Source: Nocardioides sp. URHA0032
GTDB taxonomy: Bacteria; Actinomycetota; Actinomycetes; Propionibacteriales; Nocardioidaceae
DNA length: 64,000 bases
Assembly: GCF_000620645.1 (NCBI RefSeq)
Contig: NZ_JIAV01000014.1
Location: 186,001-250,000, forward strand
Direction of reading: 5' to 3'
Shown: piece after piece, positions 1-64,000 of the stretch
Position numbering within the stretch: the first letter of the stretch is position 1
Layout: every line of letters starts with the position of its first letter
Translations under genes and position numbers: made by a program
Notes under the pieces: model-generated
The model's input: only the letters and a program-made list of their open reading frames with translations
What the model was told of the DNA's origin: nothing
Database searches by the model: none

Positions 1-345
1 GTAGTCGGTGCCCAGCCGCTTCAGCGAGGCGTCGATCGACTCCATGATGTGCTTGCGGGACAGCCCGTGGTCGTTGTGCATCCCCGGGCCGGTGGGCCAG
101 AAGACCTTGGTGAAGATCTCGAGCCCCTCGCGGCGCTCACCCTGGAGTGCCCGGCCGAGCACCGACTCCGCGCGGGTGTTGGCGTACACGTCCGCGGTGT
201 CGAAGGTCGTGATGCCCTCGTCGAGCGCGCGGCGCACGCAGGCCAGGGCGGCGTCCTCCTCGACCTGGGACCCGTGGGTCAGCCAGTTGCCGTACGCGAT
301 CTCCGAGACCTTGAGGCCGCTCTTGCCGAGGTTGCGAGTCTGCAT
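1..345 (-). CDS. Aldo/keto reductase, N-terminal part (runs off the left edge)
   Basis: This is the first 115 residues of an NADPH-dependent aldo/keto reductase; the C-terminal part lies beyond position 1. The start is an ATG at 345. The N-terminus reads [19 protein letters not shown], followed by the conserved [12 protein letters not shown] stretch holding the catalytic Asp and Tyr of the superfamily. The pattern resembles the potassium-channel beta-subunit/YghZ branch, which reduces aldehydes and ketones in the cytosol. It follows paaE on the same strand with only 28 bp between, so it may be the last gene of the paa transcript. Substrate unknown. Confidence 0.85.
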
Positions 346-373
346 GGGTCCGACCCTAGTGGCGCCCCCAACC

Positions 374-1432
374 TCAGCCGTCGAAGTCGAGCACGACCTT
401 CTCGGAGGTGGGGTGCGACTGACAGGTGAGCACGTAGCCGCGCTCGATCTCGTCCGGCTCCAGCGCGTAGTTGGCGTCCATGGCGACGGTCCCCTCGACG
501 AGCCGGGCACGGCAGGTGCCGCAGACGCCGCCCTTGCAGGCGAACGGCAGGTCGGAGCGTACGGCGATGGCGGCGTCGAGCACGGGCTCGCCGTCCGGCC
601 GGAGGTCCAGCGTCGAGGTGCGGCCGTCGAGCCGGATCGTCACGTGGGCAGCGCCGTCGGGGACGTCGAGCGCCTCGATCGGCGCGCGCGGCACCGGGTC
701 GGCGTGGAACAGCTCGGTGTGCACGTGGTCGGCCGGCACGCCCAGCGACGAGAGCATCGAGCGGAGCTCGGTCACCAGCACCTGCGGCCCGCAGAGGAAC
801 CACTGGTCGACCTCGGCCGGCGGCATCAGCGCGCCGAGGATCCGCGAGAGCCGCTCGCCGTCGAGCCGCCCGGAGAACAGCTCGACGTCCTGGGTCTCGC
901 GCGACAGCACGTGCACCACCTGGAACCGCTCCGGGAAGCGGTCCTTGAGGTCGTGCACCTCGTCGAGGAACATCACCGAGCGGTGCGTGCGGTTCGCGTA
1001 GACCAGCATCACCCGAGCGCCCGGCTCGCCCTCGAGGATCGCGGCGAGGATCGAGAGCACCGGCGTGATGCCGGAGCCCGCCGCGATCGCGACGTACGTA
1101 CGGCGGGCCGTCGGGTCGAGCTGCGAGGTGAACCGCCCGGCGGGCGTCATCACCTCGAGCGTGTCGCCGACCGCCAACCGCGAGACCACGCCCTCGCTGA
1201 AGGCGCCACCCGGCAGCCGCTTCACGCCGATGCGCAGCACCCCGGACGACGGCGGCGAGCAGATCGAGTACGAGCGGCGCACGTCGTCGCCGCCCCGGAT
1301 GGAGAGGTGCTGGCCGTGCACGAAGCGGAACTCGCCGGCCAGCTCCGGGGGCACGTCGAAGGTCAGGGCGACCGCATCGTCGGTCAGCTCGTCGATCGCC
1401 GCGACCCGCAGCGAGTGGAAGGTGGCCGACAC
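374..1432 (-). CDS. paaE: Phenylacetyl-CoA epoxidase reductase subunit PaaE
   Basis: This is the 352-residue NADPH-dependent flavin/iron-sulfur reductase that feeds electrons to the PaaAC oxygenase, which forms ring-1,2-epoxyphenylacetyl-CoA. An N-terminal ferredoxin-NADP reductase module carries the FAD motif RSYS (residues 53-56) and the nucleotide motif GSGITP (119-124). A C-terminal plant-type ferredoxin domain carries four 2Fe-2S cysteines at 299, 304, 307 and 337 (C-x4-C-x2-C-x29-C). It is the last of five paa genes in the same direction and lies 15 bp after the paaD stop. No later pathway genes (paaG, paaZ, paaJ) are in the window. Length and domain order match the family. Confidence 0.95.
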
Positions 1433-1447
1433 GTCAGAGTCGCCCCA

Positions 1448-1930
1448 TCAGAGTGCCTTGAAGTGGTCGAAGGGCTCGTGGCAGCTGCGGCAGACCCACA
1501 GCGACTTGCAGGCCGTCGACCCGAACCGGCTCGACTCACGGGTGTCGAGCGACCCGCACTGGGGGCAGCGCACGCTCAGCGGCAGCGCCACGGCGCCGCC
1601 GTGGCCGACGGCGCCGGGTGGCGCGATGCCGTACGCCAGCAGCTTCTGCTTGGCATCCTCGGTCATCCAGTCGGTCGTCCACGCCGGCGACAGCACGAAC
1701 TCGACGTCGACGTGCTGGTAGCCGGCCGACAGCAGCGCCTCGACGAGGTCCTCGCTGATGGTCTCCATCGCCGGGCAGCCGGAGTACGTCGGGGTGATCT
1801 GCACGTGCACGCGGCCCTGGTCGTCCTCGGTGACGTCGCGCAGGATCCCGAGGTCGGCGATGGTCACCACCGGCAGCTCGGGGTCGGGCAGGTCCGCGAC
1901 GATCTTCCAGGCACTGCTCATCGTGTTCAC
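1448..1930 (-). CDS. paaD: Phenylacetyl-CoA epoxidase maturation/assembly protein PaaD
   Basis: This 160-residue protein has an N-terminal MIP18/DUF59-type domain containing GCPAME (Cys52) and a C-terminal zinc ribbon with Cys122, Cys125, Cys147 and Cys150. This is the PaaD layout, thought to help assemble iron-sulfur or metal centres of the epoxidase complex. I chose the GTG at 1930 because it overlaps the paaC stop as GTGA, the same coupling seen at the paaA/B and paaB/C junctions. An ATG three codons in (1921) is an alternative. An uninterrupted upstream frame extends much further but lies over paaC. Confidence 0.92.
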   Translation of the reverse strand: MNTMSSAWKIVADLPDPELPVVTIADLGILRDVTEDDQGRVHVQITPTYSGCPAMETISEDLVEALLSAGYQHVDVEFVLSPAWTTDWMTEDAKQKLLAYGIAPPGAVGHGGAVALPLSVRCPQCGSLDTRESSRFGSTACKSLWVCRSCHEPFDHFKAL

Positions 1931-2664
1931 CAGGTGGCCCCCGGGTGCGAGCGGTGCAGGTGCTGCATCTCGGCGAGCAGGTAGCCCAGCTCCTCGGTGT
2001 GCAGGCCCGCGCGGCCGCCGCCGCGCGCCGGCGCGACCTGGGGCACCTCGAGGGTCGCCTCGGCGACCACCGGCTCGATCCGGGCCAGCACGAGCGGGTG
2101 CAGCGAGGCCGGGTCGACGACGGCTCCCTCGACCGGCCGGAACAGCTCGTCGAGGTAGGGCCACTCGGCGTCGAGCGCCGCCTGCATGCGCTGGTGCGAC
2201 TCCTCGGTGCCGTCGCCGAGCCGCACGACCCACCGCGCGGCGTGGTCGAGGTGGTAGGCGACCTCCTTCACGGCCTTGCCGGCCACGCCGGCCAGTGTCG
2301 GGTCCGGGCAGGAGGCGAGGGCGGCGTACAGCTCGGACTGCCACGCCGCGAACAGCAGCAGCCGCGCCATCGTCACGCCGAAGTCACTCTGCGCGCGCTC
2401 CACCAGCCAGACGTTGCGGAACTCGCGCTCGTCGCGCAGGTAGGCGAGGTCGTCCTCGGTCCGGCCGTCGCCCTCGAGCTGCCCGGCGTACGACAGCAGC
2501 GTGCGCGCCTGGCCGAGCTGGTCGAGGCCGATGTTCGCGAGCGCGAGGTCCTCCTCGAGCTGCGGCGCGCGGCTGATCCACCAGCCCATCCGCTGGGCGG
2601 AGACCAGCGCGTCGTCGGCGAGGCCCAGGACGTAGTCACCGAGTGTCTTCGAGGGAGTGCTCAC
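1927..2664 (-). CDS. paaC: Phenylacetyl-CoA epoxidase structural subunit PaaC
   Basis: This 245-residue ferritin-like helical protein is the non-catalytic partner of PaaA in the PaaABC(E) multicomponent monooxygenase. Family features include the N-terminal GDYVLGLADDAL segment, the ANIGLDQLGQAR helix and the YHLDHAARWVVRLGDGT motif. The GTG start at 2664 overlaps the paaB stop by four bases (GTGA), which implies translational coupling. A longer frame continues upstream, but only over paaB and paaA. The near C-terminal TEELGYLLAEMQHLHRSHPG is typical of PaaC ends. Confidence 0.94.
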   Translation of the reverse strand: MSTPSKTLGDYVLGLADDALVSAQRMGWWISRAPQLEEDLALANIGLDQLGQARTLLSYAGQLEGDGRTEDDLAYLRDEREFRNVWLVERAQSDFGVTMARLLLFAAWQSELYAALASCPDPTLAGVAGKAVKEVAYHLDHAARWVVRLGDGTEESHQRMQAALDAEWPYLDELFRPVEGAVVDPASLHPLVLARIEPVVAEATLEVPQVAPARGGGRAGLHTEELGYLLAEMQHLHRSHPGATW

Positions 2665-2942
2665 AGGTGCTCCACGCCCTCGGGGACGTTGTAGAAGGTC
2701 GGGTGCCGGTAGACCTTGTCGTCCGCGGGGTCGAAGAACGCGTCTCGCTCCCCCGGGTCGGACGCGACGATCTCCGCCGCCGGCACGACCCAGAGCGAGA
2801 CGCCCTCCTGGCGCCGCGTGTAGACGTCGCGCGCGTTGCGGAGCGCCATCTCGGCGTCCGGCGCGTGCAACGACCCGACGTGGACGTGCGACAGCCCCCT
2901 CCGAGACCGCACGAACACCTCCCAGAGCGGCCAGTCCCTCAC
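2661..2942 (-). CDS. paaB: Phenylacetyl-CoA epoxidase small subunit PaaB
   Basis: This 93-residue PaaB is the small subunit that bridges PaaAC heterodimers in the epoxidase. It has the family signature [20 protein letters not shown] near the N-terminus and the [19 protein letters not shown] core. The GTG start at 2942 overlaps the paaA stop (GTGA). The same frame continues upstream across paaA, but there is no PaaB similarity before this GTG and the chosen length is normal for the family. Confidence 0.95.
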
Positions 2943-3859
2943 GCGGCACCCTCCCGAACCGCCTGCTTGGCGGCATATGCCGAGGCGGCCTCCCGCACCC
3001 AGGCTCCGTCCTCGTGCGCCCCCACACGGTGCGCGAGTCGTTGCTGGTTGCAGGGACCGTTGCCCTTGATCACCTCGAACAGCTCGGTGAAGTCCACCGT
3101 GCCGAAGTCGTAGTGGCCGCGCTCCTCGTTCCACCGGATCTCCGGGTCCGGGAGCGTCAGGCCGAGCGCCTCCGCCTGCGGCACGGTCATGTCGACGAAG
3201 CGCTGGCGCAGGTCGTCGTTGGAGAAGCGCTTGATGCCCCACGCCATCGACTGGGCGGAGTTCGGCGAGTCGTCGTCCGGCGGGCCGAACATCATCAGCG
3301 ACGGCCACCAGTAGCGGTCGACGGCGTCCTGCGCCATCGCCCGCTGCGCAGGGGTGCCGTGCGACAGCGTGTGCAGGATCTCGAAGCCCTGCCGCTGGTG
3401 GAAGGACTCCTCCTTGCAGACCCGCACCATCGCGCGGGCGTACGGCCCGTAGGAGCAGCGGCACAGCGGCACCTGGTTCACGATCGCGGCGCCGTCGACC
3501 AGCCAGCCGATCGCGCCGACGTCGGCCCACGTCAGCGTCGGGTAGTTGAAGATCGAGGAGTACTTCTGCCGGCCGGTGTGCAGCTGGTCGAGCAGGTCCT
3601 CGCGGTCGACGCCGAGCGTCTCGGCGGCGGCGTACAGGTAGAGGCCGTGCCCCGCCTCGTCCTGCACCTTCGCCATCAGGATCGCCTTGCGGCGCAGGCT
3701 CGGCGCGCGGCTGATCCAGTTGCCCTCGGGCTGCATGCCGATGATCTCGGAGTGGGCGTGCTGGGCGATCTGGCGGACCAGCGTGCGGCGGTAGCCGTCG
3801 GGCATCTCGTCCCGCGGCTCCACCCGTCCGTCACCGGCGAGGAGGTCGTCGAAGTCCAC
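2939..3859 (-). CDS. paaA: Phenylacetyl-CoA epoxidase catalytic subunit PaaA
   Basis: This 306-residue ferritin-fold oxygenase subunit activates O2 at a di-iron centre and epoxidises the ring of phenylacetyl-CoA, the committed step of aerobic phenylacetate degradation. Likely iron ligands are visible as E38, the E68xxH71 pair (DEAGH) and the E151xxH154 pair (EESFH). The start is GTG at 3859, and it opens the paaABCDE operon. Upstream, between this gene and a divergent acetyltransferase, lies an inverted repeat that could hold the operator. No PaaR- or PaaX-type regulator gene is adjacent, so control probably comes from elsewhere. Confidence 0.96.
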
Positions 3860-3879
3860 ACGACGACGCTACCCGACCG

Positions 3880-3918
3880 TGTTACAGATGTCTGCATCCA
3901 TGACAGAGATTTGTAACA
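3880..3918. promoter_or_regulatory. Inverted repeat TGTTACA/TGTAACA in the paaA divergent intergenic region
   Basis: A 7-bp perfect inverted repeat (TGTTACA at 3880-3886, TGTAACA at 3912-3918) with a 25-bp spacer occupies the 85-bp gap between paaA and the divergent GNAT gene. The stretch is visibly richer in A and T than its surroundings. It could be an operator for a TetR-like regulator or two promoter half-elements. The assignment rests on position and symmetry only. Confidence 0.4.
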
Positions 3919-3944
3919 GCGGGACCGGCTGACAGGATGCGTCC

Positions 3945-4478
3945 ATGAGTGACGTGTCGGTCCGCGTCGCCTGGGCCGACGACGCCCGCGCGATCGCCGA
4001 GGTCCAGCTCCGCACCTGGCGGGCGACGTACGCCGGGGTGCTGCCGGCCGAGGCGCTCCCGAGCGACGTCGAGGCGGCGGCCGCCGCCTGGCACGCGGCG
4101 CTCTCCAAGCCGCGCGACGCCCGCAACCGGGTGCTCGTCGCGCTCGAGCGCAACCGGGTCGTGGGCTTCGCGCTGACCTCGCCCGCTGCGGACCCGGACT
4201 GCGACCCGGTCGTCGACGCCGAGCTCGCCGACCTGACCGTCGACCCGGACGCGCGCGGCCAGGGGCACGGATCCCGGCTGCTCCAGGCGGCGGTGGACAC
4301 GATGGCGGCCGACCGGTTCTCGCGTGCCGTGCTGTGGGCGATCGCGTCCGACGACGCGCTGCGCACCTTCCTCGCCGACGCCGGCTGGGCTGCCGACCAG
4401 GCCCACCGCGAGCTCGACCTGGACGGCGAGGGCACCACCGTCGTCAAGCAGGTCCGGCTGCACACAGCAATCTCCTAG
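3945..4478 (+). CDS. GNAT family N-acetyltransferase
   Basis: This is a 177-residue acetyl-CoA-dependent N-acetyltransferase. The acetyl-CoA pyrophosphate loop is seen as DPDARGQGHGSRLL after the strand ELADLTV, and the N-terminus has the RxAxxDDARAIAEVQLRTWR layout of small-molecule GNATs. It is divergent from the paa operon and followed 44 bp later by a small membrane protein on the same strand. The substrate cannot be read from sequence; a link with phenylacetate use is not implied beyond the shared intergenic region. Confidence 0.85.
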   Translation: MSDVSVRVAWADDARAIAEVQLRTWRATYAGVLPAEALPSDVEAAAAAWHAALSKPRDARNRVLVALERNRVVGFALTSPAADPDCDPVVDAELADLTVDPDARGQGHGSRLLQAAVDTMAADRFSRAVLWAIASDDALRTFLADAGWAADQAHRELDLDGEGTTVVKQVRLHTAIS

Positions 4479-4522
4479 CCCGTACCCCTTGATTTCCGGG
4501 GATCCGGGGAGACGATGGACCT

Positions 4523-4741
4523 GTGTTCGGTCCACTGCCCCCGCTCCACCGCCTCCTGGTGGTGGCCACCGCGCTGATCGTGGGCATGCTCTCCGGCATC
4601 TGGCTGGTCCACGTCACCGAGGTGCCGGCGCTCATCGCCGCCGGGGTCGGCTGGGGTCTGCTCGCCGGACTGCTGCTCACCTACGTGCTGCTGCACGACT
4701 TCCACCACCGCCCCACGCCGGTGCGGGTACGCCGGCGCTAG
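4523..4741 (+). CDS. Small two-helix membrane protein
   Basis: This is a 72-residue protein with a GTG start. Two hydrophobic stretches are visible (about residues 10-30 and 36-58), joined by a short HVTEVP turn, with an Arg/His-rich cytosolic tail ending RVRRR. It lies ten bases upstream of the AzlC gene on the same strand, so it is probably transcribed with azlCD. I do not recognise the family. Coding character (high third-position GC, hydrophobic periodicity) supports a real gene. Confidence 0.65.
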   Translation: MFGPLPPLHRLLVVATALIVGMLSGIWLVHVTEVPALIAAGVGWGLLAGLLLTYVLLHDFHHRPTPVRVRRR

Positions 4742-4751
4742 CCTCGGCCGC

Positions 4752-5441
4752 GTGAGCGACGCGCCCCTCGAGCCCCGCGCGCGGTCCGCGATCATCCGCG
4801 ACAGCCTCGGCGTGGGCGTCGCCACCGGGGCGTACGGCGTCAGCTTCGGCGCGATCTCCGTCGCGTCCGGACTCTCGGTGGCACAGACGTGCGCCCTGTC
4901 CCTGTTGGTGTTCACCGGCGCCAGCCAGTTCGCCCTGGTCGGTGTCGTGGCCGCCGGCGGTGCACCGATCTCGGGCGCGCTGACCGCCCTGCTGCTCGGC
5001 ACCCGCAACACCCTCTACGGGCTGCGGCTCGCCCCGCTGCTCGCCTGGCGTGGCGTCAGGCGGGTGCTCGCCGCACACGTGCTGATCGACGAGTCCACGG
5101 CCATGTCGGTGACCCGCGAGACCCGCGACGCCGCCCGGCTCGGCTTCCTGGTCACCGGCGTCTCGGTCTTCGTGCTCTGGAACGTCGCCACGTTCGCCGG
5201 AGCCGTCGCGGGCAACGAGCTCGGGGACCCGCGCCGGTACGGCCTCGACGCGGCCGTCGGCGCGGCGTTCCTCGCGCTGCTCTGGCCGCGGCTGCACCGC
5301 CGCCGCAACCGGCTGGTGGCGGTCGCTGCCGCCGCGGTCGCCCTGGGGATCGTGCCGATGGCACCCGCCGGCGTGCCGGTGCTCGCCGCGGCCGGCGTGG
5401 CCCTGGTCGCCGGCGTGCTCACCCGGGAGCGGGACGCATGA
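4752..5441 (+). CDS. azlC: AzlC family branched-chain amino acid exporter large subunit
   Basis: This 229-residue polytopic membrane protein begins with GTG. The AzlC hallmark region FTGASQFALVGVVAAGG is present near residue 55, followed by the conserved LLGTRNTLYGLRLAP segment and the DESTAMSVTRE loop. AzlC with its small partner AzlD exports branched-chain amino acids or analogues (BrnFE type in Corynebacterium). The downstream azlD start overlaps its stop codon (ATGA). Confidence 0.92.
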   Translation: MSDAPLEPRARSAIIRDSLGVGVATGAYGVSFGAISVASGLSVAQTCALSLLVFTGASQFALVGVVAAGGAPISGALTALLLGTRNTLYGLRLAPLLAWRGVRRVLAAHVLIDESTAMSVTRETRDAARLGFLVTGVSVFVLWNVATFAGAVAGNELGDPRRYGLDAAVGAAFLALLWPRLHRRRNRLVAVAAAAVALGIVPMAPAGVPVLAAAGVALVAGVLTRERDA

Positions 5442-5740
5442 TGTGGACGGCGGTGATCGTCGCCGCGGTCGGCTGCTATCTGCTCAAGCTGGGCGGCCTG
5501 TCGGTGCCGCCGTGGGTCCTCGAGCGACCCGTGGTCGAGCGGGTCGCCGACCTGATCCCGGTCGCCCTGCTGTCCGCGCTCGTGGCGGTCCAGGTGTTCA
5601 CCCGAGGGCACGAGATCGTGGTCGATGCTCGCGCCCTCGGGCTGGGCGTCGCGGTGGTGCTGCTGCTCCTGCGCGCGCCGTTCCTGGTCGTGGTGTTCGG
5701 CGCCGCCCTGGTCGCGGCGGTCGCGCGACTCCTCCTCTAG
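5438..5740 (+). CDS. azlD: AzlD family branched-chain amino acid exporter small subunit
   Basis: This 100-residue hydrophobic protein has four predicted membrane segments and is the obligate small partner of AzlC. The first of two tandem ATG codons (5438) overlaps the azlC stop as ATGA and is taken as the start. The VAAVGCYLLKLGGL N-terminus and the RVADLIPVALLSAL segment are typical of the family. A strong bidirectional hairpin follows directly after the stop. Confidence 0.93.
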   Translation: MMWTAVIVAAVGCYLLKLGGLSVPPWVLERPVVERVADLIPVALLSALVAVQVFTRGHEIVVDARALGLGVAVVLLLLRAPFLVVVFGAALVAAVARLLL

Positions 5741-5745
5741 AACGG

Positions 5746-5788
5746 GCACAGGGGCCCGCGCCCGTTCCGTGGGCGCGAACCCCTGTGC
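5746..5788. terminator. Bidirectional terminator between azlD and the M4 protease gene
   Basis: GCACAGGGG (5746-5754) pairs perfectly with CCCCTGTGC (5780-5788), and an inner CGCGCCC/GGGCGCG stem extends the hairpin. It lies between two convergent genes, seven bases after the azlD stop, which fits a shared intrinsic terminator. Confidence 0.8.
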
Positions 5789-5800
5789 GTCGGCAGCCGG

Positions 5801-7360
5801 TCAGCTCACGCTGACCGCGCTCCAGGCCGCGGCGACGGCGTTGTACTGGGCGCTGCCTGCGCCGTACAGGTCCTTGGCCGCGTTGAGGGTGGCCGTGCGG
5901 GCACCCGCGTAGTTCGTGCTCGAGGTCATGTAGACGGTCAGGGCGCGGTACCAGATGGCGGCAGCGGCGTCCCGCCCGATGCCGGTCACGGTGGAGCCGT
6001 TGCAGGTCGGGCTGTTGTAGGAGACGCCGTTGAGCGTCTTGGCACCCGAGCCCTCGGACAGCAGGTAGAAGAAGTGGTTGCCGATGCCCGAGGAGTAGTG
6101 CACGTCGGCGTTGCCGGCGGTCGCGGACCAGCAGTTCAGCGAGCTGCCGTCCGAGGCCGGGTTGTCCATCCGGCGGAAGCCGAGGTGCTTCTTGAGGTCG
6201 AACTCCTCGCCGATCAGGTAGTCGCCCGGGTCGTTGGCGTTGTTCGCGAAGAACTCCACCATGGTGCCGAAGATGTCCGAGGTGGCCTCGTTGAGGCCGC
6301 CGGACTCACCGCTGTAGTCGAGACCGGCGGTGTTCTCGGTGACGCCGTGGCTCATCTCGTGACCGGCCACGTCGAGGGAGACCAGCGGGCCGTAGTTGGT
6401 GCCGTCGCCGTCGCCGTAGGTCATCTTGGCGCCGTCCCAGAACGCGTTGACGTACTTGCTGCCGTAGTGGACCCGGTTGTAGGAGCCGGCGCCGTTGCCG
6501 AAGATGCCGTCCCGGTTGAACGTGGCCTTGTAGAAGTCCCAGGTCTCGTTGCTGCCGTACTGCGCGTCCGCACCGGCGCTGGCCCGGTTGCTGTTCGTGC
6601 CATTGCCGAACACCGTGGTGGCGGAGGTGATCAGGGTGCCGGTGGAGCAGTTGATCCCGAAGAGCTGGCAGGCATAGGAGTCGGACTTGTTGTTCATGTC
6701 GGTCGTGTACGTGTTGCCACGCAGGCCGTCGTTCTTGAGCTGGTACGTCGAGCCGGACTTCGTGACGCTCAGCGGGACGGTGCCCGAGTAGAGCGTCTGG
6801 CCGGAGCCGTCCACGGTCTCGATCTGCTGCTCGCGGCGGATCACCGCGCCGGTCTTCGCGTCGACGTACGTCGCGAGCCGGCTCGGGGTGCCGTCCTTCT
6901 GCGTGCCGCCCGTGATGACCTCCCACGCGAGCCGGCCGGTCCCGGACGTCGCGTCGACGACCAGGCGGGTCGACCGGGCCTTGCGGGCCGGCTCGTTGCG
7001 GGCCGTCGCCCTGCTGACCGCGGGCTTGACCGACAGGCGGATCGCCCGGTCGAGGGTCCTGCTGACGCCGGTGAGCGCGCCCGCCGAGCCCTGGTGGACG
7101 ACCAGGTCGCCGCCGAGGACCGGGAGGCCGCGGTAGAAGCGGTCCATCCGGACGTGGGTGGCGCCGTTGGCGTCGGTGATGCGGTCGGTGACCCGGTAGG
7201 TCGTGCCGGCGCTGGTGAGCGCGGCAGCCGGGTGCTGCCGGAGGACGTCGGCCGCCGATGGGCGAGCCGGTGGGGCGGCTGACGCGCCGTCGACGGCCTG
7301 GAAGGTGGCGGCCGTCAGGGCGAGGACAGCGAGGGATGCGAAGCCCGAGATCTTGCGCAT
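5801..7360 (-). CDS. Secreted M4 family (thermolysin-like) metallopeptidase
   Basis: This 519-residue preproprotein has a signal peptide (about residues 1-28, MRKISGFASLAVLALTAATF), an FTP/PepSY-type propeptide (about 30-185) and an M4 catalytic domain. Zinc ligands and the general base sit in HEMSH (334-338), the third ligand E358 in GLNEATSD, and the catalytic His in DVHYSSGIGNH near 421. It is an extracellular neutral protease with a narrow-groove zinc site. I chose the ATG at 7360 because it begins a clean signal peptide; the frame is open further upstream but without secretion features. A 13-bp palindrome lies about 90 bp upstream. Confidence 0.94.
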   Translation of the reverse strand: MRKISGFASLAVLALTAATFQAVDGASAAPPARPSAADVLRQHPAAALTSAGTTYRVTDRITDANGATHVRMDRFYRGLPVLGGDLVVHQGSAGALTGVSRTLDRAIRLSVKPAVSRATARNEPARKARSTRLVVDATSGTGRLAWEVITGGTQKDGTPSRLATYVDAKTGAVIRREQQIETVDGSGQTLYSGTVPLSVTKSGSTYQLKNDGLRGNTYTTDMNNKSDSYACQLFGINCSTGTLITSATTVFGNGTNSNRASAGADAQYGSNETWDFYKATFNRDGIFGNGAGSYNRVHYGSKYVNAFWDGAKMTYGDGDGTNYGPLVSLDVAGHEMSHGVTENTAGLDYSGESGGLNEATSDIFGTMVEFFANNANDPGDYLIGEEFDLKKHLGFRRMDNPASDGSSLNCWSATAGNADVHYSSGIGNHFFYLLSEGSGAKTLNGVSYNSPTCNGSTVTGIGRDAAAAIWYRALTVYMTSSTNYAGARTATLNAAKDLYGAGSAQYNAVAAAWSAVSVS

Positions 7361-7450
7361 GGACTGGTCCTTCTCGTTCGTCGGGAACTGCTGGGGGCGG
7401 AAGCCTCGCCTGCTCCAACGGCCGACGGAAGACCCGGTTACCTGCGGATA

Positions 7451-7463
7451 CGTGCAATGCACG
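7451..7463. promoter_or_regulatory. 13-bp palindrome upstream of the M4 protease
   Basis: CGTGCA-A-TGCACG is a perfect 6-1-6 palindrome in the 124-bp gap between the M4 protease start (7360) and the 3' end of dapB (7485). It is well placed for an operator of the protease promoter, but no convincing -35/-10 pair was found. Confidence 0.3.
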
Positions 7464-7484
7464 AACCTGCAGATCCGCGACGGA

Positions 7485-8777
<1,293 letters not shown>

Positions 8778-8782
8778 AGGCA

Positions 8783-8822
8783 ATTCCCTGAACTCATCTT
8801 GCATTAGGCTATTCCCTGAACT
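8783..8822 (+). repeat. Two perfect 12-bp direct repeats upstream of the SatD-like gene
   Basis: ATTCCCTGAACT occurs at 8783-8794 and again at 8811-8822, 28 bp apart start to start, in an A/T-richer stretch just before the SatD-like start codon (8835). The second copy ends 12 bp before the start. CATTAG and CTATTC between the copies could serve as -10 elements. The position suggests binding sites of a regulator, possibly the HTH protein encoded next. Confidence 0.6.
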
Positions 8823-8834
8823 AACCTGGATCGC

Positions 8835-9431
8835 ATGTCCGTCCTGGTGCTCACCGTCGACCAGCAGGGCAGCCGTCGCTCTCCCGACCTGGTCCAGGCC
8901 GCCCTGACCGCGCTGGGGGACGTCCCGGTCCTGCGCCCGTTCGAGCAGACCGTGGGTGACGAGTTCCAGGGCGTCCTCGACTCCCCCGCCGCCCTGCCGT
9001 CCGTCGTCGAGACCCTGCTCCGCCACAGCACCTGGCACGTCGGCATCGGGGTCGGCCCGGTCGAGGAGCCCCTGCCGGCGCACGCCCGCGCCGGCCGCGG
9101 CCCGGCCTACCTGCACGCCCGCGCGGCGGTCACGGCCGCGAAGTCCAGCCCGTGGCACCTCCGGGTCCTCGGCGACGATCCCGGCACCCGCGCGCTCGAG
9201 ACCGTCCTCTGGTTGTGGGCGAGCGTGCTCGCGCGGCGTACCGCCCGGGGCTGGGAGGTCGCCGACCTCGTCGCCGACGGGCTGTCGTACGAGGAGACGG
9301 CCCACCGACTCGGCATCACCCCCTCCGCGGTGAGCCAGCGAGCCGCCGCGGCTGGCATCGTGGAGTCGCGGCGGGCCCGCGAGCTCGCCACCGACCTCAC
9401 CGCTCGCCTGCTCGGGAAGGAGCCCTCATGA
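8835..9431 (+). CDS. SatD-like DNA-binding regulator
   Basis: This 198-residue protein has an N-terminal half (about 1-115) resembling SatD-family/nucleotidyl-cyclase-like folds: VLTVDQQGSRRS, VGDEFQGVL and the GRGPAYLHARAAV motif. A C-terminal helix-turn-helix (about residues 150-178) reads YEETAHRLGITPSAVSQRA. SatD proteins were named in streptococcal acid tolerance and their biochemistry is unsettled. Its stop overlaps the start of a membrane-protein gene (ATGA), making a coupled two-gene unit. The direct repeats just upstream suggest autoregulation. The family call is from remembered motifs. Confidence 0.7.
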   Translation: MSVLVLTVDQQGSRRSPDLVQAALTALGDVPVLRPFEQTVGDEFQGVLDSPAALPSVVETLLRHSTWHVGIGVGPVEEPLPAHARAGRGPAYLHARAAVTAAKSSPWHLRVLGDDPGTRALETVLWLWASVLARRTARGWEVADLVADGLSYEETAHRLGITPSAVSQRAAAAGIVESRRARELATDLTARLLGKEPS

Positions 9432-9979
9432 GCCCGTCCGACTACGGCGCGCTGCTGTTGGTCCTGCTCGGCTTCGCCGTCCTCGCCGGCACCATGGCCT
9501 GGCACGCGCCTGCCCGCCGGATCTTCGCGCCCGCGAGCTTGGCGGTCCTGGTCGCCGCCGGTGCCGTCGCGGCGGTCCCCGCCACCGTCGACGTCTCCCC
9601 GGGCTGGCAGACCGTCGTCCTCGTCGCCTTCGGCGGCATCCTCGCCATCGCCGGCGGCGGCCCCCTCACCTCCCTGGTGTTCGACCTGGTCGACCGTCGT
9701 GAGACGCCGGCCGACTCCCTGGACCGCGCCGGCCACGTCCTCCGCGGCGGCGCCTGGATCGGGGCCCTGGAGCGGGTCGCCATCTTCGCCACCCTCGTCG
9801 CCGGCTGGCCCGAGGGCCTCGCGGTCGTCCTCGCCGTCAAGGGCCTCGGCCGCTACCCCGAGCTCCGCGCGGCCGAGGACGGCGTCCGCACCGGCGCCGC
9901 CGAGCGCTTCATCATCGGGACCTTCGCCAGCGTGCTGTGGGCGTGCGGGTGCGCCGGAGTGGTCGTGCTCGTCCGCTAG
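9428..9979 (+). CDS. Integral membrane protein coupled to the SatD-like regulator
   Basis: This 183-residue protein has about five hydrophobic segments (around residues 7-25, 35-50, 58-78, 110-130 and 162-182). A conserved-looking loop VLAVKGLGRYPELR lies before the last segment. The ATG overlaps the preceding stop codon (ATGA), so expression is coupled to the SatD-like protein. I do not recognise a named family. SatD genes elsewhere are also often paired with membrane proteins, so a sensor/effector pairing is plausible but inferred. Confidence 0.75.
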   Translation: MSPSDYGALLLVLLGFAVLAGTMAWHAPARRIFAPASLAVLVAAGAVAAVPATVDVSPGWQTVVLVAFGGILAIAGGGPLTSLVFDLVDRRETPADSLDRAGHVLRGGAWIGALERVAIFATLVAGWPEGLAVVLAVKGLGRYPELRAAEDGVRTGAAERFIIGTFASVLWACGCAGVVVLVR

Positions 9980-10005
9980 CCCGAGCCGCCTGCGCGGACG
10001 ACGAA

Positions 10006-10038
10006 CGAGGCACCGTCCCCACCGGAGACGGTGCCTCG
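10006..10038. terminator. Bidirectional terminator, 12-bp perfect stem
   Basis: CGAGGCACCGTC (10006-10017) and GACGGTGCCTCG (10027-10038) form a perfect 12-bp stem with a 9-base loop. It lies between the membrane-protein gene on the plus strand and the 28-residue peptide gene on the minus strand. Confidence 0.8.
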
Positions 10039-10057
10039 TGACGCGAGTGGCTGTGGA

Positions 10058-10144
10058 TCAGACTCCGCGGCCTCCTCGGACGCGACCCAGGATGAACAGC
10101 ACCAGCGCGACGATGGCGAGGATGATGAGGATGGTCCACAACAT
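10058..10144 (-). CDS. 28-residue hydrophobic membrane peptide
   Basis: A short frame starts at ATG 10144 with a GGAG ribosome-binding site about nine bases upstream (GGAATGGAGTTTCGCC-ATG) and stops at TGA 10058. The product is one hydrophobic helix (WTILIILAIVALVLFIL) with a basic tail (GRVRGGRGV), the layout of a single-span membrane microprotein. It ends 20 bases before a strong terminator. The 320-bp region is otherwise empty. Similar very short hydrophobic proteins are known in actinobacteria, but the function is unknown. Confidence 0.6.
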   Translation of the reverse strand: MLWTILIILAIVALVLFILGRVRGGRGV

Positions 10145-10300
10145 GGCGAAACTCCATTCCGTTGGATGAGCTGTCGTGCCGACAGCCGACAGGTCCGCCA
10201 GGTCCGCACGGGATGTGTGACCTCGCAGCAGCCGGGCTGATGCCTGAACGTGCCCAACGGGTCACCCCCTCAAACCGGCGCCGACGCCGGCGGCGCGCGC

Positions 10301-11014
10301 TCAGGAGCCGGTGAAGTGCAGCCGCGGGTCCCGCACCAGGTCCGCGAGGTCGGCGTCGGAGAGCTGGCGGCCCGCCGTGCCGGCCTGCTCGCTCTGGGCC
10401 GGGACGGACTCGAAGGCGTTGACGGCGGAGCCGTCCGGGCGGACGAAGTAGACGCCGAAGTACCACTCCACGGGATCGCCGGAGCTGAACGCCTGGCGGT
10501 AGACCGTGCCGCCCTGGACCTTCTGCTCGGTGCACCCGTCGCACTGCAGGCCGCCCTCGCTGGGCGCGGCCATGATCACGAGCAGCTTGCTGCCGGCCAG
10601 CGTGTAGGACGCCTGCCAGTCCTCGGCCTGCGCGAAGTCCGGGTCGGCGATCGGCCCCGCGGTGTGGCTGTCGCTGGGGTAGACGTCGTCGGGCGGGGGC
10701 AGCGACGGCAGGTGCTCGGCGATCACGCCGGTCATCCGCTCGTCGATGTCGGTGCCCGGCACGAAGTCGGGGGCAGGAGCGGGCGCGCCGGCGAGCGGCG
10801 CGTCGTGCGCCACGGTCGGGCCGCCGTCGCCTCCGGTGGCCGCGAGGACCCCGCCGGTGGCGATGCCCACCACCGCGACGGCGGTGCCCAGGCGGGCGCG
10901 CCGCTGGACGCGCTTGCGCCGCCCGCGCCGGACGGCCTGCTCCAGGTCGGGTGCGCCGGGTACGTCGCTGGTCACGCGGTCGAGCTGGTCGCGGAGGATC
11001 TGCTCAGAGGTCAT
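10301..11014 (-). CDS. Membrane-anchored protein coupled to SigE-type sigma factor (putative anti-sigma/effector)
   Basis: This 237-residue protein has an N-terminal cytosolic stretch rich in acidic and basic residues (about 1-40), a single transmembrane helix (about 43-62) and an extracytoplasmic domain with a CDGC pair and the EWYFGVYFVRPDG strand. The ATG at 11014 has a GGGAG site seven bases upstream and overlaps the sigma gene by 11 bp. By position it is the sigma partner, although no classical zinc anti-sigma motif (HxxxCxxC) is visible. The function as anti-sigma factor is inferred from coupling and topology. Confidence 0.75.
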   Translation of the reverse strand: MTSEQILRDQLDRVTSDVPGAPDLEQAVRRGRRKRVQRRARLGTAVAVVGIATGGVLAATGGDGGPTVAHDAPLAGAPAPAPDFVPGTDIDERMTGVIAEHLPSLPPPDDVYPSDSHTAGPIADPDFAQAEDWQASYTLAGSKLLVIMAAPSEGGLQCDGCTEQKVQGGTVYRQAFSSGDPVEWYFGVYFVRPDGSAVNAFESVPAQSEQAGTAGRQLSDADLADLVRDPRLHFTGS

Positions 11015-11519
11015 GGGAGCTCCCTTCGGAGGTCTGGGGTGCGGCGAGCACCGCCTGGAGACGGTCGAGGGCACGCGCGGTCCGGCTCTTGACGGTGCCC
11101 TCGGGCAGGTCGAGGACCCGCGCCACCTCGGCGACCGGGAGGTCGTCGAGGAACCGCAGCGCGACCACCGCCCGGTCGCGCGGAGAGAGCCCGGCCAGCG
11201 CCCGCATCAGGTCGAGCCGCTCGAGCCCGGTCTCGGGACCGGCCACCTGGCGCTCGGGCAGCTCGCCGGTGGCCGGCTCCCGGTTGCGCTGCCGAGCCAT
11301 CCGGAAGCACGTGTGCACCACCGTTCGTCGCGCGTAGGTGTCCACGGCCCCCGGCTGGATCCGGGGCCAGTGCACGTAGAGCTGCGTGAACGCCGTCTGC
11401 ACGGCGTCCTCCGCCGCCGGCCAGCTGCCCAGGACGGCGTACGCCGTCCGCATCAGCGAACGCTGCCGGACCACGAAGAACTCGCGGTACGCGCTCTCCC
11501 ATGCCGGCGTGCGTCCCAC
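11004..11519 (-). CDS. SigE family ECF RNA polymerase sigma factor
   Basis: This 171-residue ECF-type sigma factor has region 2 motifs (FFVVRQRSLMRTAYAVLGSWPAAEDAVQ split over about residues 13-42) and region 4 (LSPRDRAVVALRFLDDLPVAEVARVLDLPEGTVKSR spanning about 110-150). It belongs to the short SigE-type ECF group of actinobacteria, usually paired with a membrane protein, as here. The GTG start at 11519 has an AGGAG about seven bases upstream. The open frame extends to 11654, but that part lacks sigma similarity and overlaps the next gene's start region. Confidence 0.88.
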   Translation of the reverse strand: MGRTPAWESAYREFFVVRQRSLMRTAYAVLGSWPAAEDAVQTAFTQLYVHWPRIQPGAVDTYARRTVVHTCFRMARQRNREPATGELPERQVAGPETGLERLDLMRALAGLSPRDRAVVALRFLDDLPVAEVARVLDLPEGTVKSRTARALDRLQAVLAAPQTSEGSSHDL

Positions 11520-11623
11520 CCTGGCTCCTGTCCGGTCGGTGTCCTCACCAGTCAAGAGCTGTGAGGCCGGTCGCGGGTTCCGTCGACGCCCGAGAAGTTG
11601 CCGGGCACCCAGGACAGGGCACC

Positions 11624-12196
11624 ATGGCGTCCATGTCGTTGCCCACCCCCGCACTGCAGACGGCGCGCCTCCGGCTGCGCGCGGTGGCCGACGCGGACGC
11701 CGACGCCCTCTTCGCGATGCACAGCAGCGCCGACGTGCTGCGGTACTGGGACTCGCCGCCGTGGACAGACCGGGGGAGCGCCACGCGCTTCATCGCGATG
11801 TCCCACCGGCTGGCGGAGAAGGGCGCCGGCGCCAGGTTGGCCGTCGACCGGACCTCGGACGGGGCGTTCATCGGATGGTGCGCACTGGTCCGGTGGAACC
11901 CCGACCACCGGAGCGCGGCGATGGGCTACTGCTTCGACCGAGCGGCCTGGGGCCACGGCTACGCGACCGAGGCCGCCGGCGCCGTGCTGGCCTGGGCGTT
12001 CGACACCCTGGACCTGAACCGGGTCCAGGCGGAGACCGACACCCGCAACGTCGCGTCCGCCCGCGTCCTGGAGAAGCTCGGCTTCGTGCGGGAGGGCACG
12101 CTGCGTGAGGACTGCGTCGTGAACGGCGACGTCTCGGACTCGTGGGTCTACGGGCTGCTCCGGCGGGAGTGGCGAGGTCAGGACCCCACGGGATGA
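11624..12196 (+). CDS. RimJ/RimL-type GNAT acetyltransferase
   Basis: This 190-residue acetyltransferase has the RimJ/RimL layout: LQTARLRLRAVADADADALF at the N-terminus, GYCFDRAAWGHGYATEA as the acetyl-CoA loop and ETDTRNVASARVLEKLGFVREGTLRED near the C-terminus. Such enzymes acetylate protein N-termini, aminoglycosides or small amines; the substrate is not predictable. The ATG at 11624 is preceded by AGGA nine bases upstream; a second ATG at 11633 would shorten it by three residues. It is divergent from the sigma operon. Confidence 0.87.
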   Translation: MASMSLPTPALQTARLRLRAVADADADALFAMHSSADVLRYWDSPPWTDRGSATRFIAMSHRLAEKGAGARLAVDRTSDGAFIGWCALVRWNPDHRSAAMGYCFDRAAWGHGYATEAAGAVLAWAFDTLDLNRVQAETDTRNVASARVLEKLGFVREGTLREDCVVNGDVSDSWVYGLLRREWRGQDPTG

Positions 12197-12230
12197 GCCG
12201 GGAGGAGCACCGCGGCCGTGCGGCGGTCGC

Positions 12231-12629
12231 CTACCGCGACCTGTCCGGCTGAGCGACCGGCCGGCTGCGCCGCAGCTGTGGCCGCGGCTCCTGCAGGAGG
12301 ATCGCCACGCCCGCCACCACGGCCACGATCTCGGCGATCGCCGCCGTCCAGACGGCCCACCCCGTCCAGACCTCCGACACCCCGAACAGGCCGACCGTCG
12401 CGGCGGTGACGAACGCGGCGAGGGTGGAGAGGCCGAACCCCACGGCGAGCAGCGGCGGCAGCCAGTGCCGCCAGGTCATCAGGAGCACGGCGATCACCAG
12501 CCCGGCGCCGGCGTTCAGCAGGAACGCCGGGCCGATCTGGCTGTCCTCGTGCGCCCAGTCGAAGTAGAGCTTGAAGTGCACCAACCCCGAGACGAGCACT
12601 CCCAGGGCGGCCAGGGCACGCATCCTCAT
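12231..12629 (-). CDS. Four-helix integral membrane protein
   Basis: This 132-residue protein has four hydrophobic segments (about 4-22, 33-50, 58-80 and 86-110) and a basic tail. The ATG at 12629 has a GGAG site nine bases upstream; the frame stays open upstream only over the M16 gene. The GLVHFKLYFDWAHEDSQIG start resembles small uncharacterised actinobacterial membrane proteins. Function unknown. Confidence 0.75.
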   Translation of the reverse strand: MRMRALAALGVLVSGLVHFKLYFDWAHEDSQIGPAFLLNAGAGLVIAVLLMTWRHWLPPLLAVGFGLSTLAAFVTAATVGLFGVSEVWTGWAVWTAAIAEIVAVVAGVAILLQEPRPQLRRSRPVAQPDRSR

Positions 12630-12692
12630 GGTGATTCTCCGTTCGTCGGCAACCCGGACAGTCGGGTCATCCGTGCACACGGGATCGCGCGG

Positions 12693-12710
12693 CCCGCGGT
12701 TCACCGCGGG
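12693..12710 (-). terminator. Hairpin after the M16 peptidase gene
   Basis: CCCGCGG (12693-12699) pairs with CCGCGGG (12704-12710) around a TTCA tetraloop, six bases past the M16 stop codon. It is a compact intrinsic terminator candidate for the rpsO-pnp-M16 unit. Confidence 0.65.
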
Positions 12711-12715
12711 CGGTC

Positions 12716-14065
12716 CTAGCTCGGCCCGACCACCGCGAGGATCTCCGGCTTCGTGAAGACGTCGGCGGCGACCGACCGCACGTCGTCCAGGGTGACGCCC
12801 TCGACGCGGGCCATCACCTCGTCGATGCTGAGCAGCTCGTCGTGGACGAGCTCGGCCTTGCCGAGACGCGACATCCGGGATGCGGAGTCCTCGAGCCCGA
12901 GCACCAGCCCGCCGCGGAGCTGCCCCTTGCCGCGGGCGAGCTCCTCGGCCGTGATGCCCGTGGTGGCGACCTTCGCCAGCTCCTCCCGCACGACGGCGAG
13001 CACGTCGTCGAGCTTGGACGGGAGGCAACCGACGGAGACGCCGACCAGGCCGGAGTCGGCGTGGTGGGAGGCGAAGGAGAAGACCGAGTACGCGAGGCCG
13101 CGGTGCTCGCGGACCTCCTGGAAGAGTCGGGAGGACGTGCCGCCCCCGAGCGCGGTGTTGAGCACCCCGAGCGCGAAGCGCCGGGGATCGTCGCGGACCA
13201 GGCCCTCCATGCCGAGCACGACGTTCACCTGCTCGAACGGGCGGGTGGTGTGCACCTCGCCGGGCTGCACGCGCTTGCGCGAGCCACGCCGTGCGGGCAG
13301 CGGGCTGGCCGTGCCGGCCAGCCAGTCGTTGCGGGCGAACGCCTTCCTGACCTGGCGCACCAGGGCGGCGTGGTCGACGTTGCCGGCCGCCGAGACGACG
13401 ATGTTCTCCGGACGGTAGTGGCGCCGGTGGAACCGGACGATCTGCGCGCGTGTGATCGCCTGGATCGAGGCGTCGGTGCCGGCGATCGGGCGGCCGAGGG
13501 GCGTGTCTCCCCAGGCCTGCGCCGCGAAGAGGTTGTGCACGACGTCGTCCGGGTCGTCGTCGTGCATCGCGATCTCGTCGAGGATCACGTCGCGCTCGGC
13601 CTCGACGTCCTCGGGGAGCAGGGTCGACCCCGTGATCATGTCGCCGAGCACGTCGACCGCCAGCGGCAGGTCCTCGTCGAGGACCCGCGCGTGGAAGCAG
13701 GTGTACTCCTTGGCGGTGAACGCGTTGAACTCACCACCGACCGCGTCCAGCGCGATCGAGATGTCCAGCGCCGACCGCTCACCCGTGCCCTTGAAGAGCA
13801 GGTGCTCCAGGAAGTGCGAGCAGCCGTGCAGGGTCGGCGACTCGTCGCGCGAGCCGACGCCGACCCACACCCCGATCGCGGCCGAGCGCACGCCCGCCTG
13901 GTGCTCGCTGATGATGCGCAGCCCCGACGGCAGGACCGTGCGCCGGATGCGCGAGGTCACCTGGCCGTCCGCATCGCGCTCGGTGAAGAGCGTGCGGGTG
14001 CCCGGAGAAGACGGTGACCCGCCAGAAGAGACCTTCTGGCGGGTCACCGGTGCAGCCTTGGTCAC
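12716..14065 (-). CDS. M16 family zinc metallopeptidase
   Basis: This 449-residue member of the pitrilysin/processing-peptidase family has the inverted zinc motif HFLEH at residues 84-88. The third ligand probably lies in the [13 protein letters not shown] region about 75 residues later, and the second lobe carries the [12 protein letters not shown] and [14 protein letters not shown] motifs. Actinobacteria keep this gene directly after pnp. The GTG at 14065 overlaps the pnp stop as GTGA. However, a perfect 16-bp hairpin lies inside the first 20 codons. An internal GTG at 13960 (414 residues) is an alternative start if that hairpin is the pnp terminator. Confidence 0.9.
14013..14048 (-). repeat. 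Perfect 16-bp-stem hairpin at the pnp/M16 junction
   Basis: GGTGACCCGCCAGAAG (14013-14028) and its exact reverse complement (14033-14048) flank a 4-base loop. The hairpin begins about 14 bases after the pnp stop on the transcript and lies within the annotated 5' end of the M16 gene. It could be a terminator/attenuator or an RNase processing site. There is no U-run after it. Confidence 0.75.
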
Positions 14066-16302
14066 TCGGAGTCGTCCGCGCCTTCGGCGTCGGAGGACTC
14101 GGCGGACTCGGAGGACTCGGCCTCGTCGACCACCGGGACCAGCGACAGCTTGCCGCGGTCGTCGATCTCGGCGATCTGGACCTGGATCTTCTGGCCCACG
14201 GACACGACGTCCTCGACCGCGTCGACGCGCTTGCCGCCGGCCAGGCCGCGCAGCTTGCTGATGTGCAGCAGCCCGTCCTTGCCCGGCATCAGCGAGACGA
14301 ACGCACCGAAGTTGGTCGTCTTGACGACGGTGCCCAGGTAGCGCTCACCGATCTCCGGCATCGTCGGGTTGGCGATCTGGTTGATCTGGTCCTTCGCCGC
14401 CTGCGCAGCCTCACCGTTGGTGGCGCCGATGTAGATCGTGCCGTCGTCCTCGATCGAGATCGAGGCGCCGGTGTCGTCCTGGATCTGGTTGATGATCTTG
14501 CCCTTGGGGCCGATGACCTCGCCGATCTTGTCGACCGGGATGTTGATCGTGATGATCCGCGGGGCGTGGATCGACATCTCCTCGGGCTCATCGATGGCCT
14601 CGGCCATCACGTCGAGGATCGCCATCCGGGCGTCACGCGCCTGCTGCAGCGCCTGCGCGAGCACCTCGGCGGGGATGCCGTCGAGCTTGGTGTCGAGCTG
14701 GAGCGCGGTCACGAACTGACGGGTGCCGGCGACCTTGAAGTCCATGTCGCCGAACGCGTCCTCGGCGCCGAGGATGTCGGTGAGCGCGACGTACTGCATC
14801 GAGCCGTCGATCTCGCCGGAGACGAGGCCCATCGCGATGCCCGCGACCGGGGCCTTCAGCGGCACGCCGGCCTGGAGCAGCGCCAGTGTCGAGGCGCAGA
14901 CCGAGCCCATCGAGGTCGAGCCGTTGGAGCCCATCGCCTCGGAGAGCTGGCGGATGGCGTACGGGAACTCCTCGCGGGAGGGCAGCACCGGCAGCAGCGC
15001 ACGGCGCGCGAGCGCACCGTGGCCGACCTCGCGGCGCTTCGGCGAGCCGACCCGGCCGGTCTCACCGGTCGAGAACGGCGGGAAGACGTACTTGTGCATG
15101 TAGCGGCGGTGCTTCTCCGGGGAGAGCGTGTCCAGCTGCTGCTCCATCTTCAGCATGTCCAGCGTGGTGACGCCCAGGATCTGGGTCTCGCCGCGCTCGA
15201 AGAGCGCCGAGCCGTGCACGCGCGGGATCACGCCGACCTCGGCGTGCAGCGGGCGGATGTCGGCCAGGCCACGGCCGTCGATGCGGACCTTGTCCTTGAG
15301 GATGCTCTCGCGGACGACCTGCTTGTTGACCGAGCGGAAGGCCGCGCCGATCTCCTTCTCGCGACCCTCGAACTGGCCGGCGAGCTGCTCGAGCACACCG
15401 TCCTTGAGCTCGTCGGTGCGGTCGTTGCGCTCCTCCTTGTCGGCGATCTTCATCGCGGCGACCAGGTCGTCCTTGACGGCCGCCTCGACCGCGGCGAACA
15501 CGTCGTCCTCGTAGTCGAGGAAGATCGGGAACTCCTGGACCGGCTTCGCGGCGACGTTCGCCAGCTCGGCCTGGGCCTCGACGAGCTGCTTGATGAAGGG
15601 CTTGGCGGCGTCGAGGCCGCCGGCCACGACCTCCTCGGTCGGCGCGGTGGCGCCGCCCCGGACCAGCTCGATGGTCTGCTCGGTCGCCTCGGCCTCGACC
15701 ATCATGATCGCGACGTCGCCCGTGTCGGTGACGCGGCCGGCCACGACCATGTCGAAGACGGCGTCCTCGAGCTGGCTGTGGGTCGGGAACGCGACCCACT
15801 GGCCGTCGATCAGCGCCACGCGGACGCCGCCGACCGGGCCGGAGAACGGCAGGCCGGAGAGCTGCGTCGACAGCGATGCGGCGTTGATCGCGAGGACGTC
15901 GTAGGGCGCGTCCGGGTTCAGCGCCATCACCGTGATGACGACCTGGACCTCGTTGCGGAGGCCCTTCTTGAACGTCGGGCGCAGCGGCCGGTCGATCAGG
16001 CGGCAGGTGAGGATCGCGTCCTCGCCGGGCCGGCCCTCGGAGCGGAAGAACGAGCCGGGGATCTTGCCCGCGGCGTACATCCGCTCCTCGACGTCGATCG
16101 TCAGGGGGAAGAAGTCGAAGTGGTCCTTGGGGTGCTTGCCCGCGGTGGTCGCGGACAGCAGCATCGTGTCGTCGTCGAGGTAGGCGGTGACGGCACCGGC
16201 AGCCTGGCGGGCGAGGAGCCCGCTCTCGAACTTGATGGTCCGGGTGCCGAACTTGCCGTTGTCGAGAGTGGTCTCGACAACGTGGATGACGGGTTCAGTC
16301 AA
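14062..16302 (-). CDS. pnp: Polyribonucleotide nucleotidyltransferase (PNPase)
   Basis: This 746-residue phosphorolytic 3'-5' exoribonuclease and RNA-tailing enzyme forms a ring trimer, part of RNA turnover. It has two RNase PH-like domains separated by a helical domain, then a KH domain ([17 protein letters not shown]) and an S1 domain ([19 protein letters not shown]), with an acidic Ser/Glu tail. The apparent start is TTG at 16302 (encoding [10 protein letters not shown]), preceded by AGGGA; no better ATG or GTG is in register. It follows rpsO, the order conserved across bacteria. Confidence 0.97.
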
Positions 16303-16506
16303 GGGATGTCCCTGTTCTGCTCGCGGAGCGATCCGCGGCGTCCCGCGTCATGCAGAGGCCTGGTCTTCGATCGAGGCCCGCAGAGCCGTGCTCTGAGAGC
16401 CACTACCGAGGACCGAGCCAGAACGTGCGGGTCGCTCCTGGTGTTCAGATGTACTTCTGAGTGGGTCTGCTGGTGAATCTAGCGTCCGGAGACGCTCCCG
16501 AGAAAG

Positions 16507-16539
16507 CGTGAAGGGCCCACCTGAGGCAGGCCCTTCACG
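16507..16539 (-). terminator. Terminator after rpsO
   Basis: CGTGAAGGGCC (16507-16517) pairs with GGCCCTTCACG (16529-16539), an 11-bp perfect stem with an 11-base loop, starting six bases past the rpsO stop. It separates rpsO from pnp, whose own leader (16303-16506) shows no other clear gene or riboswitch. Confidence 0.8.
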
Positions 16540-16544
16540 GTAAA

Positions 16545-16820
16545 TCAGCGGCGGAGGCCGAGACGCTCGACGATCGAGCGGTAACGGTTGATGTCCGTCT
16601 TCTGCAGGTAGTTCAGCAACCGGCGGCGCTGGCCGACGAGCAGCAGCAGGCCGCGACGGCTGTGGTGGTCGTGCTTGTGCTGCTTGAGGTGCTCGGTCAG
16701 GTGGCTGATCCGGTGGCTCAGCAGCGCGACCTGGACCTCCGGCGAACCGGTGTCGCCCTCGGTCGTGGCGTACTCGGCGATGATCTTCTTCTTGGTCTCC
16801 GCGTCGGTACCGATCGACAT
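16545..16820 (-). CDS. rpsO: 30S ribosomal protein S15
   Basis: This 91-residue primary 16S rRNA-binding protein of the small-subunit platform has the family signature [19 protein letters not shown] followed by [11 protein letters not shown]. The ATG at 16820 has a GGAAGGAG site. It is the first gene of the rpsO-pnp-M16 order, with a terminator between it and pnp. Confidence 0.98.
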
Positions 16821-16975
16821 GCGGGCTCCTTCCGGTGGGTTTGCTGCGCGGCGCGCCGGGGCCTGTTCACCCGGGCACTCTGGTTCCGCGGCCGTTGGAC
16901 GGCAGTCGTCACCCCTGGAGGCAACCTCAGAACTCTAGCGCGGGGGTGCTCCACCCACCGAATCCACATGCCTCT

Positions 16976-16998
16976 GACCCGGGGCGACGCCCCGGGTC
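16976..16998 (-). terminator. Hairpin after the DUF6458 gene
   Basis: GACCCGGGGC (16976-16985) pairs perfectly with GCCCCGGGTC (16989-16998) around a 3-base loop, 17 bases past the stop of the minus-strand gene at 17015. It is an intrinsic terminator candidate. The rest of 16821-16975 shows nothing beyond the rpsO ribosome-binding site. Confidence 0.7.
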
Positions 16999-17014
16999 GG
17001 GCAGCACCGCCGGC

Positions 17015-17257
17015 TCAGACGGCCGGCGGGACGTCGTTCCGCTCGCTGACCGTGCGGCTGCCGTCGGCGTGCGTCGTGACCGCCGTGCTGCGGCGCCGGC
17101 TTGCGGTCGTGGCCGCGACGAGGACGATGCAGAGCACACCCGCGGCGGCGAGGATCCAGCCGACCATCGTGAGGTCGACGCCGTTGATGCTGTCAGTCAC
17201 GGCCAGCGCCAGGATCAGGCCCAGCGCGAGCAGGAAAACTCCCAGTCCATATCCCAT
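17015..17257 (-). CDS. DUF6458-like two-helix membrane protein
   Basis: This 80-residue protein starts MGYGLGVFLLALGLILALAV. It has a first membrane helix (about 3-20), the DSINGVDLTMVGWIL junction, a second helix (about 27-48) and a cytosolic basic tail ending in RTVSERNDVPPAV. This matches a widespread small actinobacterial family (DUF6458) of unknown function. The ATG at 17257 follows a G-rich stretch. Terminator hairpins lie on both sides, so it is its own transcription unit. Confidence 0.85.
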   Translation of the reverse strand: MGYGLGVFLLALGLILALAVTDSINGVDLTMVGWILAAAGVLCIVLVAATTASRRRSTAVTTHADGSRTVSERNDVPPAV

Positions 17258-17271
17258 GCCCCCCCTAGTCC

Positions 17272-17302
17272 CCGGTGCGGGCTTCGCGCAAACCCGCACC
17301 GG
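17272..17302 (-). terminator. Hairpin after the MMPL transporter gene
   Basis: CCGGTGCGGG (17272-17281) pairs with CCCGCACCGG (17293-17302), a 10-bp perfect stem with an 11-base loop, ten bases past the MMPL stop codon. Confidence 0.75.
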
Positions 17303-17312
17303 AGGCGACAGG

Positions 17313-19460
17313 TCAGCTGCCGGCGTACGCCGGCTCCGGCTCGGCGACGACGTCGCCGCGCGGCGCACGGGGCCTGAGCGGCCACCAGACCCGGTCACCG
17401 AGCAGCACCAGGATCGCCGGCAGCATGACCAGGCGGACCAGCGTCGCGTCGAGCAGGATCGCGGCAGCCAGGCCGACGCCCATCATCTTCATCTCGATCA
17501 TGGAGAGCGTCGCGAAGATCGCGAACACCGAGACCATGACCGCGGCGGCGCTCGTGACCACACCGGCTGTGTCGGTGATGCCGCGCTCGACGGCCAGCCT
17601 CGTCGGGAGCCCGCGGTCCAGGTGCTCGCGGACCCGGCTCAGCACGAACACGTGGTAGTCCATCGACAGCCCGACCAGGACGACCAGCACGAACAGCGGC
17701 AGCCAGTCGATCACGAAGCCCGGACTGGTGAAGTCGAGCATCCCGCTCCCCCAGCCGTGCTGGAAGACCAGCGTGAGGACGCCGAACGCCGCGCCGACCG
17801 ACGCCAGGTTCAGCACCGTGGAGACGATCGCGAGCGGGATGCTGCGGAACGTCACCGCCATGATCAGCATGGTCAGCAGGAGCACGAACCCGATCACCAG
17901 CGCGAGCCGGCCCTCCTGCTGCTTCATGAAGTCGACCTCCTCGGCCGCCCCGCCGCCGACGGCGTGATCGGCGTGCAGGTCGTCGAGCGCGGCCGGGACC
18001 AGCTCACCGCGCAGCTCGTGGATCGCGGCCGGGACCCGGGCGTCGGTCTCGTCGTACGGCATGCCGAGCAGGATCATCGACGTGGTGCCGTCGTCCGAGA
18101 CCTGCACGCCCTGTCCGGAGGCGACGAACGTGCCGGTGCCGACCGCGTTCCTCGTGAGCTGCTCGAGCGCGGCCCTCACCCGCGCCTGCTCGGACGCGCC
18201 GGCCCTGACCACGACCGACGCGTTGGCGCCCTCGTCGGCCGGGAAGCCGGCGCTGATCGCCTTCACGGTCTGCACCTCGGGGATCGACTGGGGCAGCGTG
18301 TCGAGCGTCCCGGAGTGCGTCTTCATGCCGAACGCCGGGATCGCCAGGCCGACGACCAGGAGGCTCGACAGCGCGAGCGCGGCCGCGGGGTGCCGCACGA
18401 CCGGGCCGAGCAGCCGGCGGCTGATGCCGCCCCGGCCGATGCGGCGGTTGAGCCGCCACAGCAGCGGGACGCGCGGGCGGTCCGACCAACGGCCGAGCTT
18501 GACGAGCAGTGCGGGCAGCACGGTGATCGAGCCGAGCACCGCCACCGCGACCACGAGGATCGAGCCGATCGCGAGCGAATTGAACGTCGCGTCACCGACC
18601 ACGAACAGGCCGGCCATGGAGGCGATCACGGCGCCGCCGGAGACCAGGATCGAGTGGCCGGAGGTCTGCGCGGCGATCTCGACCGCCTCCAGCGTCGTGC
18701 GGCCCTTGGCGCGCTCCTCGCGCTCGCGCTTGAGGTAGAAGAGCGAGTAGTCGACGCCGACGGCCATGCCGATCAGCACGATCATGCTGGACACCGTCAG
18801 GTCGGCCGGGACGAGGTGCGACAACGGCGCCATCAGGCCGAGTGTCGCGGCGACACTGGTCGCAGCGAGCAGCACCGGGATGCCGGCGGCGATCAGCGCA
18901 CCGAACGCCAGCAGCATCAGGACCAGCGTGATCGGCAGGCTGATCGTCTCGGCGGAGCCGAGGTCCTCGGAGACGCGGTCGTTGATGGCCGCGTCGATGC
19001 TCAGGTCACCGGCCTCGCGGATGGTCAGGTCGGGGTGCTCCCCCGCGACCTCCGTTGTGACCGCCTGGACGGCGTCCGCGTCCTCGACACCGTGCTCGAG
19101 CTCGACGGCGACGAGCAGCGCCGTACCGTTCCGGCTCGGCTGCGGGTCGGAGACGTGGGCGACGCCGGCGACGGCCTTCGCCTTCGCGACGAGCTCGGCC
19201 GCGGCCTGCTCGCCGTGCGCGCCCTCGACCAGGATGTTCTCGGTGTCCGGCGGCGTGAGGCCGGCCTCCGCGACCATCGCGTCCGCCCGGCCGGACTCGC
19301 CGACCCGGTAGTCGGCGTCGGTCGTCTCGGTGGTGGGTACGGCGATCGCGAGACCGACCGCCACCGCGACGAACGCGATCCACGCGAGGATCGCGCGCCA
19401 CGGGTGCTCGGCGCTCCATCTCGCCGCTCGCATCGGCACTGCTGTCAACGGGTTGCCCAT
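17313..19460 (-). CDS. MMPL family RND transporter
   Basis: This 715-residue transporter has two MMPL halves, each with one membrane helix, a large extracytoplasmic domain and a block of five helices. Characteristic motifs are GMAVGVDYSLFYLKREREE in the first half and VGLSMDYHVFVLSRVREHL in the second, with the proton-relay Asp of each DY motif. Such pumps export lipids, siderophores or drugs. The gene is divergent from a histidine kinase/response regulator pair across a 136-bp gap, so that pair may control it. The start is ATG 19460. Confidence 0.92.
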   Translation of the reverse strand: MGNPLTAVPMRAARWSAEHPWRAILAWIAFVAVAVGLAIAVPTTETTDADYRVGESGRADAMVAEAGLTPPDTENILVEGAHGEQAAAELVAKAKAVAGVAHVSDPQPSRNGTALLVAVELEHGVEDADAVQAVTTEVAGEHPDLTIREAGDLSIDAAINDRVSEDLGSAETISLPITLVLMLLAFGALIAAGIPVLLAATSVAATLGLMAPLSHLVPADLTVSSMIVLIGMAVGVDYSLFYLKREREERAKGRTTLEAVEIAAQTSGHSILVSGGAVIASMAGLFVVGDATFNSLAIGSILVVAVAVLGSITVLPALLVKLGRWSDRPRVPLLWRLNRRIGRGGISRRLLGPVVRHPAAALALSSLLVVGLAIPAFGMKTHSGTLDTLPQSIPEVQTVKAISAGFPADEGANASVVVRAGASEQARVRAALEQLTRNAVGTGTFVASGQGVQVSDDGTTSMILLGMPYDETDARVPAAIHELRGELVPAALDDLHADHAVGGGAAEEVDFMKQQEGRLALVIGFVLLLTMLIMAVTFRSIPLAIVSTVLNLASVGAAFGVLTLVFQHGWGSGMLDFTSPGFVIDWLPLFVLVVLVGLSMDYHVFVLSRVREHLDRGLPTRLAVERGITDTAGVVTSAAAVMVSVFAIFATLSMIEMKMMGVGLAAAILLDATLVRLVMLPAILVLLGDRVWWPLRPRAPRGDVVAEPEPAYAGS

Positions 19461-19596
19461 GGCCGTCTCTCCTCGGGTCTCGGTGTGGTGCTCCCAGCCT
19501 CGGGTCGCCGGCGCCGCGGGTCAGGGGCGTAGGAACCCGGGCGCTGGTGGTGCCTGCACCCCTGCGCGACGTCGGGCGCGCCAGCAGGATGGGGGC

Positions 19597-20745
19597 GTGG
19601 ATCGCCTGCGCCTGACCGGGTACGCCGTTGCCCAGCTCTTCCTCGCCTTCGTGCTGATCGTGCTGCTGGTGCTCTGGATCGTCGGCGGCGTGCTCGTCGT
19701 CATCTGGGTCGGGCTGCCCATCCTGGCCGGGACGGTGGTCGCGACCCGCTGGGTCGCGAACCTGCACCGCGAGATGGCCGCGCGCACCCTGGGCCAGCCG
19801 GTCCCGGTCCCGTACCGACCGCTGCCGGACGGCGGGTTCTTCCAGCGGGCACGGTCGGTCCTCGCCGACCCGATGACCTGGCGCGACCTGGCCTGGCTGT
19901 TCGTCGCGCCGGTCGTGGGCATCCTGGTGTCGCTGGTCGTCCTGATCCTGCTGCTGGGGATCGTCACGGGCTTCATCTGGTGGTTCGCGACGCCGCCGCT
20001 GATGGTCGCGCGGGCGCACTTCGACCGGTTCTTCCTCGCCTACAGCCGCACCGAGAAGCTCGAGCAGCGGGTGCAGCAGCTCACCGAGACCCGCGCCGAC
20101 CTGGTCGACCACTCCGCGGCCGAGCTGCGTCGGCTCGAGCGCGACCTGCACGACGGCGCGCAGGCTCGGCTGGTCGCCCTGTCGATGAGCCTCGGCATGG
20201 CCGACGCGGCCTTCGACGAGGACCCGGACGCGGCCCGGCGACTGGTGCAGGACGCCCGGGCGACGACCGCGGGTGCGATCGGCGACCTCCGCTCCGTCGT
20301 CCGCGGGATCCATCCACCGGTGCTGGCCGACCGCGGCCTCGGCGGCGCGGTGCAGGCGATCGCGCTGGACATGGCGATCCCGGTGAGCGTCGCCGTACGC
20401 CTCGACGGGCGGCCGCCGGCGCCGGTGGAGTCGGCGGTCTACTTCGGCGTGGCGGAGTGCCTGGCGAACGTCGGCAAGCACTCCGGCGCCGCGAACGCAT
20501 GGATCACGCTCTCGCACGAGACCATCGATGGAGCCGGCGTGCTGCGGGCCGCCGTCGGCGACGACGGGCGTGGCGGCGCGGACCCCGAGTCCGGAACCGG
20601 CATGCTGGGCGTGATGCGGCGGATGGCCGCGTTCGACGGCACGATGTCCGTGTCGAGCCCGGCCGGCGGCCCGACCCTGGTCACCCTGGAGGTCCCGTGC
20701 GCCTTGTCCTCGCCGAAGACCACGCCCTCCTCCGCGCCGGGCTGA
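19597..20745 (+). CDS. Two-component sensor histidine kinase (NarL-type, HisKA_3)
   Basis: This 382-residue kinase has an N-terminal membrane sensor region with about four helices (residues 8-50 and 98-130), a coiled segment and the HisKA_3 dimerisation domain. The phospho-acceptor is H185 in RDLHDGAQARLVAL. The HATPase_c domain carries an N box ECLANVGKHSG and a G1 box DDGRGGAD. The GTG start at 19597 was chosen because it begins the first membrane helix. The cognate response regulator overlaps its 3' end by 49 bp. Confidence 0.92.
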   Translation: MDRLRLTGYAVAQLFLAFVLIVLLVLWIVGGVLVVIWVGLPILAGTVVATRWVANLHREMAARTLGQPVPVPYRPLPDGGFFQRARSVLADPMTWRDLAWLFVAPVVGILVSLVVLILLLGIVTGFIWWFATPPLMVARAHFDRFFLAYSRTEKLEQRVQQLTETRADLVDHSAAELRRLERDLHDGAQARLVALSMSLGMADAAFDEDPDAARRLVQDARATTAGAIGDLRSVVRGIHPPVLADRGLGGAVQAIALDMAIPVSVAVRLDGRPPAPVESAVYFGVAECLANVGKHSGAANAWITLSHETIDGAGVLRAAVGDDGRGGADPESGTGMLGVMRRMAAFDGTMSVSSPAGGPTLVTLEVPCALSSPKTTPSSAPG

Positions 20746-21338
20746 TCCAGCTGCTCGAGGGCAACGGCTTCGAGATCCTGCACGCGGTCGACAACGCCGC
20801 GTCCCTCGCCGTCGCGCTGCGGGACCCCGCGGCCGAGGCGGCCGTGCTCGACGTACGCCTGCCGCCGACCCAGACCGACGAAGGACTGCGCGCGGCCATC
20901 GAGGTGCGCGGCGCCCGGCCCGGCTTCCCGGTGGTGGTGCTCTCGCAGTACGTCGAGCAGCTCTACGCCCGCGAGCTGCTGGCCAGTGGCGTGGGCGCCG
21001 TCGGCTACCTGCTCAAGGACCGGGTCTCGGACGTCGCCGAGTTCGTCGACGGCGTACGCCGGGTGGCCGCGGGCGGCACCGTCCTGGACCCGGAGGTGGT
21101 CGCGACCGTGATGGCCCGGCAGCGCGAGGAGCCGCGAGACCGGCTCTCCCCACGCGAGCAGGAGGTGCTCGCCCTGATGGCGGAGGGGCGCTCGAACGCA
21201 GCCATCGGCGTACGCCTGTCGGTCACCGAGAAGGCCGTCGCCAAGCACATCAACAGCATCTTCACGAAGCTCGACCTGCCCCTCGACGAGGACGACCACC
21301 GGCGCGTCCGCGCGGTGCTCGCGTGGCTGCGCGTGTAG
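20697..21338 (+). CDS. NarL/FixJ family response regulator
   Basis: This 213-residue regulator has a receiver domain with acidic pocket E7/D8, phospho-acceptor D52 (AVLDVRLP) and the conserved LLKD lysine. The LuxR-type HTH reads LSPREQEVLALMAEGRSNAAIG. The GTG at 20697 is the only start giving the conserved RLVLAEDHALLRAGL N-terminus, so the gene overlaps the kinase gene by 49 bp in another frame. The likely target is the divergent MMPL transporter, inferred from position only. Confidence 0.93.
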   Translation: MRLVLAEDHALLRAGLIQLLEGNGFEILHAVDNAASLAVALRDPAAEAAVLDVRLPPTQTDEGLRAAIEVRGARPGFPVVVLSQYVEQLYARELLASGVGAVGYLLKDRVSDVAEFVDGVRRVAAGGTVLDPEVVATVMARQREEPRDRLSPREQEVLALMAEGRSNAAIGVRLSVTEKAVAKHINSIFTKLDLPLDEDDHRRVRAVLAWLRV

Positions 21339-21412
21339 TCGTCACGATGTGACGGCCGAAGTCACGCCTCACGGATGAGTGCACCACCAACCCACCATCC
21401 GAGGAGGACCCG

Positions 21413-21796
21413 ATGCCCAGCGCATCCCGCTCGACCACACCGGTCGGCATCGACATGGACGTCGTCGAGGGCCGCTACGCCGAGCTCGACGACCACACCG
21501 TCTCCTTCGAGACGTTCAAGCAGGACCTCGACGTCACGCCGTACTTCCGCGGCCTGCCCGGCGACGCCTGCACCTGCGAGCACGTCGGGTACGTGATCTC
21601 GGGGCAGATCACGTTCCGGTGGCCCGACCACGAGGAGACGTACGTCGAGGGCGACGCCTACGTCGCCGGCCCGGGCCACCGTCCGCTGATCGCCGCCGGT
21701 ACGTCGGTCGTGGAGTTCAGCCGGACGGCTGACCTGCAGCCGGTGATGGCGGCCATCGGCCGCAACATCGAGGCGATGGCGGGTGCCGGGTCATGA
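21413..21796 (+). CDS. Cupin-fold protein
   Basis: This is a 127-residue single-domain cupin. The region EHVGYVISGQITFRWPDHEE followed by VEGDAYVAGPGHRP matches the two cupin motifs, with a reduced metal-ligand set. The start has an ideal GAGGAGG site. Its stop overlaps the next start (ATGA), pairing it with an NTF2-like protein. Likely a small-molecule binding or sensing protein; ligand unknown. Confidence 0.82.
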   Translation: MPSASRSTTPVGIDMDVVEGRYAELDDHTVSFETFKQDLDVTPYFRGLPGDACTCEHVGYVISGQITFRWPDHEETYVEGDAYVAGPGHRPLIAAGTSVVEFSRTADLQPVMAAIGRNIEAMAGAGS

Positions 21797-22221
21797 CGGC
21801 CGTCGAGGCGCTGCCCGCGCTCGAGGGCGGCCTGGGCGACCTCGCCCGGGACTTCGTGACCTGGCTGGAGACGGGGATCCGCCCGGACTCGATGTTCGCC
21901 GAGGACGTGTTCGCCGACCTCACCGTCCCCCAGTGGCGGGTCCAGGCGCAGGGTGCGGACGCCGCGTTCCACCTGCGCGAGGACAGCCACCCGTTCGCGG
22001 GCGAGGTCCGGGTCGAGGCCCTGGATCGCACCGCGCGCGGCTTCCTCCTGCAGTTCGAGGAGCGGTGGGAGTCCGAGGGGCAGCGGTGGTACTGCCGCGA
22101 GCTGATCCACTGCGGGGTCACCGACGGCCGGATCAGCGAGCTCACCGTCTCGTGCACCGGCGACTGGGACGAGGAGCGGCAGCGCCTCCACGCCGACCAG
22201 GTGCGGCTGCTGCGGCCGTGA
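21793..22221 (+). CDS. NTF2/SnoaL-like protein coupled to the cupin
   Basis: This 142-residue protein fits the NTF2-like cone fold: helix-rich N-terminus (LGDLARDFVTWLETG), a MFAEDVFADLTVP segment typical of SnoaL proteins, then strands ending ISELTVSCTGDWDEER. The ATG overlaps the cupin stop codon. NTF2-like proteins act as small enzymes or binding pockets; no catalytic residues can be assigned with confidence. Confidence 0.7.
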   Translation: MTAVEALPALEGGLGDLARDFVTWLETGIRPDSMFAEDVFADLTVPQWRVQAQGADAAFHLREDSHPFAGEVRVEALDRTARGFLLQFEERWESEGQRWYCRELIHCGVTDGRISELTVSCTGDWDEERQRLHADQVRLLRP

Positions 22222-22236
22222 CCTAGCCTCACGACC

Positions 22237-24027
22237 ATGGCGAGCGTCCCGGCGTCCGCGTCGTCGCTGCTGGCCCGTGCCGAGGCGGCGTGGGCGAGCG
22301 GGGACGGCGCGTCCGCCATGACGTGGTTCGACCGGGCCGCGGAGGTCGCGGAGCAGCAGGACGACCTCCCGCGCCGGGCGGCCGCGGTCCTCGGCCTGGC
22401 TCGAGGCCAGGAGTACAACCTGACGCCGGGGCTGCTGCCGGTCCGGCTGCACGCGGCGTACGACGCCGTCGAGGACCCGGTGCTGCGGGCCCGGCTCGCC
22501 GCGGCCCTCGCACGTTGCTGGGCCTACGCGAACCAGCCCCGCCGGGCTCGGCCGTTCGCGATCGAGGCGCTGCACCTCGCCGAGCGCGAGGACGAACCGG
22601 TGCTGCTGGCGGACGCCCTCGACGCGGCGCTCGCGTCACACTGGGGACCCGACGACATCGCGCTCCGCCGGGACTGGGCGGCCCGGCTGGACGACGCCGC
22701 GGCCCACCTGGCCGACCCGGGTGCCCGGCTGCAGGCCCAGCTCTGGTCGCTCACCGTCGCGTGGGAGGTGCTCGACCTGCCGCGGATGCACCGGTCGGTG
22801 CACGCGCTCGAGCAGCTGGCGGAGGAGTCACCGCGGGCCGCGTTCTTCGCCGCGAGCCGCCGGCTGCCGGTCGAGCTGCTGCGCAGGAACCTCGACGCCG
22901 CCGGTGTCCTCGCTCAACGCGCTGCCGCCGCGGCTGACGAGGCGGTGATCCCCGATGCGTCCGGCGTGCTCCACTCGATGCGCGGCTACACGGCCTACTT
23001 CAGCGGCGATCGCGACGGGTGCGCCGCCGAGGCACCCGCCTTCGAGCACTACGGCGTCGACCTGGGGGTCGCGACCGTGCGGGCCGAGGCGACCGTGATC
23101 TGGCTCGGCGCCGGTCGGCTCGACAAGGTCGCGGAGATGATCGGGGCCTTCACGCCCGAGGTGCTTGCGACGCTGCCGCGGGACAGTGACTGGCTGCTCG
23201 TCCTCCAGTGCGTCCTCGAGGGCGCACTGGCCATCGGCGACACCGGCACGACGGCGGCGGTGCTCGCGCTGCTGGCACCGTACGCCGGGCGCTCGGTGGT
23301 CAACGCCGGTGCGGTGATGTGGCACGGGGTCACCGACGACACCCTCGCCCGGGCGCACGCGTTGCTCGGTGACGCGGACGCGGCTGACCGGCACCGAGCG
23401 GCCGCGCTGGCGACGTACGAGCGGGTCGGCGCGACCTGGTGGCGGGACCGGCTGCTCGGCGCGCTCCCCGCGGGGGCGGTGGCGGCCGCGGACGTCGTGA
23501 CGGTCCATCTGCACCAGCAGCCCGGTGGCCTGTGGCTGGTCGGGCGCGAGGGCGCGACGTTCGTGCTGCCCCGGATGCGCGGCCTCGTCCACCTGCACGC
23601 GCTGCTCGACCGGCCCGACGCCGACCTGCCGGCCGCGGCACTGATGGGCGACGTCGTCGTCGAGCAGGCCCCGCTGGAGATCCTGGACGAGGAGTCCCGT
23701 CGCGTCCTGGGCGCTCGCCTCTCGGCGCTGGACGCCGAGCTCGTGGACCGCGACCGACCGGAGCTCCGCGAGGAGCGCGACGCGGTCGCGGCGTACCTCG
23801 CGGGCGGGTCCGGGTTGCGTGGCCGCAGCCGGACCACGGGGTCGCACGCCGAGCGGGCCAGGGTCGCCGTGCGCAAGGCCATCGTCGCCGCGCTGGCCAG
23901 GATCGCCGAGGCGGACCCGTGGCTGGGACGCCACCTGCGGGACCGCGTCCACACCGGCTTCGAGTGCCGCTACGAGTCGGACCCGGACCGTCCGGTCAGC
24001 TGGGTCCTGGAGCCCCCGCCGGGCTGA
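22237..24027 (+). CDS. TPR-repeat protein with a regulator-type C-terminal domain
   Basis: This 596-residue soluble protein has residues about 5-410 made of helical TPR-like hairpins (for example SLLARAEAAWASGDGASAM and DDTLARAHALLGDADAADRH). The C-terminal part has LWLVGREGATFVLPRMRGL and ERARVAVRKAIVAALARI...LGRHLRDRVHTGFECRY. I recall that arrangement from the C-termini of large actinobacterial ATPase/TPR proteins. No Walker motif, DNA-binding domain or membrane segment is visible. A small LuxR-type protein follows 236 bp later on the same strand. The role is unknown; signalling or regulation is likely. Confidence 0.72.
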   Translation: MASVPASASSLLARAEAAWASGDGASAMTWFDRAAEVAEQQDDLPRRAAAVLGLARGQEYNLTPGLLPVRLHAAYDAVEDPVLRARLAAALARCWAYANQPRRARPFAIEALHLAEREDEPVLLADALDAALASHWGPDDIALRRDWAARLDDAAAHLADPGARLQAQLWSLTVAWEVLDLPRMHRSVHALEQLAEESPRAAFFAASRRLPVELLRRNLDAAGVLAQRAAAAADEAVIPDASGVLHSMRGYTAYFSGDRDGCAAEAPAFEHYGVDLGVATVRAEATVIWLGAGRLDKVAEMIGAFTPEVLATLPRDSDWLLVLQCVLEGALAIGDTGTTAAVLALLAPYAGRSVVNAGAVMWHGVTDDTLARAHALLGDADAADRHRAAALATYERVGATWWRDRLLGALPAGAVAAADVVTVHLHQQPGGLWLVGREGATFVLPRMRGLVHLHALLDRPDADLPAAALMGDVVVEQAPLEILDEESRRVLGARLSALDAELVDRDRPELREERDAVAAYLAGGSGLRGRSRTTGSHAERARVAVRKAIVAALARIAEADPWLGRHLRDRVHTGFECRYESDPDRPVSWVLEPPPG

Positions 24028-24263
24028 GGGCGAGGACGGGCAGTTCGTTCGTTCCTGCCCGCGGCGCACGGCCCGGACGAGTACCTGGACGTGCGGGAGT
24101 GGCGGGCCCAGGTCGATGCGCACGTGGTCCTGCTGGACCGGGTTGCCGCCACCGGAACCACTCAGTTGGGCCACGGCACCCAGCTGACCTACGGTGCTAC
24201 CGTCCAAAGGCCTGCCGTCGCATGGGGCACAGGACGCGGGCGTGAGCGAGCTCGGGAGCCCAC
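24028..24263. other. 236-bp gap between the TPR and LuxR-type genes
   Basis: One open frame reads RSFLPAAHGPDEYLDVREW and continues for about 65 codons, but it has no start or ribosome-binding site. No clear terminator or promoter is seen. It could be the leader of the LuxR-type gene or a decayed coding remnant. Confidence 0.3.
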
Positions 24264-24683
24264 ATGACCATGCCCAACCGGCTCGGGGACACGACACCGT
24301 TGTCGCCCGGGACCACGGATCCCCGACGTCTCGACGCGCTGCTCGCCGAGGTCGGCGTGCTGCTGAGATCGGGCGAGTACACGGCCGACGAGCGCGAGGG
24401 CGTGCTGCTCGACGTCACGGTCGGGAACGTGCGGTGCCTGCTCGTCCACCAGGAACCCGCGCTGCGCGTGACCCTGTCGCCGCGCGAGCGGCAGATCGCG
24501 CTGATGGTCGCGCACGGCCGGACCAACCAGGCGATCGCGACCTCCCTCGACATCAGCGTCTGGACGGTGTCGACCCACCTGCGCCGGATCTTCGCGAAGC
24601 TCGCGGTCTCCTCGCGCGCCGAGATGGTGGCGCGGCTGCTCGCCGACCACGACTACTGGCCGCTCGTGGCCCCGGAGCTCTAG
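24264..24683 (+). CDS. LuxR-type HTH transcriptional regulator (short)
   Basis: This 139-residue protein has an N-terminal 65 residues of unknown fold, then a LuxR/GerE HTH domain: LSPRERQIALMVAHGRTNQAIA, recognition helix TVSTHLRRIFAKL and the RAEMVARLL dimerisation helix. It has no receiver or ligand domain. It converges with the EI gene, their 3' ends overlapping by four bases (24680-24683). Its partner may be the TPR protein upstream. Confidence 0.88.
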   Translation: MTMPNRLGDTTPLSPGTTDPRRLDALLAEVGVLLRSGEYTADEREGVLLDVTVGNVRCLLVHQEPALRVTLSPRERQIALMVAHGRTNQAIATSLDISVWTVSTHLRRIFAKLAVSSRAEMVARLLADHDYWPLVAPEL

Positions 24684-26350
24684 CCCAGGAGCTCGCGGAC
24701 CGCCGTCCGGCCGGCCCCGGGGTCGGACGCGGCGAGGGCGGCCTCGGCGGCCTCCTCGCACAGGTCGAGCGGGACGCCGGCGAGCCGCGCGCCCACCGGT
24801 CGTACGGCGGCCGCGGCCATCGACAGGGACGTGATGCCCATGCCGACGAGCACGCAGGCGAGCAGCGGGTCGGCGGCCGCCTCGCCGCAGACGCCGACCG
24901 GCTTGCGGGCCTGGCGGCCGGCCTCCGCGGTGATCGCGATCAGCTGGAGCACGGCGGGCTGCCACGGGTCGGTCAGGTGCGCGAGGTCGGTCGCCATCCG
25001 GTCGGCGGCCATCGTGTACTGCGTGAGGTCGTTGGTGCCGATCGAGAGGAAGTCCACGGCCTCCAGCATCCGGTGGGCGAGCAGGGCGGCGCTGGGCACC
25101 TCGACCATCACCCCGGCCTTCAATCCGCGGGCGTGCACCTTGCCGGCGAACTCGTGGGCCTCGGCGACGGTCGCGACCATCGGCGCCATCACCCACGTCT
25201 CGGTCCCCGTGGCGGCCGCCGCCGCGGCGATCGCATCGAGCTGCCGATCCATCAGTCCGGGGTTGTCGAACGACAGCCGCAGGCCGCGCACGCCGAGCGC
25301 CGGGTTCTCCTCGCCGTCGTGGGTGGCGAAGCCGACCGGCTTGTCCGAGCCGGCGTCCAGGGTGCGCACGACGACGTACCGACCCCCGCCGTGGAAGGCA
25401 TCGAGCACCCCGCCGTAGATCGACGCCTGCTCCTCGGCCGACGGCTCCTCCTTCCGGTTCAGGAAGCACAGCTCGGTGCGGAACAGCCCCACCCCCTGGA
25501 CCGGGGCGCTCGCGGCCCGGCGGGCGGACTCGGCGTCGGCGACGTTCGCGAGGATCTTGACCGGCACGCCGTCCGCCGTCCGGCCCGGTCCCTCCCACGC
25601 GGCGAGCGCGGCCCGCTGCTCGGCGTCTGCGGCGACCCGCGCCTCGGCGTCCGCCGCGTCGGTCTCGACGGTGCCGGCGGCCCCGTCGACGAGCAGCGGG
25701 GTGCCGTTCGCGAGCGCCGTCGCGCCGCCGACGCCGACGACGCACGGGATGGCGAGCTGGCGGGCGATGATCGCGGTGTGGCTGGTCGGCCCACCGCGCT
25801 CGGTCACGAGTGCCAGCACCACGGCCGGGTCCAGCCCGGCCGTGTCGGACGGCGCGAGGTCCTCGGCGACCAGGACACAGGGCGCCTCCGGTGCGCCGAC
25901 GCCCGGCTCGGGCTCACCGACGAGGTGCGCGGTGATCCGCCGCTCGATGTCCCGCAGGTCGGTCACCCGCTCGGCCATCAGGCCACCCATGCCGGTGAAC
26001 ACGGTGACGAACTGCTCGACCCCGGCGTGCACGGACGCGAGCAGGTCGTCACCGCCGCGCAGGTGCTTGCTCACCGCACCGCGCAGCCCCTTGTCGCGGG
26101 CCAGCCCGGCGCTGGCGGTGAGCACCTTCGCGGCGTCGCCGGACACCCCGGCGGCCTTGCGGAGGAACCCGTCCGCGACCGCCTGCGCGGCCTGGTCGTA
26201 CGCCGCCAGCGCGGCCTCGGCGTCGGCGTACTGCGAGGTGTCGAAGCGGGCGACCGCCTCGGGCGAGACCTCGGCACGCACGACGAGGGCCGGCGCGAAC
26301 GCGACGCCGGGGACGACCGGGGTGCCGCGCAGGAGGGTGTCGGTGGCCAT
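24680..26350 (-). CDS. ptsI: PTS enzyme I (phosphoenolpyruvate-protein phosphotransferase)
   Basis: This 556-residue EI transfers phosphate from PEP to HPr. The phosphohistidine is H191 in GGPTSHTAIIAR, and the PEP-binding barrel carries VGLFRTELCFLNR, DFLSIGTNDLTQY and the catalytic Cys in PVGVCGEAAAD. The ATG at 26350 is the family start. It is divergent from the fructose operon (deoR-fruK-fruA-ptsH), so all general and sugar-specific PTS proteins are at one locus. A TTGACT-18-TTTACT promoter ends about six bases before the start, suggesting a nearly leaderless mRNA. Confidence 0.95.
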   Translation of the reverse strand: MATDTLLRGTPVVPGVAFAPALVVRAEVSPEAVARFDTSQYADAEAALAAYDQAAQAVADGFLRKAAGVSGDAAKVLTASAGLARDKGLRGAVSKHLRGGDDLLASVHAGVEQFVTVFTGMGGLMAERVTDLRDIERRITAHLVGEPEPGVGAPEAPCVLVAEDLAPSDTAGLDPAVVLALVTERGGPTSHTAIIARQLAIPCVVGVGGATALANGTPLLVDGAAGTVETDAADAEARVAADAEQRAALAAWEGPGRTADGVPVKILANVADAESARRAASAPVQGVGLFRTELCFLNRKEEPSAEEQASIYGGVLDAFHGGGRYVVVRTLDAGSDKPVGFATHDGEENPALGVRGLRLSFDNPGLMDRQLDAIAAAAAATGTETWVMAPMVATVAEAHEFAGKVHARGLKAGVMVEVPSAALLAHRMLEAVDFLSIGTNDLTQYTMAADRMATDLAHLTDPWQPAVLQLIAITAEAGRQARKPVGVCGEAAADPLLACVLVGMGITSLSMAAAAVRPVGARLAGVPLDLCEEAAEAALAASDPGAGRTAVRELLG

Positions 26351-26361
26351 GACCACAGTAA

Positions 26362-26404
26362 ACGCCCGACCGCCCTTGACAGTCAACACATTCGGGCGTA
26401 AAAC
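26362..26404. promoter_or_regulatory. Divergent ptsI / fru promoter with nested palindromes
   Basis: Rightward promoter: TTGACA (26376-26381), 17-bp spacer, TAAAAC (26399-26404). Leftward promoter: TTGACT (complement of 26381-26386), 18-bp spacer, TTTACT. The two -35 boxes overlap in the palindrome TTGAC-A-GTCAA (26376-26386). A wider inverted repeat ACGCCCGA (26362-26369) / TCGGGCGT (26392-26399) encloses it. The layout suits joint control of both transcripts by the adjacent DeoR-type protein. Confidence 0.65.
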
Positions 26405-26437
26405 AACAGATACAAAGATCGAAGGAGCCAGCCGACA

Positions 26438-27205
26438 ATGTACGCCGAAGAGCGCCAGCAGGCCATGGCCCAGCTCGTCACCGAGCAGGGCCGGCTCTCC
26501 GTCGCCGCGATCGCCGAGCGGTTCGACGTGACCACCGAGACGGTCCGCCGCGACCTCTCGGTGCTCGAGCGGATGGGCCTCCTGCGCCGCGTGCACGGCG
26601 GCGCGGTGCCGGCCAGCTCGCTCGCGGTCATCGAGTCCGGGCTCGGCGAGCGCGACCAGGCGAACACCGCGCAGAAGGAGCTGGTCGCCAAGGCCGCCCT
26701 CGAGCAGCTCCCGCCGCCCGGCGGCACCGTGCTGCTCGACGCGGGCTCCACCACCGCCCGGCTCGCCAGCCTCCTCCCCCGCGACCACCGCCTCACGGTG
26801 ATCACCCACGCGGTCCCGATCGCGGCCCGGCTCGCCGTGCACCCGCAGATCGAGCTGCACCTGCTCCCGGGCCGGGTCCGGACCACGACCCAGGCCGCGG
26901 TCGGCGCCGACACCGTGACGGCGCTCCACCACCTGCGGGTCGACGTCGCCTTCCTGGGCACCAACGGCATCACGGTCGAGCACGGCCTCTCCACCCCCGA
27001 CCACGACGAGGCCGCGGCCAAGCGGGCGATGGTCGGCGCGGCGCGCCGCGTCGTCTGCCTGACCGACGCCAGCAAGGTCGGCACCGAGGCCGCGATCCGG
27101 TTCGCCACCCTCGACGAGATCGACGTGGTCGTGACCGACGGCGGCGTCGGCCCGGCCGACCGCGAGGCGTTCGAGGCCGCTGGTCCCGAGGTCGTGGTCG
27201 CGTGA
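26438..27205 (+). CDS. DeoR family transcriptional regulator of the fructose PTS
   Basis: This 255-residue repressor has an N-terminal winged HTH (LSVAAIAERFDVTTETVRRDLS, RRVHGGAVP) and a C-terminal DeoR sensor domain related to sugar isomerases (LLDAGSTTARLA, DVAFLGTNGI, DASKVGTEAAI). Such regulators of fru loci sense a phosphorylated fructose intermediate. A GAAGGAG site precedes the ATG. Its stop overlaps the fruK start (GTGA). The likely operator is the palindromic region just upstream. Confidence 0.93.
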   Translation: MYAEERQQAMAQLVTEQGRLSVAAIAERFDVTTETVRRDLSVLERMGLLRRVHGGAVPASSLAVIESGLGERDQANTAQKELVAKAALEQLPPPGGTVLLDAGSTTARLASLLPRDHRLTVITHAVPIAARLAVHPQIELHLLPGRVRTTTQAAVGADTVTALHHLRVDVAFLGTNGITVEHGLSTPDHDEAAAKRAMVGAARRVVCLTDASKVGTEAAIRFATLDEIDVVVTDGGVGPADREAFEAAGPEVVVA

Positions 27206-28161
27206 TCCTGACCCTCACCGCCAACCCCAGCCACGACCGCACCGTCGTGCTCAGCGGGCCGCTCGAGCGGGGTGCGGTCATCCGCGCGGACGCGGTGACC
27301 TCGCAGGCCGGCGGCAAGGGGGTCAACATCTCCCGCGCCTGCGTGGCCGCCGGCGTGCCGACGATCTCGGTGCTCCCCGCCGCGAAGGACGACCCGTTCG
27401 TGCTCGAGCTCCTGACCGCCGGCATCGACTGCCGCCCCGTCCACCACGACGGCGCGCTGCGCGTGAACATCACCGTCACCGAGCCCGACGGCACCACCAC
27501 CAAGCTGAACAGCCCCGGGCCGCAGCTGACCGACGCCGTACGCCGTGAGCTCGGCGAGTCCCTGCGCCGCCGCGCCGCCGCGGCCGACTGGGTCGTGCTC
27601 GCCGGCTCTCTGCCGCCCGGCACGCCGCCCGCGTGGTACGCCGAGCTCGTCGTGCTGCTCCGCGCCAGCGGGGCCCGGGTCGCGGTCGACACCAGCGACG
27701 AGCCGTTGCGCGCACTGGTGGACCGGCTGCCGGACTCGGCGCCGCACCTGATGAAGCCCAACGGCGAGGAGCTCGCCTCGTTCACCGGGGACGACCCCGA
27801 CCTGCTCGAGGCCGACCCGCTGGCCGCCGCGAAGGCGGCCCGCGCCCTGGTCGAGTCCGGCGTCGAGACCGTGCTCGCCACCCTCGGCGCCCGCGGCGCC
27901 GTCCTCGTCACCGCCGACGGCGCCTGGTCCGCCGAGCCGGTGCCGGTCGAGGTCGTCAGCACCGTCGGTGCCGGCGACTCGAGCCTCTTCGGATATCTGC
28001 TGGGCGAGCTGCGCGGACGTCGTCCGCAGGAGCGACTCGCACTGGCCGTGGCCTACGGCAGTGCCGCCGCAGGCCTACCAGGGACAACGATCCCGCAACC
28101 CCATCAGGTCCGCCCCGAGCTCGTCCCGGTGCGCGACCTGGACATCACCCAGGGAGGGTGA
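27202..28161 (+). CDS. fruK: 1-phosphofructokinase FruK
   Basis: This 319-residue PfkB-family kinase phosphorylates fructose-1-phosphate, the product of the fructose PTS, to fructose-1,6-bisphosphate. The N-terminus MILTLTANPSHDRTV, the GGKGVNISRA signature and the VGAGDSSL anion hole/catalytic Asp motif are all present. The GTG start overlaps the deoR stop. The fruA start follows six bases after the stop. Confidence 0.95.
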   Translation: MILTLTANPSHDRTVVLSGPLERGAVIRADAVTSQAGGKGVNISRACVAAGVPTISVLPAAKDDPFVLELLTAGIDCRPVHHDGALRVNITVTEPDGTTTKLNSPGPQLTDAVRRELGESLRRRAAAADWVVLAGSLPPGTPPAWYAELVVLLRASGARVAVDTSDEPLRALVDRLPDSAPHLMKPNGEELASFTGDDPDLLEADPLAAAKAARALVESGVETVLATLGARGAVLVTADGAWSAEPVPVEVVSTVGAGDSSLFGYLLGELRGRRPQERLALAVAYGSAAAGLPGTTIPQPHQVRPELVPVRDLDITQGG

Positions 28162-28166
28162 CACCC

Positions 28167-30239
28167 ATGCAGGACCTCATCACTGCCGACCTCGTGCGCC
28201 TCGACGCCGATCTCGGCGCGGACCGGCACGACGTGATCCGTGCGCTCGCCGGCGTCGTCGGCGACGCCGGGCGCGCCACCGACGTCGCCCAGCTCGTCGA
28301 GGACGCGTTCGCCCGCGAGGCGACGTCCGGGACCGGCCTCCCCGGGGGCATCGCGATCCCGCACTGCCGGACCGCCGGGGTGGCCGAGCCGGTCCTCGGC
28401 TTCGCGCGGCTGTCCCCGACGGTCGACTTCGGCGCCAAGGACGGCCCGGCCGACCTGGTGTTCCTCATCGCGGCACCGGCCGGCGGCGACAACACCCATC
28501 TCCAGCTGCTCACCAAGCTCGCCCGCGCACTGGTGAAGCCCGCCTTCACCGACGCGCTGCGCGCCGCCACGACGCCCGACGAGGTCGCCGTACTCGTGAA
28601 CGACGTGGTGAGCGCGGCGCCCGCCGCCAAGCACGCCGCCCCGGCCGCACCGGAGAAGAAGCACTCGCTGGTCGCGGTCACCGCCTGCCCGACCGGCATC
28701 GCGCACACCTACATGGCCGCCGAGGCCCTCGAGGCCGCCGCGTCCCGCGCCGGGGTCGACCTCCAGGTCGAGACCCAGGGCTCGGCCGGCGCCAAGCCCC
28801 TCGCGCCCGGCACCATCGCCGCGGCCGACGCGGTGATCTTCGCCGTCGACGTCGGCGTGCGCGACCGGCACCGGTTCGCGGGGAAGCCGCTCGTCTCCTC
28901 CGGCGTGAAGCGGCCGTTCGACCAGGCCGACCAGATGATCGCCGAGGCCCTTCGGTACGCCGACGACCCGAACGCCCCGCGCGTCGAGGGCTCGGGTGCC
29001 GGCGCCGGTGACTCCGTCGGCACGGGCGGCGGGGCCGGCGAGAGCTGGGGCGGCCGCACCCGCCGGGTGCTGATGACCGGCGTGTCGTACATGATCCCGT
29101 TCGTCGCGGCCGGCGGCCTGCTGATCGCCCTGTCCTTCCTGCTGGGCGGCTACGAGATCGCCAACGACAACAACTACGGCGAGATCGCGGTCAACAACTC
29201 CTTGTTCGACCTGCCGAGCCCGTCCGCGTTGGGCCTGGACCACGCCCTGTTCGGGTCCGGGCTCGCGGCCTACATCGGCGCACTGTTCTTCGTCATCGGC
29301 AAGACCGCGTTCATGCTGTTCATCCCGGCGCTGGCCGGCTACATCGCCTACGCGATCGCCGACCGCCCCGGCATCGCACCGGGCTTCGTGATGGGCGGCC
29401 TGGCCGGCAACATCTTCGCCGTGCAGTCGGCGGGCGACAGCCCGGTCGCGATGCCGGCCACCGGCTTCATCGGCGCGATCATCGGCGGCGTGCTCGCCGG
29501 AGTGGTCGCACACTGGATCGGCGGCTGGAAGGTGCCCACCTGGGCGCGCGGCCTGATGCCGGTGATGGTCATCCCGCTCTTCACCTCGGTGATCGTCGGC
29601 CTGCTGATGATCATCGTCTTCGGCAAGCCGATCGCCTGGCTGATGGACCAGCTCACCCAGGGCCTGAACTCGCTCAACGGCGGCAGCGCCATCGTGCTCG
29701 GCGTGATCCTGGGCCTGATGATGGCCTTCGACATGGGTGGCCCGCTGAACAAGGTGGCGTACAGCTTCGCCGCAGCCGGCGTGGGCACGGCCGGCGCCGC
29801 GAGCGACTCCCCGGAGCTGAAGATCATGGCCGCGGTGATGCTCGCGGGAATGGTCCCGCCGATCGCGCTCGCGCTGGCCACCGTCCTGCGGCCGCGGCTG
29901 TTCAGCTCGGCCGAGGACGAGAACGGCAAGGCCGGCTGGGCCCTCGGGCTCTCGTTCATCACCGAGGGCGCGATCCCGTTCGCCGCTGCGGACCCGCTGC
30001 GCGTGATCCCGGCGATCATGCTGGGCAGTGCCGTGACCGGGGGGCTGTCCATGGCGCTGGACGTCGCGGTCCGGGCGCCGCACGGCGGCATCTTCGTGCT
30101 GTTCGCCGTCCACAACATCCTCGGCTACTTCATCGCCCTGGTCGCCGGCACCGTCGTGGGCGCGATGGCCGTCATCGTCCTGAAGTCCATCGGCACCGAG
30201 GATCCCGAGACCGCCGACCGCGAGCTCGTCACCGCCTGA
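28167..30239 (+). CDS. fruA: PTS fructose transporter, fused EIIA-EIIB-EIIC
   Basis: This 690-residue fructose permease takes up and phosphorylates fructose to fructose-1-phosphate. EIIA (about 1-145) has phospho-His66 in GGIAIPHCR. EIIB (about 165-265) has phospho-Cys174 in VTACPTGIAHTYMAAEAL. EIIC (about 300-675) has nine or so membrane helices and the AFDMGGPLNKVAY motif. A Gly/Ala linker joins B and C. The ATG at 28167 follows GGGAGGG. HPr is encoded 49 bp downstream. Confidence 0.96.
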   Translation: MQDLITADLVRLDADLGADRHDVIRALAGVVGDAGRATDVAQLVEDAFAREATSGTGLPGGIAIPHCRTAGVAEPVLGFARLSPTVDFGAKDGPADLVFLIAAPAGGDNTHLQLLTKLARALVKPAFTDALRAATTPDEVAVLVNDVVSAAPAAKHAAPAAPEKKHSLVAVTACPTGIAHTYMAAEALEAAASRAGVDLQVETQGSAGAKPLAPGTIAAADAVIFAVDVGVRDRHRFAGKPLVSSGVKRPFDQADQMIAEALRYADDPNAPRVEGSGAGAGDSVGTGGGAGESWGGRTRRVLMTGVSYMIPFVAAGGLLIALSFLLGGYEIANDNNYGEIAVNNSLFDLPSPSALGLDHALFGSGLAAYIGALFFVIGKTAFMLFIPALAGYIAYAIADRPGIAPGFVMGGLAGNIFAVQSAGDSPVAMPATGFIGAIIGGVLAGVVAHWIGGWKVPTWARGLMPVMVIPLFTSVIVGLLMIIVFGKPIAWLMDQLTQGLNSLNGGSAIVLGVILGLMMAFDMGGPLNKVAYSFAAAGVGTAGAASDSPELKIMAAVMLAGMVPPIALALATVLRPRLFSSAEDENGKAGWALGLSFITEGAIPFAAADPLRVIPAIMLGSAVTGGLSMALDVAVRAPHGGIFVLFAVHNILGYFIALVAGTVVGAMAVIVLKSIGTEDPETADRELVTA

Positions 30240-30240
30240 C

Positions 30241-30276
30241 CGTCAACCCCGGATCGTCAACGCCTGAATCGTCAAC
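30241..30276 (+). repeat. Three spaced CGTCAAC repeats between fruA and ptsH
   Basis: CGTCAAC occurs at 30241, 30255 and 30270 (spacing 14 and 15), the last two preceded by AAT or GAT. The first copy begins two bases after the fruA stop. It may be a small duplication or a regulator site; no family is evident. Confidence 0.4.
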
Positions 30277-30288
30277 CAAGGAGCACGA

Positions 30289-30546
30289 ATGCCCAGCAAG
30301 ACCGTCGCCGTCGGCTCGTCCGTCGGCCTGCACGCCCGGCCCGCCCAGCTGATCGCCGAGGCCGCCGAGGAGCTCGGCGTCGAGGTGCTGATCGGCATCC
30401 CCGGCGACGAGCCGGTGGACGCCAGTTCCTCGCTGCTGATCATGACCTTGGGCGCCGGTCCCGGCGACCTGGTCGAGGTGAGCAGCGACGACCCGGGCGC
30501 CCTGGACACGATCGTCGCCCTCGTCGAGAAGGACCTGGACGCCTGA
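30289..30546 (+). CDS. ptsH: PTS phosphocarrier protein HPr
   Basis: This 85-residue HPr has the phosphorylated His15 in GLHARPA and a Ser-rich loop (DASSSLL, Ser46-48) where Firmicutes HPr carries regulatory Ser46. It carries phosphate from EI (divergent ptsI) to FruA. The ATG has an AAGGAG site. The 49-bp leader contains three spaced copies of CGTCAAC. A strong hairpin just after the stop lies inside the end of the convergent racemase gene. Confidence 0.95.
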   Translation: MPSKTVAVGSSVGLHARPAQLIAEAAEELGVEVLIGIPGDEPVDASSSLLIMTLGAGPGDLVEVSSDDPGALDTIVALVEKDLDA

Positions 30547-30551
30547 CGGGC

Positions 30552-31250
30552 TCAGCGGAGGTGCACGCGCGCCAGCTCGCGCGCGTGCACCTCGGCGCTG
30601 TCGATGACCGGGAGCGCGCTGTCCTCGGGCCCGATCAGCAGGCCGATCTCCGTGCACGCGAACACGACGGCCTCCGCCCCCTGCTCGGCCAGCCGGTCGA
30701 TGACCTCGACGTACCGGTGGCGGGACGCCTCACGCACGACGCCCTGCGTCAGCTCGTCGAACACGATCGCGTCGACCATCGCCCGCTCCTCCTGGCCCGG
30801 GACGACCGTCGTGACGCCGTGCCGCGCGAGGCGGTCTGAGTAGAACGTCTCCTCCATGACCCACCGGGTCCCCAGCAGGCCGAGCGTGCGCCAGCCGTGG
30901 CGCGCCGCCTCGGCCGCGACCGCGTCGCCGATGTGCAGCAGCGGTACGTCGATCGCCGCCTCGACCTGCGGTGCGACCTTGTGCATCAGGTTGGTGCAGA
31001 TCGCCACCGTCGTCGCACCACCGGCGACGCATCGGCGCCCCGCCTCGGCGAGCAGCGCCGCCGCGGCGTCCCAATCGCCGCGCACCTGGCAGTCGCGGAC
31101 CTCGGCGAAGTCCAGCGACTGCAGGGCGATGCGGGCCGACGCGTGGCCACCGCCGGCGGCGGCGACCTCCTCGTTGATCAGCCGGTAGTAGGTCGCGGTC
31201 GAGTGCCAGCTCATCCCGCCGATCAGTCCCAGGGTCTCCATGACGTCCAT
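30552..31250 (-). CDS. Aspartate/glutamate racemase family protein
   Basis: This 232-residue cofactor-independent racemase has the N-terminal GLIGGMSWHSTATYYRLIN motif, the first catalytic Cys in VAICTNLMHKVA and the second in VVFACTEIGLLI. It probably interconverts D- and L-aspartate or a related amino acid. I chose the ATG at 31250 (MDVMETLG). An ATG at 31241, and one at 31298 preceded by AAGGG, are alternatives; the latter adds 16 residues not typical of the family. It is divergent from a LysR regulator that may control it. Confidence 0.88.
   Translation of the reverse strand: MDVMETLGLIGGMSWHSTATYYRLINEEVAAAGGGHASARIALQSLDFAEVRDCQVRGDWDAAAALLAEAGRRCVAGGATTVAICTNLMHKVAPQVEAAIDVPLLHIGDAVAAEAARHGWRTLGLLGTRWVMEETFYSDRLARHGVTTVVPGQEERAMVDAIVFDELTQGVVREASRHRYVEVIDRLAEQGAEAVVFACTEIGLLIGPEDSALPVIDSAEVHARELARVHLR
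30558..30593. terminator. 15-bp-stem terminator inside the racemase 3' end
   Basis: GAGGTGCACGCGCGC (30558-30572) and GCGCGCGTGCACCTC (30579-30593) form a perfect 15-bp stem with a 6-base loop. On the plus strand it starts 11 bases after the ptsH stop, an ideal place to end the fru/pts transcript. On the minus strand it encodes the last residues of the racemase. Confidence 0.75.
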
Positions 31251-31301
31251 GCTGCGCGATGGACTGACCCCGAGGAAGACTGTGATTCCTGAACGCATCC
31301 C

Positions 31302-31317
31302 TTAGCTGGTCTAATAC
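31302..31317 (+). promoter_or_regulatory. LysR-type box and -10 element before the LysR gene
   Basis: TTAG-N5-CTAA (31302-31314) has the T-N11-A symmetry of LysR binding sites. TAATAC (31312-31317) is a good -10 sequence four bases before the LysR start codon, so the regulator may be leaderless and autoregulated. The complement offers TATTAG as a -10 for the racemase. Confidence 0.5.
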
Positions 31318-31321
31318 CCTC

Positions 31322-32272
31322 ATGGACCCGCGCCGCGTGCTGCTCTTCCGCACCGTCGCCCGGTCGGGCTCACTGAGCGCGGCCGCGCGTGACCTCGGGA
31401 CGACCCAGTCGGCCGTCAGCCAGCAGCTGCGGCTCCTGGAGCGGGAGGCGGGCGGCCCGCTCCTGGTGCGCACCCCGCGCGGCACCCAGCTCACCGAGGC
31501 CGGCGCGACCCTGCTCGCCCGCGCGGACGCCGTGCACAACGCCCTCCACGACGCGCGCGAGGAGCTCGGCGCCCTGGCGGACCTGCGCTCCGGCACCGTC
31601 CGGCTCGCGGCGTTCCCGTCGGCCGCGGCCACCCTCGTGCCGTCGGCCGTCCGCGCCCTCCACGACGAGCACGCCGGCGTCCAGGTGACGCTCGTGGAGC
31701 AGGAGCCGCCGGAGGCGTCGGCCGCGGTGCTGGCCGGTGACGTGGACGTCGCCCTGGTCTTCGGGTACGACGGGCCGTCCGACGACGACGGGTCGCTGGC
31801 CTGGGTGCCGCTCGGCGTCGAGCCGTTGCACCTGGTCCTCGCCCGCGACGGGGCGGTCCCGGCCCGCGCGACCTCGACCTGGCTGGCCGGCCAGGACTGG
31901 GTCGCGGGGTGCGAGCGTTGCCGGCAGCACCTGGTCGAGCGCTGCCGCGACGCCGGGTTCGAGCCCCGCCTCCTGCACGAGAGCGACGACTACGTCGTGG
32001 TGCAGAACCTCGTCGCCCACGGTCTCGGCGTCACGGTGCTCCCCCAGCTCGCGCTGACGGCGTTCCGCCACCCGGACGTCGAGGCGCGGCCGGCTCCGGC
32101 GTTCGGCGAGCGGCACGTGGGCATGGTGCACCGGCCCGGAGCCGAGTCCGTGCCCGCGGTCCGCGCGCTCATGGAACGGCTCCAGGCCGCGGCCTCCGAC
32201 GTGCTCAGCCCGCGGCGCGCAGGTCGAGGTACACCGCACGCACGCCGACGGCCCGCTCGAGCTCCCGGGTGA
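31322..32272 (+). CDS. LysR family transcriptional regulator
   Basis: This 316-residue regulator has an N-terminal winged HTH (SGSLSAAARDLGTTQSAVSQ, then LEREAGGPLLVRTPRG) and a C-terminal periplasmic-binding-like effector domain (RLAAFPSAAATLVP, VALVFGYDG, ENLVAHGLGVTVLP-like region). It is divergent from the racemase, its probable target. Its last 68 bases overlap the 3' end of the convergent membrane-protein gene. Confidence 0.93.
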   Translation: MDPRRVLLFRTVARSGSLSAAARDLGTTQSAVSQQLRLLEREAGGPLLVRTPRGTQLTEAGATLLARADAVHNALHDAREELGALADLRSGTVRLAAFPSAAATLVPSAVRALHDEHAGVQVTLVEQEPPEASAAVLAGDVDVALVFGYDGPSDDDGSLAWVPLGVEPLHLVLARDGAVPARATSTWLAGQDWVAGCERCRQHLVERCRDAGFEPRLLHESDDYVVVQNLVAHGLGVTVLPQLALTAFRHPDVEARPAPAFGERHVGMVHRPGAESVPAVRALMERLQAAASDVLSPRRAGRGTPHARRRPARAPG

Positions 32273-33170
32273 CCCCGCCGAAGAACTGCTTGCGGTAGTC
32301 CTCGTCGGTCACGGTCGAGACCATCAGGTACAGGCCGGAGAACGACGCCAGGAACACCGACACCTGGAGCAGCGCGCGCGACTGCGTGAACGGCGGGCTG
32401 GTCTGCCAGGTGTTCAGCACCGGATCCGTCATCGTGATCGACCCGAGCAGCATGAGGAAGGCGAATACGGTCAGCGAGAGCAGCACGACCTGGACCGTCT
32501 GGACGATCATCAGCACCAGGATCAGGTTCCAGCGCTCGTAGCCGGTCACCTCGGCGTACGCCGCCGGGTCGGCGTCGGGGTCCTCGACGAGCTCACGGCA
32601 GTGCGCCTCGAGCGGCGTGCCGCGACAGGCCCGCAGCAGCAGCGCGTCGTTCACGTCGTCGTCGGCGCGGTCGACCTCCTCGGGCAGGCGGACGAGCAGG
32701 AACCCGATCGCCAGCGCCGAGAACAGGGCCACGACCAGCCAGAGCGACGCGACCGACAGGTTCGAGGCGACCTGCCACACCTCGGTGTTGATGAACAGGA
32801 AGGTGATCGCGAGCAGCAGGAGCGGCAGCGCCCTGGTGGTCATCGGCAGGACCCGGCGGAGGCTGCCGAGAGTCCGGCCGAGGCTCCACGTCACGATCTG
32901 CCGGGCGTGCAGCGCGGTCAGCGCGTACCAGAGCGTGGCCGCGGCGCCGAGCGCGACGAGGGTCGCGGGCGCGGCGCTGAACTCGCCGGACACCCACGCG
33001 AGCGCGACGCCCGCGCCGGCCGCGAGCAGCGCGACCAGCACCACGAGCGGCAGCGTGCGCCGGAGCCGCAGCGCCTTCCGCACGTCGGCCCGCCGCTCCG
33101 GCACGAAGTAGGACAGGCCGTGCGCGAGGAACCACGCGTCCGTGGCCGCGAGGGTCTCCTCGCGGGTCAC
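32205..33170 (-). CDS. Integral membrane protein downstream of ribF
   Basis: This 321-residue protein has an N-terminal cytosolic stretch, then paired hydrophobic segments at about 40-60, 67-88, 112-128 and 138-160. A charged loop (LPEEVDRADDDVND) follows, then two further helices around 210-255 and one near 285. I do not recognise the family. The GTG start overlaps the ribF stop (GTGA), tying it to the truB-ribF transcript. Its 3' end overlaps the LysR gene on the other strand by 68 bp. Confidence 0.75.
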   Translation of the reverse strand: MTREETLAATDAWFLAHGLSYFVPERRADVRKALRLRRTLPLVVLVALLAAGAGVALAWVSGEFSAAPATLVALGAAATLWYALTALHARQIVTWSLGRTLGSLRRVLPMTTRALPLLLLAITFLFINTEVWQVASNLSVASLWLVVALFSALAIGFLLVRLPEEVDRADDDVNDALLLRACRGTPLEAHCRELVEDPDADPAAYAEVTGYERWNLILVLMIVQTVQVVLLSLTVFAFLMLLGSITMTDPVLNTWQTSPPFTQSRALLQVSVFLASFSGLYLMVSTVTDEDYRKQFFGGVTRELERAVGVRAVYLDLRAAG

Positions 33171-34099
33171 GTCAGCAGCTCGCGGGCGCGGTCGACGTCG
33201 GCCGTCATCTGCTCGACCAGGGCCTCGATCGAGTCGAACGCCACCATGCCGCGCAGCCGCTCCACGAAGCTCACCTCGACCTGGACGCCGTACAGCTCGA
33301 GGTCGTCACGGTCGAGCACGTAGCTTTCCACGCGGCGCTCGCGGACGCCGTCGAAGGTCGGGTTGGTGCCGACGCTGATCGCGGCCGGGTACGACTCACC
33401 GGTGTCCAGGCGGCGCAGCCGGCCGGCGTACACGCCGTCGGGTGGGGCGGCGGTCATCACGGACGTGGGCACGTTCGCGGTCGGGAAGCCGAGCTCGCGG
33501 CCGCGCTGGTCGCCCTGCACGACGGTGCCGCGCACGGTGTACGGGCGGCCGAGGGCCTCGGCCGCGCCCGCGACGTCACCGGCGGCCAGGCTCATCCGGA
33601 CGTACGTCGAGGACCACACCTGGGGGCCACCGTCCAGGGGGATGCCCTCGGCGGTGAAGCCGTACCGCTCCCCCGTCTCGCGCAGCGTCGCGACGTCGCC
33701 GGCCGCCTTGTTCCCGAACCGGAAGTTCGCGCCCACGACGACGGCGGCCGCGTGGAGTCCGTCGACGAGCACGCGCTCGACGAACTCCTCCGGGGTCCAC
33801 GAGGCGACGTCGCGGTCGAACGGCAGCGCGAAGACCGCGTCGGCACCGCAGCCGGCGAGCAGCTCGGCGCGCTCCTCCAGAGAGGTGAGGGTGGTCGGAG
33901 CGTGCTCGGGGCGCAGCACCGCCATCGGGTGCGGGTCGAAGGTGACCGCCACGACCGCGAGGCCGCGCTCGTCGGCGAGCTCCCGAGCCCGGGAGACGAC
34001 GTGCCGGTGACCGAGGTGCACCCCGTCGAAGTTGCCGATCACGACGGCGGTCGGGCCGAGGTCGGCCGGGACCTCGTCGAGGCTTCGCCAGATCTGCAC
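33167..34099 (-). CDS. ribF: Bifunctional riboflavin kinase / FAD synthetase
   Basis: This 310-residue enzyme makes FMN from riboflavin, then FAD. The N-terminal nucleotidyltransferase domain has VIGNFDGVHLGHRHVV and TFDPHPMAVL; the C-terminal kinase domain has GRELGFPTANV and GVYAGRLRRL. The start is GTG 34099. It lies 23 bp after truB in the conserved nusA-infB-rbfA-truB-ribF order. Confidence 0.95.
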   Translation of the reverse strand: MQIWRSLDEVPADLGPTAVVIGNFDGVHLGHRHVVSRARELADERGLAVVAVTFDPHPMAVLRPEHAPTTLTSLEERAELLAGCGADAVFALPFDRDVASWTPEEFVERVLVDGLHAAAVVVGANFRFGNKAAGDVATLRETGERYGFTAEGIPLDGGPQVWSSTYVRMSLAAGDVAGAAEALGRPYTVRGTVVQGDQRGRELGFPTANVPTSVMTAAPPDGVYAGRLRRLDTGESYPAAISVGTNPTFDGVRERRVESYVLDRDDLELYGVQVEVSFVERLRGMVAFDSIEALVEQMTADVDRARELLT

Positions 34100-34122
34100 G
34101 CCGGGAAGACTACCGAGCGGGG

Positions 34123-34983
34123 TCAGCCGGTGAAGACGGCGACCGCTTTCGCCACGCCGCCGCGGGGTTCGTAGAGCGCGAGGAACTCGCCGTCCGGTGC
34201 GAACACCGCGGTCAGCCCGGCGAGCTCGAGGTCGAGCGCGCGGCCGTACCGGACGTCGGTCGCCTGCGCGTCGTCGAGCTCGAGCGAGCTGAACGCCGCC
34301 CGGGCCGCGGCCGCGATGGGCAGCACCGCGAGCTCCTCCTCGAGCTCCTCGAGGGTGTGGGCCGCAGCCAGGTCGTACGGCCCGACGGCGGTACGCCGCA
34401 GCGCGGTCAGGTGTCCCCCGACGCCGAGTCGCGCGCCCAGGTCACGGGCGATCGCGCGGACGTAGGTGCCGCTGGAGCAGCGCACCGTGATGTCGAGCTC
34501 GGTGGCGTCGGAGACCCGCACGTCGGTCACGGTGAGCTCGTGCACCGTCACGGGGCGCGCCTCGAGCCGGACGTCCTCGCCCTCGCGCACCCGCTGGTAG
34601 GCGCGCTTGCCGTCGACCTTGATCGCGGAGACGGCCGTGGGGACCTGCATGAGATCACCGACCAGCTCGGCGGCCGCCGCCCGGATCGTCGCCTCGTCGA
34701 GCCCGTCGGTGGTGCTGGTCGCGACGACCTCGCCCTCGGCGTCGTCGGTCGTCGTGGCCACGCCGAGCCGGACGGTCGCGTCGTACCGCTTCTCGGTGAG
34801 CATCAGGTGCCCGAGCAGCCGGGTCGCCCGGTTGAGGCCGAGCACCAGCACGCCGGTCGCCATCGGGTCCAGCGTGCCGGCGTGCCCGACCTTGCGGGTG
34901 CCGGCCAGCCGGCGTACCCGCGAGACGACGTCGTGCGACGTCATCCCCCCGGGCTTGTCGACGACGACGAGGCCGTCGGTCAC
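34123..34983 (-). CDS. truB: tRNA pseudouridine(55) synthase TruB
   Basis: This 286-residue enzyme converts U55 of the tRNA T-loop to pseudouridine. Motif [23 protein letters not shown] is split by family-typical spacing, and the catalytic Asp is in [29 protein letters not shown] is also conserved. The GTG start overlaps the rbfA stop (GTGA). Confidence 0.96.
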
Positions 34984-35435
34984 TCGTCCTCGTCGGACTC
35001 GTCGTCCCCGGCCTCGCGCGGCTTCTTGTAGGGGTCGGGCTCGCCGGCGTACGCCGCGCCGCGCTCGGCCGCGAGCTGCTCGTCGAGCTGCTTGGCCTTC
35101 GCCAGCACCTCGTCGAGGTGCCGCGCGTTCTCCGGCAGCGCGTCGTGGATGAACGTCAGCGTAGGCGCGTGCCGCATGCCGAGCTGCTTGGCGACCTCGG
35201 AGCGCAGCAGTCCCTTGGCGGACTCGAGCGCGGCCGCGGACGCCTCGCGGGCGGAGTCGTCCTCACCGGCGTCCAGGACCGTGTAGAAGATCGTGGCCTG
35301 CTGGCTGTCGCCCGTGACGCGCACGTCGGTGATGGTGACGAAGCCGAGCCGCGGATCCTTGATCCGACGCTCCAGCATCTCCGCGACGATCACCTGGATC
35401 CGGTCCGCGATCTTGCGGACGCGAGGGTTGGTCAT
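34980..35435 (-). CDS. rbfA: 30S ribosome-binding factor RbfA
   Basis: This 151-residue KH-fold factor acts in late 30S maturation. The N-terminal [19 protein letters not shown] and the core [17 protein letters not shown] are typical. An acidic tail (GDDESDEDE) ends the protein. ATG 35435 with an AAGGAA site. A 40-bp palindrome separates it from infB, so it may have partly independent transcription. Confidence 0.95.
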
Positions 35436-35457
35436 GGTTCCTTCTTACTCCTGGACG

Positions 35458-35497
35458 CCGAGTCGGCGCAGTCTCAGCTGAGACTGCGCCGACTCGG
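35458..35497 (-). terminator. Perfect 40-bp palindrome between infB and rbfA
   Basis: CCGAGTCGGCGCAGTCTCAG (35458-35477) is followed with no spacer by its exact reverse complement (35478-35497). It begins six bases after the infB stop. As RNA it folds into a very stable hairpin, probably a terminator or processing site; as DNA it could extrude a cruciform. Confidence 0.75.
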
Positions 35498-35503
35498 GAT
35501 GGA

Positions 35504-38314
35504 TCAGCTGCGGGGGATCTCCCGCATCTCGAACGCCTCGATCACGTCGCCTTCCTTGATGTCCTGGAAGTTGCGCAGCACCAGACCGCACTCGAAGCCC
35601 TCGCGGACCTCGGACGCGTCGTCCTTCTCCCGCTTGAGCGACGCGAGGTCGAGGTTGTCGGCCACCACGGCGCCGTCACGGATGACCCGCACCTTGGCGT
35701 TGCGCCGGATCACGCCACTCGTGACCATGCAGCCGGCGATGTTGCCGATCTTCGACGAGCGGAAGATCGCACGGATCTCCGCCTGGCCGAGGGTCGACTC
35801 CTCGTACTCCGGCTTGAGCATGCCCTTGAGCGCGGCCTCGATCTCCTCGATGGCCTGGTAGATGACGGTGTAGTACCGGATCTCCACGCCCTCGCGGTCG
35901 GCCAGCTCCGTCGCCTTGCCCTGCGGGCGGACGTTGAAGCCGATGATGATCGCGTCGGACGCGGCCGCCAGGTCGACGTTGGTCTCGGTGATCGCACCGA
36001 CACCGCGGTCGATGACCCGCAGGCTGACCTCGTCACCGACGTCGATCTTGGCCAGCGCGTCCTCGAGCGCCTCGACCGAGCCGGACACGTCGCCCTTGAG
36101 GATGAGGTTGAGCTCCTGGCTCTCGCCCTTCTCCATGGAGGCCATGAAGTCCTCGAGGGTACGGCGGACGCGGCGCTTGGCCTGCATGGCCGCCCGCTCC
36201 CGCGCCTCGCGCTTCTCGGCGATCTGGCGCGCCATCCGGTCGTCGTCGACCACGATGAAGTTCTGACCCGCGCCGGGGACGGCGGACAGGCCGAGCACCA
36301 TCGCCGGCCGCGACGGACCGGCCTCGGCCAGCTCGTTGCCGTACTCGTCGAGCATCGCGCGGACGCGGCCGTGGGCCGGTCCGGCGACGATCGAGTCGCC
36401 GACGTTGAGCGTGCCGCGCTGGACGAGCACGGTGGCGACCGGGCCGCGACCGCGGTCCAGGTGCGCCTCGATGACCAGGCCCTGCGCCTCACGACCCGCG
36501 TCTGCACGCAGGTCCAGCGACGCGTCGGCCGTGAGCACGATCGCCTCGAGCAGCTTGTCGAGGTTGAGCTCGGACTTGGCCGAGACGTCGACGAACATCG
36601 TGTCGCCGCCGTACTCCTCGGGCACCAGGCCGTACTCGGTCAGCTGGCCACGGACCTTGGTCGGGTCCGCCTCCGGCTTGTCGATCTTGTTGACCGCGAC
36701 CACGATCGGGACGCCGGCCGCGTTGGCGTGGTTGAGCGCCTCCACGGTCTGCGGCATCACGCCGTCGTCGGCCGCGACCACGAGGACCGCGATGTCCGAC
36801 GACTGCGAGCCGCGGGCACGCATGGCGGTGAACGCCTCGTGACCCGGGGTGTCGATGAACGTGATCTTGCGGTCGTCGCCGTCGACCTCGGTGTGCACCT
36901 GGTACGCACCGATGTGCTGGGTGATGCCACCGGCCTCGCCCGCGACGACGTTCGCGCTGCGGAGCGCGTCGAGGAGCTTGGTCTTGCCGTGGTCGACGTG
37001 ACCCATGACGGTGACGACCGGCGGCCGCGCCACCAGGTCCTCCTCGTTGGTGTCCTCGTCGTCACCGAACTCGATGTCGAAGGACTCGAGCAGCTCGCGG
37101 TCCTCGTCCTCGGGGGAGACGACCTGGACGACGTAGTTGAGCTCCTCGCCGAGCAGCTCGAGGGTCTCGTCGTTCACCGACTCGGTCGCCGTGACCATCT
37201 CGCCGAGGCTGAACAGCATCTGGACCAGCGAGGCGGCGTCGACACCGATGCGCTCGGCGAAGTCGGTCAGCGAGGCGCCGCGCGGCAGGCGGACGGTCTC
37301 GCCGTTGCCCTTGCGGACGCGGATGCCGCCGATCGTCGGGGCCTCCATGGCCTCGAACTCCTGGCGACGGGCCCGCTTCGACTTGCGACCGCGGCGCGAC
37401 GGGCCGCCCGGGCGACCGAAGGCACCCTGGGTCTGACCACGCTGGCCGGGGCGACCGCCGCCGGGGCGACCGCCGCCGCTGGGGCCGAAGCCGCCGGGAC
37501 GACCCGGAGCACCGGCACCCGCACCACCCGGGGCGCCACCGCGACCCGGTGCGCCGCCACGACCCGGAGCACCACCGCGACCCGGAGCGCCACCGCGCGC
37601 CGGGGCGCCGGAGCGACCACCCGGGCCCTGCCCGAAGGCGGCCGGGGACTTGGGCATCATGGCGGGGTTCGGGCGCGGCATGCCCGGGCGCGCGCCGGCA
37701 GCCGGCGGACGCGGTGGGCGGTTGTCGCCGCCACCGGTCGCGGGCGCCGGGCGGGCGGGCTCGGGCCGACGGCCCATGCCCTGGCTGGACGCGAACGGGT
37801 TGTTGCCCGGGCGCGGTGCACCCGGACGGCCGACCGGCCGCGGGGCCGGCGACTTGGGCGCGCCGTCGGCCGGACCCTCGGCCGCGGGGGCCTCGGGCTC
37901 GGAGGTCGGCTCGGCCGGCGGCTCCTCGGCCTTCGGGGCCGGCTTGGGGCCGGGCTTCGGCGCCGCCGTCTTCGCGGCGGGAGCAGCCTCCTCCGCGGGC
38001 GCCTCAGCGGGCGCCTCAGCGGGCGCCTCGACGGCCTCGGGCTCCGCGACCGGAGCGGCGGCAGCCTTCTTGGCCGGCGCCTTCCTGGCCGGCGCGGGCT
38101 TCCCCGCGGCCGGCTCGGCCGGCGCGGCGGGAGCCGCCGACGCCTCGGACTTCAGCTTGTCGCCGTACTCCTTGCGGAACCGCATCTCCGCGGGGAGCTC
38201 GACGGTCGAGCTCGCCGACTTGACGAACTCCCCCATCTCCTTGAACTTCTCGAGAACGAACTTGCTCTCGACACCGAACTCCTTGGCGAGTTCGTGAACT
38301 CGGGTCTTAGCCAC
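35504..38314 (-). CDS. infB: Translation initiation factor IF-2
   Basis: This 936-residue GTPase places initiator tRNA on the 30S subunit and promotes subunit joining. The IF2 N-terminal domain (1-50) is followed by a 250-residue Ala/Pro then Gly/Arg-rich linker typical of actinobacteria, containing APAE and RGGAPG repeats. The GTPase domain has GHVDHGKT (about 438-445), DTPGHE (about 488-493) and NKID. The start is GTG 38314 with AAGGAGAAGC upstream. Confidence 0.97.
37526..37597 (-). repeat. In-frame 18-bp tandem repeats in the infB linker
   Basis: Four copies of an 18-bp unit encode [18 protein letters not shown] and RGGAPG at residues about 240-263 of IF-2. The units differ at a few wobble positions, so this is a protein-coding low-complexity repeat, not a CRISPR or mobile element. 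Confidence 0.8.
37995..38030 (-). repeat. In-frame 12-bp tandem repeats in the infB linker
   Basis: Repeats of GCGGGCGCCTCA encode the APAE units at about residues 97-108 of IF-2. They belong to the Ala/Pro-rich linker and probably vary in number between strains. Confidence 0.6.
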
Positions 38315-38456
38315 GCTTCTCCTTCTGGCCTGAGACCCGGGTCCAGCCTTGTTGCCGGGGGGTGATTCAGACCGTTAGTGGTTGTGCATGCTCATCGGGA
38401 AGTACTCATCGAGTGCTCATGAGCTGCTGCTCCAGTTTCTGTGTCAGGTCGGTCGA
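38315..38456. other. 142-bp gap between ylxR and infB
   Basis: This gap is A/T-richer than its neighbours. It contains three CTCAT-centred repeats (TGCTCATCGG, TACTCATCGA, TGCTCATGAG within 38390-38420). The infB ribosome-binding site lies at its left end. It may carry an internal infB promoter; no gene was seen. Confidence 0.4.
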
Positions 38457-38780
38457 TCAGATGTCTGCGCCGAGGTGTTCAGCGAGCGGGGCGCTGGTCA
38501 GCCCTGGCCCCTTCCCCGCGAACCGCAGGGCCCGGGCGAAGGCTCGCCGGCGCACCGCGAGCTCATAGCACTCGGTCGTGGGGTGCAGGTGCGCCCCGCG
38601 GCCGGGAGCGGTGGCCTCCGGATCGGGCACGACGGCCGGGTGGCCATCCGCGTCCGAGCCGACGGTCACCCGTAACAACTCAGCCTTGGCGGCCCGTGCC
38701 CGACATCCCACGCAGGTCCGGACCGGCCCCGCCGGAGCGGGGAGTTCCGGGCATGCAGAAGGAGTGTGTTCACGCGCCAC
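38457..38780 (-). CDS. ylxR: YlxR family RNA-binding protein
   Basis: This 107-residue protein has the YlxR signature VRTCVGCRARAAKAELLRVT, and GRGAHLHPTTECYELAVRRRAF in the second half. YlxR is a small nucleic-acid-binding protein encoded between nusA and infB, as here, and modulates gene expression or RNase P in studied species. The GTG at 38780 gives a normal length; a longer frame continues over nusA and is not coding. Confidence 0.93.
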   Translation of the reverse strand: MAREHTPSACPELPAPAGPVRTCVGCRARAAKAELLRVTVGSDADGHPAVVPDPEATAPGRGAHLHPTTECYELAVRRRAFARALRFAGKGPGLTSAPLAEHLGADI

Positions 38781-38860
38781 TGCCGTCAACCTTACCGCGA
38801 TCGCGCCAGCTATTCGAACCGGGAGCCCCTGCCGCCCCCGGTCGGGGTGGCCGGGACCGC

Positions 38861-39838
38861 TCAGTCGTCGGCGGGCGCCTCGTCGGAGCGGATGTCGATG
38901 CGCCAGCCCGTCAGGCGCGCGGCGAGCCGGGCGTTCTGGCCCTCCTTGCCGATCGCCAGCGAGAGCTGGAAGTCCGGCACCACCACCCGGGCGGACCTGG
39001 CCTCGGCGTCGACGACCTCCACCGACGTGACCCGGGCCGGCGAGAGCGCGTGCGCGACCAGGTCGGCGGGGTCGTCGGACCAGTCGACGATGTCGATCTT
39101 CTCGCCGTGCAGCTCCGACATCACGTTGCGGACCCGCTGGCCCATCGGGCCGATGCAGGCGCCCTTGGCGTTCACGCCGGGTGCGGTCGACTTCACGGCG
39201 ATCTTGGTGCGGTGTCCCGCCTCGCGGGCGATCGCCGCGATCTCGACCGTGCCGTCGGCGATCTCGGGGACCTCGAGCGCGAACAGCTTCTTGACCAGGT
39301 TCGGGTGGGACCGCGACAGCGTGATCTGGGGGCCGCGCATGCCCTTGCGGACCGACACGACCAGGCACTTGATCCGGGTGCCGTGCTGGTACCGCTCCCC
39401 GGGGACGCGCTCACCGGCCGGGAGCAGCGCCTCGAGCTTGCCGAGGTCGACCATCACGTCGTCGGGGTTCCGGCCCTGCTGGATGATCCCGGAGATGATG
39501 TCGCCCTCCTTGCCGGAGAACTCGCCGAACCGGATGTCGTCCTCCGCGTCGCGGAGCCGCTGCAGCATGATCTGCTTGGCGGTCGTGGCCGCGATCCGGC
39601 CGAACCCCTCGGGCGTGTCGTCGTACTCGCCGAGCGTGTTGCCCTCGTCGTCGACCTCCGCCGCCAGCACCGTGACGTGACCGGTCTTGCGGTCCAGCTC
39701 GACGCGGGCCTTCTCTTGGGCGCCCGGCGTCTTGTGGTACGCCGTCAGCAGGGCCTGCTCGATGGCCTCCACGAGCACGTCGAAGGAGATCTCCTTCTCG
39801 CGCTCCAGCATCCGCAGGATGCTCATGTCGATGTCCAT
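38861..39838 (-). CDS. nusA: Transcription termination/antitermination protein NusA
   Basis: This 325-residue RNA polymerase-associated factor controls pausing, termination and antitermination. The N-terminal domain starts [26 protein letters not shown] in family fashion. It is followed by an S1 domain (about 105-180) and two KH domains ([15 protein letters not shown] and [19 protein letters not shown]). The ATG overlaps the rimP stop as TGATG. It lacks the acidic C-terminal repeats of proteobacterial NusA, as is usual in actinobacteria. Confidence 0.97.
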
Positions 39839-40347
39839 CAGGCCTCCTCGCCATCCACGTCGTCCCCGTCGTCACTGGCACGGCGGTTGAACTCCACCTG
39901 CACCAGCGCCTTCTGCACCTCGGCGTACTCGACCTGGCGCTGCGCGCCGTCGACGTCGAGCGTGACCTGCTCCTCGGTCGAACCGCCGATCCGCCCGGTC
40001 ACCGATCCGCCGTCGGCGAAGGTGACCTTGACCAGCCGGCCGGCGTTGCGGCGCCAGTGGCGCGGCAGCGTCAGGGGCCGGTCGACGCCGCGCGAGGTGA
40101 CCTCGAGCGTGTAGGGGTGCTCACCCATCACCTCGGACCCGTCGAGGACCCGGTTCACCTCCCGGGTCGCCTCGGCGACCTCGTCCAGCGTCACGCCGCC
40201 GTCCTTGTCCACGGCGACCCGCAGGATCCGCCGCTTGCCGGCCGGAGTGATCTCGACGGCCTCGATGTCGAGGCCCAGGGCACGCAGGGGGTCGTCGAGC
40301 TCCGCCTCGATCCGGTCCCTGGTGGCGTCCTGCTTGGCGCTGCTCAC
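39838..40347 (-). CDS. rimP: Ribosome maturation factor RimP
   Basis: This 169-residue factor acts in 30S assembly. The conserved segments [48 protein letters not shown] and the C-terminal Sm-like domain ([12 protein letters not shown]) are present. The GTG start at 40347 fits family length; the frame stays open far upstream under the divergent genes. It opens the rimP-nusA-ylxR-infB unit. Confidence 0.95.
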
Positions 40348-40421
40348 GGGCGGGCGACCTCCTTGTGCTGTTGTTGGTCGCCACGATAGCGGCTGACGAT
40401 CCACTCGATAGGGTCGGCGCC

Positions 40422-40847
40422 GTGTCCGTCGGTCCGCTCCTCCCCCGCCGTACGGCGATCGCCCTGGCCGCGGCCGGGCTGGTCGCAGTGACGGGCTGCG
40501 ACGACCGGGCGACCCCGACGCCGTCGGCCACCCCGACGGCCGACCCGGACGTCGCGCTCGTGGAGAAGGTGATCCGCCGGCTGCGGCACGCCCAGCACGT
40601 CGCCGAGGCGGGCGGCGAGTCGGAGCTGGCCGTCCTGCACCGCACCCACATCGAGGCTCTCGACGGCACGACCTCCGAGGGCAGCTCGCCCGCGAAGTCG
40701 GCTCCGGGCGCCGTCCGTGGCGAGGAGCAGCGGCTCCAGGAGTACCTGGAGGGCGCCGCGCTCGCGGCGGCCAGCGGGGCCCTCGCCCGGCTGCTCGCCT
40801 CGATGTCGGCGGCCGTCGCCCAGCGGCTGGCGCAGGGGCTCGGATGA
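40422..40847 (+). CDS. Lipoprotein upstream of the DUF4439 gene
   Basis: This 141-residue protein has a signal peptide with twin Arg ([17 protein letters not shown]) and lipobox VTGC, followed by a Thr/Pro-rich tether ([15 protein letters not shown]). A mostly helical domain rich in Ala and Glu follows. It is likely anchored to the outer face of the cell membrane. The GTG start at 40422 lies 74 bp from the divergent rimP. Its stop overlaps the next start (ATGA), so it works with the DUF4439 protein. Function unknown. Confidence 0.82.
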
Positions 40848-41278
40848 GCGAGACCGACGCCCTCCAGACGACGCTCGCCGCCGAGCACGCGGCCGTCTTC
40901 GTGTACGGCGTGCTCGGCGGCCGCACCTCACGCGCCGCGACGCCGGAGCTGTTCGACTCCGTCACCGCCGCCTACGCCGCGCACCGGGCCCGCCGCGACC
41001 ACCTGGTCCGCGAGCTCACGGGGCTCGGCGAGGACCCGGTCGCGGGCGAGGCGGCGTACGACGTGCCACAGCCGCTGGACACACCGGCGCAGGTCGAGCG
41101 CGCCGCGCTGGACCTGGAACGGTCCTGCGCCGCGACGTACGCGTACCTGGTGGCCACGACGGTCGAGGACCGACGGCGCTGGGCGATCGACGCGCTGAGA
41201 GAGACAGCGGTCCGCGAACTCGTCTTCCGGGGAACTCCCGAGACGTTCCCCGGAGGCGACGAGTACGCGGACCGCTGA
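40844..41278 (+). CDS. DUF4439 ferritin-like protein
   Basis: This 144-residue four-helix protein has the DUF4439 pattern: [20 protein letters not shown], then [15 protein letters not shown] and a long [18 protein letters not shown] helix. Acidic and His residues (E14, H15, H48, H54) could line a metal site as in ferritin-like folds, but activity is not established. It is found next to rimP/nusA in many actinobacteria, coupled here to a lipoprotein gene. Confidence 0.88.
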
Positions 41279-41344
41279 GGCCTGGACTGAGGCCGGTGAG
41301 CGGTTCCCCGCCGGGATGTGGGGGGACTGACGGGAGGACCGCTC

Positions 41345-41360
41345 TTGCAAAACTATGCAA
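41345..41360. promoter_or_regulatory. Operator-like inverted repeat TTGCA-N6-TGCAA
   Basis: A perfect 5-6-5 inverted repeat lies in the A/T-rich part of the convergent gap between the DUF4439 and HAD genes. It resembles a repressor half-site pair, yet neither neighbouring gene starts here. It may be part of a terminator or belong to an unrecognised transcript. Confidence 0.35.
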
Positions 41361-41394
41361 CAGGGTGCAGCGAGGCGCGACCACTTCCGTTCCT

Positions 41395-41419
41395 CACCTT
41401 TCTGCATTGCAGAAAGGTG
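41395..41419. terminator. 25-bp palindrome between convergent genes
   Basis: CACCTTTCTGCA-T-TGCAGAAAGGTG is a perfect palindrome with 12-bp arms, 15 bases past the HAD hydrolase stop and 116 bases past the DUF4439 stop. It is probably a bidirectional terminator, though the near-zero loop is unusual. Confidence 0.6.
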
Positions 41420-41433
41420 CAGTTCGGCGCCGG

Positions 41434-42135
41434 TCAGGACCAGGCGCGGACCACGTCCGCGATCTCCGCCAGGCGGTGCACGACGGCGTCCGGATCGCCC
41501 TCGGTGTGGCCGAGCTGCTCGGCGGGGATCCGGCTCAGCGGGATGTGGATCGCGCGCATCCCGACGCTGCGCGCGCCGTACACGTCGTCGAAGAGCCGGT
41601 CGCCGACGTAGACGCAGGTGGCCGGGTCGTCGACGCCCACGGCGGCCATTGCGGCCCGGAAGGCGTGCGGCGACGGCTTGGTCCACGGGATCTCGCTCGT
41701 GTAGACGTCGCCGTCGATGAGGTGGTGGACCCCGTCGCGCCGGAAGAAGCCCTCGTGCCACGCGCGGGGCCAGATGGTGTTGGAGAGGACCCCGACCCTG
41801 ATGCCTTCCGCCCGGAGCCCCTCCCAGAGCGGGCCGACCTCGGGGTCGGTCCGGGTGTGCGGCTCCCAGAACTCGTAGTACGCCGTGAGCAGGTCGGGGT
41901 CGTGCTCGAGCCCGGCCTCGGTGAAGAGGTCCGCGAGCGTCGAGCTCTGCTGGTGGTCGCGGGAGCGGCCCCAGATCGCCTGGTTCGCCTCGTGCAGCCG
42001 GGCCTGGGAGACCTCGACCTCGTGGTCGACGTTCACGACCGCCTGGGCGAGCGCGAGCGACTCCGCGTGGAAGTCCACGTCGTGCCAGGCGGTGAGCGTG
42101 CCGCCCCAGTCGAAGATGACCGCCCGGACCGTCAT
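41434..42135 (-). CDS. HAD family hydrolase
   Basis: This 233-residue HAD-superfamily phosphatase has motif I VIFDWGGTLT. The second Asp of the usual DxD is replaced by Gly (DWGGT), seen in several HAD subfamilies. Motif II is GVLSNT, motif III includes KPSPHAF and motif IV is YVGDRLFDDVYGA. Its substrate is unknown. It lies 50 bp after proS on the same strand. Confidence 0.9.
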   Translation of the reverse strand: MTVRAVIFDWGGTLTAWHDVDFHAESLALAQAVVNVDHEVEVSQARLHEANQAIWGRSRDHQQSSTLADLFTEAGLEHDPDLLTAYYEFWEPHTRTDPEVGPLWEGLRAEGIRVGVLSNTIWPRAWHEGFFRRDGVHHLIDGDVYTSEIPWTKPSPHAFRAAMAAVGVDDPATCVYVGDRLFDDVYGARSVGMRAIHIPLSRIPAEQLGHTEGDPDAVVHRLAEIADVVRAWS

Positions 42136-42184
42136 GCGGGGTCCCCGCCCGGTCCGGAGCGCAGCGATCGATCTGGTGGGGTGG

Positions 42185-43954
42185 TCATGCCCGCACGAGC
42201 CGGACGACGTGGTCGACGACGTGGTCGGCGGGCACGTCCTCGCGCTCGCCGGTCGCGCGGTCCTTGACCTCGATGGTGCCGTCGGCCAGGCCCTTGCCGA
42301 CCACCACGATGGTCGGGACGCCGATCAGCTCGGCGTCCTTGAACTTCACGCCGGGGCTGACCTTCGGCCGGTCGTCGTACAGGACCTCGATGCCCTGGCT
42401 GTTGAGCTCGTGCACGACCCGCTCGGCGGCGGCGTACACGTGCTCGTCCTTGCCGGTGGCGACGACGTGGACGTCGGCGGGCGCCACCTCGCGCGGCCAG
42501 ACGAGGCCGAGCTCGTCGTGGGTGTTCTCCGCGATCGCCGCGACCGCGCGCGAGGGACCGATGCCGTAGGAGCCCATGGTGACGGTGACGAGCTTGCCGT
42601 GCTCGTCGAGCACCTTCAGGTCGAGCGCGTCGGCGTACTTGCGGCCGAGCTGGAAGATGTGGCCCATCTCGATCCCGCGGGCGGTCACGAGCACCCCGCC
42701 GTCCCCGCGCGGGCAGGGGTCGCCGTCGCGGACCTCGGCGACCTCGATGAAACCGTCGCCGTTGAAGTCGCGGCCGGCCACGAGGTCGAGCACGTGGCTG
42801 CCGGCGACGTCCGCGCCGGTGACCCAGCGGGTGCCCTCGACGATGCGGGGGTCGAGCAGGTAGCGGACGCCGGCGGGCTTCTTCTCCCCCAGCGCACCCG
42901 GCCCGATGTAGCCCTTCGCGAGGGTCGGGCGCGCCTTGAAGTCCTCCTCGCCGAAGGGCTCGAAGACCACGCCCTCGCCGAGGTTGGCCTCGAGCCGCTT
43001 CGCGTCGACGTCGCGGTCCCCGGGCAGGCCGACGGCGATCGCCTCGGTCGATCCGTCGGGGTGGCGCACCGAGAACACGACGTTCTTGAGCGTGTCGCCG
43101 GCGTGCCAGGGGCGGTCGTCGCGCGGGAACTTCTCGTTGAGGTGGTCGACAAGCGTGTCGATCGTCGGCGTGTCGGGCGTCTGCTCGGCGTGGGCGGCGG
43201 GCGCGTCGTCGTACGGCACGGGGGCGGGCGGCGGGAGCTCGACGGCCTCGACGTTCGCGGCGTAGTCGCACAGCGAGCAGCGGACGTAGGTGTCCTCGCC
43301 GACCGCGGCCTTGGCGAGGAACTCCTCGGACCTCGAGCCGCCCATCGCGCCCGACATCGCCTTGACGATGACGTACTCGAAACCGAGGCGGTCGAAGATC
43401 CGGACGTAGGCGTCGCGGTGGGCCTGGTAGCTGGCCTCGAGACCGGCGTCGTCGACGTCGAAGGAGTAGGAGTCCTTCATGACGAACTCGCGGCCGCGCA
43501 GCAGGCCGGCGCGCGGTCGCGCCTCGTCGCGGTACTTGGTCTGGATCTGGTAGATCGACAGCGGCAGGTCCTTGTACGAGCTGTACAGGTCCTTCACCAC
43601 GAGGGTGAACATCTCCTCGTGGGTCGGGCCGAGGAGGTAGTCGGCGCCCTTGCGGTCCTGGAGGCGGAAGATGCCGTCGCCGTACTCCGTCCACCGGCCG
43701 GTCGCCTCGTAGGGCTCACGCGGCAGCAGCGCCGGGAAGCTCAGCTCCTGGGCGCCGATGGCGTCCATCTCCTCGCGGATCACGTTCTCGATCCGGCGCA
43801 GCACCTTGAGCCCGAGCGGCAGCCAGGTGTAGATGCCGGGCGCGGCGCGGCGGATGTAGCCGGCCCGCACCAGGAGCCGGTGCGACGGCACCTCGGCGTC
43901 CGCCGGGTCCTCCCGGAGGGTGCGCACGAACAGGCTCGACATCCGCATGATCAT
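42185..43954 (-). CDS. proS: Proline-tRNA ligase (bacterial type)
   Basis: This 589-residue class II synthetase charges tRNA-Pro. Class II motif 1 lies in [25 protein letters not shown], motif 2 in [23 protein letters not shown] and motif 3 in [14 protein letters not shown]. The insertion between motifs 2 and 3 (about residues 225-405) is the bacterial INS editing domain. Possible starts are ATG 43954, 43948 or 43942; no strong Shine-Dalgarno separates them, so the longest is given. Confidence 0.95.
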
Positions 43955-44014
43955 GCGGAGAAGGCTACTTGCCGGGAGGTGCAACCTTCCTCCGGGTTAT
44001 CGCGTCTGGTTGGC

Positions 44015-44941
44015 ATGAAGACCGCACTGCTGTCCCTGCTCCTCGCCGTCGCCGCGCCGACGGTGTCGGTCCATCCCTCGTCCCTCGACCGTGGTCCCGA
44101 CGTGACCGGCCCGCACGTCGAGGGGCGGGTGCTCGTCGACGGGCCGATGCGGATGACGTTCCGGGCACCGGTGGTGACCTACCTCGGCAAGTCCGGCAAC
44201 CGCTACTACGTGCACCTGTCGCGGCGCACCGGCGGCCACGCCCGGGTCCTCTGGATCACGCCGTCGGAGCGGCAGAAGGTCCTGGTGCGCGGGCTCGCCT
44301 CCGAGCTCGTGTGGCTCAGCGACGACGGCAAGGACCTCCTGACGGCGCCGAAGCAGACCTCGGAGGAGACGACGCTTCGCGTGCTCGACGCCCGGACCGG
44401 GCGAGTCGTCGGGGCGCGGACCTTCGCCGGCGCGGTCGACGTGCTGGACGCCGATGAGAGCCGCGCGGTCCTGGGCGGCTGGGGGCCGGACCGGACGTTC
44501 TGGTGGAACTACCGCTCCGACACGACGGTGACGGTCAACCACCGCGTGGGCTACGTCGCCTCGATCGCCGCCGACCGCCTTGCGGCGTACACGGGTGATC
44601 CGTACGACGGCGGCTGCTCGGTGCTGACCACGCTGGACGGCGACCGGCTGTGGCGGTCCTGCTCCTACCGCGTCGTGGCGGTGTCGCCCTCGGGCGGCCG
44701 CGTCGCCACGGTCGGGCTGCTGTCCGACGGACCAGGGGCGAGCGCGGCGGTGCTCCGCCGCGCGTCCGGTGGTGCCGCCCTCGTCCGGTACGAGGCGCCG
44801 TACGTCTTCGGCCGGGTCTCGTTCGAGGACGACGCCACCCTCCTCCTCGACACCTACACGACCCGGAAGGTCACCACGGTCCGCTGCGTCCTGGAGTCGT
44901 GCGAGCGCGCGTCGAAGACCGTTCGCAGTCCGATCTCCTGA
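44015..44941 (+). CDS. Secreted beta-propeller-like protein
   Basis: This 308-residue protein has a short signal peptide (MKTALLSLLLAVAAPTVSV) and a repeating strand pattern (for example ELVWLSDDGKDLLTA, VDVLDADESRAVLGG, VVAVSPSGGRVATVG) typical of WD40/TolB-like propellers. Two Cys pairs (GGCSVLTT/WRSCSYR; TVRCVLESCER) may form disulfides outside the cell. I recognise no enzyme motif. It is divergent from proS with a 60-bp gap. Confidence 0.75.
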   Translation: MKTALLSLLLAVAAPTVSVHPSSLDRGPDVTGPHVEGRVLVDGPMRMTFRAPVVTYLGKSGNRYYVHLSRRTGGHARVLWITPSERQKVLVRGLASELVWLSDDGKDLLTAPKQTSEETTLRVLDARTGRVVGARTFAGAVDVLDADESRAVLGGWGPDRTFWWNYRSDTTVTVNHRVGYVASIAADRLAAYTGDPYDGGCSVLTTLDGDRLWRSCSYRVVAVSPSGGRVATVGLLSDGPGASAAVLRRASGGAALVRYEAPYVFGRVSFEDDATLLLDTYTTRKVTTVRCVLESCERASKTVRSPIS

Positions 44942-44985
44942 GGGTCGGGTGCGTCGGTTCCGCCCGTCGCAGCTTCACCATGGTC

Positions 44986-45026
44986 TGCAGGGGAGCCTGC
45001 ACCTCCCACGGCGAGCAGACCGTGGG
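44986..45026 (+). terminator. Tandem small hairpins after the propeller gene
   Basis: TGCAGG/CCTGCA (44986-45001, 4-base loop) and CCCACGG/CCGTGGG (45005-45026, 8-base loop) follow the stop at 44941. These are weak terminator candidates. The rest of the 177-bp gap (44942-45118) shows nothing else. Confidence 0.4.
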
Positions 45027-45118
45027 ATGTGCGGGTTTCCCCGGATCCCATGGTGGAACTGTGATCGCCCGGTGACGCCTGGTCCGGTGCTGGACGGACC
45101 CGGGAACGTACGGTTCCC

Positions 45119-45910
45119 TCAGCCGCCGACCAGCACCGGCCGCGCCGTCACCACTCGCAGGGCCTGTGGTGAGCCGGGGATCGTCACGGTGCCGTTCACG
45201 TCGCGCCACGGACCGCCACCGACCCGGAACCGAGCCGCGTACGTCGTGTCGACGCTCGGGCTGACCCGGCCCTCGCGGAGGTAGCGGTGCGTGACCTCCA
45301 GGTGGGGGTACCTATCGCCGGGTGTGGTGGTCCAGCGCTGCTGGCCGTCCCCGAACCGCCACCCGTACCGGGCCGGCCAGATCCGCAGCTCCACCCGCCG
45401 CCCCAGCAGGGTCACCGTGCGGGTGAACTCCCCGTTGTGCGTGTAGAAGTTCGTGTCGAAGTTGACCAGGGTGCGGCCGTTGGGTGGTTGGACCTGAAGC
45501 TTTGATGCTGGGAGCGATAGACGCCGGAACGCCGCGGACACGATGCCCGGGGTGACCGCCGGCGGCTGGACGGGCCCGACGTCAACAGGGCAGCTACTCC
45601 CTTGATCAACGACCTCCCCGTTAACTATGAAGGTGCTGATCGTCATGATGGTGCCGTCGTCGCAGAGGGCGGGCTCGCCGCAGGTCTGAGCGCCTCCGGG
45701 CGCACACTGGACGTCCTCGTTGACCGTGACCACCTCTTGCGGATTGTCCGTGGAGCCCTGAGCCCATGACCCCTGTTGGTGGTGAGACACCGAGACGAAG
45801 AAGTCGTTTGACCCAGCACCCACGTGATCGTGGTCCGCTGCTCGCGATGGCGCCACGGCTAGCAGGAATGAGGCTCCCGTGACGATGAACGGACGGAGGA
45901 GCCCAGTCAT
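45119..45910 (-). CDS. Secreted protein with a PKD-like domain
   Basis: This 263-residue protein has a signal peptide (about 1-24, ending PSRAADHD) and a Cys-containing middle (CAPGGAQTCGEPALC). A C-terminal PKD-type beta-sandwich is suggested by FTRTVTLLGRRVELRIWP, YGWRFGDGQQRWTTT and EVTHRYLREG. The ATG overlaps the upstream stop (ATGA). Base composition is lower in GC than the flanks. Similar PKD proteins sit in actinobacterial lipoprotein clusters; function unknown. Confidence 0.75.
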   Translation of the reverse strand: MTGLLRPFIVTGASFLLAVAPSRAADHDHVGAGSNDFFVSVSHHQQGSWAQGSTDNPQEVVTVNEDVQCAPGGAQTCGEPALCDDGTIMTISTFIVNGEVVDQGSSCPVDVGPVQPPAVTPGIVSAAFRRLSLPASKLQVQPPNGRTLVNFDTNFYTHNGEFTRTVTLLGRRVELRIWPARYGWRFGDGQQRWTTTPGDRYPHLEVTHRYLREGRVSPSVDTTYAARFRVGGGPWRDVNGTVTIPGSPQALRVVTARPVLVGG

Positions 45911-46479
45911 CTGGTCACCAGCGAACGAACAACCCACGCTCCGCTTGACGGCTGAAGGATCAGCCTGACGTCCGTGCTTCCTTTGGGGTACCTGACATCG
46001 TCTGACTCGCCCGGCCGATCGATCAGCTGCTTCCGCGTGAATACGGTGCACTCGACGACGGCCCAATCTCCGCCAACCTTGTCGAGGAAGCCCGTCTTGA
46101 ACTCAGCCGCTCGTCCCTCGCCGCCCTTGATTGAGCCGCCCTCATCGTAGGTGCGCTCGATCGACTGCACGCCTGCATCGCAGCCACCGCATCGAGCAGC
46201 AAGGTGGTTGAGTGCGTTGACATCGCCCGTGCTCTGGGCGTAGTTGACGGTGTCGAAGTAGAACTTCACGAACGCCTCAGCCGAGGCCGCGTCGGTGCCG
46301 CGCGCCTCCGGCGGCATCGTCGGCGGGACGGTGTCGGAGGCGGGGGTGGTGCTGGGCGAGGTGGGCGGCGAGGTCGAGGGGGGTGCGACCCTGGGCTCGG
46401 GGTCGCCGCCCGAACAGGCGGAGACCCCGAGCGCCAGCGCAACACCAACAGCGGCGATGACCGCCCGAGTACCGGTCAC
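45907..46479 (-). CDS. DUF6318-like lipoprotein
   Basis: This 190-residue lipoprotein has a signal with lipobox VSAC (about residue 22), a Ser/Thr/Pro tether (PPSTSPPTSPSTTP) and a domain containing AEAFVKFYFDTVNYA and LAARCGGCDAGVQSIE. This matches the DUF6318 family as I remember it. The two cysteines of RCGGC are probably disulfide-bonded. The start is GTG 46479; its stop overlaps the PKD-protein start. Sampled GC is about 60 percent, below its neighbours. Confidence 0.82.
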   Translation of the reverse strand: MTGTRAVIAAVGVALALGVSACSGGDPEPRVAPPSTSPPTSPSTTPASDTVPPTMPPEARGTDAASAEAFVKFYFDTVNYAQSTGDVNALNHLAARCGGCDAGVQSIERTYDEGGSIKGGEGRAAEFKTGFLDKVGGDWAVVECTVFTRKQLIDRPGESDDVRYPKGSTDVRLILQPSSGAWVVRSLVTR

Positions 46480-46541
46480 GGCACGATCATTCCCCGGCCG
46501 GGGCGCCCGCGAAACTGCCCGCGTCGAGCCTGTGGAGAACC

Positions 46542-46739
46542 TCAGCCGCGGGCGGCGCGCAGCGCCCAGCGGACCATCGGCAGCTGCAGCGGCAGGCGGG
46601 TGAACGCGAGGACCTTGAAGCCGGTCGAGGAGGACGAGGCGGCGTCGGCGGCCATCTTCAGGTTGCCCGGGTAGACGCCGAGGAGCAGGGCGGCGCTGGC
46701 CCAGCCGGCGGGCCGCCGGAGCCGCACGCCGCGCGGCAT
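46542..46739 (-). CDS. DoxX-like membrane protein, C-terminal half only
   Basis: This 65-residue product has RRPAGWASAALLLGVYPGNLKMA followed by FTRLPLQLPMVRWALR, matching the last two helices of DoxX family proteins (usually about 120 residues). The first two helices are missing: the frame upstream runs into the GNAT gene on the same strand. The ATG overlaps the GNAT stop (TGATG). It may be a truncated remnant kept by translational coupling, or a genuine mini-protein. Confidence 0.6.
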   Translation of the reverse strand: MPRGVRLRRPAGWASAALLLGVYPGNLKMAADAASSSSTGFKVLAFTRLPLQLPMVRWALRAARG

Positions 46740-47584
46740 CAGAACATCACTGTCGCGAACCGCGCGGTCTCCCGGAAGCCGACCTTCTCGTAGACCGCCC
46801 GCGCAGACGTGTTCCAGTCGTTGACGTAGAGCGACACCACCGGCGCGAGCTCGCGCCGCACGATGTTCACCACGGCCGCCATGCCGGCGGTCGCGAGCCC
46901 GCGCCCACGCTCGGACGGCGGCACGTAGACCCCCTGGATCTGGGCGGCGTACGGCGTGGCGCACGCGACCTCGGCCTTGAAGACGAGCCGCCCCTCGTCG
47001 TACCGCGCGAACGACCAGCCGCGGCTGACCAGCTGGGTGACCCGCGCGCGGTAGAGCTCCGCTCCCCCGCCGTACTCCGGCGAGATGCCGACCTCCTCGG
47101 TGTACATCGCGACGCAGGCCGGGTAGAGCGCGTTGAGGTCCGACCGGGTCGACTTCCGCACCCGCGGGTCGGCCGCGACCTTCGGCAGCGCCGCGATCTC
47201 GAGGTGCGGCTGCTCCCAGCGCGCCTCGCGCGGGCGTCCCCACGCAGCCGAGACGCCGTTCCAGAACACCCGGACCGCCTCCTGCGGTCCCACGATCGTC
47301 GACACCGTGCGGCCGCGGGTCAGCGCCCGCTCCGCGAAGGCCGCGGCGTCGTCCGCGGTGGCCTGCACCGGCACCAGGTTCGCGCCCACGTGGCAGGCCG
47401 CGGCGAGCTCGCCGTTCTCGAACCGGCCCCACATCTCGCCGCCGAGCCAGCGCGGCTCCAGGTTCGTCGTGGTCGCCCGGTAGTCGGCGAACACGTTGAC
47501 CACCGGGTCGCGCCGGGCGAGCGCCAGGAAGGCGTCGAGATCCGCCGCCCCCAGGGGGCGGACACCGTGGCGAGTGGTGAGCAC
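46739..47584 (-). CDS. DUF4081/GNAT family acetyltransferase
   Basis: This 281-residue protein has an N-terminal DUF4081 domain (about 1-130) and a C-terminal GNAT domain with the acetyl-CoA loop VYVPPSERGRGLATAGM and the YVNDWNTSARAVYEKVGF motif. This protein is normally encoded next to ispG in actinobacteria; here two phosphoesterase genes separate them. GTG start at 47584. Substrate unknown. Confidence 0.9.
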   Translation of the reverse strand: MLTTRHGVRPLGAADLDAFLALARRDPVVNVFADYRATTTNLEPRWLGGEMWGRFENGELAAACHVGANLVPVQATADDAAAFAERALTRGRTVSTIVGPQEAVRVFWNGVSAAWGRPREARWEQPHLEIAALPKVAADPRVRKSTRSDLNALYPACVAMYTEEVGISPEYGGGAELYRARVTQLVSRGWSFARYDEGRLVFKAEVACATPYAAQIQGVYVPPSERGRGLATAGMAAVVNIVRRELAPVVSLYVNDWNTSARAVYEKVGFRETARFATVMF

Positions 47585-47754
47585 GGCGGCAGCCTACGTC
47601 CCTGGGGCGGGCCGAGGCGCACTCTCGCCACGATCATTGCCAGCGTTCCGACGCCGCGCAGGGCGGGCAGCAGCGCCGCGGACGACGGGTGCCGCCGGCA
47701 GGGGCGGACCTCGGGCAGCCGCACGGGAGAACGGCGACCCGCACGGCCGCAGCC

Positions 47755-48894
47755 CTACCGGGTGATCGGCGAAGCCGAGCTCGACGAGGAGTAGTCGTTC
47801 CACACGTCGAGGCCGAACGTGTCGACGCCCTCGTCGCGCGCGTATCCGAGCTTCGGCAGCCCGAAGATCTCCTCCATCGAGCCGAGCAGGGAGTAGTGGT
47901 TGTACGGCGTGGTGCTCCACGAGCCGGGCTGCACGAACTTCGAGATCACCAGCGCGCCGATCTTGCCGCCACCCGGTCCCAGGATGCCGGGCATCGGGCT
48001 GTTGGCCGACGTCGCCGGCCCGCAGCACGCGTCCGCGTCCGCCTGCGGCCCGTCCGACTCGTCGGCGGTGATGATCAGCGCCCCGTTCTTCCGGAACGCC
48101 GGTGACGCGAGGATCCTAGGCACCCACCGCTTCATCCAGGCGTTCACGGACGCCAGGCCTCCCGGCCGGCCGTCGGCGCACGGGGCGTCGTGGCCGTCGT
48201 GGCAGAGGTCCGGGGCGATGTAGGTCAGGTTCGGCGTCGTACGGACCCGCTTCAGGTCGTGCACAAGACCGCCCAGGGGGACGACGTGCCGCTTGCAGTA
48301 CGCCGGGTCGTCGATGATCGAGTGGAAGTAGACGAACGGGTTGTGCCGCGCCGCGTAGTTCTGCTCCGCCGTCGCACGCTGGGTCGGGTCCACCGCACCG
48401 ACGTCGGGATGCTGGCAGGGCTTCGTCATGTCGTCCATGTAGCCCTTCCAGGTCCGGCCCGCCGCGGTCAGCTGCCCCGGCAGCGTCGGCACGTCCGCCG
48501 GGAAGACGCACCCCGAGCCCACGGCCTGGTCCGGATCGACCGTCGAGGTGCGGGTGAAGTCCGTGAACAGCTGGCAGTCTGCCTGCATCTCGGGATTAGG
48601 CCCCTGGCCGGAGACCTGCGCGATGTAGTTCGGCTGCGAGTTGTGCGCGGTGCCGTAGTAGTGGTTGAGCAGGACGCCCTTCGCCCGCAGCGTCCGCGCC
48701 AGGTACGGCGCCGCGGAGTCGCCGCCCCAGGTCTCGTCGTAGCCCTTGTTCTCGATGTTGATCACGAAGACGTGCTTGACCGGTGGCACGTACGCCGTCG
48801 GCCGGGCCGGCGTGTCCGGGAGGGCACTGCTCGCCGGCGAGAGCAACGCCCCGGTGAGCACGATCGCGAGGGCGACGAGCGGGCGCGCGATCAT
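47755..48894 (-). CDS. Secreted phosphoesterase (alkaline-phosphatase superfamily)
   Basis: This 379-residue protein has a signal peptide (about 1-26). The phosphoesterase fold is seen in HVFVINIENKGYDETWG, NHYYGTAHNSQPNYIAQVSG, WKGYMDDM and ALIITADESDG, with Asp/His metal ligands including PYNHYSLLGSMEEIFGLP near the end. It resembles acid phosphatases/phospholipase C-like enzymes of the PF04185 group. The ATG overlaps the stop of the next phosphoesterase gene (ATGA). Confidence 0.88.
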   Translation of the reverse strand: MIARPLVALAIVLTGALLSPASSALPDTPARPTAYVPPVKHVFVINIENKGYDETWGGDSAAPYLARTLRAKGVLLNHYYGTAHNSQPNYIAQVSGQGPNPEMQADCQLFTDFTRTSTVDPDQAVGSGCVFPADVPTLPGQLTAAGRTWKGYMDDMTKPCQHPDVGAVDPTQRATAEQNYAARHNPFVYFHSIIDDPAYCKRHVVPLGGLVHDLKRVRTTPNLTYIAPDLCHDGHDAPCADGRPGGLASVNAWMKRWVPRILASPAFRKNGALIITADESDGPQADADACCGPATSANSPMPGILGPGGGKIGALVISKFVQPGSWSTTPYNHYSLLGSMEEIFGLPKLGYARDEGVDTFGLDVWNDYSSSSSASPITR

Positions 48895-50153
48895 CGCGGC
48901 AACCTGAAGCCGACGTCGCGGGCCAGCCGTTTGAGGTCCGCCCAGTCCGCCGACTTCGTCTCGTCCGGTGCACACGCGGCCGGCACGATCACCGGGACGT
49001 CGTACGTCGGCGCGGACAGGTCGGGCCCGCTCCCGAAGTCGAGGGCCTCCGCCATGTTCCGGGCCGCCTTGTCGCGGGGCGTCAGCGGCTTCAGTCCCCA
49101 CCGCCACTCGATCATCCTCAGCACCGAGGTGTGGTCGTAGACGTGGTGCGAGACGTGCCCGCGCCGCGCGAGCGGCGAGATCATCAGGGCCGGTGTCCGG
49201 AAGCCGCGCAGTGCGGTCTTCTTCGAGACGTCCGGCGCCCGGCGCGGCCGGACGTGGTCGTAGAAGCCTCCCCACTCGTCGTAGTTGATCACGAGCACGG
49301 TCTTCTCCCAGCCGGGACCGTTGCGCACCGCGTCGTACACCTGGTTCAGGAAGAGCTGGCCGGCCCGGATGTCGGCGAGCGGGTGGTCGTCGTTCGACAT
49401 CCCGCTCTCCTCGTTGAGGAACCGGGGGTCGACGAAGGACACCTGGGGCAGCGTGCCGGTGGCGGCGTCGAGCAGGAACTGCGCGAAGTGCTGGGAGATG
49501 TCGAGGTGCTTCTCGTACCAGAGCGCCGTGAACGGGATGTCGCTGTAGTAGTAGGTCCCGGTCAGGCCCTTCGCGGCCAGCCGGTCCCAGATCGTCGGCA
49601 GCGTCGACTTGTCGGTGTTGTTGTGCAGCCGGTCGGTCTGCGCGGCGTGCTGGTAGAAGCGGTTCGGGTACGTCTCGGCCATCACCGCGGAGAAGTACCG
49701 GTCGAACACGGTCCAGTCCCGGGCGGCGCCGGAGTAGAACGACAGGTCCTCGTCGGTGTAGTAGCCGATCGCCATCAGGTCGTTGTTGCCGGACTTCAGG
49801 AAGCCGTCCAGCTTCCCGCCGTTGAGCTGGATCCGGCCGCCCTCCCAGGAGTGGTCGGGGTCCTCGAACCCGCAGCCGTCGGGCGCCGTGAGGTGGTGGG
49901 TGTCGTGGCGTACGCCGTGCCGGTCGACGTAACTGAGCCCCGCCTGCTTCCCGTCGGCTCCGGGCAGCCAGCCCAGGTAGTGGTCGAACGAGCGGTTCTC
50001 CATCATCACGAGCACGACGTGCTCGATGCCGGAGTCCTCCGGCGACGGGAGGTCGACGGCTGCGGTCGCGGGGAGCCAGCGGGTCGCACCCGTGGCCGTC
50101 GCCACTCCGGACACGGTCGCGGTGCCGAGCAGCCGCCTGCGGGAGATGGTCAC
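48891..50153 (-). CDS. Tat-exported phospholipase C-like phosphoesterase
   Basis: This 420-residue protein starts TISRRRLLGTATVSG, a twin-arginine signal. The PF04185 phosphoesterase motifs are VVLVMMENRSFDHYLGW, FDRYFSAVMAETYPNR, NYDEWGGFYDHV and the HTSVLRMIEWRWGL tail. Such enzymes cleave phospholipids or other phosphodiesters outside the cell, often under phosphate control; no Pho box was identified. The GTG start is at 50153. It lies between ispG and the GNAT gene that are usually adjacent. Confidence 0.92.
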   Translation of the reverse strand: MTISRRRLLGTATVSGVATATGATRWLPATAAVDLPSPEDSGIEHVVLVMMENRSFDHYLGWLPGADGKQAGLSYVDRHGVRHDTHHLTAPDGCGFEDPDHSWEGGRIQLNGGKLDGFLKSGNNDLMAIGYYTDEDLSFYSGAARDWTVFDRYFSAVMAETYPNRFYQHAAQTDRLHNNTDKSTLPTIWDRLAAKGLTGTYYYSDIPFTALWYEKHLDISQHFAQFLLDAATGTLPQVSFVDPRFLNEESGMSNDDHPLADIRAGQLFLNQVYDAVRNGPGWEKTVLVINYDEWGGFYDHVRPRRAPDVSKKTALRGFRTPALMISPLARRGHVSHHVYDHTSVLRMIEWRWGLKPLTPRDKAARNMAEALDFGSGPDLSAPTYDVPVIVPAACAPDETKSADWADLKRLARDVGFRLPR

Positions 50154-50216
50154 AGGCGAAGTCTGGGGCAGCGGACGCCGTCCGTCACCCCCGAACGGGT
50201 GGTGTTCGCCCGTCGT

Positions 50217-51368
50217 TCAGGAGACGGTGACCTGCGCGGCGGCGCCGTCGACGGACTCCATGCCCTCCGCGATCCGCATGGCCTCCTCGATCAGGGTCTC
50301 CACGATCTGCGACTCGGGCACGGTCTTGACGACTTCGCCCTTGACGAAGATCTGACCCTTCCCGTTGCCCGAGGCGACGCCGAGATCGGCCTCGCGGGCC
50401 TCGCCGGGACCATTCACGACGCAGCCCATCACGGCGACCCGGAGCGGGACCTCCATGCCCTCGAGACCGGCCGTCACCTCGTCCGCGAGCTTGTAGACGT
50501 CCACCTGCGCGCGCCCGCACGAGGGGCACGAGACGATCTCGAGCTTGCGGGGGCGGAGGTTGAGCGACTGCAGGATCTGGATGCCGACCTTGACCTCCTC
50601 GACCGGCGGGGCCGAGAGGGAGACGCGGATCGTGTCGCCGATGCCCCGGGAGAGCAGCGCGCCGAAGGCGGTCGCGGACTTGATCGTGCCCTGGAAGGCC
50701 GGGCCGGCCTCGGTGACGCCCAGGTGCAGGGGCCAGTCGCCGCGCTCGGCGAGCATCTCGTAGGCGCGCACCATCACGACCGGGTCGTTGTGCTTGACCG
50801 AGATCTTGAAGTCGTGGAAGTCGTGCTCCTCGAAGAGGCTGGCCTCCCACACCGCCGACTCGACCAGTGCCTCGGGCGTGGCCTTGCCGTACTTCTCGAG
50901 CAGCCGCTTGTCGAGCGACCCGGCGTTGACGCCGATCCGGATCGAGGTGCCGCGGTCCTTGGCGGCCGCCGCGATCTCCTTGACCTGGTCGTCGAACTGC
51001 CGGATGTTGCCGGGGTTCACGCGGACGGCGGCGCAGCCGGCGTCGATCGCGGCGTAGACGTACTTCGGCTGGAAGTGGATGTCGGCGATCACCGGGATCT
51101 GCGAGTGCTGGGCGATCGCGGGCAGCGCCTCGGCGTCGTCCTGGCTCGGGCACGCCACCCGCACGATGTCGCACCCCGTGGCGGTGAGCTCCGCGATCTG
51201 CTGCAGCGTCGCGTTGACGTCCGCGGTGAGGGTCGTCGTCATCGACTGGACCGAGACGGGAGAGTCACTGCCGACGCCGACCTTGCCGACCTTGATCTGA
51301 CGGGTCTTGCGCCGGGGGGCGAGCACCGGCGGCGGGGCCGTGGGCATGCCCAGGCTGATCTCGGTCAT
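50217..51368 (-). CDS. ispG: (E)-4-hydroxy-3-methylbut-2-enyl-diphosphate synthase IspG
   Basis: This 383-residue iron-sulfur enzyme of the MEP isoprenoid pathway has a TIM-barrel N-terminal part ([24 protein letters not shown]) and a C-terminal domain with 4Fe-4S cysteines in SCPSCGR and [10 protein letters not shown]. The start is ATG 51368. It is the third gene of dxr-M50 protease-ispG. Confidence 0.97.
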
Positions 51369-51378
51369 GGCCCTAAGC

Positions 51379-52740
51379 CTAGGACTCGATGTGAATCGGT
51401 ACGACGAGGTCCCCGACGATCAGCACCACGCCCATGACGAGGAGCACACCGGCCACGCAGTAGGCGATCGGCAGCAGCCGGGCGACGTCGACGTACCCGG
51501 GGTCGGGACGGCCGCGCAGCCGGGCGAACCCGCGGCGGATCGCCTCCCAGAGCGCGCCGGCGATGTGGCCACCGTCGAGCGGGAGCAGCGGGATGAAGTT
51601 GAACAGGCCGATGAACAGGTTGAACCCGGCGAGCAGCAGCATCAGGAAGACGGCCTTCTCGGCGAGCGGGAAGCCCGCGTCCGAGACGGTCTCGCCGGCC
51701 ATCCGGCTCCCGCCCACGATGCTGACCGGGCTGTCGACGGCACGGTCCTTGACGCCGGCGATCGCCTCGGCGACCCCCCACACCTTGACCGGCAGCGTGG
51801 CGAGCGCCTGCACGCTCTGCTTGGTCATCGTGCCCATCTGGTCGAGGGTGTAGAGCGGGCCGCCGGTCTGAATCTGGGTGTGCGTGGTGGGCGTGACTCC
51901 GAGGAAGCCGACCTGGCGCAGGGTCTGGTCGGTCTGGGAGGTGGGGCGGGCCTCGACGGTGGTGTTGGCGGTCCCGGTCAGCTGCCTGCCGTCGCGCTCG
52001 TAGCCGATCACCGCGTCACCGTCTGAGTTGCCCCGGATCAGCGTGCGGAGCTGGTCCCAGTCGGCGATCGGGGTGCCGTTGAAGGTGGTGACGACGTCGC
52101 CCGGCCGGAGCCCGGCCTCGGCGGCGGGGCTGATCGGGTCGCTCGAGGTGCAGGTGGTCCGGTTGTCGACGTACGGGATCACGCACTGCGAGACCTCGTC
52201 GATGACCGGTCGGCCGGCGTCCGGCTCGATGCTGCGCTGTCCGTAGGTCCCGAAGACGATCCAGAACAGCGTGAACGCGATCAGGATGTTCACCGTCGGC
52301 CCGCCGGCCATCACGATGACCTTCTTCCACCAGACCATCTTGTAGAAGAGGCGCTCGCTGTCCTCCGGGCCGATCGTCTCCCACTCGGCCGCGCGGGCGT
52401 CGGAGATGAGCTGCGTGAACAGCCCGGTGTTGGACTTGCGGACCTTGACGACCTGGTTGCCCTCGGCGTCGGTGGTGACCTCGTCGGCCAGCTGCGCGGC
52501 GCCCGGCGGGAGCATCCCGACGATCTTGACGTAGCCGCCGAGCGGGATCGCCTTGACGCCGCACTCGGTCTCGCCGACCTGCTTGCTCCACACCGTCGGG
52601 CCGAAGCCGACGAAGTACTGGGTGACCTTCCCGCCGAACTTCTTCGCGGGGATCATGTGGCCGAGCTCGTGAAGGCCGATCGACGCGAGGATGCCGACCG
52701 CGAAGATCAGCACGCCCAGCGCGTAGAACAGAGTGGTCAC
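51379..52740 (-). CDS. M50 family site-2 (intramembrane) metalloprotease
   Basis: This 453-residue intramembrane protease is of the RseP/Rip1 type. The zinc motif HELGH is in the first helix (about 24-28), a PDZ domain lies at about 200-290, and LDGGH in the C-terminal membrane part supplies the Asp ligand. It cleaves membrane anti-sigma factors and leftover signal peptides. The GTG overlaps the dxr stop (GTGA). Confidence 0.94.
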
Positions 52741-53822
52741 TTGGTTCCCTCGATCAGCTGGCGGGCCGTCTCCCGAGCCCAGGCATCTGCGTCGAGGATG
52801 CCCTCGACCGTCACCTCAGAGGGTACGTCGTGGCGGCTGAGAACCGCCTTAACCGTGGGGACGATCTCCGCGAAGACGAGCCGCCCGCGGCGGAACTCCT
52901 CGACGCACACCTCGTTCGCGGCGTTGTAGACCGCCGGCGCCGTGGCGCCCCGCTCCCCTGCCGAGCGCGCGAGCGCGACCGCCGGGAACGCCTCGTCGTC
53001 GAGGGGGAAGAACTCCCACGTCTGCGGCCGCGACCAGTCGACGGGCGGGGCGGTGCCGGGCACCCGGTCCGGCCAGGCGAGGCCGAGCGCGATCGGGATC
53101 AGCATGGTCGGCGGGCTGGCCTGCACCAGCGTCGAGCCGTCCACGAACTCCACCATCGAGTGCACGACGCTCGTGGGGTGCACCACGACCTCGATCCGGT
53201 CGAACGGGATGCCGAAGAGCAGATGAGCCTCGATCACCTCGAGGCCCTTGTTGACCAGGGTCGCGGAGTTGATGGTGACGACCGGGCCCATGTCCCAGGT
53301 CGGGTGCGCGAGCGCCTCCTCGACCGTGACGCCGGCGAGCTCCTCGCGGGTGCGGCCGCGGAACGGGCCGCCGCTGGCCGTCAGCACCAGCCGGCGTACC
53401 TCCTCGGCCGACCCGCCGCGCAGGCACTGGGCGAGCGCGCTGTGCTCGGAGTCGACCGGCACGATCTGGCCGGGCGCGGCGCGGTCCAGCACCAGCGGGC
53501 CACCCATGATCAGCGACTCCTTGTTGGCGAGCGCGAGCGTGTTGCCGGCGTCGAGGGCGGCGAGCGTGGGGCGCAGGCCGACCGCGCCGGTGATGCCGTT
53601 GAGGACGACGTCGCAGTACATCGACGCGGCCTCGATGCTCGCGTCCTCCCCCAGACCGGAGTACGCCGGGGCGAGCTCGGCCACCTGCTCCTCGAACAGG
53701 CCGGGGTTCGACCCGCCCGCCGTCAGCGCGACGACCCGGAAGCGGTCCGGGTTGGCGCGCACGATCTCGATGGCCTGGGTGCCGATGGACCCGGTGCTGC
53801 CCAGGATCGCGACGTCTCTCAC
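52737..53822 (-). CDS. dxr: 1-deoxy-D-xylulose-5-phosphate reductoisomerase
   Basis: This 361-residue enzyme catalyses the committed step of the MEP pathway. It has the NADPH motif [12 protein letters not shown], the metal/substrate site [12 protein letters not shown], the flexible loop TASGGPFRG and [17 protein letters not shown] preferred the GTG at 53822 (VRDVAIL), which has a GGGAG/GGGGG site; a GTG at 53840 adds six residues. Confidence 0.96.
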
Positions 53823-53914
53823 GCCCCCAGTCTCCCGCACGGGGGCTGGTGGTCACGAAATCCTCAGCCAAACCCCCTGCCGGGAACGGAACCACTCGTG
53901 AGAGGCTTCGATGC

Positions 53915-55261
53915 ATGACCGAATCTGCTGTTGGCGGGCCCTCGCTCCCCCAGGAGCGCCGCCTCGTCACCGAGATCCCGGGCCCCGGCTCGCTGGAGCG
54001 CCTGGACCGCAAGAAGGCGCACGTCGCGGACGGCGTCGGCACGATGCTGCCGGTGTTCGTGGTCGCGGCCGGGGGCGGCGTCCTCGTCGACGTGGACGGG
54101 AACTCGCTGATCGACCTCGGGTCCGGCATCGCCGTGACCTCGGTCGGCAACGCGGCACCGGCGGTGGTCCGGAACGTCACCGCGCAGGTCGAGGCGTTCA
54201 CCCACACCTGCTTCATGATCACGCCGTACGACGGCTACGTGGACGTGTGCGCCGCGCTCGCCGAGCTCACCCCCGGCGACCACGCGAAGAAGAGCGCCCT
54301 GTTCAACTCGGGCGCCGAGGCCGTCGAGAACGCCGTGAAGATCGCGCGCGTGGCCACCGGACGCGACGCGGTGGCGGTCTTCGACCACGCGTACCACGGC
54401 CGCACCAACCTGACGATGGCGATGACCGCGAAGAACATGCCGTACAAGAACGGCTTCGGCCCGTTCGCCGGCGAGGTCTACCGCGCGCCGATGTCGTACC
54501 CGCTGCGTGACGGGCTGACCGGCGAGCAGGCCGCGGCCCGCGCGATCGACGTGCTCGACAAGCAGGTCGGCGTCCAGAACCTCGCCTGCCTGGTCATCGA
54601 GCCGATCCAGGGCGAGGGCGGCTTCGTCGTACCGGCGCCGGGGTTCCTGCCCGCGCTCGCCGCCTGGGCGAAGGAGAACGGCGTGGTGTTCGTCGCCGAC
54701 GAGATCCAGTCCGGCTTCTGTCGCACCGGCGACTGGTTCGCCGTCGACCACGAGGCGGTCGTGCCGGACCTGGTGACGACCGCGAAGGGCATCGCCGGCG
54801 GCCTGCCGCTCGCCGCCGTCACCGGGCGCGCCGAGCTGATGGACTCCGTGCACGTCGGCGGTCTCGGCGGCACGTACGGCGGCAACCCCGTCGCCTGCGC
54901 CGCCGGCCTCGGCGCGATCGAGGAGATGCGCCGGCACGACCTCGGCGCCCGCGCCCGCGAGATCGGTGCCCGCATGGAGAAGCGGCTGGCGGATTTGCGG
55001 GCCGAGCACGACGTGGTCGCGGACATCCGGGGCCGTGGCGCGATGATGGCGATCGAGCTCTGCAGGCCGGGCACCACGGAGCCGGACCCGGTCCGGACCG
55101 CGGCGGTCTCGGCGTACTGCCACCGCAACGGCGTGGTCACCCTGACCTGCGGCACTTGGGGCAACGTGTTCCGGTTCCTCCCTCCGCTCTCGATCGGCGA
55201 CGAGCTGCTCGACGAGGGGTTCGACGTCGTCGCGGAGGCGTTCGCGGCGACGGCCGGCTGA
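53915..55261 (+). CDS. gabT: 4-aminobutyrate--2-oxoglutarate aminotransferase
   Basis: This 448-residue class III PLP aminotransferase has the family features NSGAEAVENAVKIAR, AYHGRTNLTMAMTAK, VFVADEIQSGFCRTG and the PLP-binding Lys in TTAKGIAGGLPLAAV. It most likely transaminates GABA to succinate semialdehyde; a related omega-amino acid is possible. The ATG at 53915 is preceded by a weak site. It is divergent from dxr across a 92-bp gap. Confidence 0.92.
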   Translation: MTESAVGGPSLPQERRLVTEIPGPGSLERLDRKKAHVADGVGTMLPVFVVAAGGGVLVDVDGNSLIDLGSGIAVTSVGNAAPAVVRNVTAQVEAFTHTCFMITPYDGYVDVCAALAELTPGDHAKKSALFNSGAEAVENAVKIARVATGRDAVAVFDHAYHGRTNLTMAMTAKNMPYKNGFGPFAGEVYRAPMSYPLRDGLTGEQAAARAIDVLDKQVGVQNLACLVIEPIQGEGGFVVPAPGFLPALAAWAKENGVVFVADEIQSGFCRTGDWFAVDHEAVVPDLVTTAKGIAGGLPLAAVTGRAELMDSVHVGGLGGTYGGNPVACAAGLGAIEEMRRHDLGARAREIGARMEKRLADLRAEHDVVADIRGRGAMMAIELCRPGTTEPDPVRTAAVSAYCHRNGVVTLTCGTWGNVFRFLPPLSIGDELLDEGFDVVAEAFAATAG

Positions 55262-55372
55262 CCGGTCCACCCCTCCCCGCCGGCCGCGACCCGGGTCTGA
55301 CCGCGTTCACGCTCCTGTCACTCCGGGGCGGTGACGAGGTGCGGAACCGCAGGCATCGGGTACCACGCGCCC

Positions 55373-56626
55373 GTGACCGCCGACCTCGTCTACCTCGTCG
55401 CCGGCGCGAGCCTCCTGCTGGCGATCGTGCTCCCTGCGCTCCTGGACCGCTGGGCGGTGTCGGCGCCGATGGTGCTGGTCACCGTCGGACTGCTGCTGGG
55501 CCTGACCCCGCTCCCCGACGGGATGCCGCTCGACCCCCAGGCGAACCGGGCCACGATCGAGCACGTCACCGAGCTGGTCGTGCTGGTCGCGCTGATGGGG
55601 GTCGGCCTGGCGCTCGACCGGCCGCTCGAGGTCCGCCGCTGGGCGTCGTGGCGGCGCTGGGGCGCCACCTGGCGCCTGCTCGGCATCAGCATGCCGCTGA
55701 CGATCGGCGCGATCGGCCTCCTCGGCTGGGCGGCCGGGCTCCCGGCCGCGGCCGCGGTGCTCCTCGGCGCGGTGCTGTCGCCCACCGACCCGGTGCTCGC
55801 CTCCGACGTCCAGGTGGCCGGGCCGCAGACCGGGGACCATGAGGTCGACGAGGACGACGAGGTGCGGTTCACGCTCACCTCCGAGGCCGGGTTGAACGAC
55901 GGCCTGGCCTTCCCGTTCGTGTACGCCGCGATCCTGCTCGCGACCCACGGCGCCCTGTCCGGCTGGGTGCTCGAGTGGGTGGGCTGGTACCTCGTCGGCA
56001 AGGTCCTCCTCGGCGTGCTCGCCGGCATCCTCGTCGGCCGGGTGCTGGCGTACGCGGCGTTCCGCTCGAGCAGCGCGTCGCTGCGGGTGGCCGAGCGCGG
56101 CGAGTCCCTGATGGCGCTCGCGGCGCTCGTGTCGGCGTACGGCGTGGGCCAGGTCGTCGGCGGCTACGGCTTCCTGTCGGTCTTCGCGTGCGCGATGACC
56201 TTCCGCTCCGCCGAGCGCTCCCACGACTACCACGCGGCGATGCACGAGGTCGCCGAGCGCCTGGAGCGGCTGCTGACGCTGTTCGTGCTGCTGGTGCTCG
56301 GCATCGCGACGACCCGCGGGCTCTTCGGGAGCCTGGACTGGAAGGGCGTCGCGATCGCGGTCGCACTGGTCCTCGTCGTGCGGCCGCTCGCCGGGACCGT
56401 CGGGCTGCACGGCTGCCTCGAGCCTGATGAGCGGCGGACGGTGGCCTTCTTCGGGGTGCGCGGGATCGGCTCGATCTACTACCTCGCGTACGCCGGCGGG
56501 GAGGCCGAGGGCCTGGCCACCGACTGGATGTGGTCGACGGTGTCGTTCGCGATCGTGCTGTCCGTCTTCGTGCACGGCGCGCTCGCCGCGCCGGTGATGA
56601 GGAGACTCGAAAGCTCCCGCTCTTGA
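55373..56626 (+). CDS. CPA1-type sodium/proton antiporter
   Basis: This 417-residue polytopic protein has about twelve membrane segments. CPA1 motifs are GAVLSPTDPVLASDVQV (helix 5 with the ion-binding Asp) and SEAGLNDGLAFPFVY (helix 6). VRGIGSIYYLAYA lies near the C-terminus. It exchanges Na+ (or K+) for protons across the cell membrane. The GTG at 55373 starts the first helix; a longer frame from 55331 lacks a plausible start context. Confidence 0.92.
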   Translation: MTADLVYLVAGASLLLAIVLPALLDRWAVSAPMVLVTVGLLLGLTPLPDGMPLDPQANRATIEHVTELVVLVALMGVGLALDRPLEVRRWASWRRWGATWRLLGISMPLTIGAIGLLGWAAGLPAAAAVLLGAVLSPTDPVLASDVQVAGPQTGDHEVDEDDEVRFTLTSEAGLNDGLAFPFVYAAILLATHGALSGWVLEWVGWYLVGKVLLGVLAGILVGRVLAYAAFRSSSASLRVAERGESLMALAALVSAYGVGQVVGGYGFLSVFACAMTFRSAERSHDYHAAMHEVAERLERLLTLFVLLVLGIATTRGLFGSLDWKGVAIAVALVLVVRPLAGTVGLHGCLEPDERRTVAFFGVRGIGSIYYLAYAGGEAEGLATDWMWSTVSFAIVLSVFVHGALAAPVMRRLESSRS

Positions 56627-56651
56627 CGCGTGTCAACTGGAACCGGTTCCA
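56623..56651 (+). promoter_or_regulatory. Two palindromic operator candidates before the amidohydrolase gene
   Basis: TTGAC-GCGT-GTCAA (56623-56636) and the perfect 14-bp palindrome TGGAACCGGTTCCA (56638-56651) lie back to back ten bases before the ATG. TTGACG could be a -35 box, placing the second palindrome over the -10 region. This is a classic repressor-operator layout; AACCGGTT-centred sites are common for LacI/GntR-type regulators. No regulator gene is adjacent. Confidence 0.55.
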
Positions 56652-56660
56652 TTCCGAGGC

Positions 56661-58448
56661 ATGACCTTCGACGCGATCATCAAGGGCGGCCGCTGGTTCG
56701 ACGGGACGGGCGCGGCGTCCGCGGTCCGCAACCTCGGCATCCGGGACGGCCACGTCGTGGCCGTCACCAGCGAGGAGCTCGACGAGACGGGCTGCCCCGA
56801 GGTGGTCGACGCGGCCGGGAAGTGGGTGATCCCGGGGCTCGTCGACATCCACACGCACTACGACGTCGAGGTGCTCGACGGCCCCGGGCTGGCCGAGTCG
56901 GTGCGGCACGGGGTGACCACGCTGCTGCTGGGGTCGTGCTCGCTGTCGACCGTGCACGTCGGTGGCGTCGACGCCGGCGACCTGTTCGGGAGGGTCGAGG
57001 CGATCCCCCGCCAGCACGTGATCCGCGCCGTCGACGAGCACCGGACCTGGTCGAGCGCCGAGGAGTACGCCGCCGCGCTGGAGTCGCTGCCCCTCGGACC
57101 GAACCTGGCCGCGTTCATCGGGCACTCCGACATGCGCACCGCGACCATGGGCCTGGACCGCGCGACCCGCAAGGAGGTGCGGCCCAGCCGCCGCGAGCGG
57201 GCCCGGATGGAGAGGATGCTGGCCGAGGCGCTGGACGCGGGGTTCGTCGGCATGTCGGCCCAGCAGCTGCTCTTCGACAAGATCGACGGCGACCTGTGCC
57301 GCTCGCGCACGCTGCCCTCGACGTACGCGAAGGGCAAGGAGATGCGCGGGCTGCGCTCGATCCTCCGCCGCCGGCGCCGGGCGCTCCAAGCGGGGCCGGA
57401 CGCGAGCCACCCGCACACGATCATCACCCAGGCCGTCGGCTCGATCGGCTGGTTCGGCCGGCCGGCCCTGCGCACCAGCCTGCTGTCCGCCGCGGACATC
57501 AAGGCGATCCCGTTCGTGATCCACCTGATGCGGCCGCTCGCCCGGGTCGTGAACCGGCTCGGCGCCGACTTCCGCTGGCAGCACCTGCCCGTGCCGTTCG
57601 AGGTGTACGCCGACGGCATCGACCTGGTGATCTTCGAGGAGTTCGGCTCCGGAGCCGCCGCCCTGCACCTGCAGGAGAAGCTGGCCCGCGACGAGCTGAT
57701 GCGCGATCCCGCGTACCGCCGGCAGTTCCGCAAGGACTACGAGAGCAAGTACGGCCCCCGGGTCTGGCACCGGGACTTCTTCGACGCCGAGATCGTCGCC
57801 TGCCCGGACGGCTCCGTGGTGGGCAAGTCGTTCGGCCAGGTCGGTGTCGAGCGCGGCGGCAAGCACCCGGTGGACGCCTTCTTGGACCTGGTGCTCGAGC
57901 ACGGGACGGCGATCCGCTGGCGCACGACGATCAGCAACCACCGGCCGGCGGTGCTGCGCAAGCTCGCGCGGGACCCGGGCATCCAGGTCGGGTTCTCCGA
58001 CGCCGGGGCACACCTGCGGAACATGGCGTTCTACAACTTCGGGCTGCGGCTGCTCAAGCACGTCCGCGACGCCGACGCCGCGGGCACGCCGTTCATGAGC
58101 GTCGAGCAGGCCGTGCACCGGCTCACCGGGGAGCTCGGCGAGTGGTATCGGATCGACGCGGGCACGCTGCGCGTCGGCGACCGGGCGGACCTCGTGGTGC
58201 TGGACCCCGACCGCCTCGACGCCGCGCTGGAGGAGTACCACGAGGCTCCGGTCGAGCAGTACGGCGGGCTGTCGCGGATGGTGAACCGCAACGACGCCGC
58301 CGTGCCCGCCGTGTTCGTTAGCGGGCGTCGGGTCGTTGAGGACGGCGAGCCGACGGCGCTGCTCGGGCGTGAGCGGACCGGGCAGTTCCTGCGGGCCGGG
58401 CGCGGCGGCGCCGCCGTACCGGCTCCGGCCGTCGAGGCGGCCTCGTGA
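56661..58448 (+). CDS. Amidohydrolase, N-acyl-D-amino-acid deacylase type
   Basis: This 595-residue member of the amidohydrolase superfamily has the metal motif VDIHTHYD near residue 61, a mid-protein region GFVGMSAQQLLFD, the conserved GFSDAGAHL and the C-terminal RVGDRADLVVLDP. It resembles D-aminoacylases/dihydroorotase-like enzymes that cleave N-acyl-D-amino acids, acting in the cytosol. Its stop overlaps the NTF2-like gene start (GTGA). Palindromes at 56623-56651 suggest repressor control. Confidence 0.9.
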   Translation: MTFDAIIKGGRWFDGTGAASAVRNLGIRDGHVVAVTSEELDETGCPEVVDAAGKWVIPGLVDIHTHYDVEVLDGPGLAESVRHGVTTLLLGSCSLSTVHVGGVDAGDLFGRVEAIPRQHVIRAVDEHRTWSSAEEYAAALESLPLGPNLAAFIGHSDMRTATMGLDRATRKEVRPSRRERARMERMLAEALDAGFVGMSAQQLLFDKIDGDLCRSRTLPSTYAKGKEMRGLRSILRRRRRALQAGPDASHPHTIITQAVGSIGWFGRPALRTSLLSAADIKAIPFVIHLMRPLARVVNRLGADFRWQHLPVPFEVYADGIDLVIFEEFGSGAAALHLQEKLARDELMRDPAYRRQFRKDYESKYGPRVWHRDFFDAEIVACPDGSVVGKSFGQVGVERGGKHPVDAFLDLVLEHGTAIRWRTTISNHRPAVLRKLARDPGIQVGFSDAGAHLRNMAFYNFGLRLLKHVRDADAAGTPFMSVEQAVHRLTGELGEWYRIDAGTLRVGDRADLVVLDPDRLDAALEEYHEAPVEQYGGLSRMVNRNDAAVPAVFVSGRRVVEDGEPTALLGRERTGQFLRAGRGGAAVPAPAVEAAS

Positions 58449-58894
58449 GCCGGACCCCGGAGGAGGCCGTCCGGGGCCTCTGGCGGACGCTGTCCGAGCG
58501 GGACTACGACGGCATCGCGGAGTGGGTGACCGAGGACTGCGTCTACCTGGACGTGCCGGTCGGCCCGACCCTGGCCGCCCGAGGCCCGGTGGACATCGCC
58601 AGGCGGCTCGAGGTCGGCTGGGGCGATCTCGCGGCGTACGAGAACCACGACGGCGTGCTCGTCGCCCAGGGCGCGGACGTGATGTACGAGCACTCCGAGA
58701 CGTGGACGTTCGCCTCGGGCGAGGTCGTGACGCTGCCGTTCGTGACCGTCCACCGGGTGCGCGACGGCCGCGTGTGCCTCTGGAAGGACTACTGGGACTA
58801 CGGCGCGATCATGAGCGCCGCGCCGGCCTCCTGGGTCGAGGGGCTCGCCACCGCCGACACCAGCTGGGTGTACGACGCGAGCGGGGAGCTGTAG
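58445..58894 (+). CDS. NTF2/SnoaL-like protein coupled to the amidohydrolase
   Basis: This 149-residue NTF2-fold protein has LWRTLSERDYDGIAEWVTEDCVYLDVP at the N-terminus, an EHSETWTFASGEVVTLPFVTVH strand pair and RVCLWKDYWDYGAIM near the C-terminus. Asp and Trp positions resemble limonene-epoxide-hydrolase-like pockets, but catalysis is unproven. The GTG overlaps the deacylase stop, so the two products probably act on the same compound or pathway. Confidence 0.82.
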   Translation: MSRTPEEAVRGLWRTLSERDYDGIAEWVTEDCVYLDVPVGPTLAARGPVDIARRLEVGWGDLAAYENHDGVLVAQGADVMYEHSETWTFASGEVVTLPFVTVHRVRDGRVCLWKDYWDYGAIMSAAPASWVEGLATADTSWVYDASGEL

Positions 58895-58906
58895 GCGCCC
58901 ACCGGA

Positions 58907-58927
58907 CGGCCGACGTGCACGTGGCCG
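58907..58927. terminator. Hairpin between convergent NTF2-like and secreted-protein genes
   Basis: CGGCC-G-ACGTG pairs with CACGT-GGCCG around the self-complementary centre ACGTGCACGT, with one bulged G. It lies 13 bases after the NTF2-like stop and 40 bases past the end of the convergent gene. It is a bidirectional terminator candidate. Confidence 0.5.
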
Positions 58928-58966
58928 TGCCCGGCCGGCGGGGCGGGGACGACGGCCGAGGTCCGT

Positions 58967-60994
58967 CTAGCGCAGGCGGTACACGTCCATCGCGGTCTCC
59001 CGCACGGCGTTGCCGTGCCGGTCGCGACCCGTGACCCGGATGCTCATCGTCCCCCGGTCGCCGTGGGCACGCGGGGTGGCGTACCGCACCCGGAACGAGT
59101 CCGTCGAGGTCCGGACGACGCGCGCGTCCCGCCAGTGCACGCCGTCGGTCGACACCTCGACGGTGGCGCGGGCGACGTGCTGGTCGTGGGCCGGCGTGCT
59201 GAACGAGAGGCCGAACGTGGTGCGGCCCGGGGCGACGTACCCCGCCAGCGTCGACGGCGGCACGTACGACGGCGTCAGGATCGGCTGGCGGGCAGCGCCG
59301 TGCGCCGAGTGGAAGGTCCACACGTCCTCGACGTTCGTCGAGAGCGTCCAGGTGGGGGCGCTCGGGTGCGAGACGGCGGTCAGCTCGAAGGTCCGCCGGT
59401 CCCGCGGAACCTCGACGGCGTAGGAGATCAGGCCCGTTCCGTCCGCGATCACCCGGCCGTCCTGCCGGAGCGCCCACTCACCGTCCTCGTCCGGCACGAA
59501 GCCGAGCATCTCCGACCCGGCCCCGGAGAACAGCGGGAGCTGTCCGTACAGCACGTTGCGGTAACGCCCGGTGAGCGCGAACGGGCTCGGCCCCTCCGCG
59601 CCCGGTCCGACCGGGCCGTGGGCGAAGACGGTCCGGTAGGTGTGCCCGGCACGGGGATAGCGGTGCACGTCGATCAGCTGGGTGAGGTTCTCGTGGCGCC
59701 GGGTCATCAGGGGCATGACGACCTGCGTGTAGGACAGCTCCCGCGAGGCCTGGAGGAACAGCACCCGCCGGCCGGGCACCCGCGTCTCGAAAGACTGGCC
59801 ACCGGACAGGCCCAGGTCCGACGTCCCGACCTCCACGAACGTGGGTCGGCGACCCGCGGGGCCGTTGGCGTAGAACTCCTGGACCACGCGCGCGAAGTCG
59901 TCGTGGTGGTGCACGAAGGTCAAGTCGGCCGGGACCCCGTCGGCGACGTCGGCGGTCACCGCGAGCCGGTGCGCGGTGCGGGCAGGTCCGCTGCCCCTCC
60001 GGACCAGCTGGGCGGAGACACCCGTGTGCACGGTGCCGTAGGTCGGCTGCGCGGCGACCGGTTGCACGCGCGTGAAGAAGTGCTTCCCGGAGAATCCGAA
60101 CGAGTAGCCGTTGGAGTCGCCGACCTCGGCGCTGATGGTCAGGTCCGCCTCGACCACCCGGTGGCCGGGCATCGAGACGTGGGGCCGTGCGGTCGCGTCC
60201 GCGAGGTTCAGCGACACGGTGCTGTCGTCGGTCACGGCGAACTCCGGCGGGAGCAGCACCGCGCTGAACGTCGAGGCGACGAGCACGTACCTGCCCTCGG
60301 GAACCTTCGCCGTGACGGTGCCGTCGGCGCCGGTCGTGAGGAAGCCGCCGAACGCGGGATCGTCGAGGTCCATCAGGAGCACGTCGGCGTACCCGACCGG
60401 ATCCCCACCGCCGCTGTGGAGCTCGATCGTCAGCGTGTGCCGGGCACGGGAGGCGGTGTGGGTCGTCGCTGCCCCGGCGAGCCGCACCGAGCGGACCGCC
60501 TGGAGGTCGGCGGCCTGCACGCCGGCCGCAGAGTAGGACCCGAGCACCGTGCCCGAGGACGTACGCCGCAGGTGCAGCGCGTCGCCGGCGGCGCTGCGGG
60601 CACGTGGCGCCGCGTCGTCCCGCAGCGTCACCACCACCGGGACTCGCGACCCGTGGAGCCGCGCGAGGCGCGTGACGTCGTAGAGCGACGGGTCGAGCTT
60701 CGACCGGAGCGCCGCCGGCAGCCGGGGCACGAGGTAGCTCGAGGTCCCGACGTCCCCGTGCATCACCTGCCCGCCGAGGTGCGGTCCCGACACGATCCGC
60801 GACACCCGCGAGCCGTCCGCGCGGGTCGTCAGCAGCACGGTGTCGCCGGTGATCAGGTGGACCGTCCGGACCTGGGTCACGGCCAGCGGTCGCGCGGCCG
60901 GCCCCGACGGGCGGCCCGGCGGCGGTCCTGCGGTGGCGGGTGCCGCGACGAGCGCGGCGGCGAGAACGGCGAGCGCGAGCAAGGTACGACGCAT
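58967..60994 (-). CDS. Large secreted protein resembling a subtilase without its catalytic domain
   Basis: This 675-residue protein has a signal peptide (about 1-22) and an N-terminal region VRTVHLITGDTVLL...LYDVTRLARL. I recall that region as the propeptide of large actinobacterial S8 peptidases. The middle and C-terminal parts are beta-rich (GYADVLLMDLDD, GTVTAKVPEGRYVLVAST, FGLSFSTPAHDQ), also like the C-terminus of those enzymes. The S8 catalytic motifs (DTG, HGT, GTSM) are absent and the frame is intact. It may be a cell-surface binding protein or protease inhibitor. ATG 60994. Confidence 0.7.
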   Translation of the reverse strand: MRRTLLALAVLAAALVAAPATAGPPPGRPSGPAARPLAVTQVRTVHLITGDTVLLTTRADGSRVSRIVSGPHLGGQVMHGDVGTSSYLVPRLPAALRSKLDPSLYDVTRLARLHGSRVPVVVTLRDDAAPRARSAAGDALHLRRTSSGTVLGSYSAAGVQAADLQAVRSVRLAGAATTHTASRARHTLTIELHSGGGDPVGYADVLLMDLDDPAFGGFLTTGADGTVTAKVPEGRYVLVASTFSAVLLPPEFAVTDDSTVSLNLADATARPHVSMPGHRVVEADLTISAEVGDSNGYSFGFSGKHFFTRVQPVAAQPTYGTVHTGVSAQLVRRGSGPARTAHRLAVTADVADGVPADLTFVHHHDDFARVVQEFYANGPAGRRPTFVEVGTSDLGLSGGQSFETRVPGRRVLFLQASRELSYTQVVMPLMTRRHENLTQLIDVHRYPRAGHTYRTVFAHGPVGPGAEGPSPFALTGRYRNVLYGQLPLFSGAGSEMLGFVPDEDGEWALRQDGRVIADGTGLISYAVEVPRDRRTFELTAVSHPSAPTWTLSTNVEDVWTFHSAHGAARQPILTPSYVPPSTLAGYVAPGRTTFGLSFSTPAHDQHVARATVEVSTDGVHWRDARVVRTSTDSFRVRYATPRAHGDRGTMSIRVTGRDRHGNAVRETAMDVYRLR

Positions 60995-61132
60995 GAGGAC
61001 CCCCGTGTCCGAGATGAGGGGCACACCGTAACCGCTCGCGGACCTTGCGCGTCGGCAGCGGCGCCGACCCGATCGAGCGCTTGCTGGGCGGCGAGCTCTG
61101 GGCGGCAGCGGAGGAGCTCGATCCGGCTCGCG

Positions 61133-64000
61133 CTAGCCCGCGAGGTGCCCCCAGGACGCCGACAGCTCGGTCCACGGGCCGACCGCGGCGACCCTGCCCT
61201 CGACGAGCACGACGACCCGGTCGGCCTGGACCAGCGCCGCGCGCTTCGAGGTCGCGCCGACCACGGTTGCGCCGCGCTCGCGCAGCGCGGTCCAGAGCTC
61301 GACCTCGGTCGCGGCGTCGAGCGCCGAGGACACGTCGTCGGCCAGCAGCAGCTCGGCCTCGCACGCGAGCCCGCGGGCGAGGGCGAGGCGCTGCACCTGA
61401 CCCCCGGACAGCCGCACCCCGCGGTGCCCGACCAGCGCGTCCGGCCCGCCCGCCGCCTCGACGTCGGGCGTCAGCCGCGCGGTCTCGAGGGACGGGACGA
61501 CGGCGCGATCGGGATGATCGAGCCGGACGTTGTCGGCGAACGTCCCCGACATCACCCTCGGCACCTGGGCGACGTGAGCGACGCGCCCGGGCCGCAGGAA
61601 CGTCTGCGGGTCCGCGACCGCCTCGTCGTTCCAGCGGATCTGGCCGTGGCTGGAGACCAGGCCGGCGAGAGCGGACAGGAGGCTCGACTTGCCCGAGCCG
61701 ACCTGGCCGAGCAGCAGCACCAGCTCCCGGGACCCGACGGTCAGCTCGACGTCGCTGACGCCGATCGTGCCGTCGTCGTGGACCGCGGTGAGGCCGCGCA
61801 GCTCCAGCGTGCGCAGCGGGTCGCGGACCCCGGGCTCGGGCGCGGGCGAGGCGCCCGTGACGAGGTCGACATCGGCCGGCAGCTCCATCAGGTCGCCACC
61901 CCCCGCGAGCCGGCTGGTGGTCTGCATCCAGGCGCGCGTGCCCGGGGCCTCGGTGATCACCGAGCCGGCGACCCGGCCGAACCAGTCGAACCCGTTGACC
62001 GCCCCGGCGACCAGCAGCGCGGTGGCCAGGCCCCAGCCGCCGCCGACCAGGACCGCCCACGCCGTCACCACGCCGCACTGGACCATCACGATCGGGACGC
62101 CGTCGAGCAGTGCCTGGACGCGGTGCTCGCGGACCGCCGCGTCGACCCGGCCTCCGTCGACCCGGCTCAGGTGGGCGTGCACGCTGGGGGTCGAGGCAGC
62201 GAGCTTCACGGTGCGCACCGAGTCGAGGGCGGAGACCAGGGAGCGGCCGAACCCGGCGCGCGCGGCGGCCGACGCCGCGGCGGAGCGGCCGGCCACCCGG
62301 CGACCGAGCGACGACGCCAGCGACGACGCGACCATCACCCCGAGGAGCACGCCGCCGGCCAGCAGGCTCCGCGCGAGGATCGCGGTCACGACCGCGATCA
62401 GCAGGCCGTTGACGAAGTCGACCCAGCGGTCGGCGTACCGGGCCAGCCGGTCGGCGTCCATCGTCCGGGCGACCACCTCGCCGGCGGGCGTGCGCTCGAG
62501 GCGGTGCTGGGCGGTCTGGCCGGCGAGGACCGAGGTGCGGACGCGCAGCATCACCGAGACCCACCAGCGCGGGTAGCGGCGGATCGCCTCGGCGAGCAGC
62601 AGCGGCGAGGTCAGCAGCGACACGACGAGCGCCGCAGTGAGGACCGTCGGGGTCTCGCCGCGCTGGAGCGCCACCACGAGGTGGCCCCAGATCCACCCGC
62701 TCACAGCACCCAGCGCACCGGTCAGCACCGAGAAGAGGAAGAGCGCGACGCTCACCAGCCCCCAGCGGGGCTCGACGACCAGAGCGGAGTACGTCGCGCG
62801 CGCCAGCCCCGGGATGTCGCGCAGCCGGGGCGGCGGGGGCGGCTCACCGGTACGCCGGGCGGTGCCGACGCTCCGGTCCGCCGACTCGTCGACGGGGCGG
62901 ACGACCCCGTCCTCGGCGGATGCCTCGAGAAGGTCCCGGAACGGGCCGGGCTCCGCGGCGAGCACCGCCCGCAGACCGAGTTGCACGACGCGGCCGCCGT
63001 CGAGCACGGCGACCTGCTCGGCCCGCTCGGTGGTCGAGAGCCGGTGCGCGACCAGGATCCCGGTGCGCCCGGCGAGCAGCCGCTCGGCCGCACGGACCAC
63101 GTGGCCCTCGGTGACCGGGTCCATCCGCGCCGTGGCCTCATCGAGCACCACCACGCGGACGTGCCGCACGAGCAGCCGGGCGAAGGCGACCAGCTGCTCC
63201 TCGCCCGACGACAGCGTGGTGCCGCCGGGACCCAGCAGGGTGTCCAGGCCGTCTCGCAGACCGGCGACCCAGGCGTCCAGCCCGAGCTCGGCGACGGCGG
63301 CCTCGACCTCGGCGCGCGGGACCGGCTCGAACAACGTGATGTTCTCGGCGAGCGTGCCGGCCAGGATCTCGGTGCGCTGGGTCACGACGCCCACCGAGGA
63401 GCGCAGCTTCTGCAGGTCCAGATCGAGGACGTCGACGCCCCCCAGGAACACCGAGCCGCGCTCCGGCTCGACTGCCCGCGAGAGCAGCGACGCCAGCGTC
63501 GACTTGCCGGAGCCGGTGCGGCCGACCAGCGCGCAGGTGGTCCCCGCCGGGACGTTGAGGTCGACGTGCTCGAGGGCGAACCGGCCCTCGACGTACGCGA
63601 AGTGGAGGTCGTGGAACTGCACGTCGAGCCGGCTGTCGGGCAGCTCCATCCCGCCGACCGGCTCCCGCTCGGCACCGAGGAGGCTGCGCAGCCGCAGCAC
63701 CGCGCCGAAGCCGGCCTGGAGGTCGGGCAGGTGCCGGGCCAGGTTGTCCACCTGGCCGACGAACATGGTCGTGACGAGGTACAGCGTCACCAGCGACGCG
63801 GTGTCCAGGTCGCCGTCGGCGACCAGCGCGACGCCGACGAGCGCGGTGGCCGCGAGGACACCGTGCAGGAGCGTGCCCGTGCGGCGGCTGATGCGTGCCT
63901 CGAGGCCGACCACGACGGCGAAGCGGCGGTTCACCTCGGCCGCCAGCGCCGTGCACCGCCGCAGGACGTGCGCGCGGCCGAGGCTGGTGCGCACGTCGTC
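61133..64000 (-). CDS. Double-length ABC exporter (TMD-NBD-TMD-NBD), N-terminus off the edge
   Basis: At least 955 residues are visible; the first transmembrane domain is cut at the right edge. NBD1 has Walker A GRTGSGKST (about 160-168), signature LSSGE and Walker B VVVLDEAT. A second transmembrane domain (about 385-660) follows. NBD2 has GQVGSGKSSL, LSGGQVQRLALARGL and LLADDVSSALD. Both NBDs look active at the ATP sites, although NBD2 has Asp-Asp in place of Asp-Glu at the Walker B catalytic base, so one site is probably degenerate. It may export a peptide, lipid or drug. Confidence 0.9.
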   Translation of the reverse strand, partial: DDVRTSLGRAHVLRRCTALAAEVNRRFAVVVGLEARISRRTGTLLHGVLAATALVGVALVADGDLDTASLVTLYLVTTMFVGQVDNLARHLPDLQAGFGAVLRLRSLLGAEREPVGGMELPDSRLDVQFHDLHFAYVEGRFALEHVDLNVPAGTTCALVGRTGSGKSTLASLLSRAVEPERGSVFLGGVDVLDLDLQKLRSSVGVVTQRTEILAGTLAENITLFEPVPRAEVEAAVAELGLDAWVAGLRDGLDTLLGPGGTTLSSGEEQLVAFARLLVRHVRVVVLDEATARMDPVTEGHVVRAAERLLAGRTGILVAHRLSTTERAEQVAVLDGGRVVQLGLRAVLAAEPGPFRDLLEASAEDGVVRPVDESADRSVGTARRTGEPPPPPRLRDIPGLARATYSALVVEPRWGLVSVALFLFSVLTGALGAVSGWIWGHLVVALQRGETPTVLTAALVVSLLTSPLLLAEAIRRYPRWWVSVMLRVRTSVLAGQTAQHRLERTPAGEVVARTMDADRLARYADRWVDFVNGLLIAVVTAILARSLLAGGVLLGVMVASSLASSLGRRVAGRSAAASAAARAGFGRSLVSALDSVRTVKLAASTPSVHAHLSRVDGGRVDAAVREHRVQALLDGVPIVMVQCGVVTAWAVLVGGGWGLATALLVAGAVNGFDWFGRVAGSVITEAPGTRAWMQTTSRLAGGGDLMELPADVDLVTGASPAPEPGVRDPLRTLELRGLTAVHDDGTIGVSDVELTVGSRELVLLLGQVGSGKSSLLSALAGLVSSHGQIRWNDEAVADPQTFLRPGRVAHVAQVPRVMSGTFADNVRLDHPDRAVVPSLETARLTPDVEAAGGPDALVGHRGVRLSGGQVQRLALARGLACEAELLLADDVSSALDAATEVELWTALRERGATVVGATSKRAALVQADRVVVLVEGRVAAVGPWTELSASWGHLAG

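Follow-up and report, generated by a model that had tools for sequence, protein, structure and literature searches.

Propeptide-like inhibitors of subtilases that are encoded as stand-alone proteins are described from apicomplexans, fungi and a plant, the examples in the sections of the source drawn on here being SUB1-ProM, TgMIC5 and proteins of Pleurotus, yeast and Arabidopsis (PMC6993865). CspC is a subtilase-derived, non-catalytic protein that has gained another role, as set out in the portion of the source used here (PMC6636752). A 2008 survey of prokaryotes counted 42 of 966 serine protease homologues as catalytically inactive, according to the excerpt available (PMC2605481). For the family of large actinobacterial S8 proteases treated below, the accessible part of the open-licence literature yielded no report of members lacking the S8 domain, which is no proof of their absence. 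We take the large S8 members of this family to be SAM-P45-like.

Here we describe a gene in a stretch of 64,000 nucleotides, which we call the window. From sequence comparisons we read its product as the non-catalytic shell of a large secreted actinobacterial subtilase, most likely an extracellular binding protein, and we put the probability of this reading at a little under one half.

The window gene and its match to large S8 proteases

The gene occupies positions 58967-60994 on the minus strand, which the earlier sequence-only reading had not named, with its ATG at 60994 and its stop codon at 58967-58969. Its frame of 675 aa (P0001) is intact, with 0 internal stops. GC at third codon positions is 0.941, and five genes nearby have values of 0.949-0.975; at such a GC content, long frames often arise by chance. 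The genome (G000) comprises 4.56 Mb in 17 contigs and encodes the protein once, on contig C11. The features are:

58967..60994, minus strand: coding sequence of the S8-less subtilase-like protein, 675 aa (open frame; S8 proteases matched on both sides of the missing domain; GC3 0.941)
60929..60994, minus strand: predicted Sec-type signal peptide, residues 1-22, cleavage after A-T-A (hydropathy and AxA rule)
60650..60889, minus strand: prodomain-like module, part 1, residues 36-115, motif L-[IV]-T-G-D-x-V ... L-D-x-x-L-[YF]-x-V (alignment A6 with 14 prodomains; profile 48.7 bits; AlphaFold block means 72-87)
60467..60649, minus strand: prodomain-like module, part 2, residues 116-176, ending in VRSVRLAG (profile match extends to residue 160; model confidence low)
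60179..60454, minus strand: β-sandwich resembling transthyretin, CnaB and carboxypeptidase regulatory domains, residues 181-272, the first module past the missing S8 domain (VIA-align Z up to 11.4; CarboxypepD_reg E 0.05)
59618..60178, minus strand: middle β-rich region, residues 273-459, with low confidence over 269-342 (AlphaFold model; gapped alignment with S8-bearing relatives)
58970..59617, minus strand: C-terminal β-rich region, residues 460-675, the last ~175 of which form the family signature W-x-F ... S ... G-x-x-W ... G (profile 108.9 bits; pLDDT; alignment A5)

The protein starts with MRR and a hydrophobic stretch (best 15-mer 2.62 on the Kyte-Doolittle scale), behind which signal peptidase cleavage is placed by the AxA rule. 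Since no further 19-residue stretch exceeds a hydropathy of 1.55 and the sequence contains neither LPxTG nor cysteine, the protein is predicted to be exported and probably released. A Pfam scan gave nothing over the cut-off, with CarboxypepD_reg as the best match (E 0.05), and NCBIfam gave no match.

The sequence-only reading had likened the N-terminus to the prodomain of large actinobacterial S8 proteases and the remainder to their C-terminal parts, and had proposed a profile search as a check. We built a prodomain profile and an S8 profile from the same 14 S8-bearing proteins, the window protein being excluded, and used a C-terminal profile from which the window row and its closest relative, L055, were left out. 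Both likenesses were borne out: the prodomain profile scored 48.7 bits (E 3.5e-14; best of 1000 shuffles 10.3) and the C-terminal profile 108.9 bits (E 1.4e-32; best of 1000 shuffles 7.7). The S8 profile reached 1.7 bits, which is under the best of 1000 shuffles (6.8), in agreement with the claim of an uninterrupted frame lacking a peptidase domain. The check thus came out as predicted for both domains, but the prodomain match stems from our own profile and none came from Pfam or NCBIfam. Inhibitor_I9 gave no Pfam hit in the window protein at E 10; as two S8-bearing relatives scanned at E 1 also had none, this model seems not to cover the present type of prodomain.

The claim that all catalytic-triad motifs are missing was right for D[ST]G and G[TM]S[MA], both absent, and needs amending for H[GC][TS], which matches once (HGS, residue 114), within the prodomain. 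The catalytic domain is also not hidden nearby: in the 16-kb stretch around the gene no frame of at least 40 aa matched the S8 profile, and the sole S8 match in the whole window at E ≤0.1 covers 40 residues (E 0.049) and lies 16 kb away. The domain has therefore not simply been misread. The protein has no Peptidase_S8 domain with an Asp-His-Ser triad and is also not a pseudoprotease with an S8 fold and a defunct triad, there being no S8 match in the gene or the 16 kb; what it does have are the prodomain and C-terminal parts of the large actinobacterial S8 subfamily.

Among 195 relatives searched, 31 genomes had matches, the window's own included, with frames mostly of 1100-1440 aa. Of 18 stretches taken from this search, 12 had a matching frame of 1100-1327 aa, five had shorter frames and one was the window gene itself. 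In BLAST comparisons, both ends of the window protein were matched in 10 of the 12 long-frame relatives, some of them weakly (E up to 1), and the other two (L037, L038) matched the N-terminal end only. The N-terminal matches ran from residue 2-7 to residue 110-212 and the C-terminal ones began at residue 172-549. In an alignment of 33 sequences, the catalytic part appears as a gap in the window protein, 352 columns wide behind residue 112 with another 94 columns behind residue 117, and residues 177-675 are collinear with, for example, residues 610-1248 of L037. Judged from this alignment, the missing part is the S8 domain together with the first Ig-like domain behind it. The exact junction is uncertain, because MAFFT placed part of residues 113-176 against sequence behind the S8 domain; when only prodomains were aligned, residues 116-176 fell opposite the second prodomain half, and by eye their VRSVRLAG end resembles the VRKLWLDG of some S8-bearing proteins.

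An AlphaFold2 model based on the 33-row alignment was of moderate quality (mean pLDDT 66, pTM 0.57). Residues 501-675 had block means of at least 80 in all blocks but one, and residues 269-342 are unreliable. The best structural matches of residues 181-272 were transthyretin/CnaB-like sandwiches (VIA-align Z 10-11.4 in the best rows, rmsd 2.8 over 94 residues), a very common fold shared by many unrelated proteins and found, among many others, in pilins, an S-layer protein and a putative carbohydrate-binding protein. Foldseek matches to the whole model were chance-like and were discarded (query TM 0.08-0.15, rmsd >15 Å, mostly complement, macroglobulin and fibronectin chains).

Modelled alone, as the sequence-only reading had suggested for the N-terminus, the prodomain was predicted to form short helices and five strands over its first 80 residues (block means 72-87), with poor values beyond. 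The best VIA-align match was an unrelated protein (Z 3.2, rmsd 3.6 over 73 residues); a subtilisin propeptide was not among the structural matches listed and a search of the prodomain alignment against PDB chains gave no match at E 10, neither of which excludes anything.

The closest relative and the genomic surroundings

Among 215 genomes of the genus searched with the whole protein, eight had matches, its own included, and besides its own only that in G255 spans the window protein. G255 is a metagenome bin of the same genus, 90% complete and of low coverage (1.5), and statements on it need confirmation. Its protein, L055 (G255:C273, 42-3413), is 30-32% identical to the window protein over nearly the full length and has the same S8-less layout in a frame of 1124 aa, with the S8 domain absent at the same place. 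Scans of genome contigs with the window protein as query found no relative, and with a two-row alignment one, the G255 record; a phylum-wide sample searched with the two-row alignment had matches in 3 of 396 genomes, its own included, those in the other two covering the C-terminal half only. The window protein and L055 are sisters with support of 100/100. As they share the absence of the S8 domain, the simplest view is that it predates both, rather than reflecting a gap in the assembly of a single genome.

Between the two proteins, the prodomain halves are 39 and 38% identical, the signal peptide and linker 38% and the rest 29-34%. Counting identical residues, the prodomain (53/137) is slightly better conserved than the rest without signal and linker (148/489), a difference that is suggestive only (Fisher p 0.078).

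Behind the shell, L055 continues for ~390 further residues, of which residues 171-381 match kumamolisin-As, an S53 sedolisin (E 1.2e-7), so that one type of protease has apparently been exchanged for another on the shell. This match could mean that the common ancestor of both proteins carried an S53 domain behind the shell, which the window protein lost, the shell targeting whichever protease is attached to it. We consider such a history improbable: L055 is a single example from a low-coverage bin, the window has no S53-like match at E <0.7, the window protein itself has no S53 catalytic domain, and no S53 domain was found in the window genome at E 0.001, in a search run without a positive control.

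On another contig of the same bin (C275), a degraded C-terminal piece of the family (L056, 9189-9830) adjoins frames that, by the look of their translations, are presumably papain-like and lysC/asd-like; errors are possible at this coverage.

The upstream neighbour of the window gene, on the same strand, is a fused ABC exporter of 1201 aa that extends beyond the window end (61133-64000 within the window), with two ABC_tran stretches and one membrane-domain stretch passing Pfam; its stop codon at 61133 lies 138 bases before the ATG of the shell gene. Downstream, on the opposite strand, follow an LEH/SnoaL-like gene and an amidohydrolase. An operon with the exporter as a conserved unit is not supported, as the nearest upstream frame with a Pfam hit in G255 is a DEAD-box helicase, and in this limited comparison of the two genomes we saw no conserved partner gene. 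A promoter and terminator scan, which covered sigma-70 types only, found nothing.

The window genome contains six S8 places, and the shell might serve one of these proteases as a separately encoded, non-catalytic subunit that binds the substrate in trans. This appears very improbable, since none of the six lies on contig C11 or has the prodomain of the family, and the neighbours of the gene are the exporter and the SnoaL/LEH-like protein. An S8-bearing relative finds two of the six S8 stretches at E 1e-5, with matches confined to the surroundings of the S8 domain. None of the six stretches matches the window protein at E <0.3. A sibling in the same genome as partner was likewise rejected, there being no second match to the protein or its prodomain.

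These surroundings also bear on the proposal that the protein acts as a propeptide in trans, its free prodomain inhibiting an S8 protease or helping it to fold, be it the organism's own or a competitor's. The prodomain-like module is kept and, as noted, slightly better conserved against L055, and eukaryotic stand-alone inhibitors of this kind are known, as the cited part of PMC6993865 describes. In searches of genomes with the prodomain profile A6, which includes the window row, at E 0.001, the six S8-less carriers G123, G125, G128, G136, G130 and G154 had further matches in frames >1000 aa. Many actinobacterial genomes thus carry several large subtilases of this family, the seven other genomes tested having 2-26 prodomain places each. 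In the window genome and in G255 (the 90% complete bin), however, the profile finds a single place each, the S8-less protein itself, and the surroundings of the six S8 places give no match, as described. Further, the second prodomain half, which in ordinary propeptides adjoins the active site, is shortened and weakly predicted, and some 500 additional residues would be superfluous in an inhibitor. For the window protein we therefore regard this role as rather unlikely, and the inhibitor or chaperone function suggested by the sequence-only reading loses ground accordingly; trans-inhibition of a foreign protease, with targets outside the family or the organism, is possible.

Distribution, phylogeny and selection of S8-less shells

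We surveyed 293 genomes of the order with the C-terminal signature profile A5 (window row included) and found the signature in at least 53 of them. The counts for order, genus and class are lower bounds, because only 11-16 candidates per genome were scored. Of the 150 rows listed, 22 had frames <1000 aa, and all of these were examined with the prodomain, S8 and C-terminal profiles. Proteins without S8 whose frames exceed this length, such as L055, escape the filter, and the S8 check did not extend to every one of the other 128 rows.

Seventeen of the 22 short-frame rows, the window included, had no S8 domain in the fetched stretch. A prodomain is present in eight of them (the window, L041, L094, L116, L117, L124 and the L121 tandem pair), in L041 and L121 with its first part only, and has no match in the other nine (L043, L113, L114, L118, L119, L120, L122, L125, L126). 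Homologues of the same layout, which the sequence-only reading had expected in other genomes, thus do exist. A simple hydropathy scan found a signal-like hydrophobic start in 15 of the 17 proteins. L118 and L122 have no obvious signal peptide by hydropathy, and their true starts may be misplaced. L121 (G154:C11, 3238-7861) consists of two S8-less, prodomain-bearing paralogs in tandem that are ~58% identical. In the remaining five short-frame rows (L039, L040, L042, L115 and, in L123, the second gene), a frame change has broken an S8 gene; such cases are frequent, which suggests ongoing gene decay in an expanded family.

In a class-wide sample, the signature occurred in at least 49 of 276 genomes. 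Eleven short-frame rows were listed besides the window and nine were fetched, of which four were S8-less: L128 and L129 with a firm prodomain, L133 with a weak one (E 6e-4) and L132 with none; the other five (L127, L130, L131, L134, L135) were broken or contig-edge genes. In the genus sample, at least 24 of 215 genomes had the signature, in 48 rows, 13 of them short and three of these not fetched. Short-frame rows without S8 besides the window were L125 and L136 (no prodomain match) and L139 (weak, E 4e-4). L137, with a firm prodomain, adjoins scattered S8 pieces and was left uncounted, and the short frames L057 and L138 had C-terminal matches only. A further short-frame row of this sample, L056, is the degraded G255 piece described above. 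Taken by sequence, the window protein appears to belong to a recurrent class of secreted subtilase shells.

For a tree of the region behind the S8 domain, we used 45 rows, 17 S8-less (L055 added, L125 left out) and 28 S8-bearing, the latter mostly labelled by frame length rather than by individual runs against the S8 profile. The tree has five changes between the two S8 states, at least three of them forced by well-supported branches, and a single S8-less clade was rejected (log-likelihood 88 lower, AU p 0.00012). The tandem pair groups with an S8-bearing protein (100/99). A set from four species joins a different S8-bearing group (92/91), and six proteins in which no prodomain was matched join a third (99/95); the long branches of L055 and L113 add uncertainty. 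Most simply, the sequences point to repeated loss of the S8 domain. Its gain by a shell would also fit the tree, which does not fix the direction of change, but is less likely because 128 of the 150 listed rows have frames >1000 aa.

The four-species set (L094, L116, L117, L124) comprises intact S8-less orthologs from one other genus that are 80-83% identical. Their overall dN/dS was 0.12-0.22 by YN00 and 0.40-0.51 by NG86. By region, YN00 gave 0.04-0.14 for the C-terminal and 0.07-0.12 for the middle part, 0.12-0.26 and 0.11-0.38 for the prodomain halves, and 0.45-1.14 for the signal peptide and linker, which served as internal control (computable pairs). By NG86 the regions differed little, with 0.44-0.57 for the C-terminal and 0.37-0.61 for the middle part, 0.24-0.44 and 0.32-0.70 for the prodomain halves, and 0.37-0.71 for the signal peptide and linker. 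Three further S8-less pairs had NG86 values of 0.43, 0.43 and 0.54. One of the two methods thus suggests that this ortholog set is under constraint, a result that concerns relatives and not the window protein.

The same data can be weighed against the view that the window gene is a decaying remnant, left without function, expressed or not, after an in-frame deletion took the catalytic domain. The family is patchy in the genus, searches for a close ortholog found none, S8 genes broken by frame changes occur often, and G255 holds the degraded C-terminal piece on C275. Yet the signal peptide and the 675-codon frame are intact and GC3 is normal, an argument weakened by the frequency of long chance frames; the loss of S8 is most simply older than the divergence from G255, where the frame of the copy is intact as well; and an S8-less ortholog is intact in four species of another genus. 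On balance we judge decay unlikely. The evidence is better for the recurrence of shells, and for at least one set having stayed intact in four species, than for any function of the window copy.

Proposed role and comparison with known systems

Our preferred reading remains that of a non-catalytic, extracellular binding protein. It has neither the S8 domain nor the Ig-like domain that follows it, and keeps the signal peptide, the prodomain-like module and the β-rich modules. These β modules, which in the parent protease may hold a substrate or polymer or attach it to the envelope, would perform this task with no cleavage involved, and the N-terminal module that is kept could aid the folding of the shell or offer a contact surface. 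The relatives suggest that shells have arisen repeatedly and may be maintained by selection, so that they probably bind rather than cut, and a surface or substrate binder is our best guess. Export, the binding function and its ligand, and a job of the N-terminal module independent of S8 are what we infer from the features described.

A wider reading, doubtful but worth stating, would extend this to enzyme-free shells across actinobacteria: in-frame S8 loss would have recurred, selection would have kept the shells, tandem pairs would have formed and an unrelated protease, S53, would have been acquired at the opposite end. On this view the functional unit would be the shell rather than the protease, a device for binding or attachment with exchangeable catalytic domains and a prodomain that has a task in its own right. 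If shells are repeatedly retained without an enzyme, selection must act on what the non-catalytic modules do, for instance on the binding of a polymer, a cell surface or another protein. They would also be a natural test of what a prodomain does besides folding or inhibiting its protease. Annotation by the catalytic domain alone misses such genes; for the window protein, Pfam and NCBIfam have no passing model.

Stand-alone propeptide-like inhibitors are small. The window protein resembles them in being a propeptide-like protein encoded without a protease, and differs in its 675 aa, in the lack of another prodomain match in its genome and in that no match to their fold was seen. With CspC it shares a non-catalytic nature and descent from a subtilase; CspC, however, keeps the S8 fold with altered residues, whereas the window protein has lost the whole domain. 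The cases of the 2008 survey lack or substitute catalytic residues, and loss of a whole domain with retention of the prodomain is not described in the excerpt available (PMC2605481). Kumamolisin-like S53 sedolisins are joined to the same shell in L055 and are absent from the window protein, with none found in its genome at E 0.001. The likeness is greatest to the large multi-domain actinobacterial S8 proteases (1100-1327 aa), with which the window protein shares, in the same order, the signal peptide, the L-[IV]-T-G-D prodomain, the β modules behind S8 and the C-terminal signature, and from which it differs by the missing S8 domain, first Ig-like domain and catalytic residues.
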